From Paracoccus amoyensis (GTDB lineage: Bacteria > Pseudomonadota > Alphaproteobacteria > Rhodobacterales > Rhodobacteraceae), in NCBI RefSeq assembly GCF_014490725.1, contig NZ_JACOQL010000002.1:1-64000 (forward strand): 64,000 bases of DNA. Direction: 5' to 3'. Positions 1 through 64,000 of this stretch are shown here, piece after piece (position 1 is the first letter of the stretch; every line of letters begins with the position of its first letter). A program made the translations under genes and the position numbers. The notes beneath the pieces are model-generated. The model saw only the letters and a list, made by a program, of their open reading frames with translations. It was not told the DNA's origin and did no database searches.

Positions 1-305
1 TCGCTTGCGCTAGAGAGCCGATATGCAAGACCTTGGTCGAATACGACCAAACCGCCCGCATATCCCTTCATTCATCATCAATGTCAAAAAGCAGAGGAAA
101 CAAAATCACGGATGCGGCGCCCTTCTATCGACGCCCGCCCGGTCAGTCATTCCCAAATTGTCTTCCGAACATCCCCAGCACCTCTGCGCCGCTTCCGTCC
201 GTCCCTTCCAGCGTTCCCGCCTTCGGTGAAGCGGTATTTACGGATGAGGTCGGGGGACCGCAACCCCCGAAATTCAGAAATCTTCACAAAAATGCCGTAC
301 TTTTT
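1..305. other. Left-edge stretch without a supportable gene
   Basis: I see no convincing coding sequence here: the short open frames lack ribosome-binding sites and have low-complexity Pro/Ser-rich translations. Two clean inverted repeats are present, TTGGTCG-N4-CGACCAA at 33-50 and TCGGGGG-N7-CCCCCGA at 250-270. The right end (about 285-350) is markedly AT-rich, including a GTACTTT/AAAGTAC hairpin at 297-314 that overlaps the msrQ stop codon. The stretch may hold regulatory sequence for a gene left of the window. Confidence 0.5.
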
Positions 306-953
306 TTAAAGTACTGATTTTATTGGTTTATTATTTTGACCATCTAGACGATTTTTGCGTCTACCCCGGACGAAAACGATTCTGACCAGCAAAAGCACCA
401 GAATCACTGCCATCCACGCCGCCGGGGTTAGTGGCAGGGTCTTCTTGACCCATATCCAATGCAGCGCGGCCAGCGGTGCAGCAGCATAGACAAGCCTGTG
501 CAGGCGCCGCCACCCAAGCCCGCCCATCCGCCGGATCGACAGATTGTTGGATGTGATCGCCAGGGGAATCAGCATCGCAAAAGCCAGCATCCCGAACAGA
601 AGATAGGGGCGCTTCACGACATCCCGGGCCATCTGCGCCCACAAGAAGCCCATATCCATGCTGATCCACGCCAACACATGCAGCATGGCATAGGTAAAGC
701 ACAGCAATCCTATTGCGCGGCGGAATCGCATCAGGCTGATCCCTGTGAGGCGCAGCAGCGGGGTCACCGCCAAACCGCCAATCAGGAAATAGATGGCGGT
801 GCGGCCCAGACGATGTTCAATCCCGGCGACGGGATCGACACCGACACGACCATTGAGCGTATCCCAGATCAGCAAAGCCAACGGGATCAGCCCGGCGATC
901 CAGACTGCCCAGACCGGCAGGCGCCGCAAAGCATCATTGATCTTGCGGGCCAT
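306..953 (-). CDS. msrQ: Haem-binding membrane subunit MsrQ of the MsrPQ methionine sulfoxide reductase
   Basis: A 215-residue integral membrane protein of the ferric-reductase-like (YedZ) family. It passes electrons from the respiratory chain to periplasmic MsrP for repair of oxidised methionine. About five to six hydrophobic helices are visible, with histidines suited to haem ligation in 'MLHVLAW', 'RLHRLVY' and 'ALHWIW'. The ATG overlaps the msrP stop codon (TGATG), so the pair is translationally coupled; a longer upstream open frame lies inside msrP and was discounted. The basic C-terminal tail (RGRRKNR) would be cytoplasmic. Confidence 0.93.
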   Translation of the reverse strand: MARKINDALRRLPVWAVWIAGLIPLALLIWDTLNGRVGVDPVAGIEHRLGRTAIYFLIGGLAVTPLLRLTGISLMRFRRAIGLLCFTYAMLHVLAWISMDMGFLWAQMARDVVKRPYLLFGMLAFAMLIPLAITSNNLSIRRMGGLGWRRLHRLVYAAAPLAALHWIWVKKTLPLTPAAWMAVILVLLLVRIVFVRGRRKNRLDGQNNKPIKSVL

Positions 954-1849
954 CAGTAATGCTTCGCCAGATCCATGCCAGCATAAAGAGAGGCGACCTG
1001 ATCGGCATAGCCGTTGAACATCAACGTTTCTTGCCGGCCGCCAAACAATCCCGCACCGATCCTGCGTTCGCTGGCCTGCGACCAGCGGGGATGGCTGACT
1101 TCGGGATTCACATTCGCATAAAAGCCGTATTCCGATGGTTGCAACTGCTGCCAGCTGCAAGGCGGCTGCTCCGCAGTCAGGGTGATGCGCACCACGGACT
1201 TGATCGATTTGAACCCGTATTTCCACGGCACGACCAAGCGGATCGGCGCGCCGTTCTGGTTGGGCAACGGATCGGAATACAGTCCCGTCGCCAGAATCGT
1301 CAGCGGATGCATCGCCTCATCCAATCGCAGACCCTCGACATAGGGCCAGCGGATAAAGGGATAGTTCTGTCCCGGCATCTCTTCGGGCCGAAGCAAGGTC
1401 TGGAAGGCGACGTATTTCGCGCCCGGCTGCACGCCGACCTTTTCCAGAACGCTGGCAAGCGGCACGCCGATCCACGGAATCACCATCGACCATGCCTCGA
1501 CACAGCGCAGGCGGTAGATGCGTTCCTCCAGCGCATCCGGGGGGGCCAGATCGTCCACCCCATAGCTGCCCGGACGATCCACCAGCCCACCGATTTCCAC
1601 CGACCAGGGATCTGTGGTCAGCGCACCCGCATTCTGCGCCGGATCGGTCTTGCCGGTCCCGAACTCATAGAAGTTGTTATAGTTCGTGATCTCTTCCAGC
1701 GTGTTCAGCTTTTCATCGGTCGAGAGGGCTGAGGGCCGCCCTGTCAGAGCAAGCGCCGGAGTGGCGGTCAAAGCTGCCCCACCTGCAAGAAAATTACGGC
1801 GATTCAGCCACACATCCTTCGGGGTGACATCGGACCATTTCAGTTTCAT
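953..1849 (-). CDS. msrP: Periplasmic molybdopterin methionine sulfoxide reductase MsrP
   Basis: A 298-residue catalytic subunit of MsrPQ (sulfite-oxidase fold, YedY family), exported by Tat with its molybdopterin cofactor. The twin-arginine motif NRRNFLAGG sits near residues 16-24, and the cysteine in 'LRCVEAW' (about residue 116) is the expected molybdenum ligand. Two ATGs are possible. The second (1849) was chosen because GGAGA abuts the first and is correctly spaced only from the second. It heads the msrPQ operon. It needs molybdenum cofactor; a ModE-type HTH gene and a DUF2478 gene occur elsewhere in the window. Confidence 0.94.
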
Positions 1850-1961
1850 CAACATTCTCCGTCAGCGCGTGCAGGATCGGACGACTATCATCATGCCACA
1901 AACCCCGCGGTTCCCTAGACAATTCGATTCACGTTCCGATTACATTACAGCCAAAACCAAA

Positions 1962-1987
1962 TGGCCCCGCCTTTTGAGACGGGGCCA
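1962..1987 (-). terminator. Terminator downstream of hmp
   Basis: Inverted repeat TGGCCCCG / CGGGGCCA (1962-1969 and 1980-1987) with a 10-nt loop, followed on the minus strand by the moderately T-rich ATTTGGTTTTGG. It lies 35 nt beyond the hmp stop codon and before msrP, so it should separate the two minus-strand units. The tail is not a pure U-run. Confidence 0.6.
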
Positions 1988-2021
1988 GCACTCTGAAACC
2001 TGACAACTAACAAAAACGGGA

Positions 2022-3212
2022 TCAGTTTAGTTCCGCTTTGGCCGGGCCAAAATATTCGTAATGGATGCGGTCAGGGCTGACATTCGCAGCCTTCAACCCA
2101 ATGATCATCTGACGCATGAAGCCTTCCGGGCCGCAGATGTAATAATCGGCAATATCCGCCCGTGTATTCTGGGCCAGCCAGTTCGGATCGATGCGACCCC
2201 GTCCGGTATAGTCGCGTCCTTCGACGTCCTCGGCAGCGGGAGATTCGTAGAAAACAAAGCTCTGATCTGCCGATTTTTCATGTTGTGCCCGCATGGCGTG
2301 CTGACGGCCGTTCTGGGTCGCATGAACATAGACCATTTGTGGTGATTTGCTGCCACGGCGCGATTCCAGCATCGAGATCATCGGCGTCAGGCCAACGCCG
2401 CCGGACAACAGCACCACTTGCTGCTTGTCGGCAGGCTCAAGGAAGAAATCACCAGCCGGCGGGGAGACTTGCAACTGCGTGCCAATACTGGCCTCATCAT
2501 GCAGCCAGCCCGACACCTGCCCATGCGTTTCTCGTTTCACGGTGATCCGGTAATCCCGGTCATTGGGCGCCGAAGAGATAGAGTAGTTGCGGCGAACCTC
2601 TTCTCCGTGGGGCAAGACGATCCGGAAGGACAAATACTGACCGGGACGATGGGCCAGCACGGGGCCGCCGTCAACCGGGCGCAAGGTAAAGGACATGATC
2701 CCTTCGGCTTCTGGCTGTTTGGCGGCGATTTCAAAGCGCCGCCAGCCGCGCCAGCCGCCGGTCGCCTCCTCGGCGCTTGAATAAATCTCTTCTTCGCGGC
2801 CGATCAGGATATTTGCCAGATGCCAATAGGCAGCGCCCCAGGCGTTCAGCACCTCATCCGTCGCCGCATCGCCCAGGACCTCTTTGACTGCCTTCAGTAA
2901 GGCATCCGCGACATAGGGATAGTGCTCGGGCAGAATTTGAAGGCCCGCATGTTTTTGCGCAATCCGTTCCAACCCGGCCTGCAAAACCATAGGGCTGCGA
3001 ATATGCGTCGCATAGGCAACCAAGGCGGTTGCCAAAGCCTTGTGCTGTGGTGACACGCCCTCTTGGTGCGCCATGTTGAACAGCACGCGAATTTCCGGGT
3101 CTGCCAGCAGGTTTCGATACATGGTCGCAACAATCAGGTCGATATTTGCAGCAACGGCGGGGGCGGTTGCTTCAACGATATCTATAACGTCAGGCGAAAG
3201 ATCGTTCGGCAT
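2022..3212 (-). CDS. hmp: Flavohaemoglobin (nitric oxide dioxygenase)
   Basis: A 396-residue cytoplasmic protein that oxidises NO to nitrate with O2 and NAD(P)H. The N-terminal globin domain (about 1-140) has the B10 tyrosine in 'MYRNLL' and the proximal histidine in 'AQKHAGL' (about residue 88). An FAD domain follows with 'RRNYSIS', then an NAD(P)H domain with 'GGVGLTPM' and 'YICGPEGFM'. The ATG at 3212 was chosen over a TTG two codons upstream. It is divergent from nsrR, with a palindrome between them, so repression by NsrR and induction by NO are likely. Confidence 0.95.
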   Translation of the reverse strand: MPNDLSPDVIDIVEATAPAVAANIDLIVATMYRNLLADPEIRVLFNMAHQEGVSPQHKALATALVAYATHIRSPMVLQAGLERIAQKHAGLQILPEHYPYVADALLKAVKEVLGDAATDEVLNAWGAAYWHLANILIGREEEIYSSAEEATGGWRGWRRFEIAAKQPEAEGIMSFTLRPVDGGPVLAHRPGQYLSFRIVLPHGEEVRRNYSISSAPNDRDYRITVKRETHGQVSGWLHDEASIGTQLQVSPPAGDFFLEPADKQQVVLLSGGVGLTPMISMLESRRGSKSPQMVYVHATQNGRQHAMRAQHEKSADQSFVFYESPAAEDVEGRDYTGRGRIDPNWLAQNTRADIADYYICGPEGFMRQMIIGLKAANVSPDRIHYEYFGPAKAELN

Positions 3213-3241
3213 CGGCAAGTCTCTTTCATTGCTTCACTAAA

Positions 3242-3260
3242 GAAATATATAATGTATATC
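3242..3260. promoter_or_regulatory. Candidate NsrR operator between hmp and nsrR
   Basis: Imperfect 19-bp palindrome GAAATATATAATGTATATC (7 of 9 positions pair), about 30 nt upstream of the hmp start codon. Its AT-rich dyad form resembles known NsrR sites, which are AT-rich inverted repeats with ATG/CAT-type half-sites. The match is by eye and the assignment rests on the nsrR gene next door. Confidence 0.55.
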
Positions 3261-3397
3261 TATTGGAACGACGCGGAATCGCAACGGTGCTTTGTGCGTT
3301 TTGCCTGCGACACGTTGTCCGTCGTCAGTTGCAAAAGGGTTGACCCACAGATGATTCTGGGGGCAGCGGTGAAGAAATCTCAGCATAAAGGCCCGTG

Positions 3398-3823
3398 ATG
3401 CGGCTGACAGACAGTAGTGACCTGGCTTTGCGAATCCTGATCTATGCCGCCTCGGCGAAAGAGCGGATGTTCACCATCGACGATATCGTGGCGACCTATG
3501 GCCAATCACGGGGCACGGTGATGAAGGTCGTCAATCTGCTGACGCGCACCGGCTTTCTGACAGGCCATCGCGGACGCAATGGCGGGCTAAGTCTTGCCAA
3601 ACCTGCCGAGACGATCATCGTCAGTGATATCGTCATGCACATCGAACCGGATATGGGACTGGTCGAATGCCTGCGACCCGGCAATACCTGCCGGATTACG
3701 TCCAGTTGTCGCCTGGTCCATCCCCTGCAACGCGCACGGGCAGCCTTCATGAGCACCTTGTCGGAATATACGCTGGCAGATATCGCCCTGCCTCCGAAAG
3801 TGTTCGAGGATCTGGCGCCCTAG
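3398..3823 (+). CDS. nsrR: Rrf2-family Fe-S repressor NsrR
   Basis: A 141-residue Rrf2 regulator. The N-terminal winged helix includes 'SRGTVMKVVNLL' and the wing 'GHRGRNGGLSL'. The Fe-S cysteines are C91, C98 and C104, and an Asp at position 8 matches the fourth ligand reported for NsrR-type proteins. The C-X6-C-X5-C spacing is slightly longer than in E. coli NsrR. It senses NO through its cluster and should control the divergent hmp. ATG 3398 is preferred over the adjoining GTG for its spacing from AAAGG. Its stop overlaps the recQ stop tail-to-tail (CTAG). Confidence 0.88.
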   Translation: MRLTDSSDLALRILIYAASAKERMFTIDDIVATYGQSRGTVMKVVNLLTRTGFLTGHRGRNGGLSLAKPAETIIVSDIVMHIEPDMGLVECLRPGNTCRITSSCRLVHPLQRARAAFMSTLSEYTLADIALPPKVFEDLAP

Positions 3824-5853
3824 CCTGTCGCGATTTCGTTCAGGAATGCATCGCCGAACCGATCCAGACGCGGTTCATCCATATGCCGCGCCAATGCGCC
3901 CCGATCGGCAGGGCGCATTTCGGCAATCCGTCTGATCTGCGCGGTCGAACAGGATAGCGGCTTTTCGGTCCCGTCCTCGCCCCGCATCAGTCGATTTTGG
4001 GCATCAACCAAACGGTCAAACAATTCGCCCGCCGGACGCCCCGCCAAGGCACGGCGCTTCGGATGCATATCGGGCTGTTCGCCCGCAATCACGGACAGAA
4101 ATTCGCGGCCATAGCTTTCCAGCTTCTTGGCCCCGACCCCGCTGACCTGCGCCATCTGGTCGATATCCTGCGGGCGGCGCTGAACCATCTCGATCAAGGT
4201 GCGGTCCGGGAAAATGACATAGGCCGGCACCCGCGCAGCTTCTGCCAGCGCCCGACGCTTGGCCTTCAACGCCGACAGCAGCGGTTCGTCCTCTTCCGCC
4301 ACCTGCGTCTTGATGACATTGCCGCCCTTGGCCCGCAGGGTCGCATCATGGCGGAGGGTGACGCTTTCTTCGCCCCGCAAAACCGGATGCGCGGCATCAG
4401 TCAAAAACAGCGCGCCATGGCGTTCCGGGTCGGGCCGACACAGATCCAGCCCCATCATCTGCCGGAATATCGCCTGCCACTGCGTGCGGCCATAATCGCG
4501 CCCGACGCCAAAGGTCGGCAATTGGTCATGCCCGCGATCACGCACCTTGTCGGTGACATTGCCAGTCAGAATGTCGATCAGATGGCCGCTGCCGAACCAT
4601 TCGCCCGTGCGCAGCATCGCAGACAGCGCCTTGCGAACAGCCTCGGTCGCGTCGAACAGCTTTGGCGGGTGGAGGCAAATGTCGCAATTGCCACAATCCT
4701 GTTCCAGCTCTTCGCCGAAATAGCCCAGCAGCTTGCGACGGCGACAGCCGGTGGATTCGGCCAGCCCCAGAAGCGCATTCAGCCGCGCATGATCTGCGGC
4801 CTTGCGCGGCCCGTCGGCCAGACCTTCGTCAATCTGCGTCCGGCGGAAACGAATGTCGTCGGGGCCATAAAGTGTCAGTGTCTCGGCCGGATCGCCATCA
4901 CGACCCGCCCGGCCGATTTCCTGATAATAGCTTTCGATGGATTTCGGCAGGTCCGAATGCAGAACCCAGCGGATATCCGGCTTGTCGATCCCCATGCCAA
5001 AGGCAACGGTGGCAACGACAATGAGGCCGTCTTCGCGCTGGAATCGGGCCTCGACGTCGCGGCGCGGCCCGGCCTCCATCCCGGCGTGATAGGCAGCGGC
5101 GCTGTGCCCATCGGCATTCAGCGCATCGGCCAGCGATTCCGTCCGTGCGCGACTGGCGCAATAGACGATGCCGGATTGCCCACGGCGGGCAGCGACGAAG
5201 CTGAGTAACTGCTTGCGCGGGCTGTCCTTGGGCTGAAAGGTCAGCCGGATATTCGGGCGATCGAAGCCGCGCAAATAGGTGACGGGTTCCGCGCCGTCAA
5301 AGAGGCGGGTGACAATCTCGGCCCGGGTTTCGGCGTCGGCGGTTGCGGTAAAGGCAGCAAGCGGCACATTCAACGCGCGTTTCAGATCGCCGATGCGCAG
5401 GTAGTCGGGACGGAAATCATGGCCCCATTGGCTGACGCAATGCGCCTCGTCCACGGCGATGGCGGTAACGCCCGCGCCGCGCAACAGATTGACCGTGCCA
5501 CCGGATGCCAGCCGTTCGGGCGCCATATACAGCATTTTCAGCTCGCCCTGCGAGAGGGCCTGAAACACCGCATCCGTTTCGTCCTGTGTATTGCCGCTGG
5601 TCAATGCGCCCGCCGCAACGCCCGCTTCGCGCAGCGCCCGCACCTGATCGCGCATCAACGCGATCAGGGGGGAAATCACCACCGTCACCCCGTCCCGCAT
5701 CAACGCGGGCAATTGATAGCACAGCGATTTGCCGCCCCCCGTGGGCATGATCGCCAGCACATCGCGACCATCCGCGACGGTTTCGACGATTTCAAGCTGT
5801 CCGGGGCGGAATCCGTCGAATCCCCAGACCTGTCGCAACAGATCGGTGGGCAT
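3820..5853 (-). CDS. recQ: ATP-dependent DNA helicase RecQ
   Basis: A 677-residue 3'-5' superfamily 2 helicase for recombination and fork repair. Visible parts are Walker A 'MPTGGGKSL' (about 36-44), DEAH box at 135-138 followed by 'SQWGHDF', motif VI 'QEIGRAGRDG', a zinc-binding region with 'GCRRRKLLGYFGEE' and 'CGNCDIC', a winged-helix RQC domain, and a C-terminal HRDC domain ('VSGVGAKKLESYG'). Its ATG overlaps the stop of the upstream yggT-type gene (TAATG), suggesting co-transcription. The length is normal to slightly long for the family. Confidence 0.96.
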   Translation of the reverse strand: MPTDLLRQVWGFDGFRPGQLEIVETVADGRDVLAIMPTGGGKSLCYQLPALMRDGVTVVISPLIALMRDQVRALREAGVAAGALTSGNTQDETDAVFQALSQGELKMLYMAPERLASGGTVNLLRGAGVTAIAVDEAHCVSQWGHDFRPDYLRIGDLKRALNVPLAAFTATADAETRAEIVTRLFDGAEPVTYLRGFDRPNIRLTFQPKDSPRKQLLSFVAARRGQSGIVYCASRARTESLADALNADGHSAAAYHAGMEAGPRRDVEARFQREDGLIVVATVAFGMGIDKPDIRWVLHSDLPKSIESYYQEIGRAGRDGDPAETLTLYGPDDIRFRRTQIDEGLADGPRKAADHARLNALLGLAESTGCRRRKLLGYFGEELEQDCGNCDICLHPPKLFDATEAVRKALSAMLRTGEWFGSGHLIDILTGNVTDKVRDRGHDQLPTFGVGRDYGRTQWQAIFRQMMGLDLCRPDPERHGALFLTDAAHPVLRGEESVTLRHDATLRAKGGNVIKTQVAEEDEPLLSALKAKRRALAEAARVPAYVIFPDRTLIEMVQRRPQDIDQMAQVSGVGAKKLESYGREFLSVIAGEQPDMHPKRRALAGRPAGELFDRLVDAQNRLMRGEDGTEKPLSCSTAQIRRIAEMRPADRGALARHMDEPRLDRFGDAFLNEIATG

Positions 5854-6146
5854 TACGCGCCGTAGAAGAAGCCCGCGTTATTGGCCAGGGCGCTGCGCAG
5901 GATGATGATGATGACAAAGACCACCAGCGGTGCCAGATCCAGCCCGCCAGTATTGGGCAAAATGTTGCGGATCGGACGATAAATCGGCTCTAGCAGCCTG
6001 TTCAGGCCGTCCCAGATCTGCGCCACCAATGGTTGCCGCAGGTTCAGCACCTGAAAATTGATCAGCCACGACATGATGATGTGGACGATCATGATGACCC
6101 ACAAAATCTGAAGGATCAGTTGCAGCGCTTGGTACAGAGTGACCAT
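5853..6146 (-). CDS. YggT-family small membrane protein
   Basis: A 97-residue YggT (CCB3-like) protein with two hydrophobic segments, roughly residues 5-25 and 70-90, flanking the characteristic 'EPIYRPIRNILP' loop. Biochemical function is not established; relatives are linked to cytochrome or membrane-protein assembly and osmotic tolerance. Of two adjacent ATGs the second (6146) has better spacing from GAGGG. Its stop overlaps the recQ start. Confidence 0.88.
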   Translation of the reverse strand: MVTLYQALQLILQILWVIMIVHIIMSWLINFQVLNLRQPLVAQIWDGLNRLLEPIYRPIRNILPNTGGLDLAPLVVFVIIIILRSALANNAGFFYGA

Positions 6147-6281
6147 CATTCCCTCTTGTCAGAAATCCACCCCTGTATGGGCATGCTCAGGGCGGCGTGC
6201 AACCAATTACCGTGGCGTTCGCCTTGACGATTGCGTTGATCGCAGTCACCCAAAGGGCAACAGCGACGAAAGGGGCATTTG

Positions 6282-6842
6282 ATGTATCCGTTGATCCGGT
6301 TCGCAAAAGAGATGTTGAAATACCGCAATGCGCCCGCATTGGGACCGATGGATGTTCATGTCTCGACCCACAGGTGCTGGCCCTGGGACATTGACCCGTG
6401 GATCGAGCTGAACAACGGCCGCACGCTGACTCTGTATGATCTGGGTCGGATTCCGATGGCCGGGCGGATGGGCCTGCTGCCTGCCTTGCGCAAGAACAAA
6501 TGGGGCATCACGGTCGCCGGAAATTCGACCCGCTATCGCCGCCGTATCAAGATGTTTGATAAATTCACCATGTTTTCCCGCATGGTCGGATGGGACCACC
6601 GGTTTTTCTACATGGAACAGACCATGTGGAAAAAAGGCGAATGCTGCAACCAGATGCTGCTGCGCACCGCTGTTACGTCTTCGAAGGGGATCGTTGATCC
6701 GGCGCTCGTGATCAAGGCATTGGGCTATGACGGCGCCAGCCCGCCGCTCCCTGATTGTGTCAGCGCCTGGATCCAGGCAGAAAGCCTGCGCCCCTGGCCG
6801 CCCCAATTGCCGGATCAGGCAAAAGCCCACTTGCCAGGCTGA
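6282..6842 (+). CDS. Acyl-CoA thioesterase-like hot-dog protein
   Basis: A 186-residue member of the thioesterase-like (4HBT/Them6-like) group. The hot-dog hallmarks are 'DIDPWIELNNGRTLTLYDLGR' spread over residues 34-54 and the following 'GNSTRYRRRI' strand. These proteins are presumed to hydrolyse acyl thioesters; the substrate cannot be read from sequence. ATG 6282 is chosen with AGGGG 7 nt upstream. It is followed after 43 nt by the UMF1 transporter gene in the same direction. Confidence 0.75.
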   Translation: MYPLIRFAKEMLKYRNAPALGPMDVHVSTHRCWPWDIDPWIELNNGRTLTLYDLGRIPMAGRMGLLPALRKNKWGITVAGNSTRYRRRIKMFDKFTMFSRMVGWDHRFFYMEQTMWKKGECCNQMLLRTAVTSSKGIVDPALVIKALGYDGASPPLPDCVSAWIQAESLRPWPPQLPDQAKAHLPG

Positions 6843-6885
6843 CCGGCCTGCGGCCTTATGTGCGCATCCGGATAGCGGGGGGTCG

Positions 6886-8262
6886 ATGAACCAAAAGAGA
6901 ATATGGGGCTGGTGGTTTTTCGATTGGGCAAGCCAGCCTTTTCATACGCTTCTGATGACCTTCATATTCTCGGTCTATTTTGCAGAAATCGCACAGCGGC
7001 ATTTTCTGCAAATCGGTGACAGCATCACATTGGCCGGTGCGCAGGCACAGACCCTATGGGGTTACGGACTGTCCATATCAGGCATTGCCATCGCAATTCT
7101 GGCCCCGATCCTGGGCGCGGTTGCCGATACATCGGGGCGACGCATGCCATGGATCTGGGCGTTCTCGGCGCTTTATGTGATCGGGGCGGCGGGGCTTTGG
7201 TATATCGTGCCAAATCAACCACCGCTGATCTGGGCCGTCACGCTGATCGGCATCGGCCTGATCGCGACCGAATTTGCAGCTATCTTCACTAACGCGCTGC
7301 TGCCCGGCCTTGCGCCACGCGACGAGATCGGTCGCGTTTCAGGCTCGGGCTTTGCTTTTGGCTATCTGGGCGGAGTTATCGCGCTGCTGGTCATGCTGAT
7401 GCTGTTTCAGGAAACGCCCAGCGGCAAGACCATAATCGGGATCGACCCGCTGCTTGGCCTTGATCCAGCGCACCGCGAAGGCACGCGCTTCGTCGGGCCG
7501 TTCGTCGCGATCTGGTATGTCATCTTCATGATTCCGTTCTTTCTGTGGGTGAGAGAGCCGCGCGGAACCGGCCGCGCGATCCGAATTGGCCCGGCCATGC
7601 GTGACCTTTGGGCGCTGGTTCGCAGCCTGCGCCACCGCCCAAGTCTGGCAAGCTGGCTGGCCTCATCCATGCTGTCGCGCGACGCGCTGAACGGGCTTTA
7701 CGGCTTTGGCGGGGTCTATGCGGCCACCGTGCTGGGCTGGCCGGTGTTTCTGGCGGGGATCTTTGGCATCGTCAGCGCGGTATCCGCCAGTCTGATCAGT
7801 TGGCTGGGCGGCCATGCAGATCGTCGATGGGGTCCGAAGTTCGTCATTGTCATTGCCACTCTGACGTTGACCGCCATCTGCGTCGTCATTGTGGGAATGG
7901 ATCGCCACAGCCTGTTCGGGATGCCGCTGTCAGCCGCCCCCGTGATCGGCAATCTGCGCCTGCCCGATGTGATCTTTTTCGTCTGTGGTGCACTGATCGG
8001 TGGCGCGGGTGGCGCGTTACAAGCAGCCAGCCGCACAATGATGGTGCATCACACGACGCCCGCCCGCGCGACGCAAGCCTTTGGCCTTTATGCGCTTTCC
8101 GGCAAGGCCACGGCCTTTCTTGCACCGCTTCTGATCGCCGTTGCCACCGCCATGACAGGAAATCAGCGCATCGGAGTTTCTCCGCTAATCTTGTTATTTC
8201 TTCTGGGGCTGATTCTGCTAGTCTGGGTAAAACCAGAACAAGAAAATGAGGCAGAGCTGTGA
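6886..8262 (+). CDS. UMF1-family MFS transporter (Atg22/YxiO-like)
   Basis: A 458-residue membrane protein with about 12 helices. The start region 'WWFFDWASQPFHTLLMTFIF' and the 'DTSGRRMPWI' loop are typical of the unknown-MFS-1 (vacuole effluxer Atg22-like) family. The substrate is unknown. ATG 6886 follows GGGG at short spacing and removes an N-terminal extension with no membrane character. The stop overlaps the mepA GTG start (GTGA), implying coupling. Confidence 0.88.
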   Translation: MNQKRIWGWWFFDWASQPFHTLLMTFIFSVYFAEIAQRHFLQIGDSITLAGAQAQTLWGYGLSISGIAIAILAPILGAVADTSGRRMPWIWAFSALYVIGAAGLWYIVPNQPPLIWAVTLIGIGLIATEFAAIFTNALLPGLAPRDEIGRVSGSGFAFGYLGGVIALLVMLMLFQETPSGKTIIGIDPLLGLDPAHREGTRFVGPFVAIWYVIFMIPFFLWVREPRGTGRAIRIGPAMRDLWALVRSLRHRPSLASWLASSMLSRDALNGLYGFGGVYAATVLGWPVFLAGIFGIVSAVSASLISWLGGHADRRWGPKFVIVIATLTLTAICVVIVGMDRHSLFGMPLSAAPVIGNLRLPDVIFFVCGALIGGAGGALQAASRTMMVHHTTPARATQAFGLYALSGKATAFLAPLLIAVATAMTGNQRIGVSPLILLFLLGLILLVWVKPEQENEAEL

Positions 8263-9122
8263 TCCGCAAGATATTGACCACCGCCGCGCTTGTCGTCGGG
8301 CTGGCACTGCCGGCCATGGCGGACCCGCTGGCGAAAGATGTATTCGGCTCATTCCGCAGCGCATCGCAAGGAGCGGCGGTGTCGATTGGCTTTTATTCGC
8401 AGGGCTGCGGTCAGGGCTTCGCCCAACTTCCCGAAACCGGCCCAAGCTGGCAGGCCATGCGCCTGTCGCGTAACCGCAACTGGGGCCACCCGGAACTGGT
8501 CAGCTTTCTGGTCGGCCTGTCGCAGGCCGCCCAGCAGGCCGGTTGGCGCGGGCTGTATGTCGGCGATATGAGCCAGCCCCGCGGCGGCCCCATGGTATCG
8601 GGCCATGCCAGCCATCAGATGGGGCTGGATGCCGATATCTGGATGCTGCCGCCGCCCAGCCTGTCGCTGTCACCCGGCCAACGCGAAAGCCTGTCGTCGG
8701 TTTCGGTGGTGGATGGCCGTGGCACTGGCCTGTCGGGTAACTGGACGCCCAGCCATATGTCGATCATGCGGGCCGCCGCCCGCGATCCGCGCGTCGAACG
8801 CATCTTCGTCGATCCGGTGGTCAAGGTTGCGATGTGCCAGATGGAAAGAGGCAATCGCAACTGGCTACGCAAGGTGCGCCCGCTGAACGATCACGACTAT
8901 CACTTCCATGTCCGCCTGACCTGCCCGCGCGGCTCGATCTGCCGTCAGCAGGACGCGCCACCACCGGGCGACGGCTGTGCCGAGGCGGCGGAATGGATTC
9001 AGAACCGGATCAATCCCAGCCGGGTCAAACCGACCCCGCCCGATCCGAACTATCGCCATCCACGCACCTACAGACTTAGCGAACTGCCTTCCCAATGCAC
9101 CAATGTCGCTTCGGCGCCCTGA
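8259..9122 (+). CDS. mepA: Penicillin-insensitive murein endopeptidase MepA
   Basis: A 287-residue periplasmic zinc LAS-type D,D/L,D-endopeptidase that cuts peptidoglycan cross-links. A Sec signal peptide (about 1-22, ending AMA) precedes the mature domain. Metal-site motifs are 'GHASHQMGLDADIW' and 'HDYHFHVRL', with paired cysteines typical of the family. The GTG start overlaps the upstream stop by 4 nt. The 3' end overlaps the next gene by 28 nt. Confidence 0.93.
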   Translation: MIRKILTTAALVVGLALPAMADPLAKDVFGSFRSASQGAAVSIGFYSQGCGQGFAQLPETGPSWQAMRLSRNRNWGHPELVSFLVGLSQAAQQAGWRGLYVGDMSQPRGGPMVSGHASHQMGLDADIWMLPPPSLSLSPGQRESLSSVSVVDGRGTGLSGNWTPSHMSIMRAAARDPRVERIFVDPVVKVAMCQMERGNRNWLRKVRPLNDHDYHFHVRLTCPRGSICRQQDAPPPGDGCAEAAEWIQNRINPSRVKPTPPDPNYRHPRTYRLSELPSQCTNVASAP

Positions 9123-9994
9123 GACCTGCAATTCTGTCTGTCGTCATGATTGCGGCCGGTGCCCCTGCACCGGCCGCTACAATGGAGCATGTCGGCACCT
9201 TCGTCTGGCGTGACAGCGCCGACAGCTTTGGCGGCTTTTCGGGAATCGAGGTCGGTCAGGACGGCCAGACCTTCTACACCGTCAGTGATCGCGCCCATCT
9301 GTATTGGGGCAATTTTCAGCGTGACGCCGATGGTCGTATCCTTGCTGCCGATATCGAAGGACGCGCCCATCTGCGAAACAGCCACGGCGTGCCGTTGAAA
9401 CCCGGCTATCTGGGCGATAGCGAAGGGCTTGCCGTGGCCCAGGACGGCACAATCTGGGTCAGTTTCGAGGGCCTGGACCGCCTCATCAGCTATGACCACC
9501 CCGAGGCGGCGGCAACCACGCATCCCCGCCCACCCGAACTGCCCGGAATGAAGGTAAACGCCGGTCTGGAGGCTTTGGCGATCCGCGATGACGGAACGAT
9601 CTTTGCGATCCCCGAACGCTCGGGCGGTGAACATCGCCCCTTTCCGATCCTGACGTTCCGGGATGAACAATGGGGCACGGCAGGCGAAATTCGCCGCGAT
9701 CCGCGCTGGTTGCCGGTCGGCGCGGATTTCGGGCCGGATGGCTGGCTGTATCTGCTGGAACGCGACTTCAAGGGCATTCTGGGCTTTACCGCGCGGGTGC
9801 GACGCATGCAGATCACCGATGACGGCCCGCAAAACGAACAGATCCTGCTGGAAACCGGCCAGATGCAATATGACAATCTGGAAGGAATTGCCGTCTGGCA
9901 GGACGATCAGGGCATCCGGATCACACTGGTGTCGGACGACAATTTCCTGATCCTGCAACGGACAGAGCTGGTCGAATACCGCCTGCGCGACTGA
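9095..9994 (+). CDS. Exported esterase-like protein of the phytase-like family (PF13449 type)
   Basis: A 299-residue protein with an N-terminal signal segment ending near 'APAPAAT' and a beta-propeller-like body. The recurring pattern 'GFSGIEVGQDGQTFYTVSD', 'DSEGLAVAQDGTIWVSFEG', 'GLEALAIRDDGTIFAIPE' and 'DNLEGIAVWQD' is that of the 'esterase-like activity of phytase' family. Activity on natural substrates is not known. The start lies within mepA (28-nt overlap), so the two are probably co-translated. Confidence 0.8.
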   Translation: MHQCRFGALRPAILSVVMIAAGAPAPAATMEHVGTFVWRDSADSFGGFSGIEVGQDGQTFYTVSDRAHLYWGNFQRDADGRILAADIEGRAHLRNSHGVPLKPGYLGDSEGLAVAQDGTIWVSFEGLDRLISYDHPEAAATTHPRPPELPGMKVNAGLEALAIRDDGTIFAIPERSGGEHRPFPILTFRDEQWGTAGEIRRDPRWLPVGADFGPDGWLYLLERDFKGILGFTARVRRMQITDDGPQNEQILLETGQMQYDNLEGIAVWQDDQGIRITLVSDDNFLILQRTELVEYRLRD

Positions 9995-10096
9995 CAGGCT
10001 GTTGTTGACAGGGCAGGTCCGGTCGTCATATGCGCGCATTGTTCCGCATGTGGCGGGACCGAGTTGTTCCGCGACCTTGTAAAACGGAAATCATCA

Positions 10097-10699
10097 ATGA
10101 CCCGCTTTCTGCCCGGCATCCTTGCCATGGCCGCCATTGTGGTGGCATCCAACATCCTTGTTCAGTTCGTCCTTGGCGACTGGCTGACCTGGGGTGCATT
10201 CACCTATCCCTTTGCCTTTCTTGTCACCGATGTGATGAACCGCGTTTATGGTGCCGCGTCCGCACGCCGGGTCGTGCTGGCGGGTTTTGCGGTGGGCGTT
10301 GTCTGCTCGCTGATCGCGGCCGGCTTTGACAAGACCACCTTGCGCATCGCCATCGCCTCGGGGACAGCCTTTATCGTCGCGCAGATGCTGGACATCGCCA
10401 TTTTCGACGCGCTTCGCAACGGCGCGTGGTGGAAAGCGCCTTTGATGTCATCGCTGATCGGGTCGGCGCTCGATACGGCGCTTTTCTTTGGCATCGCCTT
10501 CTCTGCCGCGCTTCCCCATGATGCCAATACCGGCTGGGCGAATGAGGCTGTTTCGCTGCTTGGCTATGGTCCGATCACCCCGTTGTGGGTTTCTTTGGCA
10601 ACTGCTGATTGGATGGTCAAACTATGTCTGGCGCTACTTGCCCTTGTGCCCTTCCGTATCCTTGTACGCAATTTGTTGAGCCGTCGCGTAGAAAACTGA
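10097..10699 (+). CDS. yhhQ: Queuosine-precursor transporter (VUT/YhhQ family)
   Basis: A 200-residue membrane protein of the VUT family that takes up queuosine precursors (preQ0/preQ1) for tRNA modification. The family signature 'TYPFAFLVTDVMNRVYG' lies near residues 35-51, and about six hydrophobic segments follow. ATG 10097 has GGAA upstream. That GGAA lies in the 3' arm of a small hairpin (TTCCG 10067-10071 / CGGAA 10085-10089). No recognisable preQ1 riboswitch was found. Confidence 0.87.
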   Translation: MTRFLPGILAMAAIVVASNILVQFVLGDWLTWGAFTYPFAFLVTDVMNRVYGAASARRVVLAGFAVGVVCSLIAAGFDKTTLRIAIASGTAFIVAQMLDIAIFDALRNGAWWKAPLMSSLIGSALDTALFFGIAFSAALPHDANTGWANEAVSLLGYGPITPLWVSLATADWMVKLCLALLALVPFRILVRNLLSRRVEN

Positions 10700-10700
10700 T

Positions 10701-10723
10701 TGACACACAGGCAATCTGTGTCA
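10701..10723. repeat. Perfect 7-bp inverted repeat downstream of yhhQ
   Basis: TGACACA (10701-10707) and TGTGTCA (10717-10723) form a perfect dyad with a 9-nt spacer. It has no U-run after it, so it is a poor terminator. A -35-like TTGACA (10700-10705) coincides with the left arm, so it could be an operator over the promoter of the downstream minigene transcript. No clear -10 element was found. Confidence 0.4.
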
Positions 10724-10765
10724 CCATTTCCTTATAACGGCAACTTTTTGAAAGGAGGTGGTCCA

Positions 10766-10822
10766 GTGTCGAGAGTGATAGTGGAGAGAGGTGTCGGAAC
10801 AGTCAGGGGGGCCGTGACCTAG
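10766..10822 (+). CDS. 18-codon minigene behind an exceptionally long Shine-Dalgarno sequence
   Basis: GTG-initiated frame encoding MSRVIVERGVGTVRGAVT, ended by TAG. The 17 nt at 10750-10766 (GAAAGGAGGTGGTCCAG) can pair continuously, with one G-U, to the 16S rRNA 3' tail; AGGAGG is 7 nt from the GTG. The frame is rich in codons rare in the neighbouring genes (AGA twice, ATA, AGG, GGG, GGA). I do not recognise the peptide. It could be a genuine micropeptide, a stalling or leader peptide, or a ribosome-binding decoy. Confidence 0.5.
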   Translation: MSRVIVERGVGTVRGAVT

Positions 10823-10903
10823 AGGCAAACCTTTGGGTTGTAAGCTCTGATTGGGACCGGACGGATTTTTCCATCCCTAACCGGACCATCTCCGTGGAAC
10901 TCG

Positions 10904-10932
10904 CGAGCCGTCTTATCTGGACGGCTCGTTTT
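10904..10932 (+). terminator. Intrinsic terminator of the minigene transcript
   Basis: Perfect 9-bp stem CGAGCCGTC (10904-10912) / GACGGCTCG (10920-10928) with a 7-nt loop, followed by TTTTC. It is oriented for plus-strand transcription and lies 80 nt after the minigene stop. Confidence 0.85.
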
Positions 10933-10970
10933 CATATTCGCCCAACCGATATCCGGGGAATATGTGGCAA

Positions 10971-11006
10971 ACGAAAAAGGGCGGCCTGCAAGCCGCCCTT
11001 TTTCGT
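10971..11006. terminator. Bidirectional terminator between the minigene region and lctP
   Basis: Perfect 15-bp stem with a 6-nt loop CTGCAA: an A-rich/GGGCGGC left arm (10971-10985) and GCCGCCC/T-rich right arm (10992-11006). T-runs on both strands make it work in both directions. It stops lctP transcription on the minus strand, 20 nt past the stop codon, and insulates the plus-strand transcript. Confidence 0.92.
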
Positions 11007-11025
11007 CTCTGAAGATCTTCTTGGC

Positions 11026-12801
11026 TTATCTACTGGTCGCAACCTGACTGTGCGTGCCTGCGCGATTGACGCGCATCGCAGCAACCACCGCCAGCGCCCA
11101 GATCGCAGCGGCGACCCACCACAATCCGCCATGGATCAAGCCCATTCCGATCAGCCCGGCCTGCACGACGTAATAGGCCATCGGGATCAGCGTCTTGCGG
11201 ATCAGATCACCTTCCTTGTCGGTCAGACCAACGGTCGCGGATGCGGCAACGACGTTATGGACACAGATCATGTTCCCCGCCGCGCCACCGACTGCCTGCA
11301 AGGCCACAACAATCGTCACGCCAAACAGATCAAGCCCGATGCCCTGCGCGGTCGAGAACTGGAACAATGAAAACATCATGTTCGACACAGTGTTCGATCC
11401 GGCGATGAACGCGCCCAACGCGCCCACCAGCGGCGCGAACAATGGCCATGCATGCCCGGTTGCGCCCGCCATCCCCTCGGCCAGCGTGATCGGCATTGAT
11501 GCCATCCCTTCGGATCCCGAATTGATGAACACCTGCACCATCGGCACAGCCAGCAGCAATGCTGGTGCAGCGGCCATCATGGTCTTGCCTGAAATTGCCC
11601 AGGCCTTGCCGTAATCCGATCCGCGCATCCGAAACAGCGCGACCGAGATCAGCGAAGCAATGATCATGATCGTGCCGGGCGAATACAGGAACTGGGCCGA
11701 GGCATTGATCCCGGACCCGAACAGGTTCTGCGCTGACAAGGTCGTCGAAGGCCCCGTCAACCACGCCTTCAGCGGTGCAATCGTCCGTGTCAGCACCAAC
11801 AGGACAGCAACGATGACATAGGGCGACCATGCTGTCAGCAGTGAAATCTCGCGACGCGCCGCGTGCCCGTGCGGGGCGATCTCTGCCTCAGCGGCATCCG
11901 CATCCACGGTGCCCTGCCAGTCGTCACCCCATTGGGTGCGTGGCGGAAAATCAAAGCTGTCCTTTGGCATGAACCACCCGGCCCGTGCCGCAGGGATCAC
12001 GATCATCAGGCCCAGCAGCCCCCCGATCAGTGACGGGAATTCCGGGCCAAGGAACTTGGCGACCAGCCAATAAGGCAGGGTAAAGACGACGCCGGCAAAC
12101 AGCGCAAATTTCCACGCCCGGAAGCCTTCGGCAAAGCTGCGGCTGGCGCCGAAGAAACGGGTCATCATGCCCACCATCATCAGCGGGATCAGAAAACCGA
12201 TCAGCGCATGAACCATCGCCACATTCGCGGCGACGATGGGCACATATTGATCCACCGTCGCGGGATCGATTGCGCTGGCGACCTCGGGGCTGTTTGACAG
12301 GCCGGTTTTGATCCCCACCAACATCGGCGTGCCCACCGCGCCAAAAGATACCGGCGTGGATTGGATAATCAGCGTGACCATGACCGCAGCCATCGCGGGA
12401 AATCCGATCGCGACCAACAACGGTGCGGCGACAGCAGCGGGTGTGCCAAATCCCGATGCCCCCTCGATCATCGAACCGAACATCCACGCGATGATGATGG
12501 CCTGAATGCGTCGGTCGGGCGAGATATCCGTAAAGCCGCGACGGATGGCGCGGATCGCACCCGATTCCTGCACGGTATATAGCAGCAGAATGGCCCCAAA
12601 GACGATGTAAAGCAGGGTCACCGCCGTCACCAGGCCATTCACGGTTGCCCCCGCCACCTTGGCGAAAGGCGCGTTCCACAACAACAACGCCAATAAAACT
12701 GTAATCACATAAGCTGCTGACATGGACAGTTTTGCTGAACGTCGCATGACAACAAGCAGAACAAACACTGCCAGCACGGGCAGTAAGGCTGCAAAGAACA
12801 T
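11026..12801 (-). CDS. lctP: L-lactate permease (LctP/LldP family)
   Basis: A 591-residue inner-membrane lactate:H+ symporter with about 12-14 hydrophobic helices. Family signatures include '[20 protein letters not shown]', '[16 protein letters not shown]' and the C-terminal '[15 protein letters not shown]' and '[12 protein letters not shown]'. Two consecutive ATGs exist; the second (12801) has better spacing from GGGAGGGG. It is transcribed alone, downstream of the thiolase terminator, with a GGTTA/TAACC dyad in its upstream region. No lactate dehydrogenase gene is adjacent. Confidence 0.93.
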
Positions 12802-12866
12802 CATTCCCCTCCCATTAATTGTGCAACAGGAAGGCATGCTGACGGACCATGGGTCAAGGAAAAATT

Positions 12867-12883
12867 GGTTATAAAATCTAACC
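12867..12883. promoter_or_regulatory. Candidate operator upstream of lctP
   Basis: Inverted repeat GGTTA-N7-TAACC about 65 nt before the lctP start, in an AT-rich stretch. Lactate operons are often controlled by GntR/FadR-type LldR proteins that bind short GGT/ACC dyads, so this is a plausible site. No such regulator gene is in the window. Confidence 0.35.
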
Positions 12884-12913
12884 GCCAAACTTCGGCGACG
12901 ACGCGCTGGTCAC

Positions 12914-12948
12914 AAAAAGCCCGGCCTCCACATGGAGACCGGGCTTTT
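12914..12948 (-). terminator. Terminator of the thiolase gene
   Basis: Long inverted repeat AAAAGCCCGG-CTCCA / TGGAG-CCGGGCTTTT with one mismatch and a 2-nt apical loop. It lies 20 nt past the thiolase stop codon. The minus-strand T-run (TTTTTG) follows the stem; the plus-strand side also has a short T-run. Confidence 0.85.
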
Positions 12949-12967
12949 GAATCGGTGCAAACTGTCG

Positions 12968-14149
12968 TCAGATGCGCTCGATGGCCAGCGCGATTCCCTG
13001 ACCGCCGCCGATGCACATGGTGATCAGGGCTTTCTTTCCCCCGGTCCGTTCGAGCTCATAAAGCGCCTTCACGGTGATGATCGCGCCGGTCGCGCCGACC
13101 GGGTGACCAAGTGCTACGGCACCGCCATTCGGGTTCACCTTGGCCGGATCAAGACCCAGTTCCTTTGATACCGCCAATGCCTGTGCTGCAAAGGCCTCGT
13201 TGGATTCGATCACGTCGAAATCCTCGACCTTCAGGCCGGTTTTCTTCAGCAGGGCCTGAACCGCCGGGACCGGACCGATGCCCATGACCTCGGGGCGCAC
13301 GCCAGCAACGGCATAGCCAAGGATACGCGCACGCGGCGTCAGACCGGCGGCCTTTCCAGCATCGGCGCGGGCCAGCACAATTGCCGCTGCCCCATCGTTA
13401 ATGCCGCTGGCGTTTCCGGCGGTCACGGTGCCGTCCTTTTGGAACACGGTTTTCAGGGCGGCCAGCTTTTCAAGGCTGGTTTCCTTGGGATGTTCGTCCG
13501 TGTCGAAGGCCACCACGCCCTTGCGGGTCTTGACCTCGACCGGGACGATCTGATCCTTGAAATAGCCCGCCGCAATCGCCGCTGCGGCGCGCTTTTGCGA
13601 TTCCAGTGCAAATTCGTCCTGCGCTTCACGGCTGATGTCGTGTTCCGCAGACACGTTTTCCGCCGTCACGCCCATATGACCCGTGCCCATCGGGCAGGTC
13701 AGCGCGCCGGTCATCATATCGACCAGCTTCTGATCGCCCATTTTCGCTCCAAAACGGGCCGAAGGAACGGTATAGGGCGCACGGCTCATGCTTTCGGCAC
13801 CGCCGGCGACGGCGAAATCGGCGTCGCCCAGTGCCAGCGCCTGCACCGCCGACACGATCGCCTGCACGCCTGAACCGCAAAGACGGTTCACGTTCATCGC
13901 AGGCGTTGTGTGTGGAACACCTGCGTCCAGCATCGCCACGCGGCTAAGATACATGTCACGCGGTTCGGTATTCAGGACATGGCCAAAGACCACCTGTCCG
14001 ATCTTGTCGGGGGTCAGGCCCGCACGCTCGATCGCGGCCTTGGTAACGGTCGCAGCAAGGTCAATCGGCGGAATGGCGGCCAAGCTGCCCCCAAAGCTGC
14101 CAATGGCAGTGCGTGCGCCGGACAGAATGACGATTTCATTATCGGACAT
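12968..14149 (-). CDS. Acetyl-CoA C-acetyltransferase (biosynthetic-type thiolase)
   Basis: A 393-residue thiolase condensing two acetyl-CoA to acetoacetyl-CoA, as in polyhydroxybutyrate or ketone-body metabolism. The nucleophilic Cys91 ('NRLCGSGVQA'), His349 ('GHPVGATGA') and Cys379 ('CIGGGQG') match the PhaA/AtoB catalytic set. ATG 14149 follows AGGAGGGG. No acetoacetyl-CoA reductase (phaB) is adjacent, so PHB versus other use cannot be decided. It could be named phaA, phbA or atoB. Confidence 0.93.
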   Translation of the reverse strand: MSDNEIVILSGARTAIGSFGGSLAAIPPIDLAATVTKAAIERAGLTPDKIGQVVFGHVLNTEPRDMYLSRVAMLDAGVPHTTPAMNVNRLCGSGVQAIVSAVQALALGDADFAVAGGAESMSRAPYTVPSARFGAKMGDQKLVDMMTGALTCPMGTGHMGVTAENVSAEHDISREAQDEFALESQKRAAAAIAAGYFKDQIVPVEVKTRKGVVAFDTDEHPKETSLEKLAALKTVFQKDGTVTAGNASGINDGAAAIVLARADAGKAAGLTPRARILGYAVAGVRPEVMGIGPVPAVQALLKKTGLKVEDFDVIESNEAFAAQALAVSKELGLDPAKVNPNGGAVALGHPVGATGAIITVKALYELERTGGKKALITMCIGGGQGIALAIERI

Positions 14150-14320
14150 GATTCCCCTCCTGAACAAATCTTGGGGAAACATAACCAGCAACGGGCGCAC
14201 GACAAGTCTGGGGTGAAATTTCGTCACGTTTCGCGCCTGCAATTCGGGTCATATTGCAGTCGCCGCAGGATTTCGGCCAATGTGGGGCTGCCCGCAAACC
14301 GTGAAGGGAGCATCCGGCCC

Positions 14321-14665
14321 GTGACACCGCGCATCAAATTGCGACTGGAATATGACGTGCCTCTGGTTCTGGGGCCGGGAAAGCTTCAACTGCTGTCCCT
14401 GATCGATCGTCTGGGCTCGATCTCGGCTGCGGGGCGCGAAATGGGGATGAGCTATAAGCGCGCATGGTCGCTGATCGAAGAGATGAATTCGGCCTTTGCC
14501 GCGCCGGTGGTGGCCAGCAGCCGTGGCGGCAAAGGCGGCGGCGGCGCGACCGTTACCGCAACGGGGCAAGAGGTCATGCGCCGCTTTCAGGCGCTGGAAA
14601 ATCTGTTGGCCGATCAAGGTGCCGACGAGCTGGCTGCCCTGTCGGCCCTGCTGAAGCCGGCCTAA
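14321..14665 (+). CDS. Stand-alone ModE-type winged-helix regulator
   Basis: A 114-residue protein that is only the N-terminal DNA-binding domain of ModE: 'LLSLIDRLGSISAAGREMGMSYKRAWSLIEEMN' spans about residues 23-55, followed by the glycine-rich wing 'GGKGGGGATVTATG'. The molybdate-binding MOP domains are absent, as in many alphaproteobacterial homologues. The GTG start follows AAGGGAG. It is the only gene on this strand locally and its stop overlaps the glpR stop (CTAA). Target genes are unknown. Confidence 0.83.
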   Translation: MTPRIKLRLEYDVPLVLGPGKLQLLSLIDRLGSISAAGREMGMSYKRAWSLIEEMNSAFAAPVVASSRGGKGGGGATVTATGQEVMRRFQALENLLADQGADELAALSALLKPA

Positions 14666-15423
14666 TCGGCAACGATGACCCGCGTTCCCCATTCCGCACA
14701 TTTCTGCATCAGCGAATCAGGCAGGCGCTGATCCACAAAGACCGTGTCCAACTGCCCCATCGAAATGATCCGAACCGGTGCCGATCGGCTTAGCTTGCTG
14801 ATATCGGTGACAAGGAAGGTCTGCCGCGCAAGACCAGCGATGGCGCGGCTGACGCGCACTTCGGCCATGTCGAAATCCAGCAGATCGCCATCGATATCCA
14901 GTGCCGAGGTGCCGATGATGGCATAATCCGGCTTGAACTGGGCCATGAATTCGGTCGTCAGATCGCCGACAAGACCGCCATCCGTCCGGCGCAACGCCCC
15001 CCCCGCAACCATGATGTCGCAGCTTTCATTCGCCACCAGAATATTCGCGACATTCATGTTATTGGTGATGACGGTCAGGTTCCGGTGGTTCAGCAATTCG
15101 CGGGCCACGGCCTCGGTCGTGGTTCCCAGGTTCAGGATGATCGAACTGTTGTCGGGGATCTCGGCCGCGCAGGCACGGGCGATGGCGGCCTTGCCATCGG
15201 AATACATCTGGCGGCGCTGTTCATAGCCGATATTGCTGACACCACTGCGCAGCACCGCGCCGCCATGCACGCGGTCCAGAACGCCCTGATCTGCCAATTC
15301 GCCCAGATCGCGGCGAATCGTTTGCAGGGTCACGTCGAAACGCTCGGCCAATTCCTCCACGCCCACCCGCCCCGAGGCGCGGGCGATGTCCAAAATCTCC
15401 ATCTGCCGAATATTCAAAGCCAC
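14662..15423 (-). CDS. glpR: DeoR-family repressor of glycerol-3-phosphate metabolism
   Basis: A 253-residue DeoR-type repressor. The N-terminal HTH carries 'TLQTIRRDLGELADQGVLDRVHGGAV', and the C-terminal sugar-phosphate sensing domain has 'NLGTTTEAVARELL' and 'TDISKL'. It is divergent from glpD, fitting GlpR, which is released from DNA by glycerol-3-phosphate. The GTG start has GGGAGGG upstream. The 124-nt intergenic region contains TTCG/CGAA repeats that are likely operators. Confidence 0.9.
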   Translation of the reverse strand: MALNIRQMEILDIARASGRVGVEELAERFDVTLQTIRRDLGELADQGVLDRVHGGAVLRSGVSNIGYEQRRQMYSDGKAAIARACAAEIPDNSSIILNLGTTTEAVARELLNHRNLTVITNNMNVANILVANESCDIMVAGGALRRTDGGLVGDLTTEFMAQFKPDYAIIGTSALDIDGDLLDFDMAEVRVSRAIAGLARQTFLVTDISKLSRSAPVRIISMGQLDTVFVDQRLPDSLMQKCAEWGTRVIVAD

Positions 15424-15470
15424 AACATCCCTCCCTTTTTGACGTCACACGACGCGCTTTCTTGCCAATA

Positions 15471-15495
15471 CGAACATTTTCGCACATAAACGAAA
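15471..15495. promoter_or_regulatory. Candidate GlpR operator cluster
   Basis: The glpR-glpD intergenic region contains CGAA (15471), TTTTCG (15477-15482) and CGAAA (15491-15495), giving overlapping dyads CGAA-N4-TTCG and TTTCG-N8-CGAAA in an AT-rich segment. Known GlpR sites are built from TTCG/CGAA half-sites. Exact boundaries are uncertain. Confidence 0.5.
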
Positions 15496-15547
15496 TAATA
15501 CGATAGAATAACGCCCATCTCTTGGCTTATAGCATAATGGAAGCGCG

Positions 15548-17113
15548 ATGACCGAAGTAACAGACCTGTTCATCATCGGCGGCGGTGTAAACGGATGTGG
15601 AATCGCACGTGATGCGGTCGGTCGCGGCCTTTCGGTTCGTCTGGCAGAAATGGGCGATCTGGCCCAGGCGACCAGTTCGAAATCGACCAAGCTGTTCCAC
15701 GGTGGTCTGCGCTATCTGGAATATCTGGAAATCCGGCTGGTCCGCGAGGCGCTGAAAGAACGGGAAACCCTTCTGCGTGCGATGCCTCATATCAGCAAGC
15801 CGATGCGGTTCGTGCTGCCACTGGATCCGAAAATGACCTTCGAATCCAGCACCCCGGTGTCGCGCATCGTCGGCATGCTGATGCCATGGAACAAGGGCCA
15901 TCGGCCGAATTTCCTGATCCGCGCCGGGCTGTTTCTTTATGACAATCTGGGTGGTCGGGATATCCTGCCCGGCACCACCAGCCTGTCGCTGAAGGGAACA
16001 CCAGAAGGCGCACCGCTGAAAGGCGGGCTGGAAAAAGCGTATGAATACAGCGATTGCTGGGTGGATGACGCCCGTCTGGTCGCGCTGAACGCCCGTGACG
16101 CCGCACAGCGCGGGGCAGATATCATGGTTGACGCCCCGGTCGAAAGCGCCCGCCGCGACGGTGATCTGTGGGCCATCACCCTTGCCGATGGCCGCGTCTT
16201 CAAGGCACGCGCCCTGGTAAATGCCGCCGGTCCCTGGGCCGGCAAAGTCATTCATGATGTCGTGCATCTGGACAGCAGGGAATCGGTGCGTCTGGTGCGT
16301 GGTAGCCATATCGTGACGCCGAGACTGTATGACCACGACAAGGCCTATTTCTTTCAGGGCAGCGATGGCCGCATCATTTTTGCGATTCCCTACGAGCGTG
16401 ATTTCACCCTGATCGGCACGACCGACAATGATTTTCAGGGCAACCCGCTGGACGCCGAATGCAGCCCGGCCGAGGCGGAATATCTGTGCCGCTTCGCATC
16501 CGAATATTTCGCAACGCCCGTGACGCCGGATCAGATCGTGTGGAGCTATTCCGGCGTGCGTCCGCTCTATGACGATGGCGCATCCTCGGCCACGGCAGCC
16601 ACGCGCGAATATGTGCTGACGCTGGACGAAAACGGACCCCCCTGCCTGAATGTCTTTGGCGGCAAGATCACCACCTATCGCCGCCTGTCCGAACATGCGC
16701 TGGAAAAGTTGGAGCGGTATTTTCCGCAGGCGGGCAGATCATGGACGGCCGGCGTGCCCCTGCCCGGCGGCGATTTCCCGGTGGGCGATGTGGGCGCGCA
16801 AATCGACGGGCTGGAACGGGATTATCCGTTCCTTGGCTCCGTTTGGGCAACCCGCCTGATCCGCGCCTATGGCACTGATGCGCGCAACATCCTTGGCACG
16901 GCGACCAGTCCCGCCGACCTTGGCCAGGATTTCGGCGCAACCTTGACCGAGGCCGAGGCGCGTTGGCTGATGATGCACGAATTTGCCCGCCGCGCGGCGG
17001 ATGTCGTGTGGCGGCGCAGCAAGCTGGGTCTGCGGCTGTCCGCTGAACAGATTGCAGCCCTCGACAATTGGATGGCACAACAACATGAGGCCGCTTGCAT
17101 CGCGCAGTCTTGA
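15548..17113 (+). CDS. glpD: Aerobic glycerol-3-phosphate dehydrogenase
   Basis: A 521-residue FAD-dependent membrane-associated enzyme that oxidises glycerol-3-phosphate to dihydroxyacetone phosphate and reduces quinone. The N-terminal Rossmann motif is '[19 protein letters not shown]' (residues 9-27), followed by '[17 protein letters not shown]', typical of GlpD. A C-terminal DAO-C domain is present. It is followed 16 nt later by glpK, and both are probably repressed by GlpR. Confidence 0.96.
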
Positions 17114-17129
17114 GGGGGAGGAAAGCGAA

Positions 17130-18605
17130 ATGACCATTCTTGCCATGGATCAGGGGACAACATCGTCCCGCGCCATTGTTTTCAGCGACGATTTGCAGGT
17201 TAAGGGCACCGCGCAGGCGGAATTCAAACAGCATTTCCCGCAATCGGGTTGGGTAGAGCACGACCCGAACGAGATCTGGAAAACCAGTCTGGAAACCGCG
17301 CAACAGGCGATCAAACACGCCAAGGCCGACAAAATCGACGCCATTGGCATCACCAATCAACGTGAAACCGTGGTCATCTGGGATCGCAAGACTGGCAAAC
17401 CGATCCATCGCGCGATCGTCTGGCAGGATCGGCGCACCTCGGACCTGTGCCGAAAGTTGCGCGACGATGGGGTGGAAGATCAGGTCACGGACACGACGGG
17501 CCTGCTGCTGGACCCCTATTTCAGCGCCACCAAGATTGCATGGCTGCTGGATAACGTGGACGGCGCGCGCGAACGTGCCAGCAAGGGCGAACTGGCCTTT
17601 GGCACCATCGACAGCTTCTTGATCTGGCACCTGACGGGCGCCAAATCGCATGTGACCGATGCGACAAATGCCAGCCGCACCATGCTTTACGACATCCACA
17701 AGGGCGAATGGTCCAAGGATATGCTGAAGCTGTTCGGCGTGCCGCCCGAATTGCTGCCTGAAATCCGCAACAGCGCCGATGATTTCGGCACGACCAGCGC
17801 CGATCTGCTGGGGGCTGCGATCCCTATTCTTGGGGTTGCGGGCGATCAACAGGCGGCGACAGTCGGTCAGGCCTGTTTCGAACCCGGCATGCTGAAATCG
17901 ACCTATGGCACCGGCTGCTTTGCGTTGCTCAATACCGGTGACAAGGCCGTCAGGTCACAAAACCGGCTGCTGACCACGGTCGCCTATCAGCTTGACGGCA
18001 AGCCCACCTACGCGCTGGAAGGCAGCATCTTTATTGCTGGCGCGGTCGTGCAATGGCTGCGCGACGGGTTGAAGCTGATCAAAGAAGCGTCGGAAACTCA
18101 GGATCTGTTTGTCAACGCGGATGACAGCCAGAACGTCATCATGGTCCCGGCCTTTACCGGCCTTGGCGCCCCCTATTGGGCACCCGAGGCACGCGGCGCG
18201 ATCTTTGGCCTGACCCGCAACACCGGCCCTGCCGAATTTGCCCGTGCGGCGCTGGAAAGCGTCGGTTTTCAGACCCGCGACCTGCTAGAGGCGATGCATG
18301 CAGATTGGAACGACGCGGATGCGGCTGTGCTGCGCGTCGATGGCGGCATGACCGCAAGCGAACCGGCCATGCAATTCCTGGCCGATATTCTTGGCGCATC
18401 GGTGGATCGTCCGAAGAATACCGAAACCACCGCACAGGGTGCCGCATGGCTTGCCGGGTATCGCGCGGGCCTTTGCCCCGCCCCGGACGAATATGCAAAA
18501 GCATGGAAACTGGACCGCCGGTTCAAGCCAAAGATGAAAGAAGACCAACGCGACAAGCGGTATTCCGCTTGGAAACGTGCGGTGCAGGCCGTCCTATCTG
18601 CCTGA
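17130..18605 (+). CDS. glpK: Glycerol kinase
   Basis: A 491-residue FGGY-family kinase that phosphorylates glycerol with ATP. Visible are '[13 protein letters not shown]' (phosphate-1 motif, residues 6-18), '[12 protein letters not shown]', 'QDRRT', '[11 protein letters not shown]' and the C-terminal '[19 protein letters not shown]'. The ATG follows a strong GGGGGAGGAAAG site; a longer upstream frame lies inside glpD and was discounted. No glycerol facilitator (glpF) is adjacent. Confidence 0.97.
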
Positions 18606-18676
18606 CCTTCCGCCTTTGTGATTTCACCCTTTGTCAAAATTCCGTAAGATCGACGGAAAAATAAGAAGAGGGCAGA

Positions 18677-19258
18677 ATGAACAGGCTTCTGAAACTCGCG
18701 ATTGTCGGGCTTGTCGCCTCTTGCGGAGGCGGCGACTACAAGGCTCCGCGCAATCTGGATAATGCATGCGCCATCCTGGCCGAGCGTCCGGCCTATCGGC
18801 GCGCCATGCAGGCAACCGAACGCAAATGGGGCATCCCGATCCACGTGCAGATGGCGTCGATTCATCAGGAATCGAAATTCGTGGGCGACGCCCGCACGCC
18901 GCATCAATACGCGCTTGGCGTCATCCCGATTGGTCGTCAAAGCAGCGCCTATGGCTATTCGCAGGCGCTGGACGGCACCTGGGATGAATATCGGAAAGAA
19001 ACCGGCAATCGCAGTGCAAAGCGCACGGATATTCGGGATGCGACCGATTTCATGGGGTGGTATATGCACGGTTCAAACCAAAGGCTTGGCATTTCCAAAT
19101 GGGATGCCACCTCGCAATATCTGGCCTATCACGAAGGACGCTCGGGCTTTGCGCGTCAGTCGTATCGCAGCAAACCATGGCTGATCCGCGTTGCCGCCAA
19201 TGTCGGCCAACGCGCCGCGATGTACCGATCGCAACTGGCAAGCTGCGGTCGCCGCTGA
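18677..19258 (+). CDS. Lipoprotein with lytic-transglycosylase-like (SLT) domain
   Basis: A 193-residue predicted lipoprotein: a hydrophobic N-terminus ends in the lipobox VASC with Cys16. The rest resembles an SLT lysozyme-like fold, with a candidate catalytic glutamate Glu65 in 'ASIHQESKFVG', then 'SSAYGYSQALDGTWDEY' and 'YLAYHEG'. It would cleave glycan strands or act in envelope remodelling. It has its own spacing from glpK (71 nt) and a good AGAGGG site. Confidence 0.8.
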   Translation: MNRLLKLAIVGLVASCGGGDYKAPRNLDNACAILAERPAYRRAMQATERKWGIPIHVQMASIHQESKFVGDARTPHQYALGVIPIGRQSSAYGYSQALDGTWDEYRKETGNRSAKRTDIRDATDFMGWYMHGSNQRLGISKWDATSQYLAYHEGRSGFARQSYRSKPWLIRVAANVGQRAAMYRSQLASCGRR

Positions 19259-19318
19259 CACCCCTTGCCCTTGCAGGCGCTGTCGGTTGAAATGGCCGCA
19301 CCAGCAAGGGAAGCCATC

Positions 19319-19744
19319 ATGGACGAAAGATTGCAGCGCGTGGCGGAAGCGCAGCCGGAATTTGCGCTGCATATCGGCGCGACCGTCGTGGAAGCGACGC
19401 CCGAGCGTGTCATTTTCGACATGCCGGTGACGCCGGTTCTGGCCAATCGCAACGGCGTTCTGCATGGCGGCGCGATCATGGGATTGGCCGACAATGCCGG
19501 CGGCACCGCGACTTTTCTGAACCTGCCGGAAGGTCGCAGCACCACCACGCTGGAAAGCAAGACCAATTTCATGCGCCCGATCCGCATTGGCGATGTGGCA
19601 CGTGCAACCTGTGAGCCGCTGCATCTGGGCAAAACCATCCAGGTCTGGCAGACCACAGTCACCCGCGGCGATGGCAAGGTGGCGGCGATCGTGACCCAAA
19701 CCCAGATGATCCTGGATTGGAAGGACGGAACCGGCCCAAATTGA
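19319..19744 (+). CDS. PaaI-type hot-dog thioesterase
   Basis: A 141-residue PaaI_thioesterase-family protein. The family signature 'NRNGVLHGGAIMGLADNAGG' includes the conserved Asn and 'HGG' and the catalytic Asp in 'LADNAG'. It hydrolyses acyl-CoA, often hydroxyphenylacetyl-CoA in characterised relatives; the substrate here is unknown. ATG 19319 has AAGGGA at proper spacing; earlier in-frame starts have none. Confidence 0.85.
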   Translation: MDERLQRVAEAQPEFALHIGATVVEATPERVIFDMPVTPVLANRNGVLHGGAIMGLADNAGGTATFLNLPEGRSTTTLESKTNFMRPIRIGDVARATCEPLHLGKTIQVWQTTVTRGDGKVAAIVTQTQMILDWKDGTGPN

Positions 19745-19808
19745 CAACCCGAACAGGCTCTTCATACTTGCCCGACCCGCCCCGGCACGGGCAGACAGAT
19801 GAGGTTCC

Positions 19809-20396
19809 ATGTATACCGTAATCGGCCCGATCCAAAGCCGCACCATGCGCGTGATCTGGATGCTGGAGGAATTGGGCCAGCCTTATCAGCATGTCCCGGC
19901 CACTCCGCAAAGTGACAGCGTGGTGCAGTTCAATCCGGCGGGCAAAGTGCCGGTGTTGATCCACGATGGCACCCCCATCACCGATTCGACGGCGATCCTG
20001 ACCTATCTGGCCGACCGCCATGGCCACATGACTTATCCGGCAGGCACGCTTGAACGCGCGCGGCAGGACAGCCTGACCCAATTTTTGCTGGATGAATTCG
20101 ATGCGGCGCTATGGTTGGCGGCGCGCCACAGCTTCATCCTGCCCGAAGAAATGCGCTTGTCGGCCATCAAGAACACCCTTCGGTGGGAATTCGAGAAAAG
20201 CCAGAAGCAGCTGGTCCATCGCATGGGCGAAGGTGATTTTGTCACGGGCGATCAGATGACGGTGCCGGATATCATTCTGGCCCATTGTCTGACATGGGCG
20301 CTGACTGCGAAATTCCCGGTGATAGAGCCGCGATTGTCGGATTTCCTGCAACGCATGCGCGACCGCCCCGCATTTCAACGCGCGACCGCAAGCTGA
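19809..20396 (+). CDS. Glutathione S-transferase family protein
   Basis: A 195-residue cytosolic GST. The thioredoxin-fold N-terminus includes 'SRTMRVIWMLEELGQPYQ' and the glutathione-binding 'GKVPVLIHDGTPITDSTAIL' (cis-Pro and E/DS motif). The all-alpha C-terminal domain carries 'TVPDIILAH'. The substrate is unknown. It converges with the flavoprotein gene on the other strand, separated by 3 nt. Confidence 0.88.
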   Translation: MYTVIGPIQSRTMRVIWMLEELGQPYQHVPATPQSDSVVQFNPAGKVPVLIHDGTPITDSTAILTYLADRHGHMTYPAGTLERARQDSLTQFLLDEFDAALWLAARHSFILPEEMRLSAIKNTLRWEFEKSQKQLVHRMGEGDFVTGDQMTVPDIILAHCLTWALTAKFPVIEPRLSDFLQRMRDRPAFQRATAS

Positions 20397-20399
20397 CGG

Positions 20400-21590
20400 C
20401 TATTCCGCCAGACGTCGCGCGGCGGCCCGCCCGGCATGACGCCCAAGTGCGATGCAACCGGTCAGCAGATATCCCCCCGTCGGCGCCTCCCAATCCAACA
20501 TTTCGCCAGCGACAAACACATTTGGCAGGGCGCGCAGCTCTAACTCTGGCGTGACCGCCGACCATGCGATTCCCCCCGCCGAGGATATCGCGCGGTCAAT
20601 CGGCATCGGCCCCGCATGTTGCAGGGGTAATGCCTTGGTCCGCGCCGCCCAACCTGCCGGGTCGTCGGGCAGTGGCTGCCCCCATTCCAACAGCAACGCG
20701 ACCTTCACCGGATCGCCCAGCACCCGACGCAACCAATTGCCCAAGGACAGCTTGCCCTTTGGCCGGGCAAATCGTGCGGCCAGACTGACGTGATCGACAT
20801 CGGGCGCCAGATCGACCGTCGCAGGCATGCCATCGCGAATCGCTGCGGCCAGTTCATAGATCCCTCCGCCTTCGATGCCGGCTTGTGAAATCACCCATTC
20901 CCCGCGGCCGATCAGATTGCCTGCATGGATCGCGACCCCCTTCACCGCCTGCCCGACTACCTTTTTCATCGGCGCGGACCAAGCGACGTGGAACCCCATA
21001 TTGGCGGGCCTGAAAGGTGCGATGCTTACCCCCGCTTGCTGCAAGGTTGGCACCCAGGCTGCGTCTGATCCCAATCCTGGCCAGCTTGCGCCGCCAAGTG
21101 CCAGCACCGTCACATCGGGCTGCAGCATCGCGTCACCATCCGGCGTCGCGAAGTGAAATCCGCCGGCAAGTCCCACCCAACGCCAGCGTGTCCGCAACCC
21201 TGCCCCCGATTCGATCAACCGCGCCAGCCATGCCCGCAACAGGGGCGAGGCTTTCATGCCCGTTGGGAAAACCCGCCCTGTCGATCCGGTGAACATGGGT
21301 TGCCCCAGATTTTCTGCCCATCGCACCACATCGTCCGGGCCAAAGTCCATCTGCCCGAAATCGGGCGCATCCGGTCCGCGGAATTTGCTGAAAAACGCTG
21401 CGGGGGATTCGGCCTTGGTCAGGTTCAACCCCGACTTTCCAGCCATCAGGAATTTCCGCGCCGGTGTCGGCATCGCCTCGGCGATCATCACCTGATGCCC
21501 TGCCTTGGTCAACTCTTCGGCGGCCATCAGCCCCGCCGGACCGGCACCAATGACCAGCGCCCGGACCTTGCCAGACGGTTCAGGGGTCAA
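20400..21590 (-). CDS. HI0933-like / TIGR03862-type flavoprotein
   Basis: A 396-residue FAD-dependent protein of the BaiN/RdsA-like oxidoreductase family. The dinucleotide fold 'VIGAGPAGLMAAEELTKAG' is at the N-terminus, followed by 'KFLMAGKSGLNLT' and the C-terminal 'FVAGEMLDWEAPTGGYLL'. The physiological reaction is not established. I chose a TTG start at 21590: it overlaps the holA stop as TTGA and is preceded by GAGGGCG, whereas the longer frame runs through holA. Confidence 0.83.
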   Translation of the reverse strand: MTPEPSGKVRALVIGAGPAGLMAAEELTKAGHQVMIAEAMPTPARKFLMAGKSGLNLTKAESPAAFFSKFRGPDAPDFGQMDFGPDDVVRWAENLGQPMFTGSTGRVFPTGMKASPLLRAWLARLIESGAGLRTRWRWVGLAGGFHFATPDGDAMLQPDVTVLALGGASWPGLGSDAAWVPTLQQAGVSIAPFRPANMGFHVAWSAPMKKVVGQAVKGVAIHAGNLIGRGEWVISQAGIEGGGIYELAAAIRDGMPATVDLAPDVDHVSLAARFARPKGKLSLGNWLRRVLGDPVKVALLLEWGQPLPDDPAGWAARTKALPLQHAGPMPIDRAISSAGGIAWSAVTPELELRALPNVFVAGEMLDWEAPTGGYLLTGCIALGRHAGRAAARRLAE

Positions 21591-22615
21591 CGTCGCCCTC
21601 GCGGCGTCATCGCCAGACGGATCAGGGCGCGTTCGACCATGGCCATCTGCGGCGCGCGGGTCGAACTGCGAAGGGCAAGGTCCGTGTCCAGCAGCGTGCG
21701 CACAGCGTCCTCCAGTGGCGCAACGCCCCAGCTTTGCGCCTGCCGCGCCATCCGGTCGCGACGTGGCCCAAAGACCGGGGGGCGCATCCGTGACAAGGCC
21801 GTGCCCGGACCGGCGGGATCGGCGGCGGCCAGATGCAGGGCGCGGAAATGGCGCAGCGCGGCAATGCACAGCGAGACCGGCGTTGTTCCCTGCCCTTCGA
21901 TCCGGCGCATCAGCTGACCGAATTCAGCATGACGGCCTTCGGCAACGATATGGATCAGTTCGTCCAGATCAGCCTCGATCGTCGCCGGGGTCATCAGGGC
22001 GACTTCCTCGACCGTCAGCGGCTCGGCGTCGTTGTATTTATACAGGCCGATCTTTTCGATGGTCTGGCGCAGATCGCCGGGGTCCAGCGCACGGGCCAGC
22101 ACCATCATTTCCCGCATCGCGGCAGGGGGCACCTGTTTCAGCCCGGCATCCGCCAGCCAACGACCCACTTCTTCTTCCCCCGGAGGATCGTCATAGATCG
22201 GGGCGGTCACCGCATCCTTATGCGCCTCGAACAACTTGCGCAGCGCGGATGATTTCGTCAGCACGCCAGCCGTGACAACGATCACCGCATCGCCCGGTTG
22301 CCATTCAGCCAACGCCACACCAACAGCTTCGGCTGCGTTATCGGGCGTATCTTCGACCAGCACCACGCGAGGGCCGGGAAAAAAGCCGATCTCCTTGACC
22401 GCATCCAGCAGTTGGGCGGCATCCTTGCGCAGGCCTGCGCCGGGCATGCGGGTCAGGCGCATTTCCTCTTCTGCGCCGTCGCCAACCAGTGATTTCACCG
22501 CCTCGGCCCGTTTCAGGGCAACGCGCATCGCATCCTGACCGTAGATCAGCAAGGCCGGGCGTGACGGATCGGGCCGCGCCAGATAGCGAGCGATCTCTCC
22601 GCCCTTCAGGATCAT
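21587..22615 (-). CDS. holA: DNA polymerase III delta subunit
   Basis: A 342-residue clamp-loader delta subunit, which opens the beta sliding clamp. The N-terminal domain has 'ALLIYGQDAMRV' and 'FFPGPRVVLVED'; the middle 'LDPGDLRQTIEKIGLYKYND' and 'LCIAALRHFRALHLA' are typical HolA segments. It lies in a coupled cluster: its ATG overlaps the lptE stop (ATGA), and its stop overlaps the flavoprotein TTG. Next to leuS and lptE is a widespread proteobacterial arrangement. Confidence 0.93.
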   Translation of the reverse strand: MILKGGEIARYLARPDPSRPALLIYGQDAMRVALKRAEAVKSLVGDGAEEEMRLTRMPGAGLRKDAAQLLDAVKEIGFFPGPRVVLVEDTPDNAAEAVGVALAEWQPGDAVIVVTAGVLTKSSALRKLFEAHKDAVTAPIYDDPPGEEEVGRWLADAGLKQVPPAAMREMMVLARALDPGDLRQTIEKIGLYKYNDAEPLTVEEVALMTPATIEADLDELIHIVAEGRHAEFGQLMRRIEGQGTTPVSLCIAALRHFRALHLAAADPAGPGTALSRMRPPVFGPRRDRMARQAQSWGVAPLEDAVRTLLDTDLALRSSTRAPQMAMVERALIRLAMTPRGRR

Positions 22616-23106
22616 TCCGGCAACTGCGACGCCGCAGCCAACAGACGCGTCACCACCTGATCGGCCAGCATAAAGGCCAGACGGCGACGCGCATCACCCT
22701 CGGCCGACAGGGTGCTGATGGTGGTCCCCGTGGTCGAATAGGACGTAAAGCTGCTGACCCGCCCACGCGTCAGCACACGGCCCGCCGAATCCTTCAACGC
22801 GAAATCCGCCGTCCCATTCAGCGAATAGCGGGTCGTCACCTCGTCCGGGGTGATGGCTTGCGGCACGACGCCGACATTGATCTGATACTCCAGATCGTAT
22901 TGCGAGGCATTGTCAGGGCCAAGGCGTTCCGCCAGGCGCTGATTGAACGCGAAATCCTGAAACGTCTTCGGATCGCGGGGCCGCACCTTACCAAACAGTT
23001 TGCCGCCGCCGCCGCCGGGACCATAGACCGGCGTCATCCCACAGGCGGACAGCGCCAGCGCCCCAAACAGGGCGGCGCGGCGGGTCAGGCGATCAGGCAA
23101 CGACAT
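22612..23106 (-). CDS. lptE: LPS-assembly lipoprotein LptE
   Basis: A 164-residue outer-membrane lipoprotein that plugs and assembles the LptD LPS translocon. The signal peptide carries a twin-arginine-like '[15 protein letters not shown]', with lipidation at Cys22. It continues with the glycine-rich '[11 protein letters not shown]' and the LptE-like '[14 protein letters not shown]'. The start lies 14 nt inside leuS, and the stop overlaps holA. Confidence 0.9.
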
Positions 23107-25633
23107 TCACGATCCTTCCCGGCACGACGATCAGCTTTTTCGGTGCCGCGCCTTCCAGGAAACGCTGCACGGTTTCATCGGCCAAAACCAGCGATTCGAT
23201 GTCTTCTTTCGACATGTCCTTGGCCACGCTGATTTCCGCCCGGCGTTTGCCATTGATCTGGATCGGCAGGACCACGACATCATCTTCCAGCATCGCCGAA
23301 TCAGCCTTGGGCCATGCCGCATCGACGACCAGACCAGCGCCACCGGCCATTGCCCAGACATCCTCGGCCAGATGCGGCACCATCGGCGCCATCAGCTGCG
23401 CCAGGATGCGCAGCGCTTCCTTGCGGGTTTCGCCGCCCGCCTTGGATTTCCCGATGGCATTGGCCAGTTCGTAAAGCTTTGCGACCGCCTTGTTGAAGGC
23501 AAAGCCCTCGATCGCCTTGGTCACATCTGCAATCGCACGATGCGCGGTGCGGGTCAGGTCGGCATCGTCGCCGCCATCCGCCGGCGCTTCATCCGCCAGA
23601 CGCCAGACGCGCGACAGAAACTTGTTCGCAGCCTCGGCCCCGGCGGCGGTCCATTCCACGTCCCGTTCGGGCGGGCTGTCGGACAGCATGAACCAGCGGG
23701 CGGTATCAGCACCGAAATTGGCGACGATATCGACCGGATCGACCACGTTTTTCTTCGACTTCGACATCTTGGCCGAGGGGATCACCTCGACCGGGGTTCC
23801 ATCGGCCAGCTTTCCGTCGGTCACATCCTCGGGCAGGTGATAAACCGGTCGCCCCCGCGCATCGCGGGTCATATAGATCTCATGCGTCACCATGCCCTGG
23901 GTGAACAGCGCATTGAACGGTTCGCGCGCGGTTTCGGGCAGATGATCGGTCGCGACCATCGCGCGGGCGAAGAAACGCGAATACAGCAGGTGCAGAATCG
24001 CATGTTCGATCCCACCGATATACTGGTCCACATTCATCCAGTAATCGGCATCCGCGCGGTCGGTCGGGGTCGCGGCATGCGGGCTGGTAAAGCGTGCGTA
24101 ATACCACGACGAATCGACGAATGTGTCCATCGTATCGGTTTCACGCAGCGCCGGGCCGCCGCAGTTCGGACAGGTCGCCTGACGCCATGTCGGGTGGCGA
24201 TCCAGCGGATTGCCCGGCACGTCAAAGCTGACATCCAGCGGCAGGACGACGGGCAGGTTCTGTTTCGATTCGGGCACCGTGCCGCATTTTTCGCAATGCA
24301 GAACCGGGATCGGGCAGCCCCAATACCGCTGGCGCGAAATGCCCCAGTCACGCAGGCGGAACTTGGTGACACCTTCGCCCCAGCCTTGCTGTTCGGCCAC
24401 GGCAATCGCGGCGGGCACAGCCGCATCGCCGGTTTGGTCGCTGTCGCCCGCGAAACCGCGCACATAGGACACGACCTCGGTCTTGGCCGGAACATAAGGA
24501 GCCTTGGCCACCAGCGCATCCGCCGCAGCAAGGTCCATTCCCTGTTCACCAAAGGTCGCCAGAATCGGCAGGTCGTATTTGGCGGCGAACTCGTGGTCCC
24601 GTTCGTCATGCGCAGGCGATCCGAAAATCGCGCCCGTTCCGTATTCCATCAGCACGAAATTGGCGATCCAGATCGGCAGCTGCCAATCGGGGTCCAACGG
24701 GTGGCGCACGGTCAGGCCGGTGTCAAAGCCCATTTTGGGCGCGGTTTCGATCGCCTCTTCGGTCGTGCCGATACGGTGGCATTCCTCGACAAATGCGGCG
24801 ATCTCGGGCGTCGATTCGGCCAGTTGCCTGATCAGCGGATGGTCGGGCGACAGCGCGACAAAGCTTGCCCCCAGCAGCGTGTCGGGGCGGGTGGTGTAAA
24901 CCTCGATCTGGTCAAAGCCCGCAGGCGCATTCACTGTGGCAAAGCGGAATTGCAACCCCCGTGATTTGCCAATCCAGTTGGCTTGCATGAGGCGGACCTT
25001 CTCTGGCCAGCCGTTTAACCCGTCCAAGGCCGACAGCAACTCATCTGAATAATCCGAGATGCGGAAGAACCACTGCGTCAGTTCCTTGCGTTCAACCGCG
25101 GCACCCGAACGCCAGCCCTTGCCATCGATCACCTGCTCATTCGCAAGCACGGTCATATCGACCGGATCCCAGTTCACCTGCGCCGATTTCCGGGTGATCA
25201 GGCCGGCATCCAGCATGTCCAGAAACAGCGCCTGCTGCTGGGCCACATAGTCATCATCGCAAGTGGCGAATTCGCGGGACCAGTCGATCGACAGGCCCAG
25301 CGGCTTCAGCTGACCGCGCATGGTGGCGATATTGGCATAGGTCCAGTCACGCGGGTGGCCGCCATTTTCCATGGCCGCGTTCTCGGCGGGCATCCCGAAG
25401 GCATCCCACCCCATCGGATGCAACACCGAATAGCCCTGCGCCCGTTTGAACCGCGCCACCACATCGCCCATCGCATAGTTGCGGACGTGGCCCATATGGA
25501 TGCGACCCGAGGGATAGGGAAACATCTCAAGCACATAATATTTCGGGCGGGCATCACGCGTGGCGGTAAAGCTGCCGGCTTCGGCCCAGGCATTTTGCCA
25601 ATGGGCTTCGGCTTTGGCGGGATCATAGGGCAT
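23093..25633 (-). CDS. leuS: Leucyl-tRNA synthetase
   Basis: An 846-residue class I aminoacyl-tRNA synthetase that charges tRNA-Leu. The HIGH-type motif is '[15 protein letters not shown]' (about 38-52), and the KMSKS loop is in '[14 protein letters not shown]'. The CP1 editing domain ('[12 protein letters not shown]'), zinc-type cysteines ('[10 protein letters not shown]', 'CPNCGGPAL') and anticodon-binding domain are present. Length is as expected. It leads the leuS-lptE-holA-flavoprotein cluster. Confidence 0.98.
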
Positions 25634-25779
25634 ATCGGACCTCGGGCATCATGTGTTGGCCGTGGGTGTATACGGCAGCGCATGGCGGGTCCAGAGGCGG
25701 GGGGCATTGTCAGAAAATGCCCGCCCCCCATGTTATCCGGCGCGACCAGACGCACCGCTTATATATAGGGCGCTGTTTC

Positions 25780-26256
25780 CTACAGACGACCGTCCTGAAC
25801 CCGCAGCTGACGGGCGCGGGTCAGAATCGCATCTTCGACCGCGCGAACGGTGCCCGGCTCGACAGCGCCGCCGCCCGGACCTTGCAGCGACAGTTTCAGG
25901 CTGCGGGCGTCCAGTGCCGGATCGCTGATCTTGATCGTGGCGCGATAGGAACGACCGCCGCCGGGCGGTGTGCCGTAACCAGTGACGATGACGCCGGTGA
26001 ACGGATCGATCGTCTGGATCGGCAGAAAGTTCAGCACGTCAAGGCTGGCATTCCACAGATATTTGTTCACGCCCACGGTATTGTTCGGGTTTTCCGAGTT
26101 TCCGAACAGATCCCAGATGGTCGTCTTGCGCACCTCGGAATTCATGTCGTTATCTGCCAGGGGGCCGGAACCATTATTCCCACGGCCACCACAAGCAGCC
26201 AGACCGACGCACAGCGTCGTGACACAGATCAGCCGCGCGGCGTGTGCGATTTTCAT
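25780..26256 (-). CDS. DUF3576 lipoprotein
   Basis: A 158-residue predicted outer-membrane lipoprotein with lipobox 'GLAAC' (Cys22) and the DUF3576 core 'TIWDLFGNSENPNNTVGVNKYLWNASLDVL' over about residues 46-75. Function is unknown; the family is common in alphaproteobacteria and here sits upstream of leuS, as in relatives. The 146-nt gap to leuS holds no other gene. Confidence 0.88.
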   Translation of the reverse strand: MKIAHAARLICVTTLCVGLAACGGRGNNGSGPLADNDMNSEVRKTTIWDLFGNSENPNNTVGVNKYLWNASLDVLNFLPIQTIDPFTGVIVTGYGTPPGGGRSYRATIKISDPALDARSLKLSLQGPGGGAVEPGTVRAVEDAILTRARQLRVQDGRL

Positions 26257-26524
26257 TCAGTCCCCCGTTTGTCGCGTTACGCGAAGCTTTAGCCCGAACA
26301 TACTTTTGCTACAAGTCGCTTGGAAAAGCGGTTCCACATCGTCAGACACAATCCCGGCACTGGGTGAACACAAATGTGTGGCTCGGTTGCATCACAGATT
26401 TGGCTAATGACCTCTGCAACAACGCGATTCCGTTGCATCGTGGGGGCGAAAAGGGGAAACACATTGTCATACCCAAGACGGGAATTCCGATTTGGGCATC
26501 AGAGAGACAAGAGGGAACATGACC

Positions 26525-27556
26525 ATGAAAAAGGCTCTTATCGCCTCCACCGCGCTGGTTCTGACCGCCGGTGTTGCAGCAGCCGACGTAACCATCTCGG
26601 GCTATGGCCGTACCGGTGTGATTTATTACGAAGACGCGGCTGGTCGCGGCTTGGGCGGCGAAGGCTCAAACGAAACGCAGGTCATTTCGCGCCTGCGTAT
26701 GAACATCGACGCATCGACCTCGAGCGATCAGGGTGTTGATTTCGGTGCTCGCTTCCGTCTGCAGTGGGATCAGAACGCTGAAAACGAAGGTCAGCTGAAC
26801 GCTGGCAAACTGTGGGTCACTTCGAACGGTTTCACCGTTGAAGTCGGCAACATCGACACCGCGTTCGACTCGGCAGGCCTGATGTACGCATCGGAACTGG
26901 GTTCGTATGACTTCTCGGCTGGCGGTAACCCGCTGGGCGACTTCTTCGCCTACGAATCGAACTCGCTGGCAGATCCAGAGTATAACGGCGTTCGCGTTGT
27001 CTACTCGGTCGGCGACCTGACCGTTCAGGCTTCGTATGTTGACCCGGACCAGTCGGGCGTTGATTATTTTGACATCGACGGCGATGGCATCATCGATGCG
27101 GTCAGCACCGAAGGCCGCGACGGCAAAGAAGAAATCGGCTTCGCAGTTGACTATGTCTGGAACGAGCGTCTGGAACTGTCGGCAGCTGCTGTCCTGAACG
27201 GCAACGGCTTCGATGACAATGACCAGTACTTCGTTGGTGCACGTTATGCCGTCATGGACAACGCCCGCATCGGCCTGAACTACTACGACAACGGCGACGT
27301 TTACTGGATCAACCACGAAGACAACGATCTGGGTAAAACCATCACCCTGTACGGTGACTACACCCTGGCCGACGGCCTGACCAACATCGAAGCCTACATC
27401 GCCAACAACAGCGGTGACTGGGACGCGAAAGAAACCGACAACTCGTTCGGTATCGGCGTCAACTACGATCTGGGCGGTGCTCGTCTGGGTGCTTCGCTGC
27501 AGCGCGACTACAACGAGCGTGTGACCGCCGACATGGGCGTACGCTTCGACTTCTGA
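26525..27556 (+). CDS. Gram-negative porin
   Basis: A 343-residue outer-membrane beta-barrel porin of the Rhodobacter/Paracoccus type. The Sec signal 'MKKALIASTALVLTAGVAAA' is cleaved before 'DVTISGYGRTG', the first strand. Alternating amphipathic strands end in a C-terminal Phe ('VRFDF') recognised by the BAM machinery. Residues 183-191 (DIDGDGIID) in a loop match the EF-hand-like DxDxDGxxD pattern. ATG 26525 is chosen over ATG 26519 for spacing from GAGGGA. A strong terminator follows. The 268-nt upstream region holds no gene. Confidence 0.94.
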   Translation: MKKALIASTALVLTAGVAAADVTISGYGRTGVIYYEDAAGRGLGGEGSNETQVISRLRMNIDASTSSDQGVDFGARFRLQWDQNAENEGQLNAGKLWVTSNGFTVEVGNIDTAFDSAGLMYASELGSYDFSAGGNPLGDFFAYESNSLADPEYNGVRVVYSVGDLTVQASYVDPDQSGVDYFDIDGDGIIDAVSTEGRDGKEEIGFAVDYVWNERLELSAAAVLNGNGFDDNDQYFVGARYAVMDNARIGLNYYDNGDVYWINHEDNDLGKTITLYGDYTLADGLTNIEAYIANNSGDWDAKETDNSFGIGVNYDLGGARLGASLQRDYNERVTADMGVRFDF

Positions 27557-27579
27557 TCGCAAGATCACAGTCTTTTTGG

Positions 27580-27613
27580 AAAGAGCGGGCCTTGCGCCCG
27601 CTCTTTTCTTTTT
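27580..27613 (+). terminator. Porin terminator
   Basis: Perfect 11-bp stem AAAGAGCGGGC / GCCCGCTCTTT with loop CTTGC (27580-27606), followed by TCTTTTT. It ends the highly expressed porin mRNA and lies just upstream of yggS, which must therefore have its own promoter or rely on read-through. Confidence 0.93.
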
Positions 27614-27627
27614 GTCTTGTCGCGTTC

Positions 27628-28281
27628 ATGGGACTGGATGATATCAAACGCCGCATTGCGGATGCCGAAGCTGCTGCGGGCCGTGCGCCCGGCAGCGTGA
27701 CCTTGATCGCCGTCAGCAAAGTGCAACCCCCCGACCGGGTCGAGGCTGTGCTGACAGCCGGGCAGCGCGTTTTTGGCGAAAACTATGTGCAGGAAGCGCA
27801 GGGCAAATGGCCCGATTGGCGCGAACGCTTTCCGGGCGTTGATCTGCACATGATCGGGCCGCTGCAATCCAACAAGGCAAGGCAGGCGGTGCAGTTGTTT
27901 GACGCAATCCACACGCTTGATCGCATGACGCTGGCCCGCAAACTTGCGGCGCAAATGCAGGAACAGGGCCGCAGCCCGCAGCTGTTCATCCAGGTGAACA
28001 CCGGGGATGAGCCGCAAAAGGCGGGGATTCTGGCGGATGAATTGCCGGGCTTTCTGGCCTCTTGTCGCGACCTTGGCCTGTCGCCGCAGGGGCTGATGTG
28101 CATTCCACCAGAGGGCGAAGACCCGGTGCCCCATTTCAGCCTGCTACGCCAGTTGGCGGTGCAGAACGACCTGCCCCTGTTGTCGATGGGGATGAGCGCG
28201 GATTTTGAAGCCGCCATTGCCCAAGGGGCGACGCATATTCGCGTCGGATCGGCCATCTTTGGCGAACGAGATTACGGTTGA
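27628..28281 (+). CDS. yggS: PLP homeostasis protein (YggS/PLPBP family)
   Basis: A 217-residue TIM-barrel-type PLP-binding protein that buffers pyridoxal phosphate. The PLP lysine is Lys31 in 'LIAVSKVQPPDRV', followed by 'FGENYVQEAQGK', 'HMIGPLQSNKAR' and 'SMGMSADFEAAIAQGATHIRVGSAIFG', split over residues 190-213. The ATG lies 14 nt after the porin terminator with no obvious Shine-Dalgarno, so weak or leaderless-like initiation is possible. Confidence 0.92.
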   Translation: MGLDDIKRRIADAEAAAGRAPGSVTLIAVSKVQPPDRVEAVLTAGQRVFGENYVQEAQGKWPDWRERFPGVDLHMIGPLQSNKARQAVQLFDAIHTLDRMTLARKLAAQMQEQGRSPQLFIQVNTGDEPQKAGILADELPGFLASCRDLGLSPQGLMCIPPEGEDPVPHFSLLRQLAVQNDLPLLSMGMSADFEAAIAQGATHIRVGSAIFGERDYG

Positions 28282-28290
28282 ACCGTGGTC

Positions 28291-28803
28291 TTATGGGTAT
28301 TTAGACAAAGAAGAAGGCACGATCACGCGTGTGCCGGGTTCAGCACGTGCCGCAATCCAGATCAGGTCGCGGCGTGCAAAGGCGATGCAGCCTTCGGTGC
28401 CAAAGCGTGGGCGGCGCCATTGGTGCAGGAAGATGGCAGATCCCCAGCCGGGAATGGCATCGGGCCAGTTCCAATCCGTCGTCAGGATCAGATCGTAAAG
28501 CGGATCGGCGCGGCGCAGGCGTTCGTGGCTGTCGGCCAGCGGCGCTTTCGCGTGATGGTTATAGGCCGCATGTTCCGGCGCGTCGCACCACAGATCGCCC
28601 GGGCCAATCGGTCGCGCCCAAGGTGCAGGCGCGGCAAGGCGGTCGGGACGATACCACAGGCCGGTGATGTGATGCATGCCCGCAGGCGTCGATTTATCGC
28701 CCTCACGCTTGGCCCCTGTAATCCCGTTCTTGCCGATGCTGCATGGAAATGTCCGGCCCATGAAGCGGATCCCCTTGGGCGTCAGGACCATATCGAGCGG
28801 CAT
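28291..28803 (-). CDS. YkuD-type L,D-transpeptidase domain protein without signal peptide
   Basis: A 170-residue protein with the catalytic YkuD pattern His127...Cys139 in 'FLHQWRRPRFGTEGCIAF'. Such enzymes form or exchange 3-3 peptidoglycan cross-links or attach proteins. No signal peptide or membrane segment is visible, which is unusual for this periplasmic family but shared by a compact alphaproteobacterial subgroup. The ATG overlaps the ribA stop (TGATG), so it is coupled to ribA. A GTG one codon upstream is an alternative start. Confidence 0.82.
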   Translation of the reverse strand: MPLDMVLTPKGIRFMGRTFPCSIGKNGITGAKREGDKSTPAGMHHITGLWYRPDRLAAPAPWARPIGPGDLWCDAPEHAAYNHHAKAPLADSHERLRRADPLYDLILTTDWNWPDAIPGWGSAIFLHQWRRPRFGTEGCIAFARRDLIWIAARAEPGTRVIVPSSLSKYP

Positions 28804-29861
28804 CACAGCAGATGCCCCGATTTGCTGGTTTTGGTATCCAGATAGTCCGTGTTGAAGCGGTTGCGCTGCGTGATCAGCGGCACACGTTCGGTCACATCGA
28901 TGCCGTGGCTTTGCAGCATGGCCACCTTGCGCGGATTGTTCGTCATCAGCCGCGTCGCGTGGAAGCCCAGCTTGCGCAGCAGCGCCGCACCGATGCGGAA
29001 ATCGCGTTCGTCATCTTCGAAGCCCAGCCGATGGTTGGCTTCGACCGTATCAAATCCCTGATTTTGCAGGTCATAGGCCCGCATCTTGTTGGCCAACCCG
29101 ATCCCCCGGCCTTCCTGGTTCAGGTAAAGCAGCACACCTGCCCCATTCCGGCCCATCGCATTCAGCGCCGCGTGAAGCTGTGGTCCGCAATCGCATTTCA
29201 GGCTGCCCAGCACATCGCCGGTAAAGCAGGCTGAATGCAGGCGTGCCAGCACCGGAGCATCGCGAGGGGGATCGCCGATTTCGATGGCGTAATGTTCGGA
29301 GCCGCCATCATCTGGGCGGAAGATATGCAGACGCGATCGTTCTGCCGAGATCAATGGCAGGCGTGCGGCCGCAACCGGGGTCATCGCAACTTCACTGGCC
29401 AGAAATGCCAGAAGCGGGCCGGGTTGCATCTGTGTCAGATCCGGCAAGGGTGTCGAGGGAACCATGAGCATCGCCGGCAAGAGCTGCGCGGATTTGGCCA
29501 GCGCCAACGCGGCCTGATGCGGCAGCACATCGCCACCGCGTTCGGTAAAGCATGGCCCCTTCATCGGCGTCATCAGATCGCCCGCAGGATCGGCCAAGGA
29601 TCGCAGCCAGCCCAGATCGGCATCCTCGGGCACCTGCACGCGGGCAAGACCGTTGTCATAAACCCGCGCCTTCAGCGTTTCCGCTCGCCGCGCGGTCAAT
29701 GTCAGAACCGGTCGCGCGATCGCCCGCATGGCCGCGAAACGATCCGCCGACAATGTCTCGACCGCCACGGCCAGATAGCCACCGATCACCACGGGCAGGC
29801 CCATGCGCAGGTCGGCGCGCGCCCGCGATGCGGTTTCGGCAAGGGTTGGTATCAGGCTCAT
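28803..29861 (-). CDS. ribA: GTP cyclohydrolase II
   Basis: A 352-residue enzyme converting GTP to 2,5-diamino-6-ribosylamino-4-pyrimidinone phosphate, the first step of riboflavin synthesis. The catalytic domain (from about residue 180) has the zinc cysteines in '[16 protein letters not shown]', '[14 protein letters not shown]' and '[12 protein letters not shown]'. The N-terminal ~170 residues are an extension that I cannot assign; they lack recognisable DHBP synthase catalytic motifs. It is followed by the coupled L,D-transpeptidase gene. Confidence 0.93.
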
Positions 29862-30005
29862 GATCGCTTAGCAGTCCTGCAAATTTGAAACATTTTGAAA
29901 CATAGTGGCTTTCTGCGACAACTCCATGTGAGAATTTCGACATGTTGCTGGACGCAGGCCGAGTTCGCCCTCACTCATTTGCGCAATGAACCCGAAGGAG
30001 GCAAC

Positions 30006-30692
30006 ATGGCCGGACTGAAAAAAATCCTGCTGGTCGACGACGAAGAAGACCTTCGCGAGGCCCTGGCAGAGCAATTGGTGGCAACGGATGAGTTTGACGT
30101 ATCCGAGGCCGGAACAGGGGCAGGGGCCGTCGAGGCCACGAAAGGCGCCATCTTTGATCTGGTGGTGCTGGATGTCGGCCTGCCCGATACCGATGGTCGC
30201 GAGCTGTGCAAGAAGCTGCGCAAGCTGAATGTGAAATGCCCGATCATCATGCTGACCGGGCACGATACCGATGCCGACACGATTCTGGGCCTGGACAGCG
30301 GTGCGAATGATTATATCACCAAGCCGTTCAAGTTTCCGGTTCTGCTGGCACGCCTTCGGGCGCAGCTGCGCACCCATGAACAGTCGGAAGACGCCATCTT
30401 CCAGCTTGGCCCATATACGTTCAAGCCGGCGATGAAGATGCTGATCGACCAGAAGGACCGCAAGATCCGCCTGACCGAAAAGGAAACCAACATCCTGAAG
30501 TTCCTGTATCGTGCACAGGACGGGGTCGTGCCGCGTGACATTCTGCTGCACGAAGTTTGGGGCTATAACGCCGGTGTCACGACGCATACGCTGGAGACCC
30601 ATATCTATCGCCTGCGCCAGAAGATCGAGCCCGATCCCTCGAACGCGCGGCTGCTGGTGACGGAATCGGGCGGCTATCGTCTGGTCGCCTGA
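30006..30692 (+). CDS. OmpR/PhoB-family response regulator
   Basis: A 228-residue two-component regulator. The receiver domain has acidic residues D11/D12, phospho-acceptor Asp56 ('LVVLDVGLP'), the conserved Thr in 'IIMLTGHD' and Lys106 ('ITKPF'). The C-terminal winged helix has 'LTEKETNILKFL' and 'VTTHTLETHIYRLRQKI'. No histidine kinase gene is adjacent, so it is an orphan in this window. It could be CenR-like, but that is a guess. AAGGAGG precedes the ATG; a terminator follows. Confidence 0.9.
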   Translation: MAGLKKILLVDDEEDLREALAEQLVATDEFDVSEAGTGAGAVEATKGAIFDLVVLDVGLPDTDGRELCKKLRKLNVKCPIIMLTGHDTDADTILGLDSGANDYITKPFKFPVLLARLRAQLRTHEQSEDAIFQLGPYTFKPAMKMLIDQKDRKIRLTEKETNILKFLYRAQDGVVPRDILLHEVWGYNAGVTTHTLETHIYRLRQKIEPDPSNARLLVTESGGYRLVA

Positions 30693-30713
30693 TCCCCCCG
30701 AAAATTTTGCGAT

Positions 30714-30739
30714 AAGACCCGGCATCTGCCGGGTCTTTT
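30714..30739 (+). terminator. Terminator of the response-regulator gene
   Basis: Stem AAGACCCGGCA / TGCCGGGTCTT with a minimal loop (30714-30737), followed by TT. It starts 21 nt after the stop codon. Confidence 0.9.
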
Positions 30740-30925
30740 GCATGATGGGGCGGTCGCCGTGCCATTTCCTGTTCACGATATTGTATCACTGGCCTTCGGG
30801 GTCGCTTTCGGTGGAACCCATGCGATGCCCGGAAGTTATGTGCCCGAAGCCCAGTGGTCGGCGGATACGGCCACAACCCCTTCCTCTCTGATGCCCCGGC
30901 GTTTCCCCCGCCGGGGTTTTCTTTT
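30740..30925 (+). ncRNA. Possible intergenic transcript with its own terminator
   Basis: Between the response-regulator terminator and the converging GS-HQR gene lies about 150 nt with no supportable gene, followed by a second strong plus-strand terminator. A 49-codon frame ends just before that hairpin but has no ribosome-binding site or recognisable product. A small RNA is plausible; a tandem back-up terminator is the alternative. No promoter was identified. Confidence 0.3.
30894..30925 (+). terminator. Second plus-strand intrinsic terminator
   Basis: Perfect 8-bp stem CCCCGGCG / CGCCGGGG with a 7-nt loop (30894-30916), then TTTTCTTTT. The T-run is only on the plus strand, so it is not the terminator of the minus-strand GS-HQR gene beginning 15 nt beyond. 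Confidence 0.88.
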
Positions 30926-30939
30926 ACCACGCATGGAAA

Positions 30940-31914
30940 TCAGCCCCGGCCATGTGGCGCGGACCAGTCGATGTCAGGTCCGATAGGAATGATCCGGTTC
31001 GGATTGATCATGTCGTGGCTGAAGTAATAGTGCCGGTTGAAATGATCGGGGCGCACGGTGTCGGCGATACCCGGCCATTGATACAATTCCTTCGCCCAGC
31101 CCCACAGGTTCGGATATTGGACGATCTGGCGGCGATTGCATTTGAAATGGGTGTGGTAGACGGAATCAAAGCGGCAGATCGTTGTGAACAGACGCCAGTC
31201 CGCCTCGGTCACGCGGTCTCCTGCCAGATAGCGATTTTCGGCCAGCACCCCCTCGATCCAGTCCAGGCTGTCGAAAAGCGGTCCGATGGCCTTGTCATAA
31301 GCCTCTTGCGAGGTGGCGAACCCCGCCTTGTAGACGCCGTTATTGACGCTGTCATAGATACGGCTGTTCAGCGCATCACAACGCTCGCGCAGATCGTCGG
31401 GCAGATAATTGTCCGTATTGCCGGTGATGCCATCAAACGCGCTGTTGAACATGCGGATGATATCCGCGCTTTCATTCGAAACGATGGTATTTTGTTGGCG
31501 ATCCCACAGGACCGGAACCGTCACACGCCCCGACGCCTGCGGATTGGCCCGCAGATAGATATCGCGCATGTATTGGCTGGCAAACAGCGCGTCACCCGTG
31601 GCCCCCGGAAAATCGGTCCGAAACTCCCACCCCTCACCCAGCATGTCGGGATGAACGACCGAGACGCCGATATGATCCGTCAGCCCCTTCAGCGCGCGAA
31701 AGATCAGCGTGCGATGCGCCCACGGGCAGGCATAGGAAACATACAGGTGATACCGCCCGCTTTCCGCCGTGAAGCCGCCTTCGCCCGTCGGTCCGGGCGC
31801 ACCATCCACCGTTACCCAATTGCGGAATTTCGAGGTGTCGCGGACAAACTCGCCGCCCTGACTTTCGGTATCATACCACTCGTCTTTCCAGACGCCTTTA
31901 ACCAGCTGCCCCAA
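30940..31914 (-). CDS. Glutathionyl-hydroquinone reductase (Xi-class GST, YqjG/ECM4 family)
   Basis: A 324-residue enzyme reducing glutathionyl-hydroquinones to hydroquinones with GSH. The catalytic Cys63 lies in 'SYACPWAHRTLIFRALKGL', with 'HPDMLGEGWEF' and 'VTVPVLWDRQQNTIVSNESA' of the thioredoxin domain and 'RVTEADWRLFTTICRFD' in the helical domain. Length matches the family. It is monocistronic, convergent with the response-regulator region. Confidence 0.94.
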   Translation of the reverse strand: MGQLVKGVWKDEWYDTESQGGEFVRDTSKFRNWVTVDGAPGPTGEGGFTAESGRYHLYVSYACPWAHRTLIFRALKGLTDHIGVSVVHPDMLGEGWEFRTDFPGATGDALFASQYMRDIYLRANPQASGRVTVPVLWDRQQNTIVSNESADIIRMFNSAFDGITGNTDNYLPDDLRERCDALNSRIYDSVNNGVYKAGFATSQEAYDKAIGPLFDSLDWIEGVLAENRYLAGDRVTEADWRLFTTICRFDSVYHTHFKCNRRQIVQYPNLWGWAKELYQWPGIADTVRPDHFNRHYYFSHDMINPNRIIPIGPDIDWSAPHGRG

Positions 31915-32012
31915 AACGGCCTCCCTTCCTGCGACGCATGACAGGAATAAGGGCGCTTCGGGGCGATTTGGTCAACCGGAACCCGCCCGAAAGCGGGTTT
32001 CGGGAAATCCGA

Positions 32013-33328
32013 TCAGGCGATGGCCTGATCGCGGGTTTCGGTCTTGACCATCAGCAGCGCCGCAGCCGCCAGAAGCAGCAGCAAGGCGAATGCCCCTATG
32101 GCAAACCCAAACCCCTTGGCAAAGACAAAACCAAGCAGGCTTGGCGCAAGGATGCCGCCCAGACGCGCCATGGCGCTGGCCGTGCCCATGCCGGTCCCGC
32201 GCAGATGTGTCGGATACAGTTCGGGGGTAAAGGCATAGAGTGCCCCCCATGTGCCCAGCAAGGCAAAGCTCATCAGGATCAGGGCGAATGCGACCACGCC
32301 AGCACTGCTTGCCGCCGCGAACAGGGCGCAGCCCGCGGCGCTGAGCAGCAGAAAGCCCAGCAGCGTGACCCGGCGTCCGATGGCCTCGACCCCCCAGGCG
32401 GCCAAGGCATAGCCGGGGATCTGCGCCAAGGCCAGGATGACCAGAAAGCCGTAACCTCGCACAAAGCCAAACCCTTCGGTGGCCAACTGTCCGGGCACCC
32501 AGACGAACACCCCGTAATAAGACAGCGAGACAAGGAACCAGACCGCCAGCACCCCAATCGTGCGGCTGCGCAGCATATCGGAAAAGATCGACGTTTCCGC
32601 GCCGCTTGGCCGATTGGCCGTGACCAGTTCGACATCGTCAGTCAGCGTCTGGACGCCATTGGCTGCCAGCACGCGATTGACGACCTTCTTTGCTGCGTCG
32701 GGCTGACCCTTGCGGACCAGATACATGGGTGATTCCGGCACCCAAAGGCGCAGAAAGACCCGATCACCGCCGGAACCGCCGCAACGGCAAAGATCCAGCG
32801 CCACGGCGCCGCAGCCCCTTGCGATGCCGCAATCCATGCCGTCAGCGCAACGATGATCGTGCCAATGGCCCAGAAACCTTCCAGCCAGACCAGCCAGCGG
32901 CCTCGGTTTTTGGGGGGCAGAAATTCGGCCATCATCGCGTAATCGACCGGCAGCGTGCCGCCCACCGCCACGCCCGTCAGAAAGCGCAGCACCAGCAGCA
33001 CGGTGAAATCCTGTGCAAAAACCGACGCCATTCCGAAAACCGCGTCCATCAGGACTGTCAGCATCAGGATGTTGCGCCGCCCAATCCGGTCGGCGATCCG
33101 ACCAAAGGCAAATGCCCCCACGAACATGCCCAGAAAGAACAGCGTGCCAATCTGGAACGCCGTGACCCGCTCGATCCCGAAGGTCGCGGCGACGGATGGT
33201 GCGGCAAAGCCGACCGCGATGACCTGCATCGCATCCGCCGCCCAGACCAGACCGAAAATACCCAGCAAGCGCCACTGAAACCGGCCAGCACCTCCGCGCG
33301 CCAGGGCCTCATCAACCGTCATCTGCAT
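32013..33328 (-). pseudogene. MFS transporter (metabolite:H+ symporter type) split by a single-base frameshift
   Basis: The N-terminal half (start ATG 33328, AGGG upstream) reads in one frame through 'FAVAAVPAVIG', with MFS signatures 'FGRIADRIGRRN' and 'RFLTGVAVGGTLPVDYAMMAEFLPPKNRGR' split over residues 70-145. The C-terminal half continues in another frame from 'VFLRLWVPESPMYLVRKG' to the end. Restoring one G in the GGG run (CCC at 32759-32761 on the plus strand) joins them into a normal ~438-residue 12-helix transporter. Either a recent inactivating mutation, a sequencing error or phase variation. The substrate is unknown; relatives carry aromatic acids, niacin or sugars. Confidence 0.88.
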
Positions 33329-33487
33329 CGCCATTGCCCTCTGTTGCAGATAGTTTGGCGAAATGCTTAACGCGACCCACTCAATTCACCAAGCCGTGAT
33401 TTCGCAGATGCAGCATTTTCTTGTTGCCCGGAAACTCGACACGACCGGAACCAATGTTTAGGTTCCCCGCGACAAAGGAGAGCCCGC

Positions 33488-34273
33488 ATGTTCACACTTG
33501 CCACCTGGAACATCAATTCGGTCCGTCTGCGTGAAGGGCTGGTCGCGCGATTGTTGCGCGAGGACAGCCCGGACATCCTGTGTCTGCAGGAATGCAAATC
33601 ACCGGTCGAGAAGATCCCGTTAGAGGCTTTCCGTGCCCTTGGTTACAACTACATCATCGCGCGTGGGCAAAAGGGCTATAATGGCGTGGCCATCCTGTCG
33701 CGCCTGCCGCTGGAAGATGCCGGTGATCGCGATTATGCCGGTCTGGGCCATGCCCGTCATGTCGCCGCGCGGCTGGAAAATGGCGTCACGATCCATAACT
33801 TCTATGTTCCGGCAGGTGGCGACATTCCTGACCGCGAACAGAATATCAAATTCGGGCAAAAGTTGGATTTCCTGACCGAGATGCGCGATGCCTTTCATGC
33901 CGACAACCCACAGAAATCCATCCTTGTCGGCGATCTGAACATCGCTCCGCGCGAAGATGACGTCTGGTCGCACAAGCAATTGCTGAAAATCGTCAGCCAC
34001 ACGCCGATCGAGGTTGAACATCTTGGCGCGGCCCAGGACGCAGGAAACTGGGTCGACATCACCCGCAAGGATATCCCTGAGGGCCTGCTGTATTCGTGGT
34101 GGAGCTATCGCGCAAAGGATTGGGACGCAGCGGATAAGGGCCGCAGGCTGGACCATGTCTGGGCCACACCCGATATCGCCAATGCCGGTCACGGCAGCCG
34201 CATCCTGCGCGCGGTGCGTGGTTGGGAACAGCCCAGCGACCATGTGCCCGTCTTTGCGGCCTTTGATCTCTAG
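33488..34273 (+). CDS. xthA: Exodeoxyribonuclease III
   Basis: A 261-residue Mg-dependent AP endonuclease/3'-exonuclease of base-excision repair. Catalytic residues are visible: Asn in 'TWNINSVR', Glu35 in 'CLQECKSP', 'GDLNIAPREDDVW', 'RLDHVWATP' and the C-terminal 'SDHVPVFAAF'. AAAGGAGAG precedes the ATG. It is divergent from the broken MFS gene. Confidence 0.96.
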   Translation: MFTLATWNINSVRLREGLVARLLREDSPDILCLQECKSPVEKIPLEAFRALGYNYIIARGQKGYNGVAILSRLPLEDAGDRDYAGLGHARHVAARLENGVTIHNFYVPAGGDIPDREQNIKFGQKLDFLTEMRDAFHADNPQKSILVGDLNIAPREDDVWSHKQLLKIVSHTPIEVEHLGAAQDAGNWVDITRKDIPEGLLYSWWSYRAKDWDAADKGRRLDHVWATPDIANAGHGSRILRAVRGWEQPSDHVPVFAAFDL

Positions 34274-34381
34274 GGCAAAGCTGACATTGGCCGATTCGTT
34301 CGGGCATCTGCCCCTTTCGTTCTGGCCGCGAACGCCCCATATTACGGAAAATCAGATACGAACCCAGATTCCGGGGACAAT

Positions 34382-35296
34382 ATGACCATGCTTTTTGACG
34401 GCGCACAGAATGCGCCCCAGGCCGGCGATTTCATCAAGGACGTGACCGAGGCTGACTTTATGGCCGAGGTCGTCGAAAAGTCGATGGACGTTCCGGTCAT
34501 CGTTGATTTCTGGGCGCCGTGGTGCGGCCCGTGCAAAACCCTTGGCCCGCAATTGGAAGCCGAGGTTGCCAAGCACAAGGGCCGCGTCCGCATGGCCAAG
34601 GTCAATGTGGATGAAAACCAGATGATCGCAGGGCAATTGCGCGTGCAGTCGATCCCGACGGTCTATGCCTTTTTCAAAGGCCAGCCGGTTGATGCCTTTC
34701 AGGGCGCATTGCCACAAAGCGAAATCAAGCAATTCGTGGACAAGCTGATTGCCCTTGGCGGTGACGACGGTGGCTTGGGCGACGCCATCGAAGCGGCCGA
34801 AGCGATGCTGGAAGAAGGCGCCATCGATGACGCCATCGAAACCTTTGCCGCGATCACCGAAGAAGATGCCGACAGCGCCGAAGCCTGGGGCGGGTTGGTC
34901 CGTGCGCATCTAGCCAAGAAAGATCTGGCTGGCGCAGAAGCTGCCTTGGCCCGCGTGCCCGAAGCCCCGGCCAAATCGCCGCTGGTCGAGGCCGCACGCG
35001 CTGCGCTGCAACTTGCCAGGCAGGCCGAGAACGCCGGTCCCTTGGGCGAACTGCAAGCCAAGGTCGAGGCCGATCCCGCCGATCAGCAAGCCCGCCTTGA
35101 CTATGCGCAGGCCCTGCATGCGGCGGGCGACATCGAACAAGCGATCGAGGTTCTGCTGGACAGTTTTCGCCGCGACCGCGAATGGAATGATGGCGCGACA
35201 AAGCGGCAATTGCTGACCATCTTTGACAGCCTGAAGCCAACCGACCCGGTGGGACAAAAAGGCCGGCGGCGCCTGTCATCCATGATTTTTGCCTGA
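34382..35296 (+). CDS. Thioredoxin-TPR protein (CnoX/YbbN-like)
   Basis: A 304-residue fusion: thioredoxin domain (about 15-125) with active site WCGPC at 47-51, followed by a TPR-like helical region ('ADQQARLDYAQALHAAGDIEQA'-type repeats) to the C-terminus. This matches the YbbN/CnoX chaperedoxin family, which holds oxidised clients for DnaK/GroEL; a redox-active CXXC is retained, unlike in E. coli YbbN. It begins a run with LON-domain, Trm112 and rhomboid genes. Confidence 0.93.
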   Translation: MTMLFDGAQNAPQAGDFIKDVTEADFMAEVVEKSMDVPVIVDFWAPWCGPCKTLGPQLEAEVAKHKGRVRMAKVNVDENQMIAGQLRVQSIPTVYAFFKGQPVDAFQGALPQSEIKQFVDKLIALGGDDGGLGDAIEAAEAMLEEGAIDDAIETFAAITEEDADSAEAWGGLVRAHLAKKDLAGAEAALARVPEAPAKSPLVEAARAALQLARQAENAGPLGELQAKVEADPADQQARLDYAQALHAAGDIEQAIEVLLDSFRRDREWNDGATKRQLLTIFDSLKPTDPVGQKGRRRLSSMIFA

Positions 35297-35311
35297 TCCA
35301 GAAGGGTGACA

Positions 35312-35938
35312 ATGCCCATCCGCTTTGACCTGCCCGGACGTATCGCACTGTTCCCGCTGACGGGGGTGGTGCTGATGCCCCGGTCGCGTCTGCCGCTGCA
35401 TATCTTCGAGCCGCGCTATCTGCAGATGCTGGATGATGCGTTGAAAACCGACCATCGGATGATCGGCATGATCCAGCCCGACGGGGACAAGCTCTCTGCC
35501 ATTGGTTGCGCAGGACGGGTGATTGCCTTTTCAGAAACGGATGACGGGCGGATGATGATCTCGCTCAAGGCTGTGTCGCGCTTTCGTCTGATCGATTCGG
35601 ATCAGGGCTTCGCCCCTTATCTCAGCGGGCAGGCCGACTGGTCGCCGTTCGACCGCGATCTGAAAGGCCCCGAGCAGGATCCCGGACTGGATCGAGAGGC
35701 GCTGCTGCATCTGTTGCGCCGCTTTATGCGGGCGCATGATTTTTCGACCGATCTTGGCCCTGCGGCCACCGCGGATGATGAATTGCTGATCAACTCATTG
35801 TCGATGATGCTGCCGTTTTCTGTCGGTGATAAACAAGCATTGCTGGAATCGCCCAGCCTTGCGGATCGGCGCGAATTGTTGTTCGGCCTGATCGAATTCA
35901 CGCTGCGCAACGGCGACAACGAGGAAACCTTGCAATGA
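35312..35938 (+). CDS. LON substrate-binding-domain protein
   Basis: A 208-residue protein consisting of a Lon N-terminal (LON_substr_bdg) domain only: '[30 protein letters not shown]' spans residues 10-39, followed by 'GCAGRVI'. No ATPase or protease domain is present. It may act as an adaptor or in protein quality control; function is unproven. ATG 35312 is preferred to a GTG two codons earlier because of AAGGG spacing. The stop overlaps the next ATG (ATGA). Confidence 0.88.
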
Positions 35939-36132
35939 ACGATACCACCGCCCCCGCATTTGACCGCCATATGCTTGAGGCTCTGGTCTGCCCGGTGACG
36001 CATACCACGCTGTCCTATGACGCAGAGGGGCAGGAACTGGTGTCGAAAGCAGCCGGACTTGCCTTTCCAATTCGCGCCGGCATTCCGATCATGCTGATCG
36101 ACGAAGCGCGCCAGATCAAAGCGGATCGTTAA
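35935..36132 (+). CDS. Trm112-family small protein
   Basis: A 65-residue YcaR/Trm112-like protein: '[17 protein letters not shown]', '[18 protein letters not shown]'. Eukaryotic and archaeal Trm112 activates methyltransferases; the bacterial role is unclear. Only one cysteine remains, so a zinc finger is unlikely. Start overlaps the LON-domain gene, and the rhomboid GTG follows directly after the stop codon. Confidence 0.88.
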
Positions 36133-36792
36133 GTGCAGGATCATCCTTACCGCACCCGCGCCGCCGAGACCGTGGGCCTCCGGCAGCAGCTGCCCCTGTG
36201 GGTCATTGCCGTCATTGCCATCTGCTGTCTGGTCGAACTGGCGCTGGTCCTGGGAAATCTTGCCTATGATCCCCGCTTGCGGACCTTTGTCTTTATCATC
36301 GGAGGCTTCTGGTCGCCGGTGTTTTGGGCCAATCAAGGGGCCTATCCGGCGCAGCCCATTGTCATGTTCCTGAGCTATGGACTGCTGCATTCGGGTCTGA
36401 TGCATCTGGCCATGAACATGATCTCGCTGGCCGTTCTGGCGCGAGAGTTGAAGCGGATGATCAGCCCGCTGCGGATGTTCCTGATCTATGCCGTCAGTCA
36501 GATCGCGGCGGCGCTGCTGTTCGCGATCATGGACCCACAGGCTGGCCCGATGGTCGGGGCCTCTGGTGCAATCTTCGGGTTGGCGGGGGCATTGGTGGGC
36601 TATGCGGCCATCGTGGGTCTGCGCCGCAAGCGGCCGATGGGGCAATTGTGGCGCGGTGTCATGTGGTTGCTGGTGCTGAATGTCGGGTTGACGATCCTGA
36701 TGCCGTCAATCGCATGGCAGGCCCATCTGGGCGGTGCGCTGGCCGGGCTGCTGATGGGCGTCGCACTGGCCTTCATGCCGGTGCGCCGCTGA
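36133..36792 (+). CDS. Rhomboid-family intramembrane serine protease
   Basis: A 219-residue membrane protease with about six helices. The catalytic pair is Ser144 in 'GASGAIFG' and His198 in 'AHLGGALAGLLMG'; the 'HSGLMHLAMN' motif (86-95) and GxxxG-like packing motif are typical. It cleaves transmembrane substrates; targets are unknown. The GTG start abuts the trm112 stop codon without spacing, implying coupling. Confidence 0.92.
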   Translation: MQDHPYRTRAAETVGLRQQLPLWVIAVIAICCLVELALVLGNLAYDPRLRTFVFIIGGFWSPVFWANQGAYPAQPIVMFLSYGLLHSGLMHLAMNMISLAVLARELKRMISPLRMFLIYAVSQIAAALLFAIMDPQAGPMVGASGAIFGLAGALVGYAAIVGLRRKRPMGQLWRGVMWLLVLNVGLTILMPSIAWQAHLGGALAGLLMGVALAFMPVRR

Positions 36793-37539
36793 TCACCCCT
36801 GGCTGTCAGCCGGTTTTTCCATTTCCTCTGTCGTCCCGGCGGCGTCATTGGCTGCATCTGAAAAGGGTTCCCCCTCATCGCCGCCATCGCGCAGCGGCGC
36901 CGGACCATCCTCATTGACCAGCTTGCGCATGGTCGGGCGGAAGGCGTCAACGCGTGTGGTGGCCAAGGTGACCGCATCCGCACCCGTATTCTGGGCCAGA
37001 TGCTCAGCCACCAGCTTGTGGCCCAGACCGTAGCCCGCCCATTTGCGGATATCGCCTTTGCCCTGGAACCAGCGCGCATGGTCATAATCCGGTCGCGCCC
37101 ATTCGTTCATCGCCTTGCGGGCAAGGCCCGTCGCCAGGGTCGTCACGTCCCACGGATCGGGCTTTCCACCCAGGACCTGCAGAACGAAATGCCCGGCCAG
37201 CCCCTCGCTGACCAGCGCCTCGCCCAGCGATTTGCCATAACCCGGCCCGTCCCACCGGATCAGGTGGTGCATCTGACGCACCAGCGTGCGAACGGTCAGC
37301 GCCGCATCAAAGCGGTCCGGGTTCACGGTCAGATAAACCACCCCGGCGGCAGGCGTATGGCCCGCCACGCCCCAGTCCGGGATCACGTCACTGCCGGCCC
37401 TGACGACCAGATCGAACCGGGGCAGATCAGCGCGCTCGGATACCTTTGCGACGGCATCCCGCGTGGCGGCACGAACCTCGCTCATCACCAGGGTGACGTC
37501 GTTACGAGAATTCAAAAAATGGATGTTCCAGACGGTCAT
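36793..37539 (-). CDS. DUF2268 protein with degenerate metalloprotease motif
   Basis: A 248-residue protein resembling DUF2268 predicted Zn-dependent proteases, which carry HExxH and a downstream 'EALVSEGLA'. Here the second block is intact ('LGEALVSEGLAGHF', Glu112), but the first reads 'LVRQMHHLIRW': Arg88-Gln89-x-x-His92 replaces the expected His-Glu-x-x-His. Catalysis by the usual mechanism looks lost. The acidic C-terminal tail is low-complexity. No clear Shine-Dalgarno is seen; ATG 37539 fits the conserved start of the domain. Confidence 0.7.
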   Translation of the reverse strand: MTVWNIHFLNSRNDVTLVMSEVRAATRDAVAKVSERADLPRFDLVVRAGSDVIPDWGVAGHTPAAGVVYLTVNPDRFDAALTVRTLVRQMHHLIRWDGPGYGKSLGEALVSEGLAGHFVLQVLGGKPDPWDVTTLATGLARKAMNEWARPDYDHARWFQGKGDIRKWAGYGLGHKLVAEHLAQNTGADAVTLATTRVDAFRPTMRKLVNEDGPAPLRDGGDEGEPFSDAANDAAGTTEEMEKPADSQG

Positions 37540-37737
37540 GGCGCGTATTTTCACAGGTTCAGCAGGACTGTTCCAGCCCAAAGCGTCGGTGCCGGATCAC
37601 TATCGGCGGAACGGCGCACTGACGACGGCTCGGTCAGAATGGCGCAGTGTCCATATCACCACGTTACGCCAGAAACTGCTGTGCAGCGCCCCGCTCACGC
37701 GACGGGCATCCATGATGCGAGTTACGCCTTTACGCCA

Positions 37738-38037
37738 TTACGGTGCATAAGGTCCGGGAAAAAAGATCGCCATCAACACCACGCCGCACAGCAGCAACAT
37801 CCAGGCCGCCATCGGCATCAACCGATCAAGGCGCGGCCCAAGTTCGGGATCACGAGTGCCCGCGGTGCCGAATATCAACGCCAGTATCCCCAAGATATAG
37901 GCGATGACCAGCACCCACGGATGGACATATACGACCCGCCCCTCTGGCCAGTGGGCTTCCTGATAAGCCCGGGTATGGGCGATAAGAAGGATAAACCCCA
38001 CAGAACAGAGGGTTTGATAGACGGAATAGAATTTCAC
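37738..38037 (-). CDS. Orphan small membrane protein
   Basis: A 99-residue protein with three hydrophobic stretches (about 9-22, 41-58 and 74-93) and charged loops ('RAYQEAHWPEGR', 'TRDPELGPRLDRL'). I do not recognise a family. It stands alone between the DUF2268 gene and ftsK, with 196-198 nt of featureless sequence on either side. Coding is supported by the regular membrane pattern and codon usage only. Confidence 0.6.
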   Translation of the reverse strand: MKFYSVYQTLCSVGFILLIAHTRAYQEAHWPEGRVVYVHPWVLVIAYILGILALIFGTAGTRDPELGPRLDRLMPMAAWMLLLCGVVLMAIFFPGPYAP

Positions 38038-38232
38038 CCAGATTTACCTTTTGGACAGAACCGCCAGCCGCACAGACCATCTGTGCATGACAATTCGCTG
38101 ATCGCCCATGGCCAGGCATCGCCCGATGCTCACTGTCCGATGCGGTTGGTTGGCACGACACAGGATGACCCGCCAACCGGCGGGGTGATCCATTCTGGTG
38201 CGCTCTCGCGGAACAGATCCGATGACAGCCCC

Positions 38233-40884
38233 TCACACTTCGGGGACCAGCACTTCCCGCTTGCCGACGTGGTTGGCGCTGCTGACGACGCCCTGCTCTT
38301 CCATCTGCTCGACGATCCGGGCGGCTTTGTTATATCCGATGGCCAGTTTGCGCTGGATATAGCTGGTCGAGCATTTGCGGTCGCGGGCCACGATCATGAC
38401 GGCCTGATCGTAAAGCTGATCGTCCCCGCCTTCGCCGCCGCCAAGACCCAGAACCGCGTCGATATCGGCCGCGATCTCATCTTCCGGCCCTTCGACAACG
38501 CCGGATTTATAGCTGGGCGGGCCAAAGGATTTCAGGTGGGTGACGACCTCCTCGACCTCTTCATCGCTGACGAAGGGGCCGTGGATACGGGTGATGCGGG
38601 CGCCGTTGCCCATGTAAAGCATGTCGCCCTGACCCAGCAATTGCTCGGCCCCTTGTTCGCCAAGGATGGTGCGGCTGTCGATTTTCGACGTCACCTGGAA
38701 GGAAATCCGGGTCGGGAAGTTCGCCTTGATCGTGCCGGTAATGACATCGACCGAAGGCCGCTGCGTCGCCATGATCAGGTGGATCCCCGAGGCCCGCGCC
38801 ATCTGGGCCAGACGCTGGATGCAGGCCTCGATTTCCTTGCCGGCGACCATCATCAGGTCGGCCATCTCGTCGACGATGACGACGATATAGGGGAAGGTCT
38901 CGGGCTGGAATTCCTCGGTCTCGAAGATCGGCTCGCCGGTGTCTTCGTCAAAACCGGTTTGGACCGTGCGCTTGAACATCTCGTTCTTGGACAGCGCCTC
39001 GCGGACGCGGCCGTTATAGCCTTCGATGTTGCGGACGCCCATCTTGGACATCTTGCGGTAACGCTCTTCCATCTCGCTGACGACCCATTTCAGCGCGACG
39101 ACGGCTTTTTTCGGGTCGGTGACGACGGGCGACAGCAGGTGCGGGATGCCGTCATAGACGGACAGTTCCAGCATCTTGGGGTCGATCATGATCAGGCGGC
39201 ATTCATCCGGCGTCAGCTTGTACAAGAGCGACAGGATCATCGTGTTGATGGCGACCGATTTACCCGAACCGGTGGTCCCTGCGATCAGCAAATGGGGCAT
39301 CTTGGCAAGGTTGGCGATCACCGGATCACCGCCAATATCCTTGCCAAGCGCCAAAGGCAAGGGGTGGCTGCCATCGCCAAAGGCGCGGGCTGCCAGAATT
39401 TCGCGCAGCACGACCTTTTCGCGGCGCTGGTTCGGCAATTCGATCCCGATCACGGTGCGGCCCGGCACGGTCGAAACACGTGCCGACAGCGCTGACATGG
39501 ATCGCGCAATATCGTCTGACAGACCGATCACGCGGCTGGCCTTCAGGCCCGGCGCGGGTTCCAACTCATAAAGCGTGACCACAGGGCCGGGGCGGACCTC
39601 GGTGATCTGGCCCTTGACGCCGTAATCGTCCAGCACTGCTTCCAGCATGCGGGCATTTTCCATCAGGGCTTCTTCGGAAATATGCGCCTGATCGGATTGC
39701 GCCGCCGCCGTCAGCAGCGACAAGGGCGGCCGCTCATACAACGAGGCGTTCTGATCAAAACGCAATTCCGGCTCTGCCTCTTTGCGGGCCTGCTGCGAAT
39801 GTGCCGTGGGCTTGCGGGCGGGCGGCACAACGACGCGCTGCGTATCCGCGCCAAAGGGGTTCGGCTGGGCCGGCTCGATCTGCTCATTCGGCTGCGGTTC
39901 AGCATGCCCGCCATCGCGGGTCAGGCGCGCGGTGACGGCCGCAAGGACCGACGATTTTCCGGCCCGTTCGCGGATCGCATCTGTGATGCGCCCACGGACC
40001 TGATCGGCCGAGGATGCATCGCCGTCATAATCCGCCACATCCCGCTCGATCAGCTCAGGCTCGGGCATGTCCTCTTCCAACTCGAAATAATCGGACTGAT
40101 TGGATTGCGGCTTGAGGCGCACAAAGGCACCGGCGCGGGCATCGGCTGGTTGCGCCGCGTCGGGCGCTGCGGCACGACGAGAGGCCGCAGCCTCGCGACG
40201 GGCTTTCCTGCGCTGTGCGACATTGGCGGATGCAGCCGCGCCCCGACCGGCAACCCGCATCGCCACATCAATGGCGGTAATCAGGCCGACGATGAACCGG
40301 CGCCATATCTGGCGCAGTTCAGCACGTTCAAAGCCAAGCACAAAGGCCGTCATGGCGAGAAAGCCGATCGCGACCAGGAACCCGGCCAGACGAATGCCGA
40401 TCTGCGCCTTGACGGGGATGATGTTCAGGATCGCCCCCATCATCATATCGCCGAAATGACCACCAAGACCGTAGCTTTGTTCCCATTCCGGGCCGGGGGT
40501 GATCGTGCTGCAATAAACCGACAGCAGCGCAATCGAAAATGGCACGAAAATCGCGCGCATGAAGCGGTATTCGCCGCGATGCAGGACAAGGCGCAGGCCC
40601 CAGACGATGGCCGCGACGACCCCCATCCACGACCCGTAACCCGCAATCATCATCAGGGGCGAGGCGATATAAGCACCAAAACTGCCCAGCATGTTTTCTG
40701 CCGGTTGATCGGTGGCGGACAGGAAACTGGGGTCGTTCGAGCTCCAACTGCCCAGCATCATCGCAATCAGAACGCCAAAGATCACCAGGCCTGCGCCCAG
40801 CAATTCCTTGCCCCGCCGCTCCAGCGCGGCCTGTGTGTTCTGATCGAAAAGCGGATCGCGACGTTTCGCCTGCCAGCTTGCCAT
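38233..40884 (-). CDS. ftsK: DNA translocase FtsK
   Basis: An 883-residue septal DNA pump that clears chromosomes from the division site and activates XerCD at dif. Four N-terminal transmembrane helices (about 30-190), a linker rich in Arg/Ala/Gln, then the RecA-like motor with Walker A '[12 protein letters not shown]' and Walker B '[12 protein letters not shown]', and a C-terminal gamma winged helix ('[20 protein letters not shown]') that reads KOPS sites. ATG 40884 has AAGGG spacing and starts 5 nt after the aminotransferase gene ends. Confidence 0.97.
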
Positions 40885-40888
40885 TACG

Positions 40889-42094
40889 TCACCCTTCCCC
40901 GTCACCGTCATCATAAATTACTGCACGCAACCTCTGCAGGGCTGCTTCGGTTTGCTCCGCATCGGCAACCATGGCCACGCGGATATATCCCTTGCCGGGA
41001 TTATGTCCGTTCACATCGCGAGACAGATAGGCACCGGGCAGCACCTGAATGCCCGCCTGTGCCCACAGCTTTTTCGCGGCTTCCTCGCCATCGTCCACCG
41101 GCAGCCACAGGAAAAAGCCCCCCTCGATCGGCCGATATCCGGGCACATTGCCAAAGATACGATCTGCGATCTGGTATTTCTGCTGATAAAGTTCGCGGTT
41201 CCCGATGACGTAATCTTCGTCCGCCCATGCGCGCTCACTGACACGCTGATTGGGCAGCGGCACGGGCGCCCCTGTATAGCTGCGCAACTGTCGGATGGCA
41301 CGGGTGTTCTTTTCGCTGGCCACGACAAAGCCCGACCGCAACCCCGGCAGGCTAGAGCGTTTGGACAGCGAATTGAAAACCACCACGCGATCGCCAAGAC
41401 CCATGTCCGCAGCCACTTCCAGCGCACCTGGCGCGGGTTCGTCGCGATAGATCTCGGAATAGCATTCATCGGCAAAGATCAGGAAATCATGCGTCTCGGC
41501 CAGCTGGATCAGATCACGCAGATAGTCACGCCCTGCAATCGCGCCCTGCGGGTTCGCGGGCGAACACAGATAGGCAATCGCGGTGCGGTTCAGCACATCG
41601 GCAGGAAGGCCCGTGAAATTGGGTAAATGGTGGGTTTCAACGGTCGCAGGCACGAAAACCTGTTCCGCACCGACCGCAGCCGCCGCCACGGCATAAACCT
41701 GATAGAACGGGTTCGGGATCAGGATGGCGGGCGCCTGGCCGTTCTTCTGTTCCGGGCACAATGCAAGGGCCGCGTTGAACAACCCCTCGCGCGATCCATT
41801 CAGCGATGTGATTCGGCTGGTCGGGATATCCACGCCATAGCGCCGCTTCAACCACGCACTGATCGCGGCCAGCAGTTCCGGCGTGCCGTCGTTTGGCGGA
41901 TATTTCCCGTATTCGGCCAGCGACTGATTCAGCACCGGACCAACATAGTCGGGCATGGCATGCTTCGGCTCTCCGATGGTCAGAACCATCGGGATTTCCC
42001 CGTCCTTCAGACCGGGTTCGATACCAGACAGCAGCGCCCGCAAACGCGGAAACGCATAGTCCGGCAGGTTCGAAAACCGCTCGGGTAGTGCCAT
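40889..42094 (-). CDS. dapC: Class I/II aminotransferase, probably succinyl-diaminopimelate (DapC-type)
   Basis: A 401-residue PLP enzyme. The N-terminal '[16 protein letters not shown]' and '[14 protein letters not shown]' resemble DapC (N-succinyl-LL-diaminopimelate aminotransferase) of Bordetella-type bacteria, which feeds lysine and peptidoglycan synthesis. Also visible are '[16 protein letters not shown]', '[10 protein letters not shown]', '[17 protein letters not shown]' and the PLP lysine in '[15 protein letters not shown]'. Adjacent to ftsK. The substrate assignment is inferred from similarity; another amino acid specificity is possible. Confidence 0.82.
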
Positions 42095-42207
42095 ATCTGC
42101 CTCGCTCTCGGGGTCTTTGCCCCGTTTATTACTGTGAACTTTAACGTGAACATGGGGATGCGTCCAGCCAAAGCCGGTGCCAACAGCACGGAAGCGTTGC
42201 GAAATGT

Positions 42208-43548
42208 TCAGTCGCTGGCCAATGCGGCTTCGGCACCGGCCGCCACACGCAGCAAATGCCGGTCGCGTCCCGTCTGCCCCATGATCGAGATTCCGCAACC
42301 CGGTTGCCCTGTCGGCAGCGTCACCGTGGGCAGGTTCAGCAGGTTTCCGATGCGGGTATTTCGCAATGTCAGCAGATTGGCGCGGACAAAATATGCATCA
42401 TCATCCAGCAAACGCTGGGCATTGGGCGGCAGGATCGGGACGGTCGGCACAAGAACAGCGTCAAAGCTGGCGGTGACTTCACGGAACCATTTGCGCCGGA
42501 TGCGGGTCAGGCTTTCCCAGGCAAAAACGTAATCGGGGGCGCTGACCTCGGCCCCGCCACGAAAACGTTCCAGGATCGGCTTCCACATCAGTTCCGGCGC
42601 ATCTTCGATCTGATCGCGCCAGATGCCATAGGCTTCGGGGGCAAACAGGGTCGCCGACAGCGGCATCGCCTTGGCGACCCAATCCGATGACACACGTTCG
42701 ATTCTGGCGCCAGCCCTGGCCAGACGATCCACCGCATCCTCGAAAGCGGCGACCGGCTCGTCCTCGGCATCCGCGAACGGCACCCCTTCCAGCACCATCA
42801 GGCGGCGGCCCTGCATGTTTGCGCCGGCCAGATCAACCGCGCGATCTTCTGCCATCAGCGCAAACAACTCGGCACAGTCTTCAACCGTGCGGGCAATCGG
42901 GCCAACAGTGTCGAATTTGCGGCACAGGGGCACGACGCCCTTTTCCGGCAGACTGTTATGCGTTGGCTTGAAGCCGACAAGCCCGTTCCACGCCGCGGGC
43001 ACGCGGATCGAACCGCCGGTATCCGAACCGATGGCCGCCGCTGCGATGCCCATGGCCACCGATACAGCCGCCCCCGAGGAGGAGCCGCCGGGGGCAAGAT
43101 CGGGATCCAGCGCATTCGGCGGGGTCGCAGTGCTTGGGTTCAGGCCCAGCCCGGAAAAGGCCAGTTCGGTCATATGCGTCTTGCCCAGGCACAAGACGCC
43201 TTCACGCGCGGCACGGGCAAGAACGGTGGCATCCTTGCGCGGGACGCGACCTTCCAACAGCTTCGAACCCGCCTCGGTCAGGGTGCCGCCGCTGTCGATA
43301 TTGTCTTTCCAGCTGATCGCAACCCCATCAAGGATACCATAGCGCAGCTCGGCCTTGGCCCGGTCATGCGCCGCAATCGCACCGGAACGGGCGCGGGTTT
43401 CCGTGATCCGCGCATAGATGCGTTTGCTGTAGGGATGGCTTTTGGCGGCGGCCAGATAAGCCTCGGTCTGGTCGATCGGGTCCAACAGGCCCGCCATGAT
43501 CGCCCGCCCCTGTTCGGTGGCGGAGGCCCGCAGCCAATCCTTGCCCAT
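42208..43548 (-). CDS. Amidase-signature family hydrolase
   Basis: A 446-residue amidase-signature enzyme with the Ser-cisSer-Lys triad: Lys81 ('SWKDNIDSGG'), the cis-serine in 'GGSSSG' (154-159) and nucleophile Ser180 ('GSDTGGSIRVPAAW'). It hydrolyses an amide; specificity is not readable. It is not GatA: it is stand-alone and the C-terminal part differs. The ATG follows the DUF1674 stop after 2 nt, so the two are co-transcribed. Confidence 0.88.
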   Translation of the reverse strand: MGKDWLRASATEQGRAIMAGLLDPIDQTEAYLAAAKSHPYSKRIYARITETRARSGAIAAHDRAKAELRYGILDGVAISWKDNIDSGGTLTEAGSKLLEGRVPRKDATVLARAAREGVLCLGKTHMTELAFSGLGLNPSTATPPNALDPDLAPGGSSSGAAVSVAMGIAAAAIGSDTGGSIRVPAAWNGLVGFKPTHNSLPEKGVVPLCRKFDTVGPIARTVEDCAELFALMAEDRAVDLAGANMQGRRLMVLEGVPFADAEDEPVAAFEDAVDRLARAGARIERVSSDWVAKAMPLSATLFAPEAYGIWRDQIEDAPELMWKPILERFRGGAEVSAPDYVFAWESLTRIRRKWFREVTASFDAVLVPTVPILPPNAQRLLDDDAYFVRANLLTLRNTRIGNLLNLPTVTLPTGQPGCGISIMGQTGRDRHLLRVAAGAEAALASD

Positions 43549-43550
43549 GT

Positions 43551-43727
43551 TCAGAAATCCACCGCGAGGCCGTTCTTTTCATAGTCGCCATAGCGAACCG
43601 GTTCGGGGCCATCGCGCCCGCCATATTCCGTTGGCAGAGGGGCATTTTTCGCGGCTTTCTTGCGCCGTTCTTCGGCTTCGGCAAGGGCGCGTTGCGCTTC
43701 GGGCGGCAATTCTGGTCGATCACTCAT
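43551..43727 (-). CDS. DUF1674 protein (succinate dehydrogenase assembly factor 4-like)
   Basis: A 58-residue protein. The N-terminus is 'MSDRPELPPEAQRALAEAEE', and the C-terminal SDHAF4/DUF1674 signature is 'EYGGRDGPEPVRYGDYEKNG' then 'LAVDF'. SDHAF4 relatives bind flavinylated SdhA and protect it during complex II assembly. The ATG is preceded by GAGGG at suitable spacing. It is the first gene of a two-gene unit with the amidase. Confidence 0.9.
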   Translation of the reverse strand: MSDRPELPPEAQRALAEAEERRKKAAKNAPLPTEYGGRDGPEPVRYGDYEKNGLAVDF

Positions 43728-43797
43728 GGAAACATCCCTCGACAGGGCTTATGGGTCCGGTTCAGTCTTGACCAAGACTTAGGCGAAGGAAAGCGAT

Positions 43798-45051
43798 TTG
43801 GCAAAGCCAGGGAAAGATTTGGCGCGACAAGGTGCGTTGCGTTTGCTGCAAGGGGTTCGCGAGGGGCAGTCCCTGTCGGATCAGTCAGGCGTGCTGAAAA
43901 GGCTGCTACCTGCCGATCAGGCCCGCGCCGGACGGCTGGCGGCCGAGACCTTGCGCCATATGGACCGCGCCGATGAGGTGTTGCAGGTCTATGTCAATCG
44001 CAAGCCCGCACCGCAGGTCTTGGACGTGCTGCGCCTTGCCACGGTGGAATTGCTGGAACTGGGCGGTGCCGCGCATGGCGTCGTGGATGCCGCGGTCGAA
44101 CTGACCCGCGCCCAGGGCAAAAAGGGTGCGGCGGCAGCAGGCATGGTCAATGCCGTGCTGCGCAAGGTGTCGCAGCATCAGGGTTGGGCCGACATTACCC
44201 CGCAAGAATTGCCCGACTGGTTGCGCGATTCGATCAGCGACGCTTATGGCGAAGAGACCACACTGGCCATCGAGGCCGCGCATCAGGCCGGCGCACCGTT
44301 GGACCTGACCCTGAAAGCGGCGGGCGATGTGCCCGGTGCGGAGCCGCTGCCGACCGGCTCGCTGCGCATCACCGGGCCGGTTCAGGTCTCGGCGCTGCCG
44401 GGCTTTGCGCAGGGCGACTGGTGGGTGCAAGACGCCGCCGCCGCAATTCCGGTGCGCATGCTGGACCCGCAGTCGGGCGAAAAGATCGCCGATCTTTGCG
44501 CCGCGCCGGGCGGCAAGACGCTGCAACTGGCCGCCGCCGGTGCGCAGGTCACAGCGGTTGATATCAGCGCGGCGCGTCTGCGGCGCGTGGCCGAAAACCT
44601 GGAGCGTTGCCAGCTTTCTGCCGAACTGGTTGCGGCCGATGTGCTGGAATGGCAGCCCGATGGCCGGTTGGACGCGATCCTTCTGGACGCGCCCTGTTCG
44701 GCCACGGGAACGATTCGCCGCCACCCCGACCTGCCCTATCTGCGCGATGGCAGCGGCATTTCCGCATTGGTCGATCTGCAGGCCCGTATGATCGACCATG
44801 CCATTGCCCTGCTGCCGCCGGGCGGTCGTCTGGTCTATGCCGTCTGTTCGCTTTTGCCCGACGAAGGCGAAGCGCAGATTGCCGCCGCGCAAGCCCGTTA
44901 TCCGGGCCTGACCGTGGAAACGCCGGATCTGCCGGGAATTGATCCCGATTGGATCACGCCCGAAGGCGGCATCCGCCTGCGTCCCGATTACTGGGCAGAA
45001 CGGGGCGGAATGGACGGCTTTTTCATCGCACGGCTGCGAAAGCCCGCATGA
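43798..45051 (+). CDS. rsmB: RsmB/NOP-family RNA (cytosine-5)-methyltransferase
   Basis: A 417-residue SAM-dependent methyltransferase, probably the 16S rRNA m5C967 enzyme. An N-terminal NusB-like RNA-binding region (about 1-130) precedes the Rossmann domain with 'DLCAAPGGKTLQLAAAGAQVTAVD'-type SAM site, split over residues 231-254. The two catalytic cysteines are Cys300 in 'DAPCSATGT' and Cys350 in 'VCSLLPDEGE'. A TTG start with GAAGGAA upstream best fits. It is divergent from DUF1674. Confidence 0.92.
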   Translation: MAKPGKDLARQGALRLLQGVREGQSLSDQSGVLKRLLPADQARAGRLAAETLRHMDRADEVLQVYVNRKPAPQVLDVLRLATVELLELGGAAHGVVDAAVELTRAQGKKGAAAAGMVNAVLRKVSQHQGWADITPQELPDWLRDSISDAYGEETTLAIEAAHQAGAPLDLTLKAAGDVPGAEPLPTGSLRITGPVQVSALPGFAQGDWWVQDAAAAIPVRMLDPQSGEKIADLCAAPGGKTLQLAAAGAQVTAVDISAARLRRVAENLERCQLSAELVAADVLEWQPDGRLDAILLDAPCSATGTIRRHPDLPYLRDGSGISALVDLQARMIDHAIALLPPGGRLVYAVCSLLPDEGEAQIAAAQARYPGLTVETPDLPGIDPDWITPEGGIRLRPDYWAERGGMDGFFIARLRKPA

Positions 45052-45113
45052 CGCTGGACCTTCGGCCCTCGGGGCGCTAGTTGACCGGGCAAAGCCAGAT
45101 ACGAGGCCCTGCC

Positions 45114-46703
45114 ATGACCCGTCCATGCGCCCTGCGGCGTGCTTTGATTTCCGTTTCCGACAAAACCGGCATGATTGACTTTGCCCGCAAGCTGTCCACG
45201 CGCGGTGTCGAGATCCTGTCAACTGGCGGCAGCGCCAAGACGCTGCGCGAGGCGGGTGTTCCCGTCATCGATGTCGCCGATGTCACGGGTTTTCCCGAGA
45301 TGATGGATGGCCGGGTCAAGACATTGCATCCCGCCGTGCATGGCGGATTGCTGGCCCTGCGCGACAATGACGAACATCAGGAAGCCGCGCGACTGCACGA
45401 TATCGGCATGATCGACCTGCTGGTGGTGAACCTGTATCCGTTCGAAGAAACCGTCGCCAAGGGCGCCGATTATGACGAATGCATCGAGAATATCGACATT
45501 GGCGGCCCCGCGATGATCCGCGCCGCGGCCAAGAACCACGCCTTTGTCACAACCATCGTCGATGTGCAGGACTACGATGCCCTGCTGCGCGAGCTGGACG
45601 AAAACGACGATCACACCACGCTGGAGTTCCGCCAGCGTCAGGCGCAGATCGCCTATGCCCGCACCGCAGCCTATGACGCGGCTGTTTCCAACTGGATGGC
45701 GGACGCGATCGGGCAGGAAACACCGCGCCGCCGCGCCTTTGCCGGAACGTTGGCGCAACCGCTGCGCTATGGCGAAAACCCGCATCAGGCTGCTGCGTTC
45801 TATACCACCGGCGAATCGCGTCCCGGCGTTGCCACGGCGCGTCAGTGGCAAGGCAAGGAACTGTCCTACAACAACATCAACGATACCGACGCAGCCTTTG
45901 AGCTGGTGGCCGAATTCGATCCGTCCCAGGGTCCGGCCTGCGCCATCATCAAACACGCCAACCCCTGCGGCGTGGCGCGTGGTGACAGTGCGATCGACGC
46001 CTATCGCCGCGCCTTTGATTGCGACCGAACCTCGGCCTTTGGTGGGATCGTGGCGCTGAACCAGCCGCTGGACGGCCCGACGGCGGAAGAAATCGTGAAG
46101 ATCTTCACCGAAGTCGTCATCGCCCCGGACGCGAATGACGAGGCCAAGCAGATCTTTGCCGCCAAGAAAAACCTGCGCCTGCTGACGACGGGCGGCCTGC
46201 CGGACCCGCAGGCGGGCGGCCTGACCTTCCGTCAGGTTGCAGGCGGCTTTCTGGTGCAGGGGCGCGACAACGGCCATGTCGGATTGGGCGATCTGAAAAT
46301 CGTGACCGAACGCCAGCCTTCGCAGGACGAACTGAACGACCTGCTGTTTGCGTGGACCGTGGCCAAGCATGTCAAATCGAACGCCATCGTCTATGCCAAA
46401 GATCTGGCGACCGTCGGTATTGGCGCCGGTCAGATGAGCCGTGTGGACAGCACCCGCATCGGTCGCCGCAAATCCGAAGACATGGCCGAAATCCTTGGCC
46501 TGTCCGAACCGTTGACCAATGGTGCGGCAGTTGCGTCGGACGCATTCTTCCCCTTTGCCGACGGGATCGAGGCTTTGGCCGAAGCCGGTGCCAGGTCGGT
46601 CATCCAACCGGGCGGGTCGATGCGCGATAACGAGGTGATTGCCACCGCCAACCGTCTGGGTCTGGCAATGGTCTTTACCGGTCAAAGGCATTTCCGTCAC
46701 TGA
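45114..46703 (+). CDS. purH: Bifunctional AICAR transformylase / IMP cyclohydrolase
   Basis: A 529-residue enzyme for the last two steps of purine synthesis. The N-terminal IMP cyclohydrolase (MGS-like) domain has '[15 protein letters not shown]', '[15 protein letters not shown]' and '[15 protein letters not shown]'; the AICARFT domain has '[14 protein letters not shown]', 'KHANPCGVA', '[12 protein letters not shown]' and '[11 protein letters not shown]'. GAGG precedes the ATG; the stop overlaps lspA (TGATG). Confidence 0.97.
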
Positions 46704-47374
46704 TGCAACACGAGCTTCCCTTAGATCAGGCGGACAAGCCCGCCCTCCAGCCCAAGGCCACCCGGCCACGGGCCCCGCGCAAGCCCAAACCGCCTGTGCG
46801 CACGAACATGCGGCTGGTGATCTGGATCACCACCGCCATTATCCTGCTGGATCAGGTGCTGAAATATTATGTGGTCCACGTCTTGCGGCTGGATCAGCTG
46901 CGCGAAATCGACGTGCTGCCGCCATGGTTGAACCTGCGGATGGCGTGGAATCAGGGCGTGAATTTCGGGCTGATGTCGTCGGAAAACACCGCAACCAAAT
47001 GGATTCTGGTCGTGGTCGCGGCGGTGATCGTGATATGGGTCTGGGTCTGGATCTGGCGCAGCAATGCCAGCCGTTTGGCCCAGATCGCTGCCGGATTGCT
47101 GATCGGCGGTGCCATCGGCAATGTCATCGACCGCATCTATTACGGCGCGGTCGCCGATTTCCTCAACATGTCGCTGCCGAATTGGTCAAACCCCTACAGC
47201 TTCAACGTCGCCGATATCGCGATTTTCGCGGGTGCCATCGGGCTGGTCCTGATGCCGCAGAAGAAACCGGAACCGGTCAAGGCCACGCGCAAGGCGGCGC
47301 CGAAAAGCGGCAGAACGACGCCAAAATCGGCTGCTGGCGACAACACCCGTGACGGCGCGGATAATTCGCGTTAG
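46703..47374 (+). CDS. lspA: Lipoprotein signal peptidase with extended termini
   Basis: A 223-residue membrane aspartyl protease (signal peptidase II) that removes lipoprotein signal peptides. Four helices; catalytic aspartates in 'GGAIGNVIDRI' and 'NVADIAIFAG'. Two extensions lengthen it beyond the usual ~160: about 35 N-terminal residues rich in Pro/Arg/Lys and a basic C-terminal tail of about 40. It is coupled to purH. The next gene encodes a predicted lipoprotein substrate. Confidence 0.94.
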   Translation: MQHELPLDQADKPALQPKATRPRAPRKPKPPVRTNMRLVIWITTAIILLDQVLKYYVVHVLRLDQLREIDVLPPWLNLRMAWNQGVNFGLMSSENTATKWILVVVAAVIVIWVWVWIWRSNASRLAQIAAGLLIGGAIGNVIDRIYYGAVADFLNMSLPNWSNPYSFNVADIAIFAGAIGLVLMPQKKPEPVKATRKAAPKSGRTTPKSAAGDNTRDGADNSR

Positions 47375-47405
47375 AACAAGCGCAACGAAAGGTAAGGGAC
47401 AGGTC

Positions 47406-47927
47406 ATGCGGGCAGTTGGGCTGGTATTGGGAATGGCGACCATCGCCGTGCTTGGCGCGTGCAGCAGCAATCGCGGCCTGATGAACATCGAATCCGGCCA
47501 GACGACGCCGGATGAATTTGCGATCATCCCGTCCAAACCGCTGAACATGCCGCCCGATCTGGCCTTGCTGCCGACCCCGACACCGGGTGGCGCGAATATT
47601 ACCGATCCGACACCGCATGCCGATGCGGTTGCAGCCCTTGGCGGCAATCCGGCACGGCTGGAGGATCGTGGCATCGGTGCCGCCGATCAGGCGCTGGTCG
47701 CTGCCGCAAGCCGCAATGGGAACGACCCGGCGATCCGGGGCAGACTGGCACAGGCGGATGCCGATTATCGGTCGCGCAACCGCCGTCGTCCGCTGGAGAT
47801 TCTGTTCGGCACCTCGGTCTACCAGCGGGCCTATCGTCCGCAGGCACTGGATGCGCGGGATGCACAGGTCCAGTGGCAGGGTGCAGGCGCAATCACGCAG
47901 ACATCGCCGGCCCCCGTCACGAAATGA
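47406..47927 (+). CDS. DUF3035 lipoprotein
   Basis: A 173-residue lipoprotein with lipobox 'VLGAC' (Cys19) and the DUF3035 region around 'ESGQTTPDEFAIIPSKPLNM' and 'PPDLALLPTPTPGG'. The 'PDEF-V/I-P-PL-PP' pattern also occurs in BAM-associated lipoproteins of alphaproteobacteria (BamF), but that assignment is only inferred. It lies directly after lspA; its stop overlaps the P450 start (ATGA). Confidence 0.87.
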   Translation: MRAVGLVLGMATIAVLGACSSNRGLMNIESGQTTPDEFAIIPSKPLNMPPDLALLPTPTPGGANITDPTPHADAVAALGGNPARLEDRGIGAADQALVAAASRNGNDPAIRGRLAQADADYRSRNRRRPLEILFGTSVYQRAYRPQALDARDAQVQWQGAGAITQTSPAPVTK

Positions 47928-49138
47928 TCCCCGGCTTCGACCCGGACACAGCCGAATTTGGTGAAAACCCGTGGCCCGCCTATGCCGCGCTGCGGGCGCA
48001 GCCGGGCCTGCCATTGATGCCGGGATTTGGCGGCCATATCGCCAGCCGCTTTGCCGATGTCCGCGCGATTGCCATGGATCGCCGCATGGTCCGCGATCCG
48101 GGTGTCTTTGCCTCGGACGATCAGGTGCGGCGCCTGCAAATCGCCAACAACTTTCACGACATGCCGTTTCACGAACGCTTCGTGCAAACCTCGATGCTGG
48201 AAATCGACGGGCCGGACCACGACCGCCTGCGCAAGGCGGTCTTTCCGTTCTTTACCAAAACCCGGTTGGAGAGCCTGCGCGGCTTCGTCACCGACTGGGT
48301 CAACGATGCGCTGGATCGCCTGATCCCGCAAGGGCGGATTGATTTCATCGCCGACCTTGCCGCGCATCTGCCCGGACAGGTGATCGGCCATCTGATCGGA
48401 ACAGATGCCGCGATGGCCCCGCAAATGACCATCTGGTCGGATGAGGTCGTCAGCTATTTCGACATCAACCGCACGGCGGAAAAGAAAGCGCGGGCCGAAA
48501 ACGCGACCCGGCTGTTCCACGACCTGCTGGAGCAGCTTTATGCAGATCGCAAGGCCCGCCCACGTGACGACCTGATCAGCGTGATGATCGGCGCGGAAAC
48601 CGCTGGCTTGATGAGCCATGACGAACTGATCGCGACGATCATGCAGATTTTGCATGCGGGCCACGGCTCGACCATCGACGTGACGGGCAGCGGGCTGCAT
48701 GCGCTGCTGCTCCATCCCGATCAGATGGCGCGACTGCGCGCGGATCGCGGGTTGATGCCGACGGCGGTGCAAGAAATGTTCCGTTATGCTGCGCCGCTGC
48801 CATTCTTTCACCGCTATGCGGCCGAAGACATGGCCATCTGCGGACAGGACTGGGCCAAGGGCACGAAATTCGGGCTGCTATATGCCAGTGCGAACCGCGA
48901 TCCTGCGGCCTTTGATCGGCCCGACCGCTTCGACATCACCCGCAAGCCGAATGTTCATCTGGCTTTTGGCACCGGGCCGCATGTCTGTCTCGGCAACAAT
49001 CTGGCGCGGCTGAACATGGAGGTTCTGTTCGCCGCGCTGCTGGACCGGACCCGTGACATCGCGCTGGAAGCGGCTGCGATCTGGAAAACCGGGCTGCAGG
49101 CGCATGGCCCGTCCAGCCTGCCCGTTCGCTTCAGTTAA
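47924..49138 (+). CDS. Cytochrome P450 with altered I-helix
   Basis: A 404-residue soluble bacterial-type P450. The haem loop is 'FGTGPHVCLGNNLARL' (Cys355), with the ExxR motif Glu284-Arg287. The I-helix oxygen-binding motif reads 'HAGHGSTID' (244-252), so the usual acidic residue before the Thr is Gly248; Thr250 remains. Such changes occur in atypical P450s, including peroxygenase-like ones. No redox partner gene is adjacent. Substrate unknown. The 4-nt overlap couples it to the DUF3035 lipoprotein. Confidence 0.92.
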   Translation: MIPGFDPDTAEFGENPWPAYAALRAQPGLPLMPGFGGHIASRFADVRAIAMDRRMVRDPGVFASDDQVRRLQIANNFHDMPFHERFVQTSMLEIDGPDHDRLRKAVFPFFTKTRLESLRGFVTDWVNDALDRLIPQGRIDFIADLAAHLPGQVIGHLIGTDAAMAPQMTIWSDEVVSYFDINRTAEKKARAENATRLFHDLLEQLYADRKARPRDDLISVMIGAETAGLMSHDELIATIMQILHAGHGSTIDVTGSGLHALLLHPDQMARLRADRGLMPTAVQEMFRYAAPLPFFHRYAAEDMAICGQDWAKGTKFGLLYASANRDPAAFDRPDRFDITRKPNVHLAFGTGPHVCLGNNLARLNMEVLFAALLDRTRDIALEAAAIWKTGLQAHGPSSLPVRFS

Positions 49139-49230
49139 GCGCGGTTTCGACACAAAGCCGCGAGGGTGGGTTGCGCATGCGTCCTTGCCACGTCAGATTC
49201 CGTGGCAGGATAGAGGAGCTTGCCCACCAC

Positions 49231-50742
49231 ATGCGTCGCCCGATTGTTTCCACAGCCTTCGCGCTGTCCCTTGGCACGCTGCCCGCATTGGCGGAAATGC
49301 CAGAGGGCGTGACCCATTTCACCCTTGATAACGGGCTGGAGGCCGTGTTGATCGAGGATCACCGCGCCCCGGTCGTGGTCCAGATGCTGTGGTATAAAAT
49401 CGGCTCTGCCGATGAACAGCCCGGAAAATCAGGCATCGCCCATTATCTTGAGCATCTGATGTTCAAGGGCACGGACAAGATGGCCCCCGGTGAATTTTCC
49501 AAGACCGTCACCGCGAATGGCGGTATGGACAATGCCTTCACCTCTTACGACTACACCGGCTATTTCCAGCGTATCGCGGCTGACCGCCTGCCGATGATCA
49601 TGGAAATGGAGGCTGACCGCATGGCCAATCTGAAGATTGGCCAGGATGACTGGCAGGCCGAACGGCAGGTGGTTCTGGAAGAGCGCGCCCAACGGATCGA
49701 CAGCGACCCCTCGGCCCTGTTTTCCGAAGAGCAGTCGGCGACGCTGTATTACAACCACCCCTATGGCCGCCCGGTGATTGGCTGGCGCGCGGAAATGGAG
49801 GGGCTGACGCTTGACGATGCGAATGCGTGGTATGATGACCATTATTCCCCGAACGAGGCGGTTCTGGTCATTGCGGGCGATGTGACCCCCGAACGCGCCC
49901 GCGAATTGGCCGAACAATATTACGGCCCCATCCCCGCAAAGGGTGAGGCAGAACCACGCATCCGGCCCCAAGAACCCCAACAGCGCGCGCCCCGCCGGAT
50001 GGAAATGAGCGATCCCCGCGTCCCGCAGCCGGTTCTGACCCGCAGCTTTATCGTGCCTGAACGCAACGCGGGCGATCAGTCCAAGGCTGCCGCCCTGACC
50101 GTGCTGGCCGAGCTGTTGGGTGGGTCGATGCAAACCTCGTATCTGGGGCGTGAACTTGCCCTGCCGGGCAAGGCATTGTGGGTCAACGCGGGCTATGACG
50201 GTCTGGCCGTCGATCCGACGAATTTCTCTATCGCGATGATCCCGGCCGACGGCATGGACCGCGCCAAAGCCGAAGCCGCACTGGACGAGGCATTGGCCAC
50301 ATTTGTCGAAAAAGGTCCAAATGCCACTGATCTGGAACGGGTCAAGACCCGCATCCGTGCGGCCCGCATCTATGCCCGCGATTCCGCCCATGGCCGCGCC
50401 TATGATTACGGGCAAGGGTTGGCGACCGGACTGACCATAGAAGATGTGAACGATTGGCCCGACATCCTGTCCCAAGTCACGGTCGAAGATGTCACCACCG
50501 CCGCCCGTGAACTGCTGAACAACAAGGCCGTTGTGACCGGCTGGCTGCTGCCCGCCGAAGCGGAGGCCAAGGTGGCGGACGACGCACAGCAACAGCCGCC
50601 ATCCCCGCCAACAGGGATGACGGCCCCCGCGACGCCAGACACCGCCCCGGCAGAAACGGCTGATCAGCCGCCTGCACGATCCATGCCGCGACCACCGGGG
50701 CGCCCATCCAAATCCGCCGAACCCAATGAGGTGCAACAATGA
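49231..50742 (+). CDS. Periplasmic M16 zinc peptidase, catalytic partner
   Basis: A 503-residue M16B (PqqL/processing-peptidase-like) protein with signal peptide (about 1-21, ending ALA). The inverted zinc motif HxxEH is His71-Tyr-Leu-Glu74-His75, followed by the third ligand region ('ERQVVLEERAQR'). The C-terminal ~50 residues are Pro/Ala-rich and low-complexity. It is paired with the next M16-like gene through an ATGA overlap; the two probably form a heterodimer. A 92-nt gap separates it from P450, so it may have its own promoter. Confidence 0.92.
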   Translation: MRRPIVSTAFALSLGTLPALAEMPEGVTHFTLDNGLEAVLIEDHRAPVVVQMLWYKIGSADEQPGKSGIAHYLEHLMFKGTDKMAPGEFSKTVTANGGMDNAFTSYDYTGYFQRIAADRLPMIMEMEADRMANLKIGQDDWQAERQVVLEERAQRIDSDPSALFSEEQSATLYYNHPYGRPVIGWRAEMEGLTLDDANAWYDDHYSPNEAVLVIAGDVTPERARELAEQYYGPIPAKGEAEPRIRPQEPQQRAPRRMEMSDPRVPQPVLTRSFIVPERNAGDQSKAAALTVLAELLGGSMQTSYLGRELALPGKALWVNAGYDGLAVDPTNFSIAMIPADGMDRAKAEAALDEALATFVEKGPNATDLERVKTRIRAARIYARDSAHGRAYDYGQGLATGLTIEDVNDWPDILSQVTVEDVTTAARELLNNKAVVTGWLLPAEAEAKVADDAQQQPPSPPTGMTAPATPDTAPAETADQPPARSMPRPPGRPSKSAEPNEVQQ

Positions 50743-52133
50743 TCCGCGCCAGCATCGCTCTGTTCCTTGCCGTTCTGGCGGTTCCGGCCCATGCCATCGA
50801 GATCGAGGAAGTCACCTCACCCGGCGGCGTGAAAGCATGGCTGGTCGAAGATCATTCGATCCCGTTCGTCGCCTTGAACTTCAGCTTTGAAGGCGGCGCC
50901 AGCCTGGAAGCGCCCAATAAACGCGGCGCGATCAACCTGATGACAGCCACGCTGGAAGAAGGCGCAGGCAAGCGGGAAGCAACGGCCTTTGCTCAGGCGG
51001 TCGAGGATCTGGGTGCCGGATTTTCGTTCGATGTCGACGACGACGCGCTGGTCGTCAAGATGCGCGCATTGACCGAAAACCGCGATGCCGCCGCCGATCT
51101 GCTGGCGCAGGCCCTGGCGCAGCCGCGTTTTGACAATGACGCGGTAGAGCGTGTCCGGGGGCAGGTCTTGTCGGTGATCCGATCCGAAGATACCGATCCG
51201 CAAAGCCTTGCGGTCAAGGAAATGGCCGGCCAATCCTGGGGCGACCATCCCTATGCGACCTCGATCAACGGGACGCCGGAATCGGTCAGGACCCTGACCC
51301 GTCAGGATCTGGTCGCGGCCAAAAACCGCGTGCTGGCCCGTGATCGCGTCGTCGTGGGGGCAACCGGTGACATCACCCCCGAAGAGCTTGGCCCCTTGCT
51401 GGACAAGATCCTTGGCGGTCTGCCGCCACAGGGCACCGCACCATTGCCGGAACGGGCGCAGTTGCAGCTGACCGGCGGTGTAACCGTGGTTGACTGGAAC
51501 AGCCCGCAAACTGTCGTCAGCTTTGCCGGGCCGGGCCTGCCCATCGACGATCCCGACTACTTCGCCGCACTTGTCGCCAATCACATTCTGGGCGGTGGCG
51601 GCTTCAGTTCGCGCCTGATGGATGAGATCCGCGAAAAGCGCGGGCTGACCTATGGCGTGTCGACCGGGCTTGCGACGGGCGTTTACGGCCAATCCTGGCA
51701 GGGCGGCATGGCCAGTTCCAACGCATCTGTCGGGCAGGCCATCGGGCTGATCCGTCAGGAATGGGATCGCATGGCGCAGGACGGCGTGACCGAACAGGAA
51801 TTGAACGACGCCAAGACCTATCTGACCGGCGAATACCCCCTGCGGTTCGACGGCAATGGCAAGATCGCCAGCATTCTGGCCGGCATGCAGATGATCGGTC
51901 TGCCTCGTGATTACGTCGATAACCGCAACGCATTGGTCGAAGCCGTCACCGCCGAGGATGTGCAGCGCGTGGCGCAACGGCTACTGAAATCCGATCAGCT
52001 GCGCTTCGTGCTGGTCGGTCGCCCCGAAGGTGTGACCGATGGCGGGGATATTCCCACACCGGACACCGCCGAAGCCGACGTCACGAAGCAGGAAGCGGAT
52101 GCACAACCGGTGCCGGACGCCGCCGTCAACTGA
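50739..52133 (+). CDS. Periplasmic M16-family protein, non-catalytic partner
   Basis: A 464-residue M16 homologue with signal peptide 'MIRASIALFLAVLAVPAHA'. The zinc motif is absent (the corresponding stretch is 'RGAINLMTATLEEGAG'), but the Arg/Tyr substrate-binding pair typical of the inactive partner is present in 'REKRGLTYGVS'. This mirrors paired M16B systems in which one subunit carries zinc and the other helps bind substrate. Acidic, low-complexity C-terminal tail. Confidence 0.92.
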   Translation: MIRASIALFLAVLAVPAHAIEIEEVTSPGGVKAWLVEDHSIPFVALNFSFEGGASLEAPNKRGAINLMTATLEEGAGKREATAFAQAVEDLGAGFSFDVDDDALVVKMRALTENRDAAADLLAQALAQPRFDNDAVERVRGQVLSVIRSEDTDPQSLAVKEMAGQSWGDHPYATSINGTPESVRTLTRQDLVAAKNRVLARDRVVVGATGDITPEELGPLLDKILGGLPPQGTAPLPERAQLQLTGGVTVVDWNSPQTVVSFAGPGLPIDDPDYFAALVANHILGGGGFSSRLMDEIREKRGLTYGVSTGLATGVYGQSWQGGMASSNASVGQAIGLIRQEWDRMAQDGVTEQELNDAKTYLTGEYPLRFDGNGKIASILAGMQMIGLPRDYVDNRNALVEAVTAEDVQRVAQRLLKSDQLRFVLVGRPEGVTDGGDIPTPDTAEADVTKQEADAQPVPDAAVN

Positions 52134-52187
52134 TCCCAGTTCGGGAATCACTGGCGGGAGGCGTCTGCATTTGCTAAATCTGGGGGC

Positions 52188-54023
52188 ATGAACCAACACG
52201 CCCCCAATATGCGCCCCATCATCCGCCAGCTGGATGAAATGACCGCCAACCGCATCGCTGCGGGTGAAGTGGTCGAGCGTCCTGCCTCTGCCGTCAAAGA
52301 GCTGGTGGAAAATGCGCTGGATGCGGGGGCAACGCGCATCGACATTTCCATCGAAGATGGCGGCAAACGCCTGATCCGGGTCGCGGATGACGGCTGCGGC
52401 ATGACGCCCGACGATCTGCCGCTGGCCATGTCGCGTCACGCCACCAGCAAGATCGACGGCAGCGACCTGCTGGCCATCAACAGCTTTGGCTTCCGGGGCG
52501 AGGCGTTGCCGTCGCTGGGCGCGGTCGGGCGGTTGACGATCACATCCCGTGCACAGGTCGCGGATGGCGCGGAAATCACCGTCGCCGGGGGCAAGATCGG
52601 TCCGGTTCGTCCCGCTGCCAGCAATCGTGGCACGGTGGTCGACCTGCGCGACCTGTTCTTTGCCACGCCCGCGCGGCTGAAATTCATGCGCACCGAACGG
52701 GCCGAGACGCAGGCCGTCGCTGACACCGTGCGCCGCCTGGCGATGGCGGAACCCTGGGTCGGCTTTACCCTGACCGCCGATGGCCGCGAAATCTTTCGCG
52801 CGGATGCCGAACAGGGCGAATTGTTCGGCGCATTGCAGGCGCGGCTGTCCCGCGTCATGGGCCGCGATTTCATCGACAATACCATCGCGATTGATGCCGA
52901 ACGCGACGGGCTGACTCTGACCGGCTTTGCTGCCCTGCCAACCTATTCGCGGGGCGCGGCTGTGGCGCAGCATCTGTATGTGAATGGCCGCCCGGTAAGG
53001 GACAAGTTGCTGACCGGGGCCTTGCGGGCGGGTTACATGGATGTGCTGACCTCGGGCCGTCATCCTGCGGCGGTGCTGTATCTGACCTGTGACCCGCAAC
53101 TGGTCGATGTGAACGTCCACCCCGCCAAGGCCGAGGTCCGCTTCCGCGATCCGACCGCCGCCCGTGGTCTGGTCGTCAGCGCCTTGCGGCATGGTCTGGC
53201 GAATGCCGGGCATCGCGCCTCGTCCGCCGTTGGGGACGCCACCCTGGCGGCGTTTCAGGCCGAGCCACCCCCGCCGCTGCCCGGTCGCAGCTATCAGATG
53301 GATTACCGCCCCTCGCCGGGGGCGATCCGATCGTCCTTTGTCGCGCAGGCCCCGTCAGCCGATCCGCTGCCCGATCTGGCTGCGGGCTTTGCCGAAGCCC
53401 CCTCGGCCCGGTTCGAGGATATCACCCCCGGCCCGACCCATGCCCCGCTGGGCGCAGCACGGGCGCAGGTGCATGAAAACTATATCATTGCCCAGACCGA
53501 CGATGGCATGGTCATCATCGACCAGCACGCCGCCCACGAACGTCTGGTCTATGAGCGCCTGAAAGCGCAGGCGGATGAAAAACGCATTGCCAGTCAGGCG
53601 CTGCTGATCCCCGAAATCGTGGAACTGTCCGAAGCGGATGCCGCCCGTATCCTGTCCATCGCGGATGAACTGTCGGAACTGGGCCTTGTGATCGAACCTT
53701 TCGGCGCAGGTGCCGTGGCGGTGCAAGAGGCCCCGGCCATGCTGACACGCCTGAATGCCAGCGCCCTGATCCGCGATATTCTGGACGATCTGGCCGATCA
53801 GGGTCAGTCTGACCGCTTGCGGGCGCGGATCGACGCGGTTCTGTCGTCGATGGCGTGCCACGGCTCGGTCCGGTCGGGTCGCCGCATGTCGGCGGAGGAA
53901 ATGAACGCCCTGCTGCGCGACATGGAACGCACACCGCGATCCGGCCAGTGCAATCACGGCCGCCCGACATGGGTGAAGCTGAAACTGTCGGATATCGAGC
54001 GGCTGTTCGGGCGCAAGGACTGA
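52188..54023 (+). CDS. mutL: DNA mismatch repair protein MutL
   Basis: A 611-residue GHKL ATPase: 'ENALDAGATRIDI', 'DDGCGM', 'ATSKI', 'GFRGEAL' in the N-terminal domain. The C-terminal domain carries the endonuclease motif 'DQHAAHERLVYE', matching DQHA-x2-E-x4-E, plus 'GQCNHGRPT'. MutL is therefore a nicking endonuclease, as in bacteria without MutH. The start may be ATG 52188 (GGGGG upstream) or a Met seven codons later. Confidence 0.96.
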   Translation: MNQHAPNMRPIIRQLDEMTANRIAAGEVVERPASAVKELVENALDAGATRIDISIEDGGKRLIRVADDGCGMTPDDLPLAMSRHATSKIDGSDLLAINSFGFRGEALPSLGAVGRLTITSRAQVADGAEITVAGGKIGPVRPAASNRGTVVDLRDLFFATPARLKFMRTERAETQAVADTVRRLAMAEPWVGFTLTADGREIFRADAEQGELFGALQARLSRVMGRDFIDNTIAIDAERDGLTLTGFAALPTYSRGAAVAQHLYVNGRPVRDKLLTGALRAGYMDVLTSGRHPAAVLYLTCDPQLVDVNVHPAKAEVRFRDPTAARGLVVSALRHGLANAGHRASSAVGDATLAAFQAEPPPPLPGRSYQMDYRPSPGAIRSSFVAQAPSADPLPDLAAGFAEAPSARFEDITPGPTHAPLGAARAQVHENYIIAQTDDGMVIIDQHAAHERLVYERLKAQADEKRIASQALLIPEIVELSEADAARILSIADELSELGLVIEPFGAGAVAVQEAPAMLTRLNASALIRDILDDLADQGQSDRLRARIDAVLSSMACHGSVRSGRRMSAEEMNALLRDMERTPRSGQCNHGRPTWVKLKLSDIERLFGRKD

Positions 54024-54039
54024 CCTGTTCGCCCGGCCC

Positions 54040-55248
54040 CTATTCCGCTGGCGTGATCCGGATCATCTGGCCTTGGCTTTCGTCAGTCAGGATCATGATG
54101 GACCCGTCCTGCGCCACGGCCACGTCGCGGACACGCTGCCCCAGATCCTGCAAATGGCGCGCCTCTCCGGTGACGCGACCATCGGCGATTTCCAGACGGA
54201 CGATGGCACCGGCTTGCAGGCCCGCGATCAGCGCATCACCCTGCCAATCGGGGAACATCGCGCCCTCGTAAAAGGTCATGCCGCCCGGCGCGATCACAGG
54301 ATCCCAATAATAGACCGGCTGTTCGGTGCCTTCTGCCTGCGTCAGCCCCTCTCCAATCGGGCCGCCTGCGTATTCGATACCATAGGTCGCACGGGGCCAG
54401 CCATAGTTCTTGCCTGCTTCGGGGCGGTTCAGTTCGTCCCCGCCTTTCGGGCCATGCTCGATCGTCCAAAGCGCCCCATCGGGGCCCAAAGCCGCGCCCT
54501 GCAGGTTGCGATGCCCCCATGACCAGATTTCCGGCAGCGCGTCGGGTGTCCCGGGATCGCCCATCGGCGCGCCGGTTTCGGGGTCGATGCGAACAACCTT
54601 GCCCAAGGCGGCGGTCAGATCCTGCGCCAAGGGCCGCGCGTCGATGACCGACCGTTCGCCCGTCGTCACGAACAGGCCACCTTCGCCATCAAAGACCAGC
54701 ACCGATCCGTAATGCATGGTCGAATCCCAGGCCGGGTTCTGCTGCCAGATCACCTTGGTGCCTTCCAACGTGGTCCCGTCCTGCGACAGCGTGCCGGTCG
54801 CCACCGCTGTCGAGGTTTTCCCCTCCTCTCGCGGCTGGGCAAAACTTAGCCAGACGCGGCGGGTTTCGGCAAAATCATCCGCGACCGCCACATCCAGCAG
54901 ACCACCCTGCTTGCGTGTATCAAGTTCCGGCAGGCCCGTGATCGGTTCGGACAACGCACCATCCGCGCCAACCAGACGCAAGCGCCCCGGCTTTTCCGTC
55001 ACCAACCATGCGCCCTCAGGCAGTTCCGCCATTGCCCATGGGTTTTCCAGCCGCTCAACGACAACCTCTTGCGTCAACGCTGTGTCGGGCAGGACCGGCG
55101 CCCGGGTCTGGCCCTCGAACGCAGGGGTTTGACCCTGGCCGTTTGGCGGGGCATCGTTGAAATCCTGCGCGGACAGGGCACCTGCCGTGAAAATACCGGT
55201 GGCAAATGCGGTCAGTCGGATCATGCGGCGGGGAATGTGACGGGACAT
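54040..55248 (-). CDS. PQQ-dependent sugar dehydrogenase family protein (Asd/YliI-like)
   Basis: A 402-residue periplasmic six-bladed propeller with an N-terminal signal (about 1-28). Family motifs are 'LENPWAMAELPEGAWLVTEKPGRLRLV', spanning about residues 66-92, 'HYGSVLVFDGEGGLFVTTGER', 'SWGHRNLQGAALGPDGALW' and 'EHGPKGGDELNRP'. It resembles aldose/sorbosone dehydrogenases using PQQ and Ca2+. Substrate unknown; no PQQ biosynthesis genes are nearby. Convergent with mutL, 16 nt apart. Confidence 0.88.
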   Translation of the reverse strand: MSRHIPRRMIRLTAFATGIFTAGALSAQDFNDAPPNGQGQTPAFEGQTRAPVLPDTALTQEVVVERLENPWAMAELPEGAWLVTEKPGRLRLVGADGALSEPITGLPELDTRKQGGLLDVAVADDFAETRRVWLSFAQPREEGKTSTAVATGTLSQDGTTLEGTKVIWQQNPAWDSTMHYGSVLVFDGEGGLFVTTGERSVIDARPLAQDLTAALGKVVRIDPETGAPMGDPGTPDALPEIWSWGHRNLQGAALGPDGALWTIEHGPKGGDELNRPEAGKNYGWPRATYGIEYAGGPIGEGLTQAEGTEQPVYYWDPVIAPGGMTFYEGAMFPDWQGDALIAGLQAGAIVRLEIADGRVTGEARHLQDLGQRVRDVAVAQDGSIMILTDESQGQMIRITPAE

Positions 55249-55340
55249 GGCGGGCCTTTCCAATGGATCAGATCAACGGGAAGTCCCTGCCCCAACCCGG
55301 CAGACCGCAATGCGTTCCGCCCCCAAGGATCACGTCCGCG

Positions 55341-56396
55341 TCAGAGCCTTGCGAAATGCTCGTCGAACACCCGTCGCGCACCACCCCACGGACCTGCGCT
55401 CAGATCATCCAGCCTTTGCAGACTGGGCAGCAGTTGTTGGGCATAATCAACCGAGGATTCGCGTGGCAAGATCGACGGCAGGTTGTCGATGGCCATGACA
55501 TCCAGCGGCGGATCGTCTGCGACCCGCAACACCGGTGCATCCCATGTCGTTGTGCGGTCATAGACCTTGATTGGGGAAAAATCGCTGGTCGGATCGCAGG
55601 CAACGTCGCCGATCACCGTCAATGCACGACCCGGATTGATCGCTGTTTCGGGCAGAAAAACGGGCACACCCGGTCCCGCAAGGATCGCGTTGATAAAGAT
55701 GCCATGCGCCAGAATTTCCGGGAACGGCCCCCCGCGGGCGGTTTCCGCCATATCCCAGCCGGTCACGCGCACACCCATTGCATTCAGCAGATCGGACGCG
55801 CCGGAACCAACCCGACCCTTGGCGCCGATGACGATGGCCGTCGGACGCGGGAGGCCGGTGGAATCCAGCTGCGCCCGCAGGTCTTCGTTCAACAGGGCTT
55901 GGCTGGCATAGACATGAACCGGGGCGCAGACCTGTCCGCGTGCCTGCGCCGCCCATGCTTTCAGCGATACCGCCGCGCCAGCATAGCCGGCCCAGTAGCC
56001 GAAGGCCGCGACGCGGTGACCGTTTTCATCCAGCAGATATTCAAGATCATACAGGGCACCGCCCCCCGCCTTAAACCGCTGCAACAGCACCTGTCCGGCC
56101 GGCTGGCCCTTATAGGCATGACCGAACATGACATGGCGATGCGGCAAGGGGGTGCCGTCCTCGGGCAGTTCCTTCAGGCCAAAGATGATGGCGTCGCCGG
56201 GGGCGTCAGGCCAACTGCCTTCTGGCGCGATCTGCGCGCCGACCTTGGCGTAATCGGCAATCGGGATCACGCGGGTGCCGCTCTCCTCGACCGTGACCGT
56301 CATTCCTTTGGCGATCAGTTGCGCCACGCCTTCGGGGGTGATCCCGGCCCGATCTTCATTCGGCCGAGTTTCGGCCCGCACCCATAGATGTGTCAT
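55341..56396 (-). CDS. Saccharopine dehydrogenase (L-lysine-forming type)
   Basis: A 351-residue NAD-dependent enzyme of the alanine dehydrogenase/PNT-like fold, resembling yeast Lys1. N-terminal 'WVRAETRPNEDRAGITPEGV' and 'IIFGLKELPEDGTPLPHRHVMFGHAYKGQ' (split over about residues 67-96), then the nucleotide-binding 'VIGAKGRVGSGASDLL'. It would interconvert saccharopine with lysine and 2-oxoglutarate; bacterial physiological role is less clear. It is divergent from the MBL-fold gene. Confidence 0.87.
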   Translation of the reverse strand: MTHLWVRAETRPNEDRAGITPEGVAQLIAKGMTVTVEESGTRVIPIADYAKVGAQIAPEGSWPDAPGDAIIFGLKELPEDGTPLPHRHVMFGHAYKGQPAGQVLLQRFKAGGGALYDLEYLLDENGHRVAAFGYWAGYAGAAVSLKAWAAQARGQVCAPVHVYASQALLNEDLRAQLDSTGLPRPTAIVIGAKGRVGSGASDLLNAMGVRVTGWDMAETARGGPFPEILAHGIFINAILAGPGVPVFLPETAINPGRALTVIGDVACDPTSDFSPIKVYDRTTTWDAPVLRVADDPPLDVMAIDNLPSILPRESSVDYAQQLLPSLQRLDDLSAGPWGGARRVFDEHFARL

Positions 56397-56540
56397 TCGG
56401 TCGGTCCCCTGCTGCGCTGCGCCAATATCTGTAGCCAAGCCATCCTGTGCTGCCAAGCATGGCTTTTACATGCGACAGGCGGAACCCGATCCGTGCCCGC
56501 GTGTTGGCCCAGTAATTTCCCAGCAACAGGAGGTCACGTC

Positions 56541-57323
56541 ATGAATATCTCACGCCGCTCCGGTCTGAAAATGGGCATCGCCGTCCTTGGGGTCAGCGCC
56601 CTGCCTGGCTTCGCCGCCGCACAGGACGCCGCCCCGGCCGCATCGTTCACCTATCCGGTGGAAGGCGGGCAGGTGGTCTTTCACCCGGTCGAACATGCCT
56701 CGATGGTGGTCGAGACGCCCGGCGGGGTGGTCTATGTGGATCCCGTCGGTCCGCCGCAATGGTATAGTGGATTGCCGCAGCCGACGCTGATCCTGATCAC
56801 GCATGAACACGGCGATCACTTCAACCTGACGGCGCTGGAAAACCTGCCCGGCGTCCGGCTGATCACCAACCAGTCGGTCTTCGACCAGTTGCCCGCTGAA
56901 ATACAGGCCCGCGCCACGGTTATGAACAATGGCGATCAGGTCGAGGTGATCGGCATGAATATCGAGGCCGTCCCCGCCCACAACACCAGCGCCGACCGGA
57001 TGGAATATCACCCCGTGGGCCGTGACAACGGCTATGTCCTGACCATCGGCGGCAAGCGGTTCTACATCGCCGGGGATACCGAGCCGACCGACGAGATGCT
57101 GGCGCTTGAAAATATCGAGGTGGCATTCCTGCCGATGAACCTGCCCTATACCATGACGGTCCAGCAGGCCGCCGAGGCGGTGGCCGCCTTCAAGCCGGTC
57201 GTGGTCTTTCCCTATCACCATCGGGGCAGCGATCTGGCCGAATTCGCAAGGCTGGTCGAATCGTCGGATGCCGGTAGTCTGATTGTCATCGCCGACTGGT
57301 ATTCCAGCGGCGAAGCACCATAA
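56541..57323 (+). CDS. Exported MBL-fold metallohydrolase
   Basis: A 260-residue metallo-beta-lactamase-fold protein (UlaG-like group). The N-terminal twin-arginine-like leader 'SRRSGLKMGIAVLGVSA' suggests Tat export. The metal motif 'THEHGDHFN' and 'IAGDTEPTDEM' are present, and the C-terminal 'FPYHHRG' supplies a further histidine. Function unknown. AGGAGG precedes the ATG. Confidence 0.88.
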   Translation: MNISRRSGLKMGIAVLGVSALPGFAAAQDAAPAASFTYPVEGGQVVFHPVEHASMVVETPGGVVYVDPVGPPQWYSGLPQPTLILITHEHGDHFNLTALENLPGVRLITNQSVFDQLPAEIQARATVMNNGDQVEVIGMNIEAVPAHNTSADRMEYHPVGRDNGYVLTIGGKRFYIAGDTEPTDEMLALENIEVAFLPMNLPYTMTVQQAAEAVAAFKPVVVFPYHHRGSDLAEFARLVESSDAGSLIVIADWYSSGEAP

Positions 57324-57358
57324 GATCGGCCGCAGCCGAAAGCGGCACATGAGGATGA

Positions 57359-58045
57359 ATGAGCCGTTTTCTGACGACATGGCTGCCCGCCATCGCGATC
57401 GCCCTTGCGGTCGCCGCAATCTGGCATTGGGCGGGGCCGGTCCAGCCCGAACTGACGGAACTGCACGACACGATCGAGCGGTTCCGCCGCTGGAACGATG
57501 CCCGCCCGCTTTATTACATGGCCGGTTTCTTCTTCGCCTGTATCGGGCTGACCATGCTGCCATTTCCCATGGTGTTGCTCGCGCTGACGGCAGGGGCGAT
57601 CTTTGATTTCTGGCCGGGGCTGGTGCTGGTCACAATCGCGACGACCATTGGGGCGACGCTGCTGATGCTGACGGCACGTTACCTGTTCTCGGGCTGGTTG
57701 AACCGGCGCTTTGGCGCCTTCACGGAACGGCTGAGGGCGGCCATCGACGCGGATGGACCGCTGGCAATGCTGTCGCTGCGGCTGACGCCGGCCGTCCCTT
57801 ATTACGCCGTGAATGTGCTGTCAGGGCTGACCTCTCTCAGCCTGCGCAGCTTTGTTCTGACGACCTTTGTCGGCAAGCTGCCGATGACGGCGGTCTTTGT
57901 CGGTGCGGGCAACCATCTGGCTGAAATAGAACGGGTTCAGGACATCATGACCGCCAATGTCCTGGCCATGCTGTTCCTGCTGGCGATCTTTCCGTGGCTG
58001 GCCCGTTGGGCCGCGCGCCGCATCAGAAGGGCGCGGGCAGAGTGA
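57359..58045 (+). CDS. TVP38/TMEM64-family (DedA-like) membrane protein
   Basis: A 228-residue protein with about five to six hydrophobic segments. The VTT-domain landmarks are 'LTMLPFPMVLLALTAGAIFDF', split over residues 63-83, and 'RLTPAVPYYAVNVLSGLTSLSL' in 141-162, with a conserved Arg and Pro. The family is implicated in lipid (undecaprenyl-phosphate or phospholipid) flipping or proton-coupled transport. It overlaps the rluA end tail-to-tail by 23 nt. Confidence 0.88.
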   Translation: MSRFLTTWLPAIAIALAVAAIWHWAGPVQPELTELHDTIERFRRWNDARPLYYMAGFFFACIGLTMLPFPMVLLALTAGAIFDFWPGLVLVTIATTIGATLLMLTARYLFSGWLNRRFGAFTERLRAAIDADGPLAMLSLRLTPAVPYYAVNVLSGLTSLSLRSFVLTTFVGKLPMTAVFVGAGNHLAEIERVQDIMTANVLAMLFLLAIFPWLARWAARRIRRARAE

Positions 58046-58679
58046 AATTCAGCGGCATCCCGCTGTCAGGATGACGGATACGCAGGCTTTCGGCATGCAG
58101 CATCAGGCGCGGATGATCCGCCGCAGCGCCCACCGCATACAGCGGATCGCCAAGGATCGCATGGCCAAGTTCGGCCATATGCACCCGCAGCTGATGGCTG
58201 CGCCCGGTCAGCGGAAACAGCCGCACGCGGGTTTCATCATCGCTGGCCCGCACGACACGCCAATCCGTCACAGCAGGTTTGCCCTGTTCGTGATCGACCA
58301 TCTGACGCGGGCGGTTCGGCCAATCCACGATCAGCGGCAGATCGACGGTGCCGGTTTTCGGCTGCAACCGTCCTGTCAGCCGCGCGACATAGGTTTTCTT
58401 GACCTTCCGATCCTCGAACTGCTTGGACAGGTTGCGCTGCGCATGTGGCGTCAGGCCAAAGATCATGACACCCGACGTGTCCTGATCCAGCCGATGCACC
58501 AGCAGAATCGTTGGGAACGCGCCACGCAGGCGTTCGATCAGGCAGTCGGCTTTATCCTCGCCACGCCCCGGCACCGACAGCAGCCCCGCCGGCTTTCCGA
58601 CCACCAGAATTTCGTGATCGGCATGCAGGATATCGGCCGCATCCGGGGGCGGGTTATAGCTGAAGCCGTGTTCGGTCAT
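58023..58679 (-). CDS. RluA-family pseudouridine synthase
   Basis: A 218-residue rRNA/tRNA pseudouridine synthase. The catalytic Asp is in 'VHRLDQDTSGVMIFG'; 'VVGKPAGLLSVPGRG', 'KTYVARLTGRL' and 'LFPLTGRSHQLRVHMAELGHAILGDPLY' (the last over about residues 154-181) are family signatures. Most like RluA, the 23S U746/tRNA U32 enzyme; target unproven. ATG overlaps the LysE stop (ATGA). Confidence 0.92.
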   Translation of the reverse strand: MTEHGFSYNPPPDAADILHADHEILVVGKPAGLLSVPGRGEDKADCLIERLRGAFPTILLVHRLDQDTSGVMIFGLTPHAQRNLSKQFEDRKVKKTYVARLTGRLQPKTGTVDLPLIVDWPNRPRQMVDHEQGKPAVTDWRVVRASDDETRVRLFPLTGRSHQLRVHMAELGHAILGDPLYAVGAAADHPRLMLHAESLRIRHPDSGMPLNFTLPAPF

Positions 58680-59302
58680 TTCACCACAAGCCGCAGGGCC
58701 AGACCCGCGAACATTACGGCCGCAATCTTGTTCAGCAGGCCCAGACGCTTGCCGATAACCTGTCCGGCCAGACCGCCAACAACGCCATAACCGATCGTCA
58801 CCAGCGTGCCGGTAAAGGCAAAGATCAGGCCCAGCCCCAGGACCTGCTGCCAGATCGGGCCAAAGGCGGGGTTGGTGAATTGCGGCAGAAAGGCCAGCAG
58901 GAACAGGACCGGCTTGGGGTTCAGGATGTTGGACAGTGCCCCACGCCGGATGATGTTCCACGGCTTGCGGGCCGCCTGCGCTGTCGGATCAACCGGCCCC
59001 GCATTCCAGCTTTTCCACGCCAGCCACAGAAGATAACCCGCGCCGGCGTATTTGATGGCTGTCATCGCCTCGGGGTGGGCGGCAACCAAGGCGCCAAGGC
59101 CGACGGTTGCCAACATGAGGTGAAACAGCACGCCCAAACCGACACCGAAGCCCGCCAATGCGCCCGCACGCGGCCCGCTCTGAATGCCACAGGCACTGGC
59201 AAAGAACACATCCTGACCGGGCGCAAAATTCAGCGCCAGCCCGCCAAGGATGAAAGCAATCAGTTGCGCCGAAGGGATGTTCGCCATCGTGTCCCAGATC
59301 AT
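58676..59302 (-). CDS. LysE-family translocator (RhtB-like exporter)
   Basis: A 208-residue amino-acid exporter-type membrane protein with about six helices. Signatures are 'FILGGLALNFAPGQDVFFASACG', split over residues 17-39, and 'GAGYLLWLAWKSW'. 'RRGALSNILNPKPVLFLLAFLP' (119-140) is also typical. Export substrate unknown. The ATG at 59302 lacks a clear Shine-Dalgarno; a Met five codons later (59287) has GGGA upstream and is an alternative start. Confidence 0.9.
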   Translation of the reverse strand: MIWDTMANIPSAQLIAFILGGLALNFAPGQDVFFASACGIQSGPRAGALAGFGVGLGVLFHLMLATVGLGALVAAHPEAMTAIKYAGAGYLLWLAWKSWNAGPVDPTAQAARKPWNIIRRGALSNILNPKPVLFLLAFLPQFTNPAFGPIWQQVLGLGLIFAFTGTLVTIGYGVVGGLAGQVIGKRLGLLNKIAAVMFAGLALRLVVK

Positions 59303-59312
59303 TTTTGCACCA

Positions 59313-59693
59313 TCAATTATCGTCTACGGGAAATTCGGGCAGATCGTCCGGCATCGGGTAATAATCACCCTTGTCGGCGACATGAATATGCCCCGTCATT
59401 TGCAGGCCCGTCGGCGCATCCATCGCGCCGCCGCTGACGGCGACTTCCGCCCGGCCATCGGTGCGCCAGAACAGGGACGATCCGCAATTGCCGCAAAACC
59501 CGCGCTGCGCATTGGCTGATGAGGCATACCAACGCAAATGGCTGTCATCCTCGATCAGCAGATCCCCGGCAAGGAAGGCAGCCCAGTAATGCCCCGACCA
59601 TTTCCGGCATTGACTGCAATGGCAGGCGACAACCTGACCATCGACCGGTCGGGCCGAAAAGCGGACCGCGCCGCACAGACACTGACCCATCAT
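59313..59693 (-). CDS. GFA-family zinc protein, copy 1
   Basis: A 126-residue GFA/CENP-V domain protein. Zinc cysteines are in 'GQCLCGAVRF', 'ACHCSQCRKWSGH' and 'GFCGNCGSSLFWR'. Named after glutathione-dependent formaldehyde-activating enzyme, though most members have no confirmed activity. Closely related to the upstream copy (59690-60073), with which it overlaps as ATGA: a tandem duplication. Confidence 0.93.
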   Translation of the reverse strand: MMGQCLCGAVRFSARPVDGQVVACHCSQCRKWSGHYWAAFLAGDLLIEDDSHLRWYASSANAQRGFCGNCGSSLFWRTDGRAEVAVSGGAMDAPTGLQMTGHIHVADKGDYYPMPDDLPEFPVDDN

Positions 59694-60073
59694 GTCTCAC
59701 GCTCCTCTTGTGGCAGATGGTCGGCGATGTGGTAATAGTCGCCTTTGTCCTGCACGAAGATATGGCTTTCCATGGTCAACCCGGTGGGCGTATCGACCGC
59801 GCCGCCCGCGACATCAATCGCATCGCTGCCCTGCCTGCGCCAGAACAGCGACGATCCACAGGTCGGGCAAAAGCCACGCTCCGCGAAATCCGAGGATTGG
59901 AACCAGCGCAGATCGCCCCTGATGGTCAGCTTATCCGTGGTTCCCGCCGCCCAGACATGCCCCGACCAGCGGCGGCATTGGCCGCAATGACAGGCTTTCA
60001 ACGATGGATCGATCCAGCGGCCGGTAAAGGTCACCGCCCCGCAAAGGCATTTTCCGCTGAAATCATAGGCCAC
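59690..60073 (-). CDS. GFA-family zinc protein, copy 2
   Basis: A 127-residue paralogue of the preceding entry with the same cysteine scaffold: 'GKCLCGAVTF', 'ACHCGQCRRWSGH', 'GFCPTCGSSLFWR', and shared 'DKGDYY' near the end. Divergence is moderate, so the duplication is not recent. It starts 11 nt inside the fRMsr gene, which places the two GFA genes in the same transcript as a thiol-based repair enzyme. Confidence 0.93.
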   Translation of the reverse strand: MAYDFSGKCLCGAVTFTGRWIDPSLKACHCGQCRRWSGHVWAAGTTDKLTIRGDLRWFQSSDFAERGFCPTCGSSLFWRRQGSDAIDVAGGAVDTPTGLTMESHIFVQDKGDYYHIADHLPQEERET

Positions 60074-60515
60074 CGAACACCTCTTGCAGGATCGCGGCCA
60101 GACGGGTGGCGTCCTTGTCCGTGAAGGCGTCGGGTTGATCGCTGTCGATATCCAGCACGCCGATCAGACGGTTATTTGCACCCAATACCGGCAGCACGAT
60201 TTCAGACCGGGTGCTGCTGGCGCAGGCGATATGGCCGGGAAAGGCATACACGTCAGGGACCAGTTGCACCTGTCGCGTCCGTGCCGCCGCCCCGCAGACG
60301 CCACGCGAAAACGGGATCACCAGACAGCCATGGCCGCCCTGATACGGCCCGATCTTCAGCAGTTCCGGCGCGACCACCCGGTAAAATCCGGTCCAGTCGA
60401 AACGATCATCGGAATGGTGCAATTCACAGGCGATGGTTGCCATCAGGGCAACCTCATCCGTTTCACCCTGGGTCAGGGCGCGAATCCGGGCGGTCAGGGC
60501 GTCATAATCGGTCAT
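60063..60515 (-). CDS. msrC: Free methionine-(R)-sulfoxide reductase (GAF domain, YebR type)
   Basis: A 150-residue GAF-domain enzyme reducing free Met-R-O with thioredoxin. All three family cysteines are present with the E. coli spacing: Cys64 ('HGCLVIPF'), Cys74 ('GVCGAAA') and Cys98 ('HIACASS'). The end 'IGVLDIDSDQPDAF' is typical. ATG 60515 has only a weak Shine-Dalgarno; it lies 39 nt after opgG. Confidence 0.94.
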   Translation of the reverse strand: MTDYDALTARIRALTQGETDEVALMATIACELHHSDDRFDWTGFYRVVAPELLKIGPYQGGHGCLVIPFSRGVCGAAARTRQVQLVPDVYAFPGHIACASSTRSEIVLPVLGANNRLIGVLDIDSDQPDAFTDKDATRLAAILQEVFGGL

Positions 60516-60554
60516 GGTGATCTTGTATGACGCCTGATGCACCGAGGGAAGCTG

Positions 60555-62144
60555 TCAGGGCGTGTTGGCCAGCAATTTACGCAATTGCGACGGGAACAAC
60601 TGCAACAGCAGCGTTTCCGTCACCGCCATATCCTTGTTGGCGATGTAGATGCGCAGATCGATCGGGTTGTCTTGTTCGGTGTTCATCTGCGCAAAGTCGA
60701 TATCCACCGTCGCCCGCCAGTTTTCAGTGCCGACAATGGGGCGGACCGCTTCGTTGAAGATATGGCCGTCGGATGCCGTGATGTTCAACGACGGCTCATC
60801 ATCCGGGGCCAGTCCGGGGGCGCTGAAATCACAAACCAGCTTGATGACATCCTTGGGGCGCGGCTGCCCCGGCACGCCGCCCGCGCCAAGCCGCGTTGCG
60901 ATAAAGCGCCCCATCGGGGCCGAAATGGGCGCGTCGTCGATCCATGACAGCTTATACTGGAACTCGTGCTCGGTTCCGGCCTGCGCGGCCTCTCCCGGCT
61001 GCCAGAAGGCCACGATATTGTCGTGGATTTCATCATCGGTGCGCAATTCGACCAGCATGACGGCACCGTCACCCCAATCACTCTGCGGTTCGATCCAAGC
61101 CGAGGCGCGTTTTTCATAGAACACGCCATCATCCTGATATTCGTTGAAATCGCGTTCCCGTTGCATCAGGCCAAAACCTTTCAGCGACGGGGCCTGAAAC
61201 GCGTTTGCCATCGTATGCGGCGGGTTGTTCAGCGGACGCCAGATGCGTTCATCGCTGCCGGTCAGGATCTGCAAACCGTCCGAATCATGGATTTCGGGAC
61301 GCCAGTCCGGGGCCAGATGGCGGGAATTCTTGCCATACCAGAACATCGAGGTCAGCGGCGCGATACCCAGCCGTTCGACATTCTGGCGCAGGAAGACACG
61401 CGCCGTTACATCCTGAATAACGCCATTTTCCCGGTGCGAGACAATGCGATACGCGCCCGTCACGCTTGGGCTGTCCATCAGCGCATAGGCTGTCATGTCG
61501 CTGCCTTCACCCCGCTCTAACCAGAAGCTGGTGAAGATCGGAAACTCTTCCGGGCCATCGGGGATGGCTGTATTGAGCGCAAGCCCACGCGTCGACAGAC
61601 CGAACTGGCCGGTATGACCGGACGTCCGCCAATAAGACGCACCAAGGAAAGCCATCCAGTCGAGATCCGTTTCGGGGTCCTGCACGCGAAAGCCCGCAAA
61701 GCCCTTGGTCTGACCAAGCGCACGGGCGGGGTTGTCGGCGGGGATGTCGAACAGGTCCAGGTCGAACGGCACCTCGGTCGCCATCCCGTCTGCGACGGTA
61801 AAAATCCGCACGGGGTCTTTGAAATAGCGCCCCGGAAAGAACATCTGCACGCGGGACGACCCTTCTGCATCCTTCCAGATGGTATTGTCGGTGCGAAAGC
61901 TGATTTCGTTGTGGCGGTCGTAATCCACCTGCTCCAACACATCGCGATCCGCGATTTCAGGTGGCTGATACGGTGCAGCGGCCAAGGTTCGCGCCGTGTC
62001 GGTCAGGCTGTCCCATGAAAATGGCTGCGCGCCCTGCTGCTCTGCAGCGTCTTGAGCGAAACTTAGTCTGGGCAGCAGAAAAAAGGCACCGGTCCCCAAG
62101 GCAGACTGTAGCAGCGCGCGGCGGTTAAACGGTTGATCTTTCAT
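60555..62144 (-). CDS. opgG: Periplasmic glucan biosynthesis protein (OpgG/OpgD, MdoG family)
   Basis: A 529-residue periplasmic protein for osmoregulated periplasmic glucan synthesis. It has a Tat-like leader 'NRRALLQSALGTGAFFLLP', as OpgD does. MdoG-domain signatures include 'VDYDRHNEISFR', 'FFPGRYF', 'GASYWRTSGHTGQFGLSTRG' and 'TSMFWYGKN'. No opgH glycosyltransferase gene is adjacent. It appears to head the minus-strand run fRMsr-GFA-GFA-LysE-RluA. Confidence 0.93.
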   Translation of the reverse strand: MKDQPFNRRALLQSALGTGAFFLLPRLSFAQDAAEQQGAQPFSWDSLTDTARTLAAAPYQPPEIADRDVLEQVDYDRHNEISFRTDNTIWKDAEGSSRVQMFFPGRYFKDPVRIFTVADGMATEVPFDLDLFDIPADNPARALGQTKGFAGFRVQDPETDLDWMAFLGASYWRTSGHTGQFGLSTRGLALNTAIPDGPEEFPIFTSFWLERGEGSDMTAYALMDSPSVTGAYRIVSHRENGVIQDVTARVFLRQNVERLGIAPLTSMFWYGKNSRHLAPDWRPEIHDSDGLQILTGSDERIWRPLNNPPHTMANAFQAPSLKGFGLMQRERDFNEYQDDGVFYEKRASAWIEPQSDWGDGAVMLVELRTDDEIHDNIVAFWQPGEAAQAGTEHEFQYKLSWIDDAPISAPMGRFIATRLGAGGVPGQPRPKDVIKLVCDFSAPGLAPDDEPSLNITASDGHIFNEAVRPIVGTENWRATVDIDFAQMNTEQDNPIDLRIYIANKDMAVTETLLLQLFPSQLRKLLANTP

Positions 62145-62394
62145 AAGGTGCCTAACACGTAAGAGAAATTCGCCCTACAACCTGCCCAGTCCGTCCACGA
62201 GCGCAAGACGTTCGGTTCAGACTGGCCAAGTTTCGCTAATCCAGCAAGTCCGCTTGTGTGATAATTCGCCGACTGCACGCCTGTCTGCCTCGATTCCCGT
62301 GCCATTGTCGCTGAACCCGACAGGCGCAAGTCGGGGGTGGACGAACGCCCGCTGAAAGTGACAAGAAGGGCATTGAATTCAAAGGAAACACCTG

Positions 62395-62910
62395 ATGCTT
62401 GCATGGTTCACGCTTTCAGATGACAGCCCGGCTGGCGAAGCGAATCGCGTCCTTGCCGAACTGGTTCAGCGGCTGCATGATGCCGATCTTGCGCTTGCCG
62501 GCGCGGTGCAGCGCAACACCGATCAGGGTTCGGATTGTGCCTGCGACATGGACCTTTTGGTGATCGGGGATGAGGATCAGCCGATCCGGATTTCGCAATC
62601 GCTGGGCGCGGGTTCCACGGGCTGCCGACTGGATAGCGGCGCGTTGGAAGTGGCGGCCGGCCGCGTCGCCGCGCGGATGGAGGGTGCCCAACTGGTGATC
62701 CTTCCCAAATTCGGGAAGCAAGAGGCAATTGGCCGTGGTTTTCGCAATGTGATTGCCATGGCGATCGAAAACGATCAGCCCGTTCTGCTGCATGTCCCAC
62801 GGCAACAGCGTCAGGCCTTTGACGCCTTTTGTGGTGGCATGGCCCAGGAACTGCAGGCAGATCAATTGGAAGGCTGGTGCCACGCCCAGGTGGTCGAGCA
62901 GGTGACATGA
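62395..62910 (+). CDS. DUF2478 protein
   Basis: A 171-residue DUF2478 protein: an N-terminal NTPase-like segment, then 'AGAVQRNTDQGSDCACDMDL', 'STGCRLDSGALEVA' and the signature 'LVILPKFGKQEAIGRGFRNV', split over 99-118. The family often lies beside molybdenum transport or ModE genes, but no function is proven. AAAGGA precedes the ATG. The 250-nt upstream region, shared with divergent opgG, has an inverted repeat CCCGAC-N8-GTCGGG at 62316-62335. Stop overlaps tusA. Confidence 0.82.
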   Translation: MLAWFTLSDDSPAGEANRVLAELVQRLHDADLALAGAVQRNTDQGSDCACDMDLLVIGDEDQPIRISQSLGAGSTGCRLDSGALEVAAGRVAARMEGAQLVILPKFGKQEAIGRGFRNVIAMAIENDQPVLLHVPRQQRQAFDAFCGGMAQELQADQLEGWCHAQVVEQVT

Positions 62911-63182
62911 CCCGGCCCATCGACATCGACGCCCGTGGCATGTTGTGTCCGTTGCCGGTGCTGCGACTGCGCAAGGCCTTGTTGTCGTTGCCAGTCGGCG
63001 GACAGGTTCGGATGATCGTGACGGATACGATGGCATTGGTCGATGTGCCGCATTTCTGTTCCGATGCAGGCCATGCCTTGATCAGCGTCACTGAAATTGC
63101 GGACAGGCAGCATGAATTCGTCGTCGCAAGGGGGCTGTCTGCCCCCTTGGCCGCAAGCGGCCTTCCCCCCGAGGATATTTGA
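62907..63182 (+). CDS. tusA: TusA-family sulfur carrier
   Basis: A 91-residue TusA/SirA/YedF protein with the sulfur-carrying motif 'LCPLPVLRLRKAL' (CPxP, Cys14). It relays persulfide sulfur for tRNA thiolation or molybdenum cofactor and other sulfur chemistry. ATGA overlap with the DUF2478 gene and a 9-nt gap to mbfA suggest one operon. The last ~15 residues diverge from the family. Confidence 0.9.
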   Translation: MTRPIDIDARGMLCPLPVLRLRKALLSLPVGGQVRMIVTDTMALVDVPHFCSDAGHALISVTEIADRQHEFVVARGLSAPLAASGLPPEDI

Positions 63183-63191
63183 GCACAGAAG

Positions 63192-64000
63192 ATGACCTTT
63201 CCGACACTGCACAACCGCAAACGCTTTTCCGACCTGTCCGAGAAAGAGGTATTGGCGCTGGCCATTTCCTCGGAGGAGGATGACGCCCGGATCTATCGCA
63301 ATTGGGCCGAGTTTCTGCGGGCGGATTACCCGGCGACGGCCGCGATTTTTGACGGGGTTGGCGCCGAGGAAGATGAGCATCGCCGGTTGTTGATCGAGGC
63401 CTATCGCACGCGTTTCGGTGAAGCGATTCCGGTGATCCGGCGCGAGCATGTCGCGGGTTATTACAGCCGTCGCCCGGCATGGATGATGCAGACCATGACG
63501 TTGGAGGCCATCCGCAACGAAGCCGCGTTGATGGAGCATGATGCAGCCGAGTTCTATGTCCGCGCGGCGCAGCGCAGCACGGATGTCGTGACGCGCAAGC
63601 TGTTGGGTGATCTGGCGGCGGCCGAACGGGGGCATGAAAGCAAGGCCGAAGATTTGAGGGCCGAGCATCTGGCTGATCAGGCGCAGGAAGAAGAAGATGC
63701 CGTGCGCCACCGCGAGTTTGTGCTGACCTGGGTGCAGCCGGGATTGGCGGGGCTGATGGATGGCAGTGTCTCAACGCTGGCACCGATTTTTGCGACCGCC
63801 TTTGCCACGCAGGATCCTTGGACCACGTTTCTGGTCGGGCTGGCGGCCAGTATCGGGGCCGGGATCAGCATGGGCTTTACCGAAGCGGCGTCGGATGACG
63901 GCATCGTATCCGGGCGTGGATCGCCGCTGAAGCGCGGCATTGCATCGGGCGTGATGACGACAGTGGGCGGACTGGGCCATGCCCTGCCCTATCTGATTCC
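63192..64000 (+). CDS. mbfA: Membrane-bound ferritin-VIT1 iron exporter MbfA (3' end outside window)
   Basis: At least 269 residues; no stop before the window ends. The N-terminal rubrerythrin-like domain (about 1-165) has di-iron ligands in '[13 protein letters not shown]', '[11 protein letters not shown]', '[18 protein letters not shown]' and '[13 protein letters not shown]'. The VIT1-like membrane domain begins at '[20 protein letters not shown]', with '[14 protein letters not shown]'. MbfA exports Fe2+ to protect against iron and peroxide stress, and is Irr-controlled in rhizobia; no Irr box was found here. Co-directional with DUF2478 and tusA. Confidence 0.92.

Follow-up and report, generated by a model that had tools for sequence, protein, structure and literature searches.

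A CYP107-like P450 family of Alphaproteobacteria with glycine at the I-helix acid site and a proposed rebuilt proton supply

The 64,000-nt stretch of Paracoccus amoyensis DNA analysed here (the window) contains, at 47924–49138 on the forward strand, the open frame of a cytochrome P450 of 404 residues, whose I-helix motif AGHGST has glycine at the site of the usual acid. We propose that this protein is a CYP107-like class I enzyme without prior characterisation, which would work as an O2-dependent, ferredoxin-driven monooxygenase of a small molecule with a rebuilt proton supply; the probability of this reading is put at roughly two in three. No description of AGHGST as a P450 motif was found in the main texts searched, none of which mentions 8YHN, and CYP names may exist for members of the family. 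The available part of a survey of alphaproteobacterial P450s has no mention of Paracoccus (PMC8197338).

The P450 of the window is real, conserved and under purifying selection. Its product matches the Pfam family p450 (PF00067) in a profile search with an E-value of 2.6e-27, and the features of the superfamily are present: the heme-thiolate loop FxxGxxxC, running from F348 to the heme-ligand Cys355 in FGTGPHVCLG (Cys355 codon, 48986–48988, forward strand), and the ExxR motif of the K helix (E284–R287, 48773–48784, forward strand). Both Cys355 and ExxR are found in 56/56 cores of the AGHGST family. Compared with five orthologues, the gene has dN/dS values of 0.13–0.22 at dS of 0.8–1.05; these values, together with the open frame and the intact ExxR and Cys, rule out a pseudogene. 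The presence of the heme Cys also speaks against a P450-derived glycosyltransferase activator (TIGR04515, score below cut-off), a reading that was rejected. The protein has nine NCBIfam matches, all of which lie far under their curated cut-offs. With a mean pLDDT of 65.8, the AlphaFold model is weak; it suffices for a match to the P450 fold and falls short of placing Asp252. Scans for promoters and terminators gave no signal clearly above that of shuffled sequence.

P450s of the CYP107 type (CYP107P2, 8yhn; CYP107H1/BioI, 3ejb; PksS, 4yzr; and CYP107A1/EryF) are among the best matches in both sequence and fold, and share with the window P450 a full-length alignment, a canonical heme loop and ExxR. 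The identity to CYP107P2 is about 30% (by Foldseek, from the weak AlphaFold model), and membership in a CYP family corresponds, by the naming rule, to about 40% identity. The difference from the solved relatives that were aligned lies in two glutamates, one in the I-helix and one after the Cys, which all of them retain. HMM alignments to CYP107P2, CYP125MRCA, PksS and BioI run without gaps across the I-helix motif (A245-G246-H247-G248-S249-T250; 48656–48673, forward strand) and place the Glu of all four opposite G248. The glycine at the acid site, first proposed in a sequence-only reading of this DNA, was thus borne out, and none of the four alignments restored an acidic residue there. The same reading had counted Thr250 as the catalytic threonine that is kept, which is off by one position: the catalytic Thr site (Thr252 of P450cam) is occupied by Ser249, and T250 is the residue after it. 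CYP107P2 itself has AGHEAT, that is, with the acid present and the alcohol missing.

Two further features were absent from that reading. Position 252 (48677–48679, forward strand), which is Asn in the solved relatives in the HMM alignments, is Asp in the window P450; it stands four residues past G248, at a distance of one turn in the I-helix, and its position makes it a candidate for a relocated acid. In addition, the family alignment places Asn364 (49013–49015, forward strand) nine residues past the heme Cys, where the solved relatives have Glu in the HMM alignments. This Glu we take to be Glu360 in CYP107A1 and Glu366 in P450cam. The water chain of P450cam reaches Glu366 (PMC3840065).

These features extend over the whole AGHGST family. 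In all, 151 P450 translations were reduced to 83 with distinct cores, 56 with G248 and 27 without it. Since the set of 56 was chosen by G248 itself, with the sequences nearest to the sister query kept out, the weight lies on the clade test given below. G248, S249 and Asp252 exist in 65/65 non-redundant members (the 56 and nine further ones), and H247, S249, D252, R183, K188, E192, H296 and N358 are likewise present in all 56 G248 cores, with T250 retained in 55 of them. The residue nine past the Cys varies among the 56 (Asn in 40, Asp in 15 and Thr in one). Of the nine further distinct members, which came from 13 loci with four duplicates among them, five are encoded on plasmids of Rhizobiaceae and four belong to other families of the class; all nine read AGHGSTID, with Asp nine past the Cys. 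The 27 other cores have Glu at the acid site in 26, Glu after the Cys in 26, and His at position 252 in 25; they include L108 (AGHETT) and L164 (AGTQAT), both of which stand outside the tree groups.

In a maximum-likelihood tree, the 55 full-length AGHGST rows (the incomplete row L077 was left out) were split off by one branch with support of 99/99. The AGHGST type was again a single clade, with support of 1.0, in a wider quick tree, in which the AGHGST and AGHEAT types formed a group (0.999) that excluded the 17 P450s of AGHETT type from the class; the AGHEAT copy from genome G853 was nearest to the AGHGST clade (0.943). On the simplest reading of these trees, the acid would have been lost on the branch leading to AGHGST.

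The redox partner is indicated by gene order in part of the family. A gene for a [2Fe-2S] ferredoxin of the putidaredoxin type starts 12–41 nt downstream of the P450 gene, in the same orientation, in 15 of the 24 non-Paracoccus loci opened (10 in genus g210, three in g218, five in Rhizobiaceae, and one each in G286, G281, G954, G988, G879 and G983, that of G281 being a partial gene at a contig end). The 15 comprise all 10 g210 carriers and 5/5 of the Rhizobiaceae plasmid loci opened, namely those of Shinella zoogloeoides, Sinorhizobium chiapasense, Ensifer adhaerens, Rhizobium sp. 11515TR and R. tropici CIAT 899, which are five of 17 among the matches listed and show 49–53% identity. All three linked ferredoxins examined carry the Pfam domain Fer2, and one that was compared with solved structures matched ferredoxin VI best, followed by putidaredoxin and, lower in the list, terpredoxin. 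An AraC-type regulator gene adjoins the P450-ferredoxin pair in 14 of the 15 loci (by Pfam in one and by homology in the rest); no AraC gene was found beside the pair in L180, which has a flank of 1.5 kb.

In two g210 loci (L149 and L150), genes resembling a polyamine-type ABC transporter (by eye) lie divergently beside the P450-ferredoxin-AraC set, which possibly hints at an imported nitrogenous substrate. In two loci of Sinorhizobium/Ensifer plasmids (L251 and L252), a gene for ureidoglycolate lyase (Pfam in L251) adjoins the set, and other genes resembling those of purine/allantoin degradation (by eye) are found near it.

No such ferredoxin was found in the other nine non-Paracoccus loci (one of them an incomplete gene at a contig end and two with flanks of 1.5 kb) or near the Paracoccus copies, as judged from 31 distinct long-flank loci, some cut by contig ends, and the three copies with 48–50% identity. 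The genome of the window has seven Fer2 matches, none of them on the window's contig, and the window itself contains no ferredoxin match. The earlier statement that no ferredoxin gene is adjacent therefore stands for the window and does not extend to the family as a whole. Because the redox partners of P450s are often encoded elsewhere in the genome, the lack of an adjacent ferredoxin gene in Paracoccus says little for or against a ferredoxin-driven enzyme. A free-standing ferredoxin in the window's genome is 46% identical to that of Shinella, and a homologue is located at G000 C9:383296-383550.

Ferredoxin linkage at this frequency points to an O2- and ferredoxin-driven monooxygenase with rerouted protons and argues against a peroxygenase, the first alternative to be weighed. 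With the acid gone, bound O2 might remain unprotonated, and the enzyme might use H2O2 through the shunt and need no redox partner, as the sequence-only reading had suggested. Such a function would fit the lack of the acid in every member examined, the Asn after the Cys in Paracoccus and the Paracoccus copies without a ferredoxin nearby. In the CYP152 peroxygenases, however, Arg-Pro replaces the acid-alcohol pair (PMC5818669), and this signature is absent from the present family, where 56/56 AGHGST cores have Gly248-Ser249 at these positions. The force of this objection is reduced by the peroxygenases reported outside CYP152, namely CYP116B5, CYP154C8 and CYP105D18 (PMC10750395). In view of the invariant Ser249 and the downstream ferredoxin genes, we consider a peroxygenase unlikely.

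A second alternative is an isomerase (the type that the same reading had named), dehydratase or reductase that activates no O2 and whose relay would be free to decay. Two relay positions are indeed altered. Against this, Ser249 and Asp252 are invariant and thus not drifting, and part of the family is linked to a ferredoxin. Isomerase P450s of the CYP74 type have an insertion in the heme-binding loop, whereas the spacing of FGTGPHVCLG is canonical and such an insertion is absent. A non-oxygenating function thus seems quite improbable.

The inference from a missing acid to either of these functions is also opposed by a precedent. In CYP51 the I-helix Thr is preceded by a signature His, whose acid partner lies on helix F (PMC9519919; PMC7908997); CYP51 is, like the proposed AGHGST enzyme, a redox-partner-driven monooxygenase without an acid at the I-helix site. 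The two differ in that CYP51 has His at this site and the AGHGST P450 has Gly, which lacks a side chain.

For the monooxygenase favoured here, we suggest a normal O2-dependent P450 cycle, with electrons from a [2Fe-2S] ferredoxin of the putidaredoxin/FdVI type. The O2 ligand would be held by Ser249 together with waters that occupy the room left by G248, and protons would be supplied by Asp252, by the substrate or by both. Examples of altered proton supply are known in P450s. In TxtE, a different water chain crosses a widened kink of the I-helix (PMC3840065). According to a review, the acid/alcohol pair exists in all CYP107 members but CYP107A1, which has Ala for Thr and in which the substrate acts as proton donor (PMC10741444). 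A change of this Ala245, which corresponds to Ser249, to Ser lowered the activity of CYP107A1 (same source), and Ser249 therefore need not act as a relay. The Paracoccus member would probably draw on a housekeeping ferredoxin; alternatively, the Paracoccus subgroup without a nearby ferredoxin could have changed its chemistry and may use peroxide. What the analysis shows is sequence, conservation, gene order and the partner genes of relatives; the redox dependence of the Paracoccus member, its proton route and any activity we infer.

The place of the gene in Paracoccus is well conserved. In the window, the order is purH, lspA (signal peptidase II; 46703–47374; Peptidase_A8, E = 6.3e-37), a DUF3035 lipoprotein gene (47406–47927, with ATG 47406 as the likely start and a lipobox LGAC read by eye), the P450 gene, two M16 peptidase genes (the first at 49231–50742, by Pfam) and mutL; the three genes with coordinates are on the forward strand, and purH and mutL were named by eye. 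The ATG of the P450 gene overlaps the TGA of the DUF3035 gene (ATGA), just as had been read from the sequence. After five second copies were removed from 36 loci, 31 distinct Paracoccus loci remained. In 20 of these the P450 gene begins at -4 nt relative to the end of the DUF3035 gene, and the full range over the 31 is -4 to +11 nt (start codons being picked nearest the expected place). Co-transcription is likely. The order purH-lspA-DUF3035-P450 was recognized in every Paracoccus orthologue locus examined, followed by M16-M16-mutL where the flank reaches, with one genome (L025, identical to L066) exceptional in that the M16 genes are absent downstream of the P450 gene.

The sequence-only reading had suggested that the P450 may act on a lipid or an envelope-linked molecule. 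If the lspA setting were functional in this sense, the P450 would be co-expressed for that purpose. The conserved order and the close or overlapping start in Paracoccus agree with this idea, but the lspA site is confined to one clade of the genus, with losses inside it. A quick tree built from the genes next to the P450 site placed all 32 carrier loci used under one node of 39 loci, and none was found among the other 23. The conserved order thus holds within this clade and breaks down elsewhere. In 30 other Paracoccus genomes, a subset of the 87 that lack an orthologue at >=67% identity, DUF3035 was present in all 30 and was followed by M16 without the P450 in 25 and by other genes in five. 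In the other genera, the P450 has unrelated neighbours, for example alanine dehydrogenase and ABC-transporter genes (both by eye) or ureidoglycolate lyase (Pfam). A role in the envelope is therefore not supported and appears very unlikely. Since the family exists at many unrelated places beyond Paracoccus, the lspA setting looks like a landing place and not like a statement of function. The simplest reading of the distribution at this site is one gain and several losses.

Genomes G080, G107 and G124, which are included in the set of 30, are also among the seven non-carriers under the carrier node. They have no P450 at lspA (L072–L074), and another gene, resembling a beta-propeller by eye, follows DUF3035; each carries elsewhere an AGHGST homologue with 48–50% identity (L122, L123 and L125), which was probably acquired separately.

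The named orthologues of the window P450 are nearly all from Paracoccus. The AGHGST P450 exists in 38 of 125 Paracoccus genomes, including that of the window, and the other 37 copies show 67–86% identity; the three genomes just described bring in the more distant homologues. The AGHGST family is rare outside Paracoccus in the genomes sampled: judged by score, the type is carried by only three of 392 genomes from other genera of the same family and by four of 385 in a sample of the class (own genome excluded). It is found in 10 of the 25 genomes of g210 and in all three of g218.

The nearest relatives found are the AGHEAT P450s of Alphaproteobacteria, at the dctB-P450-Lrp locus in Rhodobacterales and as a copy in G853 (L226). 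They are 30–38% identical to the AGHGST P450s, with T250 common to both types, and differ in that the acid site is still Glu, position 249 is Ala, and position 252 is His in Rhodobacterales and Asn in the G853 copy. The copy on contig C28 of G853 (L226/L259) combines AGHEAT with an Asp that already stands nine past the Cys, and is a possible intermediate. The AGHEAT locus recurs in Rhodobacterales (L151–L153, L157 and L159; e.g. L157:2870-9816). By eye, dctB/dctD and a TRAP transporter lie on one side, and Lrp, siroheme synthase and sulfite/nitrite reductase genes lie on the other, with a ferredoxin-NADP reductase gene 5–6 kb off. The AGHEAT loci examined showed no counterpart of the ferredoxin and AraC genes that accompany part of the AGHGST family.

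This relationship raises the question of replacement, an idea that does not conflict with the reading favoured here: acting on the same substrate, the AGHGST P450 may have taken over the job of the AGHEAT P450. An AGHEAT query was run against 23 of the 41 Paracoccus carriers, five other carriers and two controls. In 27 of the 28 carriers it found nothing better than the AGHGST P450 itself, and both control genomes (G333 and G555) gave matches of 58–60%. Among the 25 genomes of g210, 10 have the AGHGST type, 12 have a relative with 33–38% identity, three have neither and none has both, an exclusion with p = 9e-5 if the genomes were independent. All three g218 genomes have AGHGST only, and dctB and Lrp are adjacent without a P450 between them in G286, G341, G762 and G763.

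Several points stand against replacement. The carriers are related, and the counts are thus not independent; moreover, the 12 relatives in g210 are represented by two that were opened (L112 and L163), both AGHEAT. Genome G281, an AGHGST carrier, still has an AGHEAT-type P450, strongly diverged, at the Lrp locus. The value of 312 among 379 non-carriers with a family-level match is an upper bound, because equally high scores are reached by AGHETT P450s that belong to other families; the 19 best, which were opened, comprised 18 AGHEAT and one AGHETT. The Paracoccus genomes without AGHGST are mostly without AGHEAT too (17 of 18 gave no match). Finally, neither the P450 nor dctB was found within 1.5 kb of Lrp in the 10 g210 carriers and six Paracoccus genomes; the Lrp region is thus rearranged there. 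We regard replacement as a tentative proposal. The copy of G281, on contig C17 (L164/L204), shows 36–39% identity and has QAGTQAT and Met nine past the Cys; the same genome also carries an incomplete AGHGST P450.

P450s are regarded as needing the acid-alcohol pair almost without exception for the activation of O2. It is conceivable, though we hold it doubtful, that the AGHGST family, over several alphaproteobacterial families, represents a second natural layout for this step, with the carboxylate moved by one turn (Glu248 to Gly, and Asp at 252) and the alcohol restored as Ser249, which displaced the AGHEAT type in Rhodobacterales. The interest of the AGHGST P450 is chiefly for P450 enzymology: a family with Gly for the acid, invariant Ser and Asp, and partial linkage to a ferredoxin offers a clean test of the proton source, and it advises caution against reading a missing acid as the sign of a peroxygenase. 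The apparent exclusion between the AGHGST and AGHEAT types points to a P450 function in Rhodobacterales that is yet to be assigned.
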